A DNA stretch of 33,065 nt. Origin: Gemmatimonadota bacterium. GTDB taxonomy: Bacteria; Gemmatimonadota; Gemmatimonadetes; Longimicrobiales; Gaopeijiaceae. Shown here one piece after another: positions 1 to 33,065 of this stretch. The translations under genes were made by a program, and so were the position numbers. Each line of letters begins with the position of its first letter. Within the stretch, counting starts at the first letter, position 1. The notes under the pieces were generated by a model. The model was given only the letters and a program-made list of their open reading frames with translations. It was not told the origin of the DNA and made no database searches. The stretch lies in NCBI GenBank assembly GCA_015664885.1, contig DQPL01000106.1, forward strand, positions 1 through 33,065, given 5' to 3'.

Positions 1-1
1 G

Positions 2-399
2 GCCAGCGCCCAACACGTCTACCGGCCGCGCCGGACCACCACCACGCCACTCTATCCGGTGGTCAAGCACCATCTCGAAACGTTTCTCGCCCAAGCCACC
101 GAGAACGACCGCATGGGCTACGGTGTCCCTTTATGGGTGGAGAAGGACCTGCGAGCGTATTTACGATGCGGCATCCTCGCCCACGGCTTCGCTCGCCTAC
201 GGTGTGAGGACTGCGGCCACGAGCGGCTCCTCCCGTTCTCATGCAAATCCCGGGGCGTCTGTCCATCATGTAATACGCGCCGCATGGCCGAGGTCGCCGC
301 CCACATCACGGCTCACGTGCTGCCCCTCACCTTCCCGTCCGCCAGTGGGTGCTGAGCCTTCCGAAGCCGGCTGCTGGCCGTTGGATCGGGTACTCCTAG
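2..399 (+). pseudogene. IS91-type transposase, N-terminal fragment, frameshifted
   Basis: The frame is open from the window edge and encodes the N-terminal zinc-binding region of IS91-family transposases. It carries a four-cysteine cluster (CEDCGH, then CKSRGVCPSCNTRR) preceded by YRPRRTTTTPLYPVVKHHLETF-like sequence, as is usual in this family. The frame ends at TGA 353-355. The expected continuation (PVRQWVLSLP) is encoded one frame over from about position 340 to 363, so one base has been lost near 338-341. After that the homology stops and the second frame ends at TAG 397-399. The catalytic domain is missing, so this is a dead fragment of a mobile element. Its 5' end lies outside the window. 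Confidence 0.8.
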
Positions 400-438
400 A
401 AGCGTATTAGAGAAGCGTCCTGGGCCGATTTCTCGGTG

Positions 439-888
439 TCAGCACCTACCTCTTGCTTGCCGCGCAGCCAGGCGCTCAGCGTCGCCCGGCGCACCGGTCC
501 CGGAGGAACCCATGAACATCTTGGTGCCGTCGGTAAACGTTACGTCGCGCCCGTTGGCACGCTTCAGCGAATGGTCCTTCGCCTGATAGCCATCGACGAT
601 GAGCACGGTGCCCGGCGCCAGGCAGTCGCGGGTCAGTCCGCGGCGAAGCAGCACGTTGGGTGTGCCACCCTCCACCATCCAGACCTCTGTCGAGCCATCC
701 TCTGCCTCGATCTCCAGATGGATCCACGAGTGTGGGTTCACCCACTCGAGCTTCACGATCTGGCCCTCGAGCCGCAGGGGAGCGTCCTTGTCGAACTCCG
801 CGCCAAACGCGTGATGCGCCACGAGCGGAATCGTAGCTACGACGAGCGCCAGAGCACCCAGGGTCAAAGTCGTGTAGATCTTTCGCAT
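439..888 (-). CDS. Secreted DUF6152-family protein
   Basis: A protein of 149 residues with an N-terminal signal peptide (MRKIYTTLTLGALALVVATI) followed by AHHAFGAEFD and the NPHSWIHLEIE motif typical of DUF6152. The family has no assigned biochemical function. It is found in secreted proteins of Acidobacteriota, Gemmatimonadota and Proteobacteria. The start is the ATG at 888 rather than the upstream start at 927, because a GAGGT ribosome-binding site lies just upstream and the signal peptide begins there. The ribosome-binding site overlaps the stop codon of the preceding gene (TAA at 893-895), so the two are probably translationally coupled. It is the last gene of a three-gene unit of exported proteins. 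Confidence 0.8.
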   Translation of the reverse strand: MRKIYTTLTLGALALVVATIPLVAHHAFGAEFDKDAPLRLEGQIVKLEWVNPHSWIHLEIEAEDGSTEVWMVEGGTPNVLLRRGLTRDCLAPGTVLIVDGYQAKDHSLKRANGRDVTFTDGTKMFMGSSGTGAPGDAERLAARQARGRC

Positions 889-892
889 GTGA

Positions 893-1978
893 TTACCTCG
901 TATCTGGCTGATTGGACACGCCTTCACGCTCTTGTGCTCGCGCGCCCATTAACACGTTGGCGAGTGCGTAGTTCCCCTCGTGGCACGCGTATTCGTATAC
1001 GAGCCCATCCAGCGCTTTGAACGGCAACTCGCCGCTAAACGGTCCGCTGAGCATCGAAGGGTCGTCGACGGTGAACTCGTAATTAATGGTGTGCTCGTCG
1101 GCCCGTGTAAAGCGCTCCGTCACCTTGATATTCTCCGACGGCTTGAAAGCGGCCGGGGGGTAACCGGCCAGGTTTTGCTCTGGATGGATGTTCGTCGTCT
1201 CCACCACGAGCGTGTCACCCTGCCACCGCCCCCACGAGTCACCCAACCATGGACGTATGTTTGCCGGCAGTGGATCGGGAGTACCGAGGCGGATGATGCG
1301 TGTATCGTGAACCATTTCGGTCATGATCATCACGTAATCGGCCGTCTGCACGATCGTGTAGTTGTTGTTGTAGAAATAGTTGGGCAGCATCGGTGGGCCG
1401 CCGTTGGAGCCGAACGACATGATGCAGCGTTCCTCCAGCGGCCGGTTCTCGGGGTTGTCGTACGCCCCGAACTGTCGCTGGGATGCGAAGCGTTTGCCCG
1501 TCCGTCGGCGTCCCTCCTCCGAGAGCGGCGGCCTACGGCCGTCCGGCGGGTCGACAATCAATGAGCTGCGGGCCTCGCCATTGAAGACGGCGATGTCGTC
1601 GCCGCCATCGATGTAGAAGAAATTGTACCCGCCTACCGCTCCGCCGCCCGCGTCGAAGAGGAAATTCCCCGTGAACTCGCCACCCACGGGGGGTAGGCCG
1701 CGATCGGGGTCACTGTCCGCCAGTTGTTCTCTGATGAAGTCCTGCTGGCCGCCCTCGAGCGCGGCGACCTGATCCGGAGTCAAGACGGCTCGTACTCCAG
1801 GTGGACGCACCAGCGGCGTCATGGTTGCGTTGGACCAGCTGCCTTGCAGATCTGGGTGACCATCGGCCGTACGCGGCATGACCCACCGCTCGTTGGTCTG
1901 CTGCGCCTCCATGGCCGAGGGCGTCACCGCCAGCATCGAGGCTGCTGCGAGCAGCATCAGCGGTCCGAATCGTTGCAC
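893..1978 (-). CDS. Secreted protein of unknown function, paralogue of the upstream gene
   Basis: A 361-residue exported protein. The proposed start is GTG at 1978, nine bases after a perfect AGGAGG; the frame is open further upstream but has no signal peptide there. From this start there is a signal peptide ending near EAQQ. Shared motifs with the neighbouring gene at 1992-2864 include ADGHPDLQGSW near the N-terminus, GRWQGDTLVVET in the middle and NIKVTERF with YEF.VDDP towards the C-terminus. The two are therefore divergent tandem paralogues. No catalytic motif is recognised. Proteins with this ADGHPDxxGxW opening commonly lie beside DUF6152 genes in Acidobacteriota and Gemmatimonadota, but I know of no demonstrated function. 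Confidence 0.75.
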   Translation of the reverse strand: MQRFGPLMLLAAASMLAVTPSAMEAQQTNERWVMPRTADGHPDLQGSWSNATMTPLVRPPGVRAVLTPDQVAALEGGQQDFIREQLADSDPDRGLPPVGGEFTGNFLFDAGGGAVGGYNFFYIDGGDDIAVFNGEARSSLIVDPPDGRRPPLSEEGRRRTGKRFASQRQFGAYDNPENRPLEERCIMSFGSNGGPPMLPNYFYNNNYTIVQTADYVMIMTEMVHDTRIIRLGTPDPLPANIRPWLGDSWGRWQGDTLVVETTNIHPEQNLAGYPPAAFKPSENIKVTERFTRADEHTINYEFTVDDPSMLSGPFSGELPFKALDGLVYEYACHEGNYALANVLMGARAQEREGVSNQPDTR

Positions 1979-1991
1979 CTCGAACACCCTC

Positions 1992-2864
1992 CTATCTGCC
2001 AACGGGGTTCTTGCGCAGGTGACCATACATGAGCTCCTCCACGAACTCAACGCACTTGAACTGACCCAGTCGCGCGTTCTCGGCGACATGGCGGTAGAGC
2101 GGTAAGCTGATGGTCCACGGGCGGGAGAACGTGTTCGGGTCCTCCAGCGTCGCCTCGTAGAGCATGTGGTCGGGGCCCGTCATCGTGTACCGCTCGGTCA
2201 CTTTGAGCGACGCACTGAAGTGGTTGCCCGAGCGATCCAGCCAAGCCGAGCCATTGAACCCGGCAGCCTCAACCACGAAGACGTCGCCGTCCCAGCGGCC
2301 GACTGATTGGCCCATCCAAGTGTCGACCTGAGCCGGGCCTGGGTCCACGAGGTAGATGTCTCTCACGGCGCCTGCATACTCGTACACGAAGAAGACCTTG
2401 CTCTCGCTCTGAAAGACCTGGAACGGGTACGGCATGTAGTTGGCGCGCGGAACACCGGGCAGATAGCACTTGATCTCCGGATCCCGATCGAGCCAGTTCT
2501 CGCGGTTCTCATTCCGCATGGTGAGCGCTGCTGGCAGGTAGGGGATCTCTCCGCCGACGACGATGCCGTTACCCGAAGGAACCGAACCTACAGCGCCGAA
2601 GGCCACGATCTCGTGCCTCGGCACGGGAACGACCGGGCCGGGCTGCATCGCTAGAGCGGCCCGCGCTGTGTGGGGCTCGATGTCCCAGTGGGCGTTACCA
2701 AGGGCCTGCCAGATGCCGTTGATGTCGGGGTGGCCGTCGGCGAGCCTTGGGATGCTGCCGCTCTGGGCCTGAACCGTGGCCGGCAAGAAAGCGGCTGCGG
2801 CCAGGGCGCATATGACCGCAGAACCAAGAAGTGGCCTCGGCGATCGGCTGACACGCGAATTCAA
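1992..2864 (-). CDS. Secreted protein of unknown function, first gene of a three-gene unit
   Basis: A 290-residue exported protein paralogous to the next gene. It has LADGHPDINGIW after the signal peptide, SVGRWDGDVFVVEAAGFN in the middle, SLKVTERYT and then YEATLEDP. The chosen start is TTG at 2864, preceded by GGAGG with a six-base spacer; a signal peptide (LLGSAVICALAAAAFLPATV) follows and ends at VQAQ. A longer TTG start at 2894 lacks a ribosome-binding site. The stop (TAG, 1992-1994) lies 13 bases before the start of the next gene, so the two are one transcription unit. The function is unknown; the export signal suggests a periplasmic or outer-membrane location. Confidence 0.75.
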   Translation of the reverse strand: MNSRVSRSPRPLLGSAVICALAAAAFLPATVQAQSGSIPRLADGHPDINGIWQALGNAHWDIEPHTARAALAMQPGPVVPVPRHEIVAFGAVGSVPSGNGIVVGGEIPYLPAALTMRNENRENWLDRDPEIKCYLPGVPRANYMPYPFQVFQSESKVFFVYEYAGAVRDIYLVDPGPAQVDTWMGQSVGRWDGDVFVVEAAGFNGSAWLDRSGNHFSASLKVTERYTMTGPDHMLYEATLEDPNTFSRPWTISLPLYRHVAENARLGQFKCVEFVEELMYGHLRKNPVGR

Positions 2865-3036
2865 TTCAACCCTCCGGGTCTGCGTTGGGTACAAGTGGGC
2901 AGAGAATGTGCGGCGCGTCGCGCGATCTTGCTAGGGGAGCGCTCTCGTAGGGCCAGCCAACTCTTCCGCGCGCGCATGCATCCATTACCATTGCCGCGAT
3001 GAACTACGCCTGTCGAACTCCCACATCGAACAGCAC
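2865..3036. other. Divergent intergenic region
   Basis: This 172-base spacer separates the minus-strand secreted-protein unit from the plus-strand moxR-bat operon, so promoters for both must lie here. I see no clear -10/-35 pair and no strong ribosome-binding site before the moxR ATG. Confidence 0.5.
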
Positions 3037-4038
3037 ATGACCGAATCGAAGACTTTGGACATCGAAGTCATCCAGCAGAAGATCCAGCAGGAGAGTGGGT
3101 TCGTGGACCGCCTGCTCGCTGAGGTCGGTCGTGTCATCGTCGGACAGAAGACGATGGTCGAACGTCTGTTGATCGGTCTACTCGCTGACGGCCACGTGCT
3201 CATGGAGGGCGTTCCTGGCCTGGCGAAGACGCTCACGGTGCGTACGCTCGCTGACGCGATCGACACGAAGTTCCGTCGCCTTCAGTTCACCCCGGATCTT
3301 CTTCCCGCAGACCTGATCGGGACGCTGGTCTACGATCCGAAGGATCAGGAGTTCAAGACCAAGAAGGGGCCGATCTTCGCGAACGTGATTCTGGCCGATG
3401 AAATCAACCGCTCGCCCGCGAAGGTGCAGTCCGCGCTGCTGGAGGCCATGCAGGAGCACACCGTCACGATCGGCGAGAACACGTACAAGCTCGACGATCC
3501 GTTCCTGGTGCTCGCGACTCAGAATCCGATCGAGCAGGAGGGCACGTACCCGCTGCCGGAAGCGCAAATCGATCGCTTCATGCTCAAGCTCTCGATCGGC
3601 TATCCCGATGCCGACGAAGAGCTTCAGATCATGCGGCGCATGTCGAGTGGTGCGCCCGCCGAGATCAAGCCAGTCGTGAGCGCAGAAGAGATCATTCGAG
3701 CCCGGAAGGCGGTCGAGATGATCTATATGGACCAGCAGGTAGAGCGCTACATCGTGAGCCTGGTGCTCGCTACGCGCGATCCGGCGGCACACGGGCTTCC
3801 GGATCTGGCGGACCTGATCTCCTTCGGCGCCTCACCTCGAGCGACGATTTGCCTCGCGAAGACGGCACGCGCGCATGCCTTCCTGAACGGCAGAGGATTC
3901 GTGACCCCGGACGACGTGCGCGCGATGGGCATGGACGTGCTGCGTCACAGAGTGTTGCTCACCTACGAGGCCGAAGCCGAGGAGGTCACTCCCGAGGACG
4001 TGGTGACGAGAGTCCTCAACAGCGTCGAGGTGCCGTAG
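3037..4038 (+). CDS. moxR: MoxR-family AAA+ ATPase
   Basis: A 333-residue AAA+ ATPase of the MoxR class, of normal family length. Walker A is GVPGLAKT at residues 58-65, Walker B is VILADE near 117-122, and sensor 1 is in ATQNP near 160-164, followed by EQEGTYPLPEAQIDRF, which is characteristic of MoxR proteins. These ATPases act as chaperones with von Willebrand factor A (VWA) domain partners to mature or insert metal centres, or to remodel proteins. Here the partners are likely the DUF58 and BatA/BatB proteins encoded just downstream. It is the first gene of an eight-gene plus-strand operon; the next ATG is eight bases past its stop. No good ribosome-binding site is visible before the ATG at 3037. 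Confidence 0.95.
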   Translation: MTESKTLDIEVIQQKIQQESGFVDRLLAEVGRVIVGQKTMVERLLIGLLADGHVLMEGVPGLAKTLTVRTLADAIDTKFRRLQFTPDLLPADLIGTLVYDPKDQEFKTKKGPIFANVILADEINRSPAKVQSALLEAMQEHTVTIGENTYKLDDPFLVLATQNPIEQEGTYPLPEAQIDRFMLKLSIGYPDADEELQIMRRMSSGAPAEIKPVVSAEEIIRARKAVEMIYMDQQVERYIVSLVLATRDPAAHGLPDLADLISFGASPRATICLAKTARAHAFLNGRGFVTPDDVRAMGMDVLRHRVLLTYEAEAEEVTPEDVVTRVLNSVEVP

Positions 4039-4046
4039 GCGGAAGC

Positions 4047-4925
4047 ATGATACCACGCGAGATCCTCAAGAAGGTTCGGCGGATCGAGATCTCCACGAGA
4101 GGCCTCGTCAATGAGGTCCTGTCGGGAGAATACCACTCGGTCTTCAAGGGTCGCGGCATGAATTTCGCCGAGGTCCGGGAGTATCAGTACGGGGACGACA
4201 TCCGCTCTATCGACTGGAACGTGACCGCGCGCACGGGCTCCCCCTTCGTGAAGGTCTTCGAGGAGGAGCGTGAGCTCACCGTCATGCTCGTTGTCGACGT
4301 GAGCGCCTCCGGAGACTTCGGCACCCAGGAGCGGCTGAAAGGCGAGGTCGCGGTCGAGATCTGCGCGTTGCTCGCGTTCAGCGCCATCAAGAACAACGAC
4401 AAGGTCGGTCTCATTATTTTTTCCGACCACGTCGAGAAGTTCGTGCCTCCCAGCAAGGGCAAGCGCCACGTCCTGCGCGTCCTGCGTGAGCTGCTCTACC
4501 ACCGCCCCGAGGGTCGTGGCACCGACATCACGGCCGCGCTCGACTACCTGAACCATGTTCAGAGGAAGAGGGCAGTCACCTTCCTGGTATCGGACTTCCG
4601 CGACGCCGGCTTCGAGAAGTCACTCGCGGTGGCGGGCCGGCGGCACGATATGATCGCTGTGCGCGTGGGCGACCTGCGTGAGAGGGAGATCCCTTCCGTG
4701 GGTTTGCTCGAACTGGAGGATCCAGAGACGGGGGAACGCCTCGTGGTCAACACTTCCGACCCTCGCTTTCGCGCGGGTTTCAGAGAGAGCTCTCGCTCCG
4801 CCCGCGAAGAGTTGGACCGCACGCTGCGGCGTGGCGGGGGGGATGTCATCGACATTGAGACCGGAGAGCCGTATGTGCGGCCGCTGATGCGCTTCTTCAA
4901 AGAGCGAATGCGACGGCGCCGATGA
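4047..4925 (+). CDS. DUF58 domain protein (VWA-like partner of MoxR)
   Basis: A 292-residue protein with the DUF58 signature REYQYGDDIRSIDWN at about residues 44-58 and a VWA-like metal-site motif DVSAS at 84-88. DUF58 proteins are almost always encoded next to MoxR ATPases and are thought to be their partners or substrates. The ATG at 4047 lies eight bases after the moxR stop; the frame is open further upstream, but that part overlaps moxR and shows no homology. Its last four bases (ATGA) overlap the next gene's start, indicating translational coupling. No transmembrane segment is evident, so it is probably cytoplasmic. Confidence 0.93.
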   Translation: MIPREILKKVRRIEISTRGLVNEVLSGEYHSVFKGRGMNFAEVREYQYGDDIRSIDWNVTARTGSPFVKVFEEERELTVMLVVDVSASGDFGTQERLKGEVAVEICALLAFSAIKNNDKVGLIIFSDHVEKFVPPSKGKRHVLRVLRELLYHRPEGRGTDITAALDYLNHVQRKRAVTFLVSDFRDAGFEKSLAVAGRRHDMIAVRVGDLREREIPSVGLLELEDPETGERLVVNTSDPRFRAGFRESSRSAREELDRTLRRGGGDVIDIETGEPYVRPLMRFFKERMRRRR

Positions 4926-5995
4926 GAGGTCGACTCAGGTTCCCCGGCACTCTCGTGGTCTGCGCGTGCATGTTGGCTGTCGCACCGCTCGCTGCTCAAG
5001 ACGCGCGCATCAGCAATGACGTCGATACCACCCTGGTAACGGTCGGTGGGCGAATCCAGATGACCGTGACAGTGGAGCACGCTGTAGGGGCTAGGGTCGT
5101 TTGGCCCGATTCGCTCGATCTGGCGCCGTTCGAGTTGCTCGGAGCGCAGACCGCTGCTCCCGCGAACGTGGGCGGTCGCGCTCGCTCGAGCGTGACTCTG
5201 ACGATGGCGGCGTTCGAATTGGGTGAGTTGGAGATCCCCAGCTTCGACGTCCAGGTGGTCGGTCCGGGCGAAGCGAGGGAAACGCTCTCCACGGACCGTT
5301 TCGGGATCGAGGTCGTCTCGGTGGGAGCGGACGAAGGCGGCGACATTCGGGACATTCGTGGACCGCTCGGGATCCCGCTTGGCGTGGTGACGGTGAGCCT
5401 GTGGCTCTTGTTTGCGCTCGTGACGCTCGCTGCGGCGTACGGACTGCACCGGCGGAGTCGCCGGAATGGCGAAGACGAAGTCGGGGAGGTTGGCCCCCCG
5501 CCGCGGCCCGCGCACGAAGTGGCGCTCGAAGCGATCGCGAGAATCGAGTCGTCCCCCATGCTCGAGCGCGGCCAGGTGAAGGAGTACCACATCGAGGTGT
5601 CCGAAGTCTTGCGCACCTACGTCGAAGCACGGTTTTGTGTGCCCTCGCTGGAGATGACGACGCGGGAGGTGGTCGACGGACTTCGCGGCGTCGGTGCTCA
5701 GGGCCAGTTCGTCGACGGGCTCCGACGCTTCCTGGACCAGTGCGACATGGTGAAATTCGCCAAGGTGCGGCCGACGCTCGAGGCCTCGCAGGAGATTCTG
5801 GAACTGGGCCGCGACCTCGTGACAGGGAGCGTCCCGGATCATGCCGATGTGGTGTCGGATACCGGTGGGTCGGAAAACGGCGGGTCGGATGTCGTTGGGA
5901 CGCTCAGCGTCGAGACGGACCGTGTCCGCCCGGCGGCCGACAGCGAAACGGCCGAAGCGGAGCCGTCGTCCTCCCCCGAACAGGTCGTCTCCTGA
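4922..5995 (+). CDS. BatD-like single-pass membrane protein
   Basis: A 357-residue protein with a signal peptide (cleavage near AAQ, residue 25) and a beta-rich extracytoplasmic region with BatD-like Ig character (residues 30-145). A transmembrane helix lies at about 152-174 (LGVVTVSLWLLFALVTLAAA), followed by a cytoplasmic tail with a helical segment (SEVLRTYVEARF) and an acidic/serine-rich end. Position and topology match the poorly named genes between the DUF58 gene and batA in many Bat operons. It resembles a short BatD, sharing the DQCDMVKFAKVRPT-like tail motif with the C-terminus of the full BatD downstream (EQCDRQRYAPV). The ATG overlaps the DUF58 stop (ATGA) and the stop overlaps the batA start (TGATG). 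Its specific role is unknown. Confidence 0.75.
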   Translation: MRGRLRFPGTLVVCACMLAVAPLAAQDARISNDVDTTLVTVGGRIQMTVTVEHAVGARVVWPDSLDLAPFELLGAQTAAPANVGGRARSSVTLTMAAFELGELEIPSFDVQVVGPGEARETLSTDRFGIEVVSVGADEGGDIRDIRGPLGIPLGVVTVSLWLLFALVTLAAAYGLHRRSRRNGEDEVGEVGPPPRPAHEVALEAIARIESSPMLERGQVKEYHIEVSEVLRTYVEARFCVPSLEMTTREVVDGLRGVGAQGQFVDGLRRFLDQCDMVKFAKVRPTLEASQEILELGRDLVTGSVPDHADVVSDTGGSENGGSDVVGTLSVETDRVRPAADSETAEAEPSSSPEQVVS

Positions 5996-6981
5996 TGTTC
6001 CGCTTCGAGGATCCTTGGGTACTGGGCCTACTGGCGATTGTCCCGCTGACCTACTGGCTGGGCGCACGCGGCGAGCGACGAACGGGCGCGCTCCGCTTCT
6101 CGGCGTTGGACATGGCGCGGCAGGCCGGCAACGGTATCAGTGTTTGGTTGCCTCGGGTGCCGGCCCTGCTGGGCGCGGTTAGTGTCACTGCGGTGATTGT
6201 CGCGCTCGCTCGCCCCCAGACCGGGATCACGTCGGAGACCCTCCTGACGGAGGGCATCGACATCATCATGGTGATGGACGTCTCGAGCTCGATGCTGGCT
6301 GAGGACCTGGAGCCGAATCGTTTGCAGGCTGCCAAAGGGGTCGCCGCGGATTTTGTGGGTGGCCGCCGCAACGACCGCATCGGTCTGGTCGCGTTCGCCG
6401 GAGAGGCGTTCACCCAGGCGCCGCTGACTTTGGACTACAGCGTGGTGCAGAGCCTGATAGGCGAATTGCAGGTGGGAATCATCGAGGACGGCACCGCGGT
6501 CGGCATGGGGCTGGGCACGGCCGTAAAGCGGCTGCAGGCCTCTGACGCCGAGTCGAAGGTGGTCATTCTGCTCACGGACGGGCGTAGCAACCGGGGCGAG
6601 ATCGGACCGGTCACCGCGGCGAGAATGGCGCAGGCGTTGGGAGTACGAGTGTATACCGTTGGCGTGGGTACCAGGGGCAACGCGCCGGTTCCTATAGCCG
6701 ACCCGCTGGTCGGCACGCGCTTGGTGCCCATGCCTGTCGATATCGACGAGCCTACCCTGCAGGAGATCGCCGAGCTCACCGGTGGGCGGTACTTCCGTGC
6801 CACGGACAATGAAAGCCTCACTTCCATCTACGAGGAAATCGACCAGTTGGAGAGGACCGAGATCGAGGTGGAAAACTTCATGCAATACGCCGAGCGCTTC
6901 CCTGTTGTGCTCGCGTTCGGACTCCTCCTGCTCTTGATGGAAGTCGGTCTCGCGCAGACCGTGCTCCGCAAGCTTCCGTAG
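5995..6981 (+). CDS. batA: BatA-type VWA membrane protein
   Basis: A 328-residue protein starting MFRFEDPWVLGLLAIVPL, with N-terminal transmembrane helices (about residues 8-22 and 55-72), a VWA domain and a C-terminal helix (PVVLAFGLLLLLMEVGL). The metal-ion-dependent adhesion site is intact: DVSSS at 95-99 and TDGRSN further on. BatA and BatB are VWA proteins linked to aerotolerance and stress resistance in Bacteroides and Leptospira; how they act is not settled. The start is the ATG overlapping the previous stop by one base (TGATG). The frame is open a long way upstream inside the preceding gene, but that part is only overlap. Confidence 0.92.
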   Translation: MFRFEDPWVLGLLAIVPLTYWLGARGERRTGALRFSALDMARQAGNGISVWLPRVPALLGAVSVTAVIVALARPQTGITSETLLTEGIDIIMVMDVSSSMLAEDLEPNRLQAAKGVAADFVGGRRNDRIGLVAFAGEAFTQAPLTLDYSVVQSLIGELQVGIIEDGTAVGMGLGTAVKRLQASDAESKVVILLTDGRSNRGEIGPVTAARMAQALGVRVYTVGVGTRGNAPVPIADPLVGTRLVPMPVDIDEPTLQEIAELTGGRYFRATDNESLTSIYEEIDQLERTEIEVENFMQYAERFPVVLAFGLLLLLMEVGLAQTVLRKLP

Positions 6982-6987
6982 GCGCAC

Positions 6988-8019
6988 ATGTTCCGATTCG
7001 GCGCTCCCGAGTGGCTTTTGGCCCTATTAGTCGTTCCGGCGATGGTGGCAGTGTTCTGGTATGCCGCATGGAGCCGTCGCAACGCCCTCGCGAGCTTTGG
7101 GGACTCAGCGCTCATGGATCGGCTCGCGGCATCGGTGAGCCTACCTGCGAGGCGCGCCAAAGCGATCCTACGCGTCACGGCGGTGGCGCTCACTCTCGTG
7201 GCGTTGGCACGTCCTCAGTTCGGCACGCGCATCGAGACAGTGCGCAGCGTTGGTCAGGACATCATGATCGCGGTGGATCTCTCCCAATCGATGCTGGCAG
7301 AGGACGTCGCGCCCAACCGCCTAGAGCGAGCGCGCCTCGCGATTTTCCGCCTCATGAGTCAGCTGGACGGGGACCGCATCGGTCTCGTGGCGTTTGCGGG
7401 CACCGCGTTTGTCCAGAGTCCGCTCACCATCGACTACAGCGCCGCGGCGCTCTTCCTGGGCGCGATGCACCCCGACATCATGCCGGTGCAGGGAACCGAC
7501 TTCGGCGAGGCGCTGGAGGTCGCGCTCGACGCGTTGGACGAAGGCGCGCGTGATGCCCGTGTCTTGATCATGGTGACCGACGGAGAGGATCACGAGCAGC
7601 GCTTCGGTGAAGAAATGCAGCGTGCGCGCCGGAGTGGCGTCCAGGTCTACTTCGTCGTCTTCGGGTCGACCGAAGGCGTTCCGATCCCGCTTTATGACGA
7701 TCAAGGGCAGAGGGAGGGGTTCCTGCGCGATGAAGAGGGAAACGTGGTCACCACGCGCGTGGGCGAAGAAACGCTCGCCAATTTCGGGAGGCTGATCGAC
7801 GCGAAGGTGGTGAGGGTGGGAGCCGGCGGCACAGGATTCGAGGATCTAGTGGACGAGATCGCGAGTAAGGATGGTGAGGTGCTCGATGATCAGCAGATCA
7901 CGCAGTTCGAGCAGCAGTACCAGATCTTTTTGGGTCTCGCATTGTTGCTGCTGATCGCCGAGCTCATGATCTCGGAGCGCAGACGCACGCCCGAGGCTTG
8001 GCTGGGGAGGTTCGAATGA
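6988..8019 (+). CDS. batB: BatB-type VWA membrane protein
   Basis: A 343-residue paralogue of BatA with the same layout: MFRFGAPEWLLALLVVPAMV as the first helix, a second helix near residues 58-75, a VWA domain with the metal-site motif DLSQS at 97-101 and TDGEDH later, and a C-terminal membrane helix (IFLGLALLLLIAEL). The start is six bases after batA and the stop overlaps the ATG of the next gene. BatA and BatB are expected to form a membrane complex with the TPR proteins encoded downstream. The pair probably arose by tandem duplication, since both share the opening MFRF and the phrase SMLAED after the metal site. Confidence 0.92.
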   Translation: MFRFGAPEWLLALLVVPAMVAVFWYAAWSRRNALASFGDSALMDRLAASVSLPARRAKAILRVTAVALTLVALARPQFGTRIETVRSVGQDIMIAVDLSQSMLAEDVAPNRLERARLAIFRLMSQLDGDRIGLVAFAGTAFVQSPLTIDYSAAALFLGAMHPDIMPVQGTDFGEALEVALDALDEGARDARVLIMVTDGEDHEQRFGEEMQRARRSGVQVYFVVFGSTEGVPIPLYDDQGQREGFLRDEEGNVVTTRVGEETLANFGRLIDAKVVRVGAGGTGFEDLVDEIASKDGEVLDDQQITQFEQQYQIFLGLALLLLIAELMISERRRTPEAWLGRFE

Positions 8020-8762
8020 CGAGGTGGAGGTGGGCCGTCGCGGTCGCGGCAGCGTGCGCGTTGGCGATGATGCCGACTCCGGGGTCCGCACAGGCAGGCC
8101 GGGACCAGGTGGCGGAAGGGAACCGGCTTTATGGAGAAGGCAGGTTTGAGGAGGCGCACCAGATGTACCTGGAGGCTTTGCGCGACGACCCCGAGTCTTC
8201 GCTCATCCGCTTCAACTCTGGAAACGCGCTCTACCAGAGCCAGGACTTCCAGCGGGCGATGGAGGCGTACCAACAGGCGATCGAGTCCGGCGACCCGGAT
8301 TTGGCCGGGGCGGCCTGGTACAATCTGGGGAATTCGCTGTACCGCGGGCAGCAGTTGGAGCCGAGCCTGGAGGCTTTCAAGCAGGTGCTGCGCCTCGATC
8401 CTGATGACGCCGACGCGAAGCACAATCTCGAGCGCGTATTGGAGCAGATAGAGCAGCAGGAGCAAGAGCAGGACGAGCCTCAGGACCAGCGGGGCGACCA
8501 ACAACAAGATCAAGATCAGCAGGACCAGGAGAACCAGGAGGGTGAAGACCAGCAGGACGAGCAGGACGGGGAACAAGACCAACAGCAGCCGCCGGAGGGA
8601 GAGGAGCCGCCGCCCGAAGGAGAGCAGGAGCAGGAACGGCAGCCCGGCGAGATGACCCCTGAGGAGGCCGAGAGCTTGCTGGACGCCATCCGCGAGGACC
8701 CCAGTGACGTCAACCGGAAGCCGGTAGCCGCTCGGGGTCGCAAGCCCAAGAAGATCTGGTAG
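8016..8762 (+). CDS. batC: BatC-like TPR protein with a long Gln/Glu/Asp-rich tail
   Basis: A 248-residue protein with a signal peptide (to about AQA, residue 27) and at least two or three TPR units between residues 34 and 140 (WYNLGNSLYRGQQLEPSLEAF is a clear one). Residues 142-212 form a low-complexity tail almost entirely of Gln, Glu, Asp and Pro, and the C-terminus is basic (RKPKKIW). BatC proteins typically combine TPRs with such charged tails. The start is ATG at 8016, after GGGGAGG, overlapping the batB stop by four bases; a longer start at 7998 would lie inside batB and lacks a ribosome-binding site. It is presumably periplasmic and a scaffold for the BatA/BatB complex. Confidence 0.85.
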   Translation: MTRWRWAVAVAAACALAMMPTPGSAQAGRDQVAEGNRLYGEGRFEEAHQMYLEALRDDPESSLIRFNSGNALYQSQDFQRAMEAYQQAIESGDPDLAGAAWYNLGNSLYRGQQLEPSLEAFKQVLRLDPDDADAKHNLERVLEQIEQQEQEQDEPQDQRGDQQQDQDQQDQENQEGEDQQDEQDGEQDQQQPPEGEEPPPEGEQEQERQPGEMTPEEAESLLDAIREDPSDVNRKPVAARGRKPKKIW

Positions 8763-8764
8763 CC

Positions 8765-10585
8765 GTGTCTCGCTTTCCCCGCCTTCACTGCTCCCCGCGC
8801 CTAGCGTTGTGCGCACTCTTGTTGCTTTGTGCGCCGGCGCTCGAGGCTCAAACCGTGGGCGTACGGGCGTATCTGACGCCAGGCAGCACAGTGGGGGTAG
8901 GCAGGCAGTTCGTGCTCAACCTGGAGGTCAGGGGCGTCCGCTCGGTCGATCGCGACCCTGTTCTGCCGGACCTGGCGGCCTTTGCTCAGTACCTGGGCAG
9001 CGGGACGTCCACGTCCACGGAGATGTTCGCTGGCCGAACGACTGTGACGTTCACGGTTCAGTATCGCTTCCAGGCGCTCCAACAAGGGACATTCCAGATT
9101 GATCCGCTCCAGGTGGAGGTTGCGGGGCAGGTCTATAGCACCGACGCGCTCCCGCTCACCGTATCTTCTGCTCCTCCCTCGCCGCCTACCTCGAGCGGGC
9201 GGCCGGAGATTGACGGGATCGCGGCCGCGGATCTGTTCGTCACAGCGCAGGCGTCACGGACCACGGTGCTGGTCGGTGAACCGCTCACGATAGAATATCG
9301 AATCTGGACCAAAGTGGACGTCACTTCCTATGGTCTCACTTCCGTGCCGGAGCGTGAGGGGTTCTGGGTCGAAGATCTAGCGCAGGCTACTCAGCCACAG
9401 GTGGAGCAGCGAGTTCGGGACGGACAGCAGTACGCGACGGCAGTGATCCAGAGGATCGCGCTCGTTCCTACTGGAGCCGGTCAGCGCACCATCGAACCTC
9501 TCGGCATCGAGGCGCAGGTGCGCCTCAGGGGCAGGAGGGACCCGTTCGATGGCATCTTCGGGCGCAGCTCCCTCTTCGGCACCTCGATAATTCCCACGTC
9601 AGTACTCTCCAATTCACTGACTATCGAGGTCGAACCGCTGCCTCCGGGGCGCCCAGAGCCGTTCAGCGGCGTGGTGGGTTCTCTCGACATCACGGCCGAA
9701 GTCGATCGTGACACGGTGGACGCGAACGACGCGGTCACGCTCACGATCCGCGTGTCGGGACAGGGCAACCTGCGAGCGGTGCCTGAGCCCGTGCTCGAGT
9801 TTCCCCGCGACTTCGAGGTCTTCCCGCCCGAGGTCACCGAGTCGGTGCAACCTTCCGGCGACGGTCTCTCCGGCAGCAAGGTTTTCGAGTACGTCTTGAT
9901 CCCGCGCACGCCGGGCCAGCGGGCGATCCCATCGGTGTCGATGGGTTACTTCGACGCCGCCAGCGGGCGCTACCGGACCGCCAGCACGGACGAGGTCTTG
10001 CTCGAGGTCACGGGAGAGGTCAACGAGGTGCCGGTGTCACTCCAGCGTTTTGGTGTCACTCAGCTGCGTGAGGACATTCGCTTCATCCGCCTCGGGGATG
10101 GTGCGTTGCGTTCCGTCGAGCGGTTCCTGTTCCAGGGTGCGGCGTTCTGGACGTTCTTCCTGCTCCCGATGGCGGCGCTTCTCGGAGCGCTGGGCCTTCG
10201 TCGGCACCGGGACCGGCTGGAGGGCGACGTGGCGTACGCTCGCGGACGACGCGCGGGGCGCGTAGCCAACAAGAGGCTTGCCGAGGCCCGACGTCTGATG
10301 GAAGGAGGAGACTCCCGTGCCTTCTTTGGCGAGGTGGCGAACGCCTTGCGGGGCTTCGTCGCGGATAGGCTGAATGTCGCGGAGGCCGGGATGCAGATCA
10401 GCGAGCTACGCATGAGTCTCGCGGGCCGAGGCGTTTCGACAGAGGTCACGTCAGACTTTTTGCGTTGTCTCGAGCAGTGCGACCGGCAACGCTACGCGCC
10501 CGTCGGCGCCGACGTGGAGGAGCGCGTACAGTTTCTCGAGCAGGCCGGCGAGGCGATGACCGCACTCGGCGGTGAGATTCGATGA
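8765..10585 (+). CDS. batD: BatD family protein
   Basis: A 606-residue protein, the usual size for BatD. It has a signal peptide (ALCALLLLCAPALEAQ), two or more Ig-like extracytoplasmic repeats that include the BatD phrase YRFQALQQGTFQI, and a transmembrane helix near 455-478 (FWTFFLLPMAALLGALGL). A cytoplasmic helical tail ends with EQCDRQRYAPV. The start is GTG at 8765, two bases after the previous stop. BatD is required for the Bat complex where it has been tested, but its biochemical role is not established. Its ATGA end overlaps the next gene. Confidence 0.9.
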   Translation: MSRFPRLHCSPRLALCALLLLCAPALEAQTVGVRAYLTPGSTVGVGRQFVLNLEVRGVRSVDRDPVLPDLAAFAQYLGSGTSTSTEMFAGRTTVTFTVQYRFQALQQGTFQIDPLQVEVAGQVYSTDALPLTVSSAPPSPPTSSGRPEIDGIAAADLFVTAQASRTTVLVGEPLTIEYRIWTKVDVTSYGLTSVPEREGFWVEDLAQATQPQVEQRVRDGQQYATAVIQRIALVPTGAGQRTIEPLGIEAQVRLRGRRDPFDGIFGRSSLFGTSIIPTSVLSNSLTIEVEPLPPGRPEPFSGVVGSLDITAEVDRDTVDANDAVTLTIRVSGQGNLRAVPEPVLEFPRDFEVFPPEVTESVQPSGDGLSGSKVFEYVLIPRTPGQRAIPSVSMGYFDAASGRYRTASTDEVLLEVTGEVNEVPVSLQRFGVTQLREDIRFIRLGDGALRSVERFLFQGAAFWTFFLLPMAALLGALGLRRHRDRLEGDVAYARGRRAGRVANKRLAEARRLMEGGDSRAFFGEVANALRGFVADRLNVAEAGMQISELRMSLAGRGVSTEVTSDFLRCLEQCDRQRYAPVGADVEERVQFLEQAGEAMTALGGEIR

Positions 10586-11367
10586 GAGCCTCGTCGCTTC
10601 CGAGTTGGTGGGCCGGCGCTCTCCTTGCCGCGTCGGTGATCTCGGCGACTGCGACGGTGCCGGCCTCGGCGCAGCAGGAGATCTTCGTCCAGGGCAACCA
10701 GTTCTATCAGGCGGAGGACTACGCGGCGGCAGTGGAGGCGTACCAGGCCGTACGCGCGGGCGGCTTCGAGAGCCCCGACCTCCATTACAATCTCGGAAAC
10801 GCATACTTCCAAATGGGTGAGCTCGGCCAGTCGATTCTGGGCTGGGAACGCGCCCTGAAGCTCGCGCCGGGTCACGCCGACGCGTTGGCGAATCTGGAGC
10901 TCGCTGTGCGCCTCAGCGCCGACGACATCGAACCTCTACCCCGGTTCTGGCTGCTTTCCGCTGTCTCGTGGTGGGTCAACCTGATCCCCCGCTCGGCTTT
11001 GCTCGTCATAGTGGCCTTTTCCTGGCTCGCGCTCACGTGCGGAGCTCTGGCCCGAATTCTCCTGACGGCAGAAGGCCCGCGGCGCATGGGCGGCCTTACA
11101 GTCGCGGTGGGAGCGGCAACGGTCGTGCTGCTTGGCTCGAACCTCGCGGCGCGCGAGTTCGAGGTCGGTCAGCCCGAACGAGGGGTCATCCTCGTCGAGG
11201 CCGTATCGGTACGCTCGGCCCCTACCGAAGACGACGATCTCACGGTCTTCGAACTGCATGAGGGCAGTCGCGTCCGCATCGATCAACGCACCGAGCAGTG
11301 GGCCGAAATCGTGCTCGACGACGGGAAGGTCGGCTGGATCCCGGTGGCGGCGATGGAGGTCATCTAG
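10582..11367 (+). CDS. batE: BatE-like TPR and SH3 membrane protein
   Basis: A 261-residue protein and the last gene of the Bat operon. It has a signal peptide to about AQQ (residue 32), TPR units at about 34-108 (including NLGNAYFQMGELGQSILGWERAL), two transmembrane helices (about 137-158 and 169-187) and a bacterial SH3 domain from about 203 to the end (VSVRSAPTEDDD, then GWIPV). TPR-TM-SH3 is the standard BatE arrangement. The ATG overlaps the batD stop by four bases. An imperfect hairpin lies immediately after the stop. Confidence 0.85.
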   Translation: MRASSLPSWWAGALLAASVISATATVPASAQQEIFVQGNQFYQAEDYAAAVEAYQAVRAGGFESPDLHYNLGNAYFQMGELGQSILGWERALKLAPGHADALANLELAVRLSADDIEPLPRFWLLSAVSWWVNLIPRSALLVIVAFSWLALTCGALARILLTAEGPRRMGGLTVAVGAATVVLLGSNLAAREFEVGQPERGVILVEAVSVRSAPTEDDDLTVFELHEGSRVRIDQRTEQWAEIVLDDGKVGWIPVAAMEVI

Positions 11368-11373
11368 GAGCCC

Positions 11374-11395
11374 GCAGGCGGCTAGAAGCCTCCGC
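11374..11395. terminator. Possible bidirectional hairpin between batE and apt
   Basis: An imperfect inverted repeat (GC-A-GG-C-GGC, loop TAGAA, GCC-T-CC-GC) fills the gap between two convergent genes. It has one bulge, one mismatch and no T tract, so a terminator role is only suggested by its position. Confidence 0.3.
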
Positions 11396-11950
11396 TCACG
11401 CGCCCTCGAACTCGCAGAGGGTGAAGCAGTCGCAGTGGAGGGCCCGAAGTCGGTCTGTGCCTCCGAGTTCGGGCAAGTCGATCACGAAGCAGGCCTCGAC
11501 GACTGTGCCTCCCACTCCTCGGATCAGCTCGACCGCAGCCGACGCAGTGCCTCCGGTGGCGATCAGGTCATCGACGAGCAGAACGTCGTCACCCTGCGAA
11601 ACCGCATCAGCGTGCATCTCCATGCGGTCGGTTCCGTACTCGAGCTGGTAGTCCACGCCAACCACCTCGCCCGGCAGCTTGCCGGCCTTGCGAATGGGGA
11701 TGAAACCGACACCCAACTTGTAGGCGACGGCGGTTCCGAAGATGAACCCTCTAGCCTCGATTCCCGCCACCAGGTCGATGCCCTTGCCGGCGTACCGCTC
11801 CGCCAGGCTGTCCACCGCCAGTCGCAATCCGTGAGCGTTCTCCAGGAGTCCGGTGATGTCTCGAAAGAGAATGCCCTCGTGAGGGTAGTCTGGGACCGTG
11901 CGGATAAAGGACTTGATAGAGTCCTGCAGCGGTGCGGGCGGGCGTGCCAT
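11396..11950 (-). CDS. apt: Adenine phosphoribosyltransferase
   Basis: A 184-residue enzyme, the usual Apt length, that salvages adenine and PRPP to AMP in the cytoplasm. The opening DSIKSFIRTVPDYPHEGILF-like region with FRDIT and the phrase GIEARGFIFG are typical of Apt. The PRPP-binding loop VLLVDDLIATGGT lies at about 123-135. The start at 11950 has a GAGGT site that overlaps the stop of the upstream ZIP-like gene, so the two are cotranscribed. Confidence 0.95.
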   Translation of the reverse strand: MARPPAPLQDSIKSFIRTVPDYPHEGILFRDITGLLENAHGLRLAVDSLAERYAGKGIDLVAGIEARGFIFGTAVAYKLGVGFIPIRKAGKLPGEVVGVDYQLEYGTDRMEMHADAVSQGDDVLLVDDLIATGGTASAAVELIRGVGGTVVEACFVIDLPELGGTDRLRALHCDCFTLCEFEGA

Positions 11951-11959
11951 TGCGCTACC

Positions 11960-12577
11960 TCACTCGTGGTGATGGTGGTGCTGGTGATCGTGACGGCCCT
12001 GGTGAAAGACTACGTGCACGAGGGTGCCGCTCACGAAGGCTTGGTAGTATTCGACCCCGGATCCGTGCTCGCCGCTACCCAGGCTCGCAGCGAGCAAGTA
12101 ACCGACCAGGGTTGCGAGCACGATCGCCGCGACGCCCGCGACGCCCGCCCACGTGCCGTGCCGCGGGCGGATGAGCCACCAGATGACCAGGCTGACGGGA
12201 ATGCGGTGTAGGACGATGGCCAGCCCGAACGCCAATGCAACGGTGCCTCCGCTTCCCAAGGCGGCTCCCTCCAGAAGCGCGTGAAGCGCCAGACCGGAGA
12301 GCCCCACAATGATGGCGAAGTTGTCGGTGTGCGCCTCGAACGCACGTGACGCCCGCTCGAACAGGTTCGGCAGGACTAGGCCTGCCAGCACCAGCAAAGG
12401 CACGACGAGGCCGCGATCCTCCCGTGCGAACGGCACGACCTGCCACGCCACCAGAAGTGGTACCGCCAGATAAACGAAGCCGTCGACCAGGCGCACGGCT
12501 TTGGGATGTGCATGGAGGCCGCCATAGAGCGCCGGCCCGATCGCTGGTGCCGCGAGTGCGGCGACGAGGAACAGCAT
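11960..12577 (-). CDS. ZIP-like metal-transporter family membrane protein with His-rich tail
   Basis: A 205-residue polytopic protein with about six to seven hydrophobic helices. Two segments resemble the metal-site helices of ZIP transporters: GLALHALLEGAALG (compare HNxxEG) and LHRIPVSLVIWW (compare HEIPE). The second glutamate is not conserved, so transport by the canonical mechanism is uncertain. The C-terminus is rich in histidine (HQGRHDHQHHHHHE), suggesting metal binding. It lies upstream of apt in the same unit; the functional link to adenine salvage is unclear and may be only cotranscription. A ZIP-like permease is my best call, and a plain conserved membrane protein is the alternative. 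Confidence 0.65.
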   Translation of the reverse strand: MLFLVAALAAPAIGPALYGGLHAHPKAVRLVDGFVYLAVPLLVAWQVVPFAREDRGLVVPLLVLAGLVLPNLFERASRAFEAHTDNFAIIVGLSGLALHALLEGAALGSGGTVALAFGLAIVLHRIPVSLVIWWLIRPRHGTWAGVAGVAAIVLATLVGYLLAASLGSGEHGSGVEYYQAFVSGTLVHVVFHQGRHDHQHHHHHE

Positions 12578-12614
12578 GCGAGAAGATGGTTAGGACGAAC
12601 GGCGGCTGCGAGGC

Positions 12615-12636
12615 CCGCCGACCGAAAGGCCGGCGG
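12615..12636. other. GAAA-tetraloop hairpin in the divergent region
   Basis: CCGCCG and CGGCGG flank CC-GAAA-GG with one A/C mismatch, forming a compact stem with a GNRA-type loop when read on the plus strand. It sits between the divergent ZIP-like gene and the small lipoprotein-like gene, so it could lie in the 5' leader of either. It matches no riboswitch consensus that I can recall. Confidence 0.3.
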
Positions 12637-12700
12637 ACGGGTAACCGGAGCCGGGAAGCAGAGTAACCAAATGAGGGCGGATCTCGACAGATCGGAGCGG

Positions 12701-13123
12701 ATGGCTGTGAACATTTTTGGAGTTGATCGTCGCGTCGTGGCGCTGGCCATGGCACTCCTCTGGGTGGGATGCTCGGACGGTGACAATCCGCCGACGTCTG
12801 CAACCGTGTTGATCGAGGCATCGGCATCGGTGTCGCAGCCGCTCATACTCCTGGTGTCAACGAGCTTCGATATTTTGAGTACGGGGGACTTCCTCTACAA
12901 CAACCTGGACTCGATCACGATCACCGGGGACTACACCGAGCTGTACGTTCTCAACCCTGAAGCGCGCTTCACGGCGAAGCTGTTGAACGACCAGGGCACC
13001 GAGGAATCGGTGCGGCTCGGGATCCTTATCGACGACGTCCCGAAGTACGACCGGACCGCCGTGCTCGGGCAGGGCGGCTTTCTACAATACGTGTACCGCT
13101 TCGACTTCGTGGTCACTTTTTGA
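12701..13123 (+). CDS. Small secreted or lipoprotein-like hypothetical protein
   Basis: A 140-residue protein from the ATG at 12701 (150 residues from the ATG at 12671; neither has an ideal ribosome-binding site). The N-terminus is hydrophobic (VVALAMALLWVGC) and ends in a cysteine that could be a lipobox, although W-V-G-C is not a strong match. The rest is beta-prone, with no recognised domain. Codon use and sequence texture look like a real gene. It is convergent with guaA. I do not recognise a family. Confidence 0.55.
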   Translation: MAVNIFGVDRRVVALAMALLWVGCSDGDNPPTSATVLIEASASVSQPLILLVSTSFDILSTGDFLYNNLDSITITGDYTELYVLNPEARFTAKLLNDQGTEESVRLGILIDDVPKYDRTAVLGQGGFLQYVYRFDFVVTF

Positions 13124-13132
13124 TCGCAGGTT

Positions 13133-13151
13133 AGCGGGGAGCCACTCCGCT
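13133..13151. terminator. Possible hairpin between convergent genes
   Basis: AGCGGGG and CTCCGCT pair over seven bases (one G-T) around the loop AGCCA, overlapping the guaA stop codon. There is no T tract on either strand, so this is only a weak bidirectional terminator candidate. Confidence 0.3.
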
Positions 13152-14967
13152 ACTCCCATTCGATCGTGCCCGGAGGCTTCGACGTCACGTCCAAAGCGAG
13201 TGCGGTGATTCCGTCCAGGCCCAGAACCTGATCTCGGAGCTCGGACACCAGTACGGCAGGCAACTCGACCGGCGTCGCCGTCATGGCTCGTTGAGACCGG
13301 ATCGGACGCACGATCACGGTTTCGCCAGGCTCGTCCGTGAGCGAGAGCGGGACGAGCACCGTCGGACACTGCCATACGTCGTCGTACAGGTCGAACCGCC
13401 GAAGGGCCTCCATGACGATAGCGTCCGCTTCGCGCAGTACGTCCAGGCGGTCGCGAGTCGTGTACGCTTCGACGGCCGTCGCTCGCGCCGGATGCTCGCT
13501 ACCGAGGTTCCAAACGCATCGGTTGATGCCCGGCACCTGAGCCGTGATCGCGGACACCGCATCGAGCAGCACCTGCCAGCCAACGTCGCCACTCAGCAGC
13601 ACGGGGTGCTCATAGGCCCTGAGGTCGGCCTTCACTCCCACGGACCGGATGGGGAGCACCCTCGCCTGAAGCCCGTAGTGAGCGGCGAGCTGTTCGACCT
13701 GGGGCTCCATGGTCTCGAATCCTTCTCTGTCTTGCACGCCGCGCGAGCACAGTAATCGCACACCGAGACCTGGGCCGGGAAAGGGGTGCCGCGAGAGCGC
13801 TCGCTGCTCGATGCCCAAGCGCTTCCCGAGCTCCCGCACTTCGACCTTGTAGAGGTCGGCGAGTGGCTCCACCACGCGGCTTGCCTCGATCATCTCCTGA
13901 ATGATCGGGACCCGGTTGTGATGTGTCTTGATGGTGTCGGAGCGCTGGGTTCCACCGGTTTCGATGGTGTCGGGATAGATCGTTCCTTGCCCGAGCAGGT
14001 GATGCTCGATGCCGAGCCGCTTCGCTTCGTTCTGAAAGACATCGACGAAGGTGTCGCCGATCTTGCGACGCTTGACTTCCGGTTCCGCGACTCCCTCGAG
14101 CGCTTTGAGGAACGTGTCGCCCGCATCGACGAAATGGAGGTTTCGGTCGAGGCCGAGCTCGGTGAACATGCGCAGCACGTGGGCGCTCTCGTGGAGCCGC
14201 ATCAGCCCATTGTCGATGTGCAGCAGGTGCAGCCGGCCCGGCCCGATCGCCTGGCCGAGCAGGACCGCCGCGACCGTGGAGTCGACGCCTCCGGAAGCCA
14301 ACAGGAAGACGGACTGCTCGCCGACCTGCTCGCGTACTCGCTCGATCTGCTCATCGAGGAACTGCTCCATCGACCAGCTGGCTGCGCAGTCGCAGATCTC
14401 GAACACGAAGTTGGCGATCATCTCGTCACCGTGGACGGTGTCGTCTACCTCGGGGTGGAATTGAAAACCATAGCGGCGCAGCGAGTCCGATCCGATTGCC
14501 GCGAAACGGTGCTCGCTCGCCTCGCCCGTGATGGTGTGACCGATCTCCTCGAAATCGGACCCGACGGAGACCACCGAGTCGTAGTGACTCATCCACACCG
14601 GCTCGACGGGTTCCAAGCCGCGAAAGAGTGGGTGTCCGCTCTCGATGTGGAGGTCGGCCTTACCCCACTCACGACCGCCGTGCTCGATCTGACCCCCATA
14701 GTGCTGCGCGATTTCCTGATGCCCGAAGCAGAAGCCGAGGATGGGAACCTTGAGATCGTAGATCGCTTTGGTGTACTGCGAGTCCTCTCCACGCGATGCC
14801 AGGCTGGGGCTGCCCGAAATGATGATGCCGCGATAGCCCTCGAACGCTTCGACAGGTTCTTCGGGTTGCCGGATTTCGGCCCGCACGCCACGCCGTCTAA
14901 TCTTGGTGGCGATCAGATGGGCGTACTGACCGCCGAAGTCGATGACGGCGATGGTGTCGTGCTGCAT
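13150..14967 (-). CDS. guaA: GMP synthase (glutamine-hydrolysing), long type
   Basis: A 605-residue enzyme that aminates XMP to GMP with glutamine and ATP. Residues 1-190 are the class-I glutamine amidotransferase domain, with the nucleophile Cys80 in GFCFGHQ and the His/Glu of FQFHPEVD. The ATP pyrophosphatase domain follows with the P-loop SGGVDS, and the C-terminal domain ends TSKPPGTIEWE. It is about 80 residues longer than E. coli GuaA. An extra segment lies between HPFPGPGLGVRLLC and TTRDRLDVLREADAI and contains a second LPIRSVGVKADLR motif, as in eukaryotic GMP synthases. The start is ATG at 14967, preceded by GGAG; the upstream TTG at 14988 has no ribosome-binding site. Confidence 0.93.
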   Translation of the reverse strand: MQHDTIAVIDFGGQYAHLIATKIRRRGVRAEIRQPEEPVEAFEGYRGIIISGSPSLASRGEDSQYTKAIYDLKVPILGFCFGHQEIAQHYGGQIEHGGREWGKADLHIESGHPLFRGLEPVEPVWMSHYDSVVSVGSDFEEIGHTITGEASEHRFAAIGSDSLRRYGFQFHPEVDDTVHGDEMIANFVFEICDCAASWSMEQFLDEQIERVREQVGEQSVFLLASGGVDSTVAAVLLGQAIGPGRLHLLHIDNGLMRLHESAHVLRMFTELGLDRNLHFVDAGDTFLKALEGVAEPEVKRRKIGDTFVDVFQNEAKRLGIEHHLLGQGTIYPDTIETGGTQRSDTIKTHHNRVPIIQEMIEASRVVEPLADLYKVEVRELGKRLGIEQRALSRHPFPGPGLGVRLLCSRGVQDREGFETMEPQVEQLAAHYGLQARVLPIRSVGVKADLRAYEHPVLLSGDVGWQVLLDAVSAITAQVPGINRCVWNLGSEHPARATAVEAYTTRDRLDVLREADAIVMEALRRFDLYDDVWQCPTVLVPLSLTDEPGETVIVRPIRSQRAMTATPVELPAVLVSELRDQVLGLDGITALALDVTSKPPGTIEWE

Positions 14968-15077
14968 TGCGGCTCCGGGCGTTAGCAACGGGTCGGTGGA
15001 CCCAAGTTTGTAATCGGGGCTGGTTGGCTGGAAGGGGCCCCGCGCTTTTTCTTTGACTCGACCAAACTGGAGGACAA

Positions 15078-15612
15078 GTGCCGATCCGTACCGAACGCCT
15101 CAATCTGCTTTCCGGAACTACGCCGGTGCTCGACGCCGGCCTGAAGGGGCGGGCGGCTCTCTCGCAGATCCTGGATATCGAGATCTCCAAGTCGTGGCCG
15201 CCGCCGTTATACGACGCCCACGCCATCTCGTGGATGCTCGGACGCCTGCAGGACGACGAGGTGTTCGAGAAGTGGGGTTTCCGGTACTTCGTGCGACGGC
15301 AAGAATCCGGCCGCGGCGTGGCGGTTGGAGCCCGCGGCTTCAAGGGCCCGCCCTCGGCGGACGGTAGCGTCGAGATCGGGTACTCTGTGCTTCCCGAGTT
15401 CCAGCGCCATGGATTCGCAACGGAAGCCGCGCGCGGGCTATTGCAGCGCGCCTAGGAAGATCCGGGGGTCGAGTACGTCGTGGCTGGCAGAGACCCTGAG
15501 CGACCTCGCTCCGTCGATCGCTGTACTGCACAGGATCGGGTTCGAGCTAGTGGGAGATGGCTCCGAGCCGGGCGTGATTCGCTTCGAGCACAGGACGCCA
15601 TTGGGCGCGTGA
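15078..15612 (+). pseudogene. GNAT acetyltransferase, broken by an in-frame TAG and a frameshift
   Basis: A good start (GTG at 15078 after GGAGG) opens a GNAT-like protein with the acetyl-CoA-binding region VEIGYSVLPEFQRHGFATEA. The frame stops at TAG 15453-15455 just after GLLQRA. Reading through gives EDPGVEYVVA, the expected continuation, and then a one-base shift near 15480-15490 is needed to reach AETLSDLAPSIAVLHRIGFE, the conserved end of the GNAT fold. Two independent lesions in an otherwise recognisable gene indicate a recent pseudogene. The closest living relatives are RimJ/RimL-type N-acetyltransferases. Two sequencing errors would be the alternative explanation. Confidence 0.75.
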
Positions 15613-15655
15613 CCGCAGCGAGGGGGGGTTGCGCTCGACGGGATGTCACACAAAT

Positions 15656-15689
15656 TTAGGCAAGACTAAATTAGGTAAGGCCAACTTTG
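15656..15689. promoter_or_regulatory. Tandem DtxR/IdeR-like iron boxes upstream of the DtxR-FeoA gene
   Basis: Two near-identical 14-mers, TTAGGCAAGACTAA (15656-15669) and TTAGGTAAGGCCAA (15671-15684), are repeated with a 15-base period. The second continues as CTTTG. By eye the second site matches about 14 of 19 positions of the known DtxR/IdeR consensus (TTAGGTTAGGCTAACCTAA) and the first about 13. They are A/T-rich in a G/C-rich context and lie 36 bases before the ATG of a DtxR-family gene, which fits metal-dependent autoregulation of the regulator-feoB operon. No footprint is implied; this is sequence similarity only. Confidence 0.65.
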
Positions 15690-15724
15690 GCGCTCCCGTC
15701 GTCCACCCAATCCCTGCAGCCGCA

Positions 15725-16765
15725 ATGGTCAACCCCGCTCTCGCGCTCTCCGCCTTCGCGCTCCTGGTCGCATTGCTCGCGGTGGTTTTTTGGCCGCGAC
15801 GGGGCGTGTACGCGCGATTCGCGCGCTTGGCGCTGCTGACCGAACGGGTCCGCCTAGAGGACGCGATCAAGCACGTGTACACCTGGGAGCAGGCCGGTCG
15901 GATCGCCACGCTCGAGAGCCTGGCCGGTCGTCTCGAGATCTCGCGCGTGAAGGCTGCTATGCTGCTGCAGCGACTCACTGAGCTGGGTCTGGTCCACACC
16001 GGTGACGAAGGGCCCTCGCTCTCCGAGGACGGGCGCGACACCGCGTTGCGGCTCGTGCGTACGCACCGACTTTGGGAGCGATACCTGGCAGACCGAACCG
16101 GCGTCCCGGCGACCGAGTGGCATGATGAGGCCGAGCGTGTAGAGCACCGCCTGTCCGAGGAGCAAGCCGAGGCACTCTCGGCCCGGCTCGGACACCCGCG
16201 CTGGGACCCGCACGGTGACCCGATTCCCACTCCGAGCGGTCACGTGCCGGAGGTGGAGCAGTTGAGTCTCGCGGGCGTGCTCGCCGGTCGTACGGTCGAA
16301 ATCGTACACCTCGAGGATGAGCCGCGAGAGATCTTCGACGCGTTGCTCACCCAGGGTCTGCACCTCGGTGGGCGGCTCGAAGTCTTGGCGCGGGACAACC
16401 AACGCGTGCGCGTCGTCAGCGGGGGCCGTGAATCGTCCGTCGATCTCGTAGACGCCCGCAACGTAACTGTACGCGTACTCGCCGAGGGCGAGAGAGTGCA
16501 AGGTCCGTCAGAGACGCTGGCCGACCTGGCGCCGGGCGAAGTCGGGCGCGTACTCGACCTCTCCCCGGCGTGCCGCGGCCCGCAGCGTCGGCGCCTGCTC
16601 GACCTCGGGGTCGTCAAGGGGACGGAGATCACCGCGGAGATGGTGAGCGCTGCGGGCGATCCGGTTGCCTACCTCATTCGCGGTGCGCTCATCGCGCTAC
16701 GGCGTGGCCAGGCCGAGTGGGTTCTGGTGGAGCGTGTCAAGACCCAGGTGGAGGTCACTACCTGA
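15725..16765 (+). CDS. Membrane-anchored DtxR-type metalloregulator fused to two FeoA-like domains
   Basis: A 346-residue multi-domain protein. Residues 5-23 form a transmembrane helix (ALALSAFALLVALLAVVFW), so the protein is likely tethered to the inner membrane. Residues about 44-100 are a DtxR winged helix (LAGRLEISRVKAAMLLQRLTELGLV). Residues 105-168 are the DtxR dimerisation and metal-binding region, with His/Glu ligands in RTHRLWERYL and HDEAERVEHRLS and the family motif DPHGDPIP. Two SH3-like FeoA domains follow, at about 178-255 and 262-337; the second has LLDLGVVKGTEI and GDPVAYLIRGALIALRRGQA, typical of FeoA. The start is ATG at 15725; the open frame upstream covers the iron boxes. 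Its stop overlaps the feoB ATG (TGATG). Confidence 0.85.
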   Translation: MVNPALALSAFALLVALLAVVFWPRRGVYARFARLALLTERVRLEDAIKHVYTWEQAGRIATLESLAGRLEISRVKAAMLLQRLTELGLVHTGDEGPSLSEDGRDTALRLVRTHRLWERYLADRTGVPATEWHDEAERVEHRLSEEQAEALSARLGHPRWDPHGDPIPTPSGHVPEVEQLSLAGVLAGRTVEIVHLEDEPREIFDALLTQGLHLGGRLEVLARDNQRVRVVSGGRESSVDLVDARNVTVRVLAEGERVQGPSETLADLAPGEVGRVLDLSPACRGPQRRRLLDLGVVKGTEITAEMVSAAGDPVAYLIRGALIALRRGQAEWVLVERVKTQVEVTT

Positions 16766-18987
16766 TGCCCACATTGTCCGCGAGCCCGTGTGGGTCCTGC
16801 GCCCAGCATCGTACGCAAAGCCTGGTTAAGCTCGGGCTTAGCCCGGGCAAGTGGGACTACTTGGTCGCGCTCGCCGGCAACCCGAATGTGGGTAAGAGCA
16901 CGGTCTTTAATGCGCTCACGGGGCTCCGCCAGCACACCGGGAATTGGCCGGGCAAAACGGTGGTGCGCGCGGAAGGCGCGTTCGAGCACGAGGGGAAACG
17001 CGTAAAGGTTGTCGACCTTCCTGGCACTTATTCGCTCCAGGCGGGCAGCGCCGACGAGGAAGTGGCTCGGGACTTCGTGCTGTTCGGCCGGCCGGATGTC
17101 ACGATCGTGGTCGTGGACGCCACGCGCCTCGAGCGCAACCTCAACCTGGTGCTCCAGATCCGGGAGATCACTGACCGGGTTGTGGTCTTCTTGAATCTCA
17201 TCGACGAGGCCCGCAGACACGGCATCGCGATCGACGCCAAGAAGCTCGAGAAGGAGCTGGGCGTGCCGGTGGTGCAGGGCATAGCGCGCGAGAGCGTCGG
17301 TATGGACGAACTGCTCGATGCCGTTCACGCGGTCGCGACCGGTGTTCATTCCGGGCAACAGATCCGCATCGCGCGCCACGCGCCGCGCGTCGAGCAGGCG
17401 ATCACCGGTCTGGTGCCCGTGATCGAGGACGTATTCCCGCAGGTCCCGAATCCGCGCTGGGTCGCTCTACGGCTGCTCAACGCCGACGAGGCCGTGCAGG
17501 AGGCAGTGCGCACGGGAGAGCTGGGTCAACTCTCGCGGGACGACACGGGCGACCTGGTCGAGCTGGCGCCGGAATGGGGCCGCGAGCAGGTGCTCGACGC
17601 GGCCATGCGCCTGCGTTGGGACCTGCCGTCCGACTTCCACGACGTGGTCACGCAGCGAGCCTATGAGGCTGCGGAGGAAGTGGCGGCTCGCGTTCAGATG
17701 GGCGGCCTCAAGAAGGCGGGGTTCGCGTTCGATCGAAAGCTGGACTCGTGGCTCACGAGTAGAATCTTCGGTTTCCCGCTCATGCTGTTGATTCTGGCCC
17801 TCGTGTTCTGGATCACGATCGAGGGGGCGAACGTGCCGTCGTCCATGTTGGCCACGCTGCTGGTGGAGAACGGCCGGCCGTTGCTGCACGAGCTCGCATC
17901 AGCGGTGTCGATGCCATGGTGGCTCGACGGGTTCTTGATCGACGGAGTGTATCTCGCTACGGCGTGGGTGATTGCCGTGATGCTGCCGCCCATGGCCATC
18001 TTCTTCCCGCTGTTCACGCTGCTGGAGGACTTCGGCTACTTGCCGCGGGTGGCTTTCAACCTGGACTCGATGTTCCAGAAGGCCGGCGCACATGGCAAGC
18101 AGGCGCTGACGATGTGCATGGGCTTCGGGTGCAACGCCGCCGGTGTCGTGGCTACGCGCGTCATCGACTCCCCGCGCGAGCGACTCATCGCGATCATCAC
18201 CAACAACTTCTCGCTCTGTAACGGGCGCTGGCCGACGCAGATTCTCATTGCGACGATCTTCATCGGAGCGCTCGCGCCCTCACAGCTCGGTGGCTTGGTG
18301 AGCGCGGCTGCCGTGGTGGGCATCGCGTTGCTCGGCATCGTGATGATGTTCTTCTCTTCGTGGATTCTCTCCCGAACGGTGCTGCGTGGAGAGGCGACGA
18401 GCTTCAGCCTGGAACTGCCGCCGTACCGCCCCCCGCGTGTCCTACAGACACTCTACACGTCGGTCATCGACCGGACCCTGATCGTGCTCTGGCGCGCCGT
18501 GATCTTCGCGATCCCGGCGGGTGCCGTCATCTGGCTGATATCGAACATCTCGGTCGGTGGGCTGACCCTCGCGCACCACTCGGTTGCGTGGCTGGACCCG
18601 CTCGGCCTTCTGCTAGGCATGAATGGTGTGATCCTGCTCGCTTACGTCGTGGCGATCCCGGCGAACGAGATCGTCATCCCCACCATCCTGATGCTGACCG
18701 TTCTCACGGGCGCCGGGGCCGGAGGTGAAGGGGCTGGCGTGATGTTCGAGTTCGGCAGCGTGGGTGTGACCGGGGACCTGCTGCGCGACGGAGGTTGGAC
18801 GCTGCTCACTGCGGTGTGCCTCATGCTTTTCAGCCTACTGCACAACCCGTGCTCCACGACGATCTACACGATCTACAAGGAGACACGCAGCGCGAAGTGG
18901 ACGACGGTCGCGACGCTCATGCCTGTCGTGATGGGCGTCACGGTCTGCTTTCTGGTGACCCAGGTCTGGAGACTGATCGCGGCGTAG
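16765..18987 (+). CDS. feoB: Ferrous iron transporter FeoB (first copy)
   Basis: A 740-residue inner-membrane Fe(II) transporter of normal family length. An N-terminal CGSC (residues 9-12) precedes the G domain: G1 GNPNVGKST at 38-46, G3 DLPGTYS from residue 84, and a G4 motif that reads NLID, not the common NMxD. The membrane part contains GFGCNAAGVVATRVID and RERLIAIITNNFSLCNGRWP, the conserved Gate regions, and ends with a helix after NPCSTTIYTIYKETRS. The start is the ATG overlapping the regulator gene by one base; the frame is open upstream inside that gene, without homology. Coupling to a DtxR-FeoA fusion suggests that FeoA function is provided by the regulator protein. Confidence 0.95.
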   Translation: MPTLSASPCGSCAQHRTQSLVKLGLSPGKWDYLVALAGNPNVGKSTVFNALTGLRQHTGNWPGKTVVRAEGAFEHEGKRVKVVDLPGTYSLQAGSADEEVARDFVLFGRPDVTIVVVDATRLERNLNLVLQIREITDRVVVFLNLIDEARRHGIAIDAKKLEKELGVPVVQGIARESVGMDELLDAVHAVATGVHSGQQIRIARHAPRVEQAITGLVPVIEDVFPQVPNPRWVALRLLNADEAVQEAVRTGELGQLSRDDTGDLVELAPEWGREQVLDAAMRLRWDLPSDFHDVVTQRAYEAAEEVAARVQMGGLKKAGFAFDRKLDSWLTSRIFGFPLMLLILALVFWITIEGANVPSSMLATLLVENGRPLLHELASAVSMPWWLDGFLIDGVYLATAWVIAVMLPPMAIFFPLFTLLEDFGYLPRVAFNLDSMFQKAGAHGKQALTMCMGFGCNAAGVVATRVIDSPRERLIAIITNNFSLCNGRWPTQILIATIFIGALAPSQLGGLVSAAAVVGIALLGIVMMFFSSWILSRTVLRGEATSFSLELPPYRPPRVLQTLYTSVIDRTLIVLWRAVIFAIPAGAVIWLISNISVGGLTLAHHSVAWLDPLGLLLGMNGVILLAYVVAIPANEIVIPTILMLTVLTGAGAGGEGAGVMFEFGSVGVTGDLLRDGGWTLLTAVCLMLFSLLHNPCSTTIYTIYKETRSAKWTTVATLMPVVMGVTVCFLVTQVWRLIAA

Positions 18988-19011
18988 GCCATCTTGTTGA
19001 CGTCCCGGACC

Positions 19012-19034
19012 GGAGCCCCTCGTGAGAGGGCTCC
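19012..19034 (+). terminator. Hairpin after feoB
   Basis: GGAGCCC and GGGCTCC form a perfect seven-base stem with a nine-base loop between feoB and the MscS gene. No T tract follows, so it may be an attenuator, an mRNA-stabilising hairpin or a chance palindrome. Confidence 0.35.
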
Positions 19035-19068
19035 ACTCCTGCGTTGAACAGCCTTCCAGGTGCGCCTC

Positions 19069-19887
19069 ATGCCCGATTTCAACGACATCGTCGACATCGT
19101 TTCCGGTGTCATCGCCCAATGGACTCCAAGAGTCCTGGGTTCGCTTGCCCTCCTGATCTCCGGATGGATGATCGCTGGCCACATGAAGCGGCTGGCCAGA
19201 GAGGCCCTCTCCGCTTCCGCGATCGACGACATCCTGGTCCCGTTCCTGGCCGGCATGATCCATGTCACGATCATCGTGCTCGTGGCCATCGCAGCCGTGG
19301 GCGTACTGGGCGTGAACACCGCGTCGTTCGTCGCCGTGTTGGGTGCGGCCGGCCTCGCGGTCGCGTTGGCGTTCCAGGACACCTTCTCGAACTTCGCCGC
19401 CGGTGTGATGCTGCTCACATTCCGTCCGTTCGACGTCGGCAATTACGTAGATGTGGGCGGAACCGCGGGCACCGTGCAAGAGGTCGGCATTTTCACGTGT
19501 CTGCTGACGACGAGTGACAACATCCAGATCCGAGTCCCCAACTCGAAGATCTTCGGTCAGACGATCGTCAACTATTCCGTCAGCGACACGCGGCGCATCG
19601 ATCTGTCGATCGGTGTGGGATACGATGATGATCTGGGCACCGCGATTCGCACGTGTCTGGACGTGCTCGCCGCTGACCCTCGCGTGCTCGAGGACCCGGA
19701 GGCGATCGTAGCGGTCAACGAACTCGGGGACTCTGCTGTGCAGCTCGTGGTTCGACCCTGGGTCAAGCGGACGGACTACGGGTCGACCCGTTGGGACCTG
19801 ATCCGCGCACTCAAGGAGAACCTCGAGGCCGCCGGCTGCACGCTGCCCTACCCGCAGAGGGACGTGCATCTGCACCAGGTGAGCTAG
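19069..19887 (+). CDS. Small-conductance mechanosensitive channel, MscS family
   Basis: A 272-residue MscS-type channel, about the size of E. coli MscS. It has three helices (about 14-35, 60-85 and 88-115), of which the third is the pore helix FVAVLGAAGLAVALAFQDTFSNFAAG. The beta domain follows with RPFDVGNYVDVGGTAGTVQEV and RVPNSKIFGQTIVNYS. These channels open on hypo-osmotic stress. The start is ATG at 19069 with an AGGTG site; a GTG at 19060 is the alternative. The stop codon TAG lies inside the left arm of the repeat element that begins at 19884, so the last codons abut an insertion. Confidence 0.92.
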   Translation: MPDFNDIVDIVSGVIAQWTPRVLGSLALLISGWMIAGHMKRLAREALSASAIDDILVPFLAGMIHVTIIVLVAIAAVGVLGVNTASFVAVLGAAGLAVALAFQDTFSNFAAGVMLLTFRPFDVGNYVDVGGTAGTVQEVGIFTCLLTTSDNIQIRVPNSKIFGQTIVNYSVSDTRRIDLSIGVGYDDDLGTAIRTCLDVLAADPRVLEDPEAIVAVNELGDSAVQLVVRPWVKRTDYGSTRWDLIRALKENLEAAGCTLPYPQRDVHLHQVS

Positions 19888-20048
19888 TGTCCTGTCCCAG
19901 AAGTTCGCCGGCATTCGGGCACCGATACACCCACCCTGGCTGCGTCGCTCCTCCTCAAAATAGCCCTGCTATTCCTCGTCGTCGCGCCTTGTCAGGGAGG
20001 CGCCTCGTCACCCTCGGTGCTCGCCGAACTTCTGGGACGGGACACTAG
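19884..20048. mobile_element. MITE-like palindromic element, 165 bp
   Basis: The ends are 24-base inverted repeats with one mismatch: the left reads CTAGTGTCCTGTCCCAGAAG then TTCG, and the right is its complement ending GGGACACTAG. The centre (19959-19973) is a smaller perfect palindrome, AATAGC-CCT-GCTATT, and its midpoint (19966) is exactly the midpoint of the whole element. The transcript could therefore fold into one long imperfect hairpin. It has no coding capacity. Layout and size fit a non-autonomous MITE or REPIN-type repeat. The insertion supplies or overlaps the stop codon of the MscS gene and borders a gene remnant on its right side. Confidence 0.75.
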
Positions 20049-20084
20049 GCCGACGCTGTCGGGCTCGGTCGTTCCCCGGGGTGA

Positions 20085-20537
20085 GGGCTTGACGCGCAGT
20101 TTACGACTGGCCCATGGCTGTTCAAGGCCGAAGGCATTATCCGAGACGGCCGTGAGGCGGAGCGATACAGCGCACTCACGCTCGGGTTCGAGCGCACGAC
20201 CTACCAGATTTTCGGGACGAGCGCCGACCTCGGTTTGGTCGCGGAGTATCTCTACGACGATCGCGGTGTCCAGGCGCTCACGCCGTTCCAGGACGACGTC
20301 TTCTTGGGCGTGCGAGTGGCGCTCAACGATGTGAAGGGCTCGGACGTTCTAGCCGGACTCATCCTCGACCTAAACGACGGATCGGGTGTTTACAAGGTCG
20401 AATCGAGCCGCCGAGTAGGGAATTCCTGGACTTTGGCGCTGGAGGCGCGTGGTTTCTGGGGGACCGAGAAAGGTCACTTCCTGCACGATTTTCGGCGGGA
20501 CGACTACGTTTCCCTTGGTGTGACCCGGTGGTTTTAG
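20085..20537 (+). pseudogene. Outer-membrane beta-barrel protein, C-terminal remnant
   Basis: An open frame of about 150 codons begins after a TGA at 20082-20084 and has no start codon in its first part; the first possible start (GTG at 20235) lies well inside the conserved region. It reads WLFKAEGIIRDG, YSALTLGFERTTYQIF, ADLGLVAEYLYDDRG, ALTPFQDDVFLGVRVALND, and ends in LGVTRWF with a terminal Phe, as outer-membrane barrels do. This is the C-terminal part of a conserved hypothetical outer-membrane protein family. The 5' half is missing, and the MITE-like element lies just 36 bases upstream of this frame, suggesting that deletion and insertion events are linked. Confidence 0.65.
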
Positions 20538-20632
20538 CAGGGTATTGTGCTGGTACTAGGCGTCTTTCGTGATGCGACGGCGTCGTGTACCTTAGTTGAG
20601 AGTCAATTTCATTCTCAGGTAGCGCTCTGCCC
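20538..20632 (+). promoter_or_regulatory. Leader of the second feo operon
   Basis: A 95-base leader between the barrel remnant and feoA. It contains the Fur-like palindrome at 20597-20617. No unambiguous -35/-10 pair is visible. Confidence 0.4.
20597..20617. promoter_or_regulatory. Fur-box-like palindrome upstream of feoA
   Basis: A 21-base imperfect inverted repeat: TGAGAGT, seven bases, then ATTCTCA (eight of ten base pairs match across the centre). The right half is identical to the Fur-box half-site of the TGAGAAT-N-ATTCTCA type, and the left half differs by one base, but the spacing is seven rather than one base. It lies 16 bases before the proposed feoA start. A Fur-family regulator is the likely reader; the protein is not encoded in this window. 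Confidence 0.5.
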
Positions 20633-20938
20633 GTGGATACACCCGTGCAGCTTCCGACAGCCTCGACAAACGCCTCCGAGCAGGAGTTTGTGGAGTTGCG
20701 TCTCGCCCAGGTACCGCTGCGGCAGACCGTGGAGCTCGTCCGCATCGATCTGCCTCCGGAGCAGGCCGAGCCACTGCTAGAGCGCGGGGTCCTTCCCGGA
20801 TGTCGCATCTGCCCCGTGCGCTCGTCCCCCTCCGGAGACCCAATCATCTCCATCGACGGCTCGCTGCTGGCGTTTCGTAAGGAGACCGCAGCGTGTTTGT
20901 GTGTGCGCCTCATCACTCAGTTCCGGGACGCGGGCTGA
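20633..20938 (+). CDS. feoA: FeoA-domain protein
   Basis: A 101-residue protein. Residues 24-98 have the FeoA pattern: VELVRIDLPPEQAEPLLERGVLPG-like sequence, then GDPIISIDGSLLAFRKETAACLCV. FeoA is a small cytoplasmic SH3-like protein that assists FeoB. The proposed start is GTG at 20633; an AGGT site lies 12 bases before it, so the start is moderately supported, and an N-terminal extension of about 20 residues precedes the domain. The gene is 30 bases upstream of a second feoB. Confidence 0.8.
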   Translation: MDTPVQLPTASTNASEQEFVELRLAQVPLRQTVELVRIDLPPEQAEPLLERGVLPGCRICPVRSSPSGDPIISIDGSLLAFRKETAACLCVRLITQFRDAG

Positions 20939-20968
20939 GGCCTGCGGCCCTCGGGCTGCTACCCTCCA

Positions 20969-22900
20969 TTGGCTGAGCAGCGCGCTGTCCTGGTAGGCGC
21001 ACGCGTCGCCTCTGGCGCTGCCCTCCAGGAAGCCCCCTCACCGCTCGTCGCGCTGATTGGGCCGCCCAACTCGGGCAAGACCACGCTCTTCAATCAGCTG
21101 ACCGGCCTTCGGCAAAAGGTCGCCAACTATCCTGGCGTTACCGTCGAGAAGAAGGTGGGCACGGTCGCGTTGCCGGATGGTGGAGAACTCGACCTCGTCG
21201 ACCTACCCGGTGTCCACGGATTTTCAGCACGCACGCTCGACGAGAGGGTCACACGCGACGTACTGGAAGGACGGGTCGAGGGCATCCGCGCCCCCGATGC
21301 GCTCGTGCTCATCGTCGATTCTACGCGCCTCGAGAGCCAACTCATGCTGGTCGAACCCGTGCTCGAGCTCGACTTGCCGACGCTGCTGGTGCTCAACATG
21401 TGCGACGAGTTGGAGCAGCGCGGCGGGCGGGTGGACGACAGCCATCTGGCGGAGCGCCTGGGCGTGAAGGTCGCGCGCACCAGCGCCCGCTCCGGAGCGG
21501 GCGTGGATTTGGTGAGGGAGTTCCTAGCGACGGAGGTGGCCGTCGCCGAGCCCCCAGGCCCGGTACAGCCGCGGACCCTGAGCAACATTCCCCGCGGTGT
21601 CGCGCTTCCGATGGTGGACGCGTTCAAGCAGCGCCGAGCGAGAGTAAGCGAAGTCGTCGCGGGTGCGGGCTTCAGATCACCTGACCCCTCGGGATTCAGC
21701 GAACGCCTCGACCACGTCTTTTTGCACCGGATCTGGGGCCCGCTCGTCTTCCTCGCGGTGGTGGTACTCGTCTTCGAGTCGATCTTTACGTGGGCGGTGC
21801 CGATCATGGATGGCGTCGAGCTCGTCGTCGGCGCGTCGGGCAACTGGCTGACCGCGACTCTGCCCGACACATGGTTCCGATCTCTGCTCGTCGACGGCGT
21901 GTGGGCCGGCGTCGGGTCCGTGGTGATCTTCTTGCCGCAGATCCTGGTGCTCTTCCTCTTCCTGGGCGTGTTGGAGGACTCCGGCTATATGGCCCGCGCG
22001 GCGGTCATCGCGGACCGCATGATGTACCGGGTCGGGCTGCAAGGCAGGGCATTTCTGCCGCTGCTGTCGGGGTACGCCTGCGCGGTGCCGGCGATCCTCG
22101 CCGCGCGCACGGTCGAGGACGAGCGGGACCGCCTCGCGACCATCTTCGTGACGCCCTTCATGACGTGCTCGGCGCGCTTGCCAGTGTACGCGTTGCTGAT
22201 CGCAGCTTTCATCCCAGATGAGCCGCTGCTCGGTCCGATCCTGGGAAAACGGGCCGCGATGCTACTGGGCTTGTACGGGCTCGGGATCGTGGCGGCGATT
22301 GGGACCGCATTCCTTCTCAAGCGCACGCTGCTCAAGGCCGAGCCGACGGCGTTCTTGATGGAACTACCGCCCTACCGCGTGCCCACGCTGCGCTCGTTGG
22401 GCCTTCGGCTGGTGGACCGCAGCGGGGTCTTCTTGAAGCGCGTCGGCAAAGTCATCTTCACCGTCTCGATCGTGCTTTGGACACTGACCCAGTTCCCGCG
22501 AACCGAGCTCGGTCCTCCGCCGATCGATGACAGCGCGCTGGCGAGCATCGGCCACCTCATCGAGCCAGTGATCGCCCCACTCGGCTTCGACTGGAAGATT
22601 GGCGTTGGTCTGGTGACATCGCTGGCTGCCCGCGAGGTGATCGTGGGTACGCTCGGAACGATTTATGGTGTGGAAGCGGCGGGCGACGAGTCGTTCGAGC
22701 TGCAGGATGCGCTTACCGATGCCCTAACACCGGCGTCGGCGATCGGACTTCTGATCTTCTTCGCTTTCGCGCTTCAGTGCATGTCGACGGTCGCGGTCAT
22801 GCGCCGGGAGACAGCCGGGTGGAAATGGCCAGCGCTTCAGTTTATGTACATGCTTTTGCTCGCGTACGCGGGCGCATTCATCGCCGTGCGCGTCTTCTAG
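20969..22900 (+). CDS. feoB: Ferrous iron transporter FeoB (second copy)
   Basis: A 643-residue FeoB, about 100 residues shorter than the first copy and lacking its CGSC-containing N-terminus. The G domain has G1 GPPNSGKTT at about 31-39, G3 DLPGVHG and a canonical G4 NMCDE. The membrane domain includes SGYACAVPAILAARTVEDERD and TPFMTCSARLPVYALLIAAF, the conserved Gate motifs, and ends without a long cytoplasmic tail. The proposed start is TTG at 20969; no ATG or GTG with a clear ribosome-binding site lies nearby. The two FeoBs are diverged paralogues rather than a recent duplication. The stop overlaps the end of the convergent MATE remnant. Confidence 0.93.
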   Translation: MAEQRAVLVGARVASGAALQEAPSPLVALIGPPNSGKTTLFNQLTGLRQKVANYPGVTVEKKVGTVALPDGGELDLVDLPGVHGFSARTLDERVTRDVLEGRVEGIRAPDALVLIVDSTRLESQLMLVEPVLELDLPTLLVLNMCDELEQRGGRVDDSHLAERLGVKVARTSARSGAGVDLVREFLATEVAVAEPPGPVQPRTLSNIPRGVALPMVDAFKQRRARVSEVVAGAGFRSPDPSGFSERLDHVFLHRIWGPLVFLAVVVLVFESIFTWAVPIMDGVELVVGASGNWLTATLPDTWFRSLLVDGVWAGVGSVVIFLPQILVLFLFLGVLEDSGYMARAAVIADRMMYRVGLQGRAFLPLLSGYACAVPAILAARTVEDERDRLATIFVTPFMTCSARLPVYALLIAAFIPDEPLLGPILGKRAAMLLGLYGLGIVAAIGTAFLLKRTLLKAEPTAFLMELPPYRVPTLRSLGLRLVDRSGVFLKRVGKVIFTVSIVLWTLTQFPRTELGPPPIDDSALASIGHLIEPVIAPLGFDWKIGVGLVTSLAAREVIVGTLGTIYGVEAAGDESFELQDALTDALTPASAIGLLIFFAFALQCMSTVAVMRRETAGWKWPALQFMYMLLLAYAGAFIAVRVF

Positions 22901-24006
22901 ACCGAGGCTTCCTTCCACTTTCCTCGCTTGAACAGCGTGCCGCTGACGATTGTCAAAGTCGAGAATGCGATCATGATGGCGGTGAAGACCCCGTTCGGGC
23001 CGAGTCCGAGAGGGAAAGCGAGCAGCCAGGCGAGCGGGATCTCCCAGAGCTAGAAGCAAGAGAGGTTGATGATGGTCGGCGTCCAGACCGCGCCGGCTCC
23101 GTTGAACGCCGCGGTGAGTACCATCCCGTACGGATAGAAGAAGAAACCGGCCGAGACGATGCGCAGACAGTCGATGGCGTATGTGCTCGCCTCGCCCGTT
23201 CCGCCGAACACGCTGACGATTCCTGGCGCGAAGATGATGAAGAGCACACCGATCGTGCCCAGGAACGCGAGGTTCATCTTCCCCGCGATCCAAACTGCCT
23301 TTTCTGCTCGCTCAGGATCGCCGGCACCGAGACCCTGACCCACCATCGTGGCCGCTGCGTTCGAAAGGCCCCAGGCCGGAAGGAGAGCGAAGAGCACGAT
23401 TCGGATTGCGATTGCGTAGCCAGCGAGCGCCTCCGCCCCGAACGACACAGTGACGCGTACCAGCCCGATCCAGCCCGCCATGCAGATGAAGGTCTGGAAC
23501 GTGGCCGTGCCCGACAGCCGGATCAGCCTCGCCATGATCGCAAGTCGAATGCGCAAATGGAGCAGGCGAACACGAAGGTTTCTTCCCCGCCTCAGAAGTA
23601 TGTACATCTGCACGAGCACCGCGGTGCCTCGGCCGATCGTGGTCGCGACGGCTGCGCCCTGAACGCCGAGCTCTGGGAACGGCCCCAATCCGAAAATCAG
23701 GCAGGGGTCGAGCACGATATTCAGCCCGTTCGCGAGCCATAGCACGTGCATGGCGGTCGTCGCATCGCCGGCGCCTCGGAACGCGGAGTTCTGCAGGAAG
23801 AGCAGCACGATGACCACGTTGCCGCCCAGCATGACTCTCGTGTACGGAGTCCCGATGGCCACCACGTTGGCGTCGGTTCCCGTGAGGCGGAGGAAGTCCT
23901 CGGCCCACACGGCTCCCATGATGCCGAAGGCCGCGGAGATCAGGATGGCCGAGCACGACCGCCTGAACGGCGGCGCGCGCGGCGCCGTCTGAGTCGCCCT
24001 CTCCGA
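22897..24006 (-). pseudogene. MATE-family efflux transporter, 5'-truncated with an internal TAG
   Basis: The frame encodes MATE transporter helices from about the fourth onwards: ISAAFGIMGAVWAEDFLRL, FRGAGDATTAMHVLWLANGL, PELGVQGAAVATTIGRG and GLGAGDPERAEKAVW. The first 100 or so residues of the family are missing; upstream of about 24006 the frame runs into unrelated sequence. An in-frame TAG (complement of 23050-23052) interrupts the phrase NLSCF-LWEIPLAW, where a Trp codon is expected, and the true C-terminus continues to TAG at 22897-22899. Both lesions indicate a dead gene. The final stop overlaps the stop of the convergent feoB. Confidence 0.8.
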
Positions 24007-24021
24007 TCCGCCAGCACCGGG

Positions 24022-24027
24022 TATACT
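24022..24027 (+). promoter_or_regulatory. Possible -10 element for the small outer-membrane protein
   Basis: TATACT stands out in a G/C-rich region 77 bases before the ATG at 24104. No convincing -35 lies at the right spacing, so this is a weak call. Confidence 0.3.
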
Positions 24028-24103
24028 ACGGAAGCCGAATGCGAGGCGCAGGTACTGCCGGCCCGCGCATTCCTCCCACATCTCCATCGATGGAGGGGCG
24101 CTT

Positions 24104-24775
24104 ATGAAGAAGTGTATTCTGACCCTCGCGACCGCGTTGCTGCTTGTTGTTCCAGCCGCGGTTTCTGCGCAGGGATTTGGCCTCGCCGCGCGGGCGGGCA
24201 CGCTGGGAGTGGGGCCCGAAGCAGCGCTTGGGCTCACCGACGCGTTTGTCATTCGCGCTGGAATCGGCCTCATGCCGTTCGAACCGACTGCGACGATCGA
24301 CGACATCGAATTCACGCTTACGCTGCCCGAGAAGTGGATCTCGATCGGTGCCGACATATACCTGGGCGGTGCGTTCCGGATCGGGGCGGGCATGTTGTTC
24401 AAGCCGGATGATCCCACGCTCACTGGCGAGATCGTGGGCGGTTCGGTCCAGATCGGTGACGTGACCTATACCAGCACTGACGTTGCTCAACTGACCGGAA
24501 CGCTCGACTCCAAGGATTCAGCGCCCTACGTGCTGATCGGCTTCGGCAAGCACACCTCGACCGGCATTGGTCTGTTCCTCGACCTGGGTGCTGCCTTCAT
24601 CGGCGAGCCTGTCGTGTCACTGGACGCGACCGGCAACTCCACGCTCATTGGCACGAGCGAGTTCCAAGCAGAGCTGCGAAAGCAGGAGATCAACATCGAG
24701 AACGACCTCGGCTCATACATCAAGGTGTGGCCGATCATCAACATCGGACTGCGCATCGGCGTGGGCGGAAGCTGA
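24104..24775 (+). CDS. Outer-membrane beta-barrel-like protein
   Basis: A 223-residue protein with a classical signal peptide (MKKCILTLATALLLVVPAAVSAQ). The mature part alternates hydrophobic and polar residues in strand-like stretches (FVIRAGIGLMPF, WISIGADIYLGGAFRIGAGM, APYVLIGFGKH, GIGLFLDLGAAFIG) and ends IINIGLRIGVGGS. This suggests a small eight- to ten-strand barrel. ATG 24104 is preceded by GGAGGGG at good spacing. A strong terminator follows, so it is a single-gene unit. It is intact, although its neighbours on both sides are decayed. The family is not recognised beyond the fold. Confidence 0.7.
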   Translation: MKKCILTLATALLLVVPAAVSAQGFGLAARAGTLGVGPEAALGLTDAFVIRAGIGLMPFEPTATIDDIEFTLTLPEKWISIGADIYLGGAFRIGAGMLFKPDDPTLTGEIVGGSVQIGDVTYTSTDVAQLTGTLDSKDSAPYVLIGFGKHTSTGIGLFLDLGAAFIGEPVVSLDATGNSTLIGTSEFQAELRKQEINIENDLGSYIKVWPIINIGLRIGVGGS

Positions 24776-24807
24776 CGCTCGAATCCGATCGACCAGTTCA
24801 ACGAGCG

Positions 24808-24844
24808 ACGCCCGCCCGGCAATTAGAGCCGGGCGGGCGTTTGC
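24808..24844 (+). terminator. Rho-independent terminator
   Basis: A perfect 13-base-pair stem (ACGCCCGCCCGGC with its complement) and a seven-base loop AATTAGA, followed by TTTG, lies 32 bases after the stop of the outer-membrane protein gene. It also ends next to the minus-strand pseudogene and could act on both strands. Confidence 0.8.
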
Positions 24845-25746
24845 TCATGCGGCGTGTTTCGGGGAGTGGCTAGGCCGGCGACCGAACAGCCGGTAGCAGA
24901 CGATCGCGCTGAGCGCGAGAAAGACCGGCTCGATCACGAACTTGAAGCGCAGGTTCTCGCCAAGCTCCATAGCGCATGCGATCACGATCGTGTAGAAGAT
25001 GATCACTGCCATGAAAAGCGGTGCCGCGTCTTCTCGGACTCGTTGCAGAGCGTTCTGGGTGTTCAGCTTGCGCGTCACCTGGAAGCCGTAGAGCAACAAC
25101 ACGGCTGGAAAAGAGCAGGAAGTAGAGCGACCCGTAGTAGCCGCTGCCGAGCGCGTTCTCGAGGCGTGCCACGAGCGGTCGGCCGAGGATCGCCGTTTCG
25201 ACTGATGCATGCAGCCTGATGCGGTCCCGGTTGTCCGCCAGGTGCACGAAGTCCGCCGACGGTGTGGCGAAGTTGCCGTATGCGGTGATGACGTTGCGCA
25301 GGCACTGAACCGGCGAGGCCTTGATGAGCAGCACTGCGCTGGAGCGGTAGTCCCGGGAAATCGTGGGGATGTTGATGTTGTGTGAGTCGTTCCCGGACAG
25401 CAACGGAATCTGGCTCTCTTGGTCGTATCCCAAGCGGCGGTACTCGATGGGTGGCGCGAAAGCTTCGACGCGCATGACAGGACTCAGAGTGCCCGTGGCA
25501 TAAAGCTCGTCCAGGACCGTGCCGTCCTGATCGAAGAGCGCGGTCCTGCAAAGCCCCATTCCGTACCAACTGCTCGCGCCGAAGAATCCGTATTGAATCC
25601 GATTCTTCCCGTACCAGGACGTCGGGAGAAGCACGAGCACGAGCAGCAAGATCAACTGTCGCCGCGTCGGTCGCCCGATGAGCAGGAGCGCGAGCGGAAC
25701 GGCTCCGAGCAAGAGAATCAGGTGATAGACGCTCGTGGTCGTGAGT
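24845..25746 (-). pseudogene. Polytopic membrane protein remnant, 5'-truncated and frameshifted
   Basis: From a stop codon near 25746 the frame reads SVYHLILLLGAVPLALLLIG and PTSWYGKNRIQYGFFGASSW, then a soluble stretch (SHNINIPTISRDYRSSAV) and YYGSLYFLLF. The natural continuation (PAVLLLYGFQVTRKLN, FMAVIIFYTIVIACAMELGENLRFKFVIEP) is in another frame. The switch is at a run of four A on the plus strand (25109-25112), consistent with a one-base insertion. There is no start codon or upstream domain. Layout and the KNRxxYGFF-type motif resemble the C-terminal part of membrane-embedded glycosyltransferase-like proteins (ArnT/PMT-like), but the family call is tentative. Confidence 0.65.
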
Positions 25747-25770
25747 CATTGCAGAAGATAGTGTTAGAGC

Positions 25771-26460
25771 ATGTCCGCCCAAGCCACTGAACACCGATTC
25801 GTAGCGACCCAGTCCTCGGGAGAAGTTTCGGCGCTTCTCGTGCGGCCTGAGGCTGCTCGCGCGCTCTATGTCTTCGGGCATGGTGCCGGTGCGGGCATGC
25901 GACACGTCTTCATGGAGACCGTGGCCGGCAAGCTGTCGGACCTGGGCGTCGCGACCTTCCGGTACAACTTCCCTTTTGTGGAAGCAGGCCGGAGGGGACC
26001 GAACCACCCGCCCATCCTCGTGAAGACGGTGCGTTCCGCGGTAACGGAAGCCGCCTCCCTCGCTCCCGATCTGCCGCTACTGGCGGGAGGCAAGTCGATG
26101 GGTGGCAGGATGACGTCCACCGCCGCCTCGAAGGACGCGCTGCCGGGAGTGCTAGGGCTGGCATTCTTCGGTTTTCCTCTGCACGCGCCCGGTAAGGACT
26201 CCGATGAACGCGGCGCCCACCTCGCCGACGTCGGCCTGCCGATGCTTTTCCTGCAGGGTACTAGAGACAGGCTCGCGAGACTCGATTTTCTCGAGCCCCT
26301 ACTGGCGTGCGTGAAACCGCGGCCGACGCTGCATGTTGTGGATAGTGCCGACCACGGCTTTCACGTCACCAAGAAGTCCGGCCGGACGGACGACGAGGCA
26401 CTGGACGAGATTTGCTCCCAATTTTCCGAATGGGTCTCGGAAACGACTAAGAGCGGCTGA
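25771..26460 (+). CDS. Alpha/beta hydrolase (KANL3/Tex30-like)
   Basis: A 229-residue cytoplasmic protein. The order of motifs fits the small alpha/beta hydrolases of the Tex30/KANL3 group: FGHGAGAGM near 35-43 (oxyanion region), the nucleophile elbow GKSMGGR with Ser109, an acid in FLQGTRDRLA (Asp166) and the catalytic His195 in SADHGFH. The substrate is unknown. No strong ribosome-binding site precedes the ATG at 25771. The 5' side abuts the membrane-protein remnant. Confidence 0.85.
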   Translation: MSAQATEHRFVATQSSGEVSALLVRPEAARALYVFGHGAGAGMRHVFMETVAGKLSDLGVATFRYNFPFVEAGRRGPNHPPILVKTVRSAVTEAASLAPDLPLLAGGKSMGGRMTSTAASKDALPGVLGLAFFGFPLHAPGKDSDERGAHLADVGLPMLFLQGTRDRLARLDFLEPLLACVKPRPTLHVVDSADHGFHVTKKSGRTDDEALDEICSQFSEWVSETTKSG

Positions 26461-26498
26461 GCGAACCGGTACGGCGCCGAGCGCCGTGGCGCCGCGAG

Positions 26499-27692
26499 TC
26501 AACTCCCGAAACCCGCGAGCTCGAGTGTTGCGCGAAGCAGAACGTTCGCCCCTGCCTCCGCATCCACGCTTGTGATGCTCTCGGATTCGGCGTGGCTGAT
26601 GCCGCCCTCGCAGGGGACGAAGATCATCGCGGTCGGGCAGATCCGCTGGAGATAGACGGAGTCGTGGCCGGCGCCACTGAAGACGTCCATGTGGTCATAA
26701 CCAAGCCTGGCAGCCGCGGCGCGTACCGCGTCGATACACTCCGCCTCGAAGTGGACGGTCGGTGAGTGCCAGATTTGCTCGACGCGGCCCTCCACATCCA
26801 TCTCCGCGCTGACCTCGGCAACGAGCGCTCGCAGCTCTGCGTCGAGGTCTGCCAGCGCCGAATCCACGGGATGTCGCAGGTCAACCGTGAAGTCGACGTG
26901 TCCGGGCACGGTGTTTCTGGACCCAGGATGGGTGCGAATCTCACCCACCGCGAGCCGCGCCTCCTCGTCGTACTCGCGAACGATCACGAACAAGCGGTCG
27001 AGCACGCGGGCGGCACCGCGAACGGGGTCCCGGCGCTGCCACATCGGCGTCGGACCCGCGTGCGTGGCCTCGCCTTCGATGCGCACGTTGTACCAGCGCG
27101 CGCCTTGAACCCCCGTCACCACGCCGATCGACATTTGCGAAAGCTCGAGAAGCGGCCCCTGCTCGATATGCAGCTCGAAAGAAGCACGGATGTCACGACC
27201 TCCGACTGGATGCGGTCCGGTGTAGCCGATGCGCTCGAGCTCGTCGCCCATCGTGAAGCCGTTTGCGTCAGCCAGCTGCAACGCGTAGTCGAGCTCGAAG
27301 ACTCCGGCGAACACCCCCGAACAGACCATTGCCGGAGAAAAGCGCGATCCCTCCTCGTTGGTCCAGTTCACCACTTCGATCGGATGGCGGGTCGTCACGC
27401 CCTCGTCGTTGAGCGTCTCGACCACTTCCAGGGCAGCGAGCACCCCGAGTGTCCCGTCGAAACGGCCACCCATCGGTTGAGAGTCGAGATGGCTTCCGAT
27501 CAACACCGGCGCTGCATCGTCTTCAGTGCCCGTGCGCCGCGCGAGCATGTTGCCCAGGGTGTCGATGGTGGTCTCGAGGCCAGCCGCATCACACCAGGAC
27601 CGAAAGAGATCCCGTGCCCCGCGGTCCTCGTCGCTCAGCGCGAGGCGGTGCACGCCGCCGCTGGGGGTAGCACCGATCTCGGCCATCTCCAT
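26499..27692 (-). CDS. M20-family amidohydrolase (N-carbamoyl-amino-acid hydrolase / allantoate amidohydrolase type)
   Basis: A zinc-dependent amidase of 397 residues from the first ATG. The metal ligands are in GSHLDSQPMGGRFDG (His and Asp), NEEGSRF (Glu) and ELHIEQGP (His); GAGHDSVYLQRICPTAMIFVP and GGISHAESE complete the family pattern. Members hydrolyse N-carbamoyl amino acids, ureidoglycolate-type compounds or allantoate. The N-terminus typical of the family (LRVDPARLWRHLMEMAEIGATPSGG) is encoded in frame upstream of the ATG, back to a TAG at 27737-27735. The real start is therefore probably a non-ATG codon such as CTG at 27728, after an AGGTAGG stretch. Confidence 0.85.
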   Translation of the reverse strand: MEMAEIGATPSGGVHRLALSDEDRGARDLFRSWCDAAGLETTIDTLGNMLARRTGTEDDAAPVLIGSHLDSQPMGGRFDGTLGVLAALEVVETLNDEGVTTRHPIEVVNWTNEEGSRFSPAMVCSGVFAGVFELDYALQLADANGFTMGDELERIGYTGPHPVGGRDIRASFELHIEQGPLLELSQMSIGVVTGVQGARWYNVRIEGEATHAGPTPMWQRRDPVRGAARVLDRLFVIVREYDEEARLAVGEIRTHPGSRNTVPGHVDFTVDLRHPVDSALADLDAELRALVAEVSAEMDVEGRVEQIWHSPTVHFEAECIDAVRAAAARLGYDHMDVFSGAGHDSVYLQRICPTAMIFVPCEGGISHAESESITSVDAEAGANVLLRATLELAGFGS

Positions 27693-27877
27693 GAGGTGAC
27701 GCCAAAGGCGTGCGGGGTCGACTCTCAGGGCCGCCTACCTGCCGCAGCCAAGCGGCTCATGGACTCAGAAAACATCCGACGAAAATTCGAGAGCGCGTCG
27801 ATACAACGCAAGTCGAGGCGAATCGCGCGGAAGAGACCGACGCGAGCGGCCACGTCAGTCTCTCCCCAGCTTGTCGA

Positions 27878-28363
27878 CTACTCTGCGCTCAGCGCCTGCA
27901 CAGGATCCGTTTGCGACACCCTTCGCGCAGGGAGATACAAGCCGACGAACGAGACCGCTGCGAGCATCAACGTCACACCCCCGAATACCGCGGGGTCGGT
28001 GGGGCTCACGCCGACTAGGATCTCGGACATCGCACCACCCATCGCGAACGCGAGACCGAGTCCGACTACGAGCCCGAACACGGCTCGTTTGGCTCCCTGG
28101 CTAACGACCATGCGCACCACGTCGGCCCGCTTCGCGCCCATCGCAAGGCGGACGCCGATTTCACTCGTGCGCTGCCCGGCCGAGTAGGCGGCGACCCCGT
28201 AGATCCCGACTGCGCCCAGGATCAGCCACAGCAGAGCGAAGATCCCCATCAGATTGCCGATGACCGCGAAGCCTCCGATACGTCGCTCCACCAGAGCTTC
28301 CATCGTTTCGATATCGTAGAGCGGGAGGCGGTAGAGCTCGTGTGCGCGCAGGTGGTTGCTCAT
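27878..28363 (-). pseudogene. MacB/FtsX-type ABC permease, C-terminal remnant
   Basis: The 161 codons cover only the end of an ADOP/MacB-type permease: YDIETMEALVERRIGGFAVIG, the helix LMGIFALLWLILGAVGIYGV, the family motif GQRTSEIGVRLAMGAKRADVV, two more helices and PARRVSQTDPVQALSAE. The N-terminal helix and the large periplasmic MacB_PCD domain are missing (intact members are about 800 residues). The ATG at 28363 overlaps the PadR stop by four bases, which is where the intact gene would start, so an internal deletion probably removed most of the gene while leaving the junction. A functional short permease seems unlikely. Confidence 0.7.
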
Positions 28364-28707
28364 GCCCGCTCCGGGTCGCTGCCCACGGCCCTCGCTCGCG
28401 CGACGCGTACTAGTGCTGCCAAGCGTTCGACCTCTTCGTGCAGTGCCAAGCGTCCGCTCGATGTGATCGCGTAGAACCGACGCTTCCCACCTTCGGTTGG
28501 CGCACCTTCCGGCGGATCGACCTCGCAGATCAAACGTTCATCGGTCAACTCTCTGAGAGCGCCGTACAGTTTACCTGGCCAAAGCCGCAAGTGACCCTCG
28601 GTACGTTCCAACACCTCCTCCATGATCGCGGTGCCGTGCAGTTCACGGTCCGCGAGCGATAGCAGGACGTGGAACCAGTGTGGCTTGAGCCTGGTGTGTC
28701 GCGTCAT
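28360..28707 (-). CDS. PadR-family transcriptional regulator
   Basis: A 115-residue PadR-type winged-helix protein: FHVLLSLADRELHGTAIMEEV, GHLRLWPGKLYGALRELTDE, GGKRRFYAITSSGRLAL. Small PadR proteins of this kind usually repress the membrane-protein genes they are cotranscribed with. Here the partner is the permease remnant that overlaps its stop. The start is ATG at 28707. An A/T-rich inverted repeat 34 bases upstream is a good operator candidate. Confidence 0.9.
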   Translation of the reverse strand: MTRHTRLKPHWFHVLLSLADRELHGTAIMEEVLERTEGHLRLWPGKLYGALRELTDERLICEVDPPEGAPTEGGKRRFYAITSSGRLALHEEVERLAALVRVARARAVGSDPERA

Positions 28708-28740
28708 CGTGTCGTCTCGGGGTGTATGTGTACGCGTCCA

Positions 28741-28764
28741 TATATATACGTAAATGTATAGATA
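28741..28764. promoter_or_regulatory. Operator-like inverted repeat upstream of padR
   Basis: TATATATAC and GTATAGATA are inverted repeats (eight of nine bases pair) around GTAAAT, with a perfect TATAC/GTATA core at 28745-28760. The segment is far more A/T-rich than its surroundings. It lies between divergent padR and the sortilin-like gene, and TATAC/GTATA dyads resemble known PadR operators. It may regulate both genes. Confidence 0.55.
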
Positions 28765-28904
28765 AAGTTTCGAGATCCATCCTCCAGACCTCTGGGGCCG
28801 GCGCGGGTCGATCTGTTGACCCCTGGGGAAGCCGGCGGCATTGTCACGGTCCGGCCCGCAGGGCCCTTATTCTCGCGCCCAACCGCGCCTTGGAGATGGA
28901 CCGC

Positions 28905-31900
28905 ATGTCTACCATACCCACGCACCCGCGACATCGCTCTCGGCTCATTCCCACCGCACTCCTTTTTGCCGCGTTGGCACTGCCGGCGCTCTTGGCCCAG
29001 GACCTGCGAGCGCAGCGGTCGGATGCCGGCCCCTCGAGTGTCGAGGGTCTGTTTTCAGGTATGAGCTACAGGAACGTGGGCCCATCTAGGGGCGGGCGTG
29101 TAACCGCGGTCGCGGGGCACGCGGACCACCCATTTACCTTCTACATGGGTGCGGTCGGCGGCGGTGTCTGGAAGACCGAAGACTATGGCACGACATGGCG
29201 TCCGATTGCCGACGGGATCCTGGAGACTGGATCCATCGGGTCCATCCGGGTGGCGCGCTCGAACTCCGACATCGTCTACGTCGGGACCGGCTCGGACGGC
29301 ATCCGCTCCAACGTGATCGTCGGTCGCGGTGCCTACCGGTCGGACGATGCGGGCGCGACCTGGCGCAAGATCGGGCTGGAGCAGATGGGGCAGCTCGGCG
29401 CGATCGAGATCCATCCTGAGAACCCCGACGTCGCATACGCCGCAGCGCTCGGCAACCCCTGGGCGAAGAGCATGGACCGCGGCGTCTACCGCACGCGAGA
29501 CGGCGGCCGGAATTGGGAGCAGGTCCTGTTCACGTCGGATTCGGTGGGCGCGATCGACCTGGAGATCAACACGGCGAACCCCAACGAGATCTACGCCGCG
29601 ATGTGGCGCGGGCAACGCCAGCCCTGGACGATCATCTCGGGCATGGAAGCGTCGGGCGGCGAAAACGGCATCTGGAAGTCGACCGACGGAGGCGATACTT
29701 GGCGGATCCTGACGCCCGGCCTGCCCACGGGGCTGATCGGGAAGATCGATCTCGCGGTCACCGCCGACGCGCCGAACCGCGTTTATGCGCTCGTCGAGAC
29801 GACCGACCCGGACGAGGGGCTCTACCGCTCCGAGGACTTCGGCGAGAGTTGGACTCTGGTCAGCAACGAGCGGGGCATCATGAACCGCCCGTTCTACTAC
29901 ACGAACGTGGACGTCGACCCCACCGACGCGAGCAAGGTCTACGTGAACAACGAACGTATGTACGCGTCGCTGGACGGTGGATTCTCATTCGAGCGCGTTA
30001 GCACACCGCACGGGGACAACCACGACATGTGGATCAACCCCGACAACCCGAACATCTGGATTCAGTCCAACGACGGTGGTGCCAACGTCACGCTCGACGG
30101 CGGCGTGACTTGGTCGACGCAACACAACCAATCGACCGCCGAGCTCTACCAGGTCGACGTCGACGACCGCTTCCCGTACTGGCTGTACGCGGGTCAGCAG
30201 GACAACTCGACGATCATGGTGCCGAGCGATCCACCGGAGGACGGCTCGGCGGGTGGCCACACGGGCAACTGGAAGTCCATCGGCGGCTGCGAGACCGGTC
30301 CGGCGGTACCCAAGCCCGGCGATCCTGACATCGTTTATTCGAACTGCAAGGGCCGTTTCGGCCGCTATAGCCAGAACACCGGTCAGGAGAAGCAGTACTA
30401 CGTGGGCTTCGTGAACCTGTACGGTGTGAATCCCGCGGACCTGCCGTTCCGGTTCCAACGTGTCGTGCCCATCGAGGTGTCCCCGCACGACGCCAACGTC
30501 GTCTACCACGGCTCGCAGTACGTGCACAAGACGAGCGACGAGGGCGTCACGTGGCAGCGCATCAGCCCCGACCTCACCGCCTTCCGCCCCGAGCGACAGG
30601 TCGTGTCCGGCGAGCCCATCACGCGAGACATCACGGGTGAGGAGCACTACTCGGTGTTGTATGCGGTTGAGGAGTCTCCGGTCCAGGCCGGAGTGATCTG
30701 GTCGGGCTCGAACGACGGCCTCGTTCAGGTGACCCGCGACGGGGGAGAGACATGGACGGACGTGACTCCGCCGGACATGGCGCCCGAGGGTCGTATCCAG
30801 ACCATCGACCCGTCTCCACACTCGGCGGGGAAAGCGTATTTCGCGGCATACCGCACCTTGTTGGGTGATTTCACACCCTTCATCTATAAGACCGAGAACT
30901 TCGGCGAGAGCTGGACGTTGCTCACGACGGGGGACAACGGTATCCCCTCGGACTTCCCCACGCGCGCGATCCGCGAGGACCCCGTGCGCCCAGGCCTGCT
31001 GTATGCCGGCACCGAGTTCGGCATGTTCGTCTCCCTGGACGACGGCGAGAGTTGGGAGCCGTTCCGCTTCAACATGCCGGTGACGCCCATCACCGACATC
31101 AAGCTGCACCAGGGCGATCTAATCCTCTCCACCATGGGTCGATCGTTTTGGATCATGGACGACCTCGCTCCGCTGCGTCAGCTGGGTGATGCCATCGCGG
31201 CCGGAGGGCCCCACCTCTTCCAGCCCTCTGATGCGTACCGCCGCCGCGGCGGCGGTCGTGGCGGCGGCGGCGCGCCCGATCAGCCGCAGTACTCGCCCCG
31301 GGGCGCGATGATCGACTACATGCTCACCGTCGAGGCGTCGTCGCTCCAGCTCGAGATTCTGGATGCTACGGGGGAGGTCCTGCGTACGTTCGAATCAGGA
31401 GGCGACGGCCCTCGAACCGAAACGGCTCAAGAGATGCGTGGTCCGTTCCAGCGCACCGCCGGACAAGCCCGTCTGGGCAACGGCCTCGGCGTGCATCGCT
31501 TCGTCTGGGACCTGAGCGTTCCGGGCCCCACCGGTTCTCGGGGCGGGGGCCCGACGGTGGTGCCGGGCACCTACCAAGCGCGCCTCACGGTGGATGGCCA
31601 AACGCACACGCGCAGCTTCGAGCTCTTGATCGACCCTCGTGTCGCGGCGGATGGCGTCACGCAGGCGGACCTGCAGGCGCAGTTCGAGTTGGGGCTCGAG
31701 ATCATGGCGGCCATCGAGGACGCGAGTGGCACGATCGAGCGTCTCGAGGGCGCAATGGCGCGGGTCGCCGAAGGCAGCGGCGTCGAAGACCAGCTCAAGG
31801 AGATCAAGGCTGCGCTCGTCACGGATGGTACGATCCCGAGCTACCCGCAGCCTATGCTCGCCGATCAGCTTTCTTACCTGTACGGCAACACGCAGAGGGC

Positions 31901-32012
31901 GGACCAGAAGCCCGCGGTGGACATGTATGGGCGGCTCGAGGTCCTCGTGACCGAGCTCGAGCAGCATAAGCAACGACTCGAGCGGTTGATGCGGACCATC
32001 ACCGACGGGTAG
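28905..32012 (+). CDS. Large secreted BNR-repeat / sortilin-like (VPS10-type propeller) protein
   Basis: A 1035-residue exported protein with a signal peptide (LIPTALLFAALALPALLAQD). The body is a beta-propeller made of repeated Asp-box units (KTEDYGTTW, RSDDAGATW, RTRDGGRNW, KSTDGGDTW, RSEDFGESW, VTRDGGETW, KTENFGESW, VSLDDGESW). A Gly/Arg-rich linker follows at about residue 780 (RRRGGGRGGGG), then a FlgD-like Ig domain (HRFVWDLSVPGPTGS, PGTYQARLTVDGQ) and a helical C-terminus. These proteins are often annotated as glycosyl hydrolases, but no catalytic set is visible, and protein binding or an unknown activity is equally likely. The start is ATG at 28905, nine bases after GGAG; an ATG at 28896 is too close to that site. 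Confidence 0.88.
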   Translation: MSTIPTHPRHRSRLIPTALLFAALALPALLAQDLRAQRSDAGPSSVEGLFSGMSYRNVGPSRGGRVTAVAGHADHPFTFYMGAVGGGVWKTEDYGTTWRPIADGILETGSIGSIRVARSNSDIVYVGTGSDGIRSNVIVGRGAYRSDDAGATWRKIGLEQMGQLGAIEIHPENPDVAYAAALGNPWAKSMDRGVYRTRDGGRNWEQVLFTSDSVGAIDLEINTANPNEIYAAMWRGQRQPWTIISGMEASGGENGIWKSTDGGDTWRILTPGLPTGLIGKIDLAVTADAPNRVYALVETTDPDEGLYRSEDFGESWTLVSNERGIMNRPFYYTNVDVDPTDASKVYVNNERMYASLDGGFSFERVSTPHGDNHDMWINPDNPNIWIQSNDGGANVTLDGGVTWSTQHNQSTAELYQVDVDDRFPYWLYAGQQDNSTIMVPSDPPEDGSAGGHTGNWKSIGGCETGPAVPKPGDPDIVYSNCKGRFGRYSQNTGQEKQYYVGFVNLYGVNPADLPFRFQRVVPIEVSPHDANVVYHGSQYVHKTSDEGVTWQRISPDLTAFRPERQVVSGEPITRDITGEEHYSVLYAVEESPVQAGVIWSGSNDGLVQVTRDGGETWTDVTPPDMAPEGRIQTIDPSPHSAGKAYFAAYRTLLGDFTPFIYKTENFGESWTLLTTGDNGIPSDFPTRAIREDPVRPGLLYAGTEFGMFVSLDDGESWEPFRFNMPVTPITDIKLHQGDLILSTMGRSFWIMDDLAPLRQLGDAIAAGGPHLFQPSDAYRRRGGGRGGGGAPDQPQYSPRGAMIDYMLTVEASSLQLEILDATGEVLRTFESGGDGPRTETAQEMRGPFQRTAGQARLGNGLGVHRFVWDLSVPGPTGSRGGGPTVVPGTYQARLTVDGQTHTRSFELLIDPRVAADGVTQADLQAQFELGLEIMAAIEDASGTIERLEGAMARVAEGSGVEDQLKEIKAALVTDGTIPSYPQPMLADQLSYLYGNTQRADQKPAVDMYGRLEVLVTELEQHKQRLERLMRTITDG

Positions 32013-32045
32013 TCACCGCCAACCGCGACGGGGTCGCGCCAGCCG

Positions 32046-32190
32046 ATGAGGGTCGTGCTCTTCGGGGCTACCGGCATGCTCGGGTCCGGAACCCTCATCG
32101 AGTGCCTGCATAGCCCGGAAGTGGAGGCGGTGCTCGTCGTGGGTCGCCGGTCCTGCGGCGTCGAGCACGAGAAGCTGCGCGAGGTGGCCG
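32046..32190 (+). pseudogene. NAD-dependent epimerase/dehydratase, N-terminal fragment
   Basis: The reading frame starts MRVVLFGATGMLGSGTLIEC, with the Rossmann GATGMLG motif, and continues EVEAVLVVGRRSCGVEHEKLREV as in small NAD(P)H-binding epimerase-like proteins. After about position 32190 the homology ends; the frame runs into the convergent aminotransferase gene and stops at 32267. Only the first 48 or so residues of a protein of about 210 remain, so this is a truncated remnant. Confidence 0.65.
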
Positions 32191-32233
32191 CTGCGCGGCC
32201 GCGCCGCAGGCTCGCGAGGACGCCCGGGCACTG

Positions 32234-33065
32234 TCAGGAGCCGGTGAGCGCCCTCACGATGTCGTGACCGAGTGCCTCGTCCAGCTCGTGTACCAGACGC
32301 TCTGCGTCGGCCTCAGAGAACGGCATGGGCGGTTTGATCTCGATCACGTTGTGGTCGCTTCCGTCGGTGCTCAGCAGGACGCCTCGGTCCTTCATTTGCG
32401 CCACCACGTAGCTGGCCACGTCCGCCGTGGGCTCCAACGACTGCCGATCGCGCACTAGCTCGACTCCGAGGAAGAGGCCGCGCCCGCGCACGTCGCCGAT
32501 CACCTCATGTGTTCCTGCGAGCGAGCCCAGGTCAGCCTTCAGCTTCCTCCCCACCGCGGCGGCGTGAGCCTGGAGTCGCTCGTCCTCCATCACGTCCAGC
32601 ACAGCCAGCCCGATTGCCGCCGACACCGGATTCCCGCCGAAGGTACTGAAGAACTCCATGCCGTCGGCGAACGACGCGGCGATCTCGGGTGTGGTCACGA
32701 CTGCCCCCAGCGGGTGTCCGTTGCCGATCGGCTTTCCGAGCGTGACGATGTCAGGCACGACACCCTGGGTCTCGAAGCCCCACATGTGGCTGCCAACTCG
32801 TGCGAAGCCGATCTGGATCTCGTCGGCGATGCACACCGCGCCGTTCGCGCGCGCCAGTTCGTACGCGGCGGCCAAATACCCCTCTGGTGGCTCGATCTGG
32901 CCGCCACATGAGATGATGCTCTCGGCGAGGAAGGCTGACGCTGTGTAGCCTGTGCCGGCGAGTCGTTCGAAGCATTCGCCCACATGCGCGGCGTACCGGC
33001 TCGCAGCTGCGGGGTCGTGCGATCGGTACAGGCCGCGGAAGACATCCGGCATGTTTGCAGCGGCC
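32234..33065 (-). CDS. Class-III PLP-dependent aminotransferase (partial)
   Basis: The C-terminal 276 residues of a class-III aminotransferase; the frame is open at the window edge, so the N-terminus lies outside. Visible motifs are [14 protein letters not shown] (the Asp that binds the PLP ring nitrogen), [13 protein letters not shown] (the PLP lysine) and [14 protein letters not shown]. The sequence PDVFRGLYR near the visible start is like AGXT2-like phospho-lyases and alanine-glyoxylate aminotransferase 2. An ethanolamine-phosphate phospho-lyase or AGT2-type activity is likely, but cannot be separated here. It converges on the epimerase fragment. Confidence 0.85.

Follow-up and report, generated by a model that had tools for sequence, protein, structure and literature searches.

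How does a near-perfect hairpin come to settle at the very end of an intact gene for an MscS-type mechanosensitive channel, and what might such a structure be for? The question is raised by positions 19884-20048 of a stretch of 33,065 bp from a Gemmatimonadota bacterium (the window, by which we mean the whole stretch of DNA analysed), where CTAG-flanked inverted repeats enclose a central palindrome located at their midpoint (Table 1). This element is very probably a non-autonomous MITE that an IS630-family transposase moved in trans into the TAG stop of mscS, and that carries a conserved hairpin core. As a MITE it belongs to a kind already known; the new part is the core, which recurs across phyla. 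Insertion into a stop codon at CTAG, with duplication of TA, leaves the encoded protein unchanged, suggesting a testable answer to how palindromes settle harmlessly in dense genomes.

Table 1. Features of the element and of the gene that it adjoins, in window coordinates
Feature	Position	Strand	Basis or remark
Intact gene for an MscS-type mechanosensitive channel of 275 aa	19060..19887	+	Pfam and NCBIfam matches; insertion lies in its stop codon
CTAG insertion target, left copy	19884..19887	+	TAG at 19885-19887 is the MscS gene stop codon
Left terminal inverted repeat TAGTGTCCTGTCCCAGAAGTTCGCCG, IS630-type end	19885..19910	+	Arm alignment, end comparison
Mobile unit, 159 bp, GTGTCC...GGACAC	19887..20045	.	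Copies; sister-copy empty sites, from which TA duplication is inferred
Conserved structured core, purine-rich strand, apparent tandem G.A pairs	19933..20001	-	Match to model R1, 69.4 bits, E 2.9e-19 in that search
Central palindrome AATAGC-CCT-GCTATT	19959..19973	.	Sequence, copy alignment
Right terminal inverted repeat	20022..20047	-	Arm alignment, end comparison
CTAG target, right copy	20045..20048	+	Sequence, joined flanks

The hairpin and the mscS stop codon

The two arms (19884-19907 and 20025-20048) pair along 24 bp with a single mismatch, and along 27 bp with two. Between them, the central stem AATAGC/GCTATT (19959-19964/19968-19973) and the element as a whole share one midpoint, 19966. 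An earlier sequence-only reading had described exactly these coordinates, arms and shared midpoint, and had found the element to be without coding capacity; we agree, as the plus-strand open reading frames listed across it (85 and 105 aa) are mechanical and begin in or extend into the flanks. The folding energy lies far below that of dinucleotide shuffles (z of -6.8 as RNA and -6.1 as DNA), none of 200 shuffles being equally stable. The outermost C and G of the hairpin are part of the CTAG target, not of the mobile unit, and the inserted length is 161 bp, consisting of the mobile unit and one duplicated TA. Short, free of a transposase gene and bounded by terminal inverted repeats, the element has the make-up of a MITE.

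The TAG stop of mscS had likewise been recognised within the left arm, with the suggestion that the element might supply it. When the flanks are joined at TA they read GTG AGC TAG, and the stop therefore predates the insertion; the joined empty site rules out a stop codon supplied by the element, which only preserves it. Because the TA is duplicated and the element begins with G, the last codon and the stop are unchanged, and the insertion was therefore tolerated. The stops of the 29 mscS orthologues compared lie near the same codon, 0-63 nt beyond the point where the match ends, and no such element is present in the ~110 bp after them. The region 3' of the element is not conserved at this locus; for this reason, and because the sister species has no close mscS orthologue, no clean empty site was found for the window copy itself.

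The MscS gene is flanked by two FeoB-like ferrous iron transporter genes (16570-18987 and 20633-22900), and a FeoA-like ORF (20633-20938) precedes the second, all of them named from translations only. Downstream of the element, an open frame at 20100-20537 that has no obvious start near its left end and no Pfam match is possibly a gene remnant.

Copies, target sites and the IS630 connection

The host genome contains a second complete copy on contig C99 (94%) and two cores within about 0.5 kb on contig C131 (L003, about 1494-2056). Contigs C114, C56 and C42 carry copies that are partial or diverged, or single ends. Matches to the element occur in 65 of 121 genomes and 24 of 40 genera of the host's bacterial family (Longimicrobiales, Gemmatimonadota), and the end pattern is present in 18 of 394 genomes of the class, with no matches in the reversed control. 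Copies are thus multiple and dispersed, both in the genome and in its relatives. A sequence unique in the genome and conserved at this site in all relatives would have spoken against a mobile element; we looked for this and did not find it.

One of the cores on C131 is framed by a different terminal repeat, TAGTGTACCTGAACACAAGTACG. Some copies (L051, L059, L061 and L065 of genome G088, and L006 on C56 of the host genome) have small extra hairpins, GACCCACGCC...GGCGYGGGT and GACCACTCGCC...GGCGAGYGGT, nested at the core edges, much as would result if a second mobile hairpin had entered the MITE.

Flanks of copies in the sister species were searched in the host genome, which revealed empty sites at atpD/atpC, rpsI and scpB (gene names read from translations). 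At atpD/atpC the empty GGG-CTAG-CTCG corresponds to a filled GGG-TTAG...CTAG-CTCG, and each of the three sites is consistent with insertion at TA and duplication of TA inside a TAG stop. Another sister-species copy, on contig C1, gave no clean empty site, as the empty locus has unrelated extra bases. For the window copy, TA/CTAG is seen at both ends, and its TA duplication is taken from the sister copies; its own transposition would have followed the same course. Together with the dispersed copies and the matching IS630 elements described below, the empty sites support the earlier proposal of a mobile, MITE-like hairpin.

Across 56 copies, C precedes the TA in 45 and G follows it in 46. In 30 of them a coding-like frame has its stop at one end or both, versus 4 of 39 background CTAG sites and 25 of 1415 TA sites, and in 27 of 56 the TAG stop of such a frame is also present in the joined empty site; these counts rest on codon signature and joined empty sites, and any spurious open frame in GC-rich DNA ends at the element's TAG. 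At three ends the joined site would give a Tyr codon, and the gene would therefore have been interrupted. The excess at stops is likely due to a preference for CTAG combined with the loss of insertions within genes.

The likely source of the transposase is the IS630 family of insertion sequences (NCBIfam NF033545), which have the same type of terminal repeat and the same CTAG/TA target and, unlike the window element, encode a transposase. IS630-family elements with matching ends are found in relatives (L100 and L102; NF033545 E 6e-81 and 4e-78) and begin with TAGTGT..., as does the window element. An autonomous IS630 element of 1,158 bp from the same class (L358; NF033545 E 6e-86) has the ends TAGTGTCCTGAGTCAGAAGTTCGTT and TAGTGTCCTGAACCAGAAGTTCGTT; its terminal TAs are preceded by C and followed by G. 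Its ends are shared with the MITE family: 21 and 20 of 25 positions are identical to the ends of the window copy, and one end equals that of the sister copy L056 at 25 of 25. L358 was retrieved with a pattern derived from the ends of the window copy, so the match at one end is a result of selection; independent evidence comes from the other end, from the transposase and from the identity to L056. When 110 MITE ends were compared with 22 IS630 ends, the best match averaged 17.1 of 24, whereas other TAGT sites gave 12.9 (sd 0.8). The end variants of MITEs and IS630 elements run in parallel. No IS630 transposase was detected in the host genome (99%-complete), and mobilisation there was accordingly either past or by an element since lost or unassembled. 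The sequence-only reading had envisaged a transposase elsewhere in the genome; an IS630 element with matching ends does exist, in relatives and in the class rather than in the host.

Very probably, then, an IS630-family transposase acting in trans recognises the TAGTGTCCYGTCCCAGAAGTTCG-type ends of the MITE and inserts it at TA, preferably within CTAG, duplicating the TA. The window copy would have entered the TAG stop of mscS in this manner, with the last codon and stop retained; the core hairpin between the ends is maintained in its structure, beyond its sequence.

Other explanations start from the hairpin itself. It is strong, it lies directly at the mscS stop, and many of its copies adjoin gene ends, so that it could have been kept, whatever its origin, as a transcription terminator for mscS, as had been suggested, or as an mRNA-stabilising 3' structure. 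We find this improbable. A scan of the element for intrinsic terminators (a GC-rich hairpin followed by a T-run) found none, and adjoining genes enter either arm about equally (16 versus 14), which leaves the terminator unsupported; furthermore, the mscS orthologues lack the element, and copies also lie between closely spaced genes, such as atpD/atpC, where a terminator would harm. A Rho- or RNase III-type effect may still occur. Compensatory changes that maintain the hairpin (see below) are also what would be expected of a folded-strand substrate, as in a REP/RAYT-type element, whose hairpin is read by a Y1 (HUH) transposase that moves it in single-stranded form. Such mobilisation leaves no target duplication, whereas TA is duplicated at the sister-copy empty sites; this and the IS630-type ends indicate a DDE enzyme that works on duplex ends, and we give the REP/RAYT reading hardly any weight.

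A structured core found across phyla

The core of the IS630-type MITE is ~70 bp long, and on the minus strand its unpaired stretch reads as tandem G.A pairs with C-G pairs between them; Watson-Crick pairs take the place of the outermost G.A module in 6-8 sequences. In an alignment of 37 full-length copies, changes on both sides are seen at 38 of the 48 predicted pairs, and 94.3% of cells are paired. Neither value was reached in any of 500 shuffles, which ignore relatedness, and pairing fell to 33-43% when the partner was slid by 1-3 columns, a control that is partly circular, as this alignment had also yielded the structure. The covariation extends over both terminal arms and the inner helix (columns 49-59/114-124). 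Most likely, the core is a structural module needed for the spread or the tolerance of the element, although its exact role is something that we infer.

The core pattern was found in at least 120 stretches of the genome collection. By record title, the matches listed come from Acidobacteria, Burkholderiales and other Pseudomonadota, Gemmatimonadota, Nitrospirae, Omnitrophota, Elusimicrobia, Myxococcota, Verrucomicrobia, Eisenbacteria, Krumholzibacteria, Binatia and others, that is, a dozen or more phyla, of which some may be wrongly assigned, as the records outside the Betaproteobacteria are mostly MAGs. The core had no matches in viral contigs. Among the matches listed, the position beside the fixed motif is an A in 115 of 115 distinct cores, though the pattern had left it free. 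Watson-Crick pairing is seen at the pair that follows in 88 of 114 cores, versus 40.5 expected; the outer-stem pairs of these cross-phylum cores also covary. Many of these cores lie within terminal inverted repeats, 57 of the 109 listed reaching at least 17 of 20 while no shuffled flank exceeded 15, and the framing repeats differ: TAGTGT..., AGCAGCCCGTGG..., ATCCTAGAAACCGCAGTTGACCGC... and CTAGAGCC.... A core shared across phyla is not described in the open-access literature that we searched, where coverage of one open-licence collection makes for a weak absence.

One core within several different terminal repeats and in many phyla, its covariation within and across phyla, and its invariant A at a position that the search left free (115 of 115 among the matches listed) would also suit a functional RNA or a protein-binding site that uses the MITE ends of several families as vehicles. 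We think such a role for the core less likely than not, though compatible with the arrival of the window copy as an IS630-mobilised MITE. The core shows no strand bias relative to genes, no binding partner is known, and Rfam covariance models gave no match to the element at E up to 1. Moreover, template switching from arm to arm could produce part of the covariation in the absence of selection; it is unlikely to be the sole cause because the internal loop retains its own, non-complementary sequence. We tentatively entertain a broader proposal, in which the core would be an ancient trans-phylum module, captured by MITEs with differing ends (IS630-type and others), its folded form selected for transposition or for binding of a widely conserved host factor, and with the Correia element as a member.

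Related elements

The closest precedent for the mechanism of the IS630-mobilised MITE is RUP of Streptococcus pneumoniae, a 107-bp MITE whose proposed mover is IS630-Spn1 (PMC2229807). Like the window element it is small, palindromic and non-autonomous, with IS630-like ends and a TA target; compared by description, it differs in its host phylum and in having no reported DNA-level functional motif (PMC2229807), whereas the window family has a conserved structured core.

The Correia element (CREE/NEMIS) of Neisseria is about 105-156 bp long, with terminal repeats starting TATAG[CT]G, terminal TA and a conserved core (PMC2649163, PMC2229807). It resembles the window element in size, in the terminal TA and in having such a core, in which the words CAAGGCGACGA and GAGGCAACG are similar to CAAGGCGCGACGA and GAGGAGCAACG of the window element. 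Model R1 weakly matches most CREE copies, which are not independent of one another (E 0.001-0.08; best 19.8-20.3 bits, E 0.001-0.002), a likeness below a firm threshold. The ends of the window element, TAGTGTCCTGTCCC, do not fit the Correia terminal repeats TATAG[CT]GGATTAA... (patterns of PMC2649163), and we do not claim Correia membership for it. A 2009 paper reports the Correia repeat from Neisseria only and its mobilising mechanism as undetermined (PMC2649163). Should many phyla share the core as a single module, families that have been described separately could form one superfamily with a common, assayable function, and such a superfamily, if real, would perhaps include the Correia element.

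In the Burkholderiales, where the core also occurs, the beta-proteobacterial repeat element BRE is a further dispersed repeat, of about 90 bp and able to occur in tandem, which we liken to the window element by description only (PMC3110155). Finally, Correia-element ends were observed on 16 stretches of viral contigs from IMG/VR (L332-L347), which include 106-bp and about 155-bp forms.
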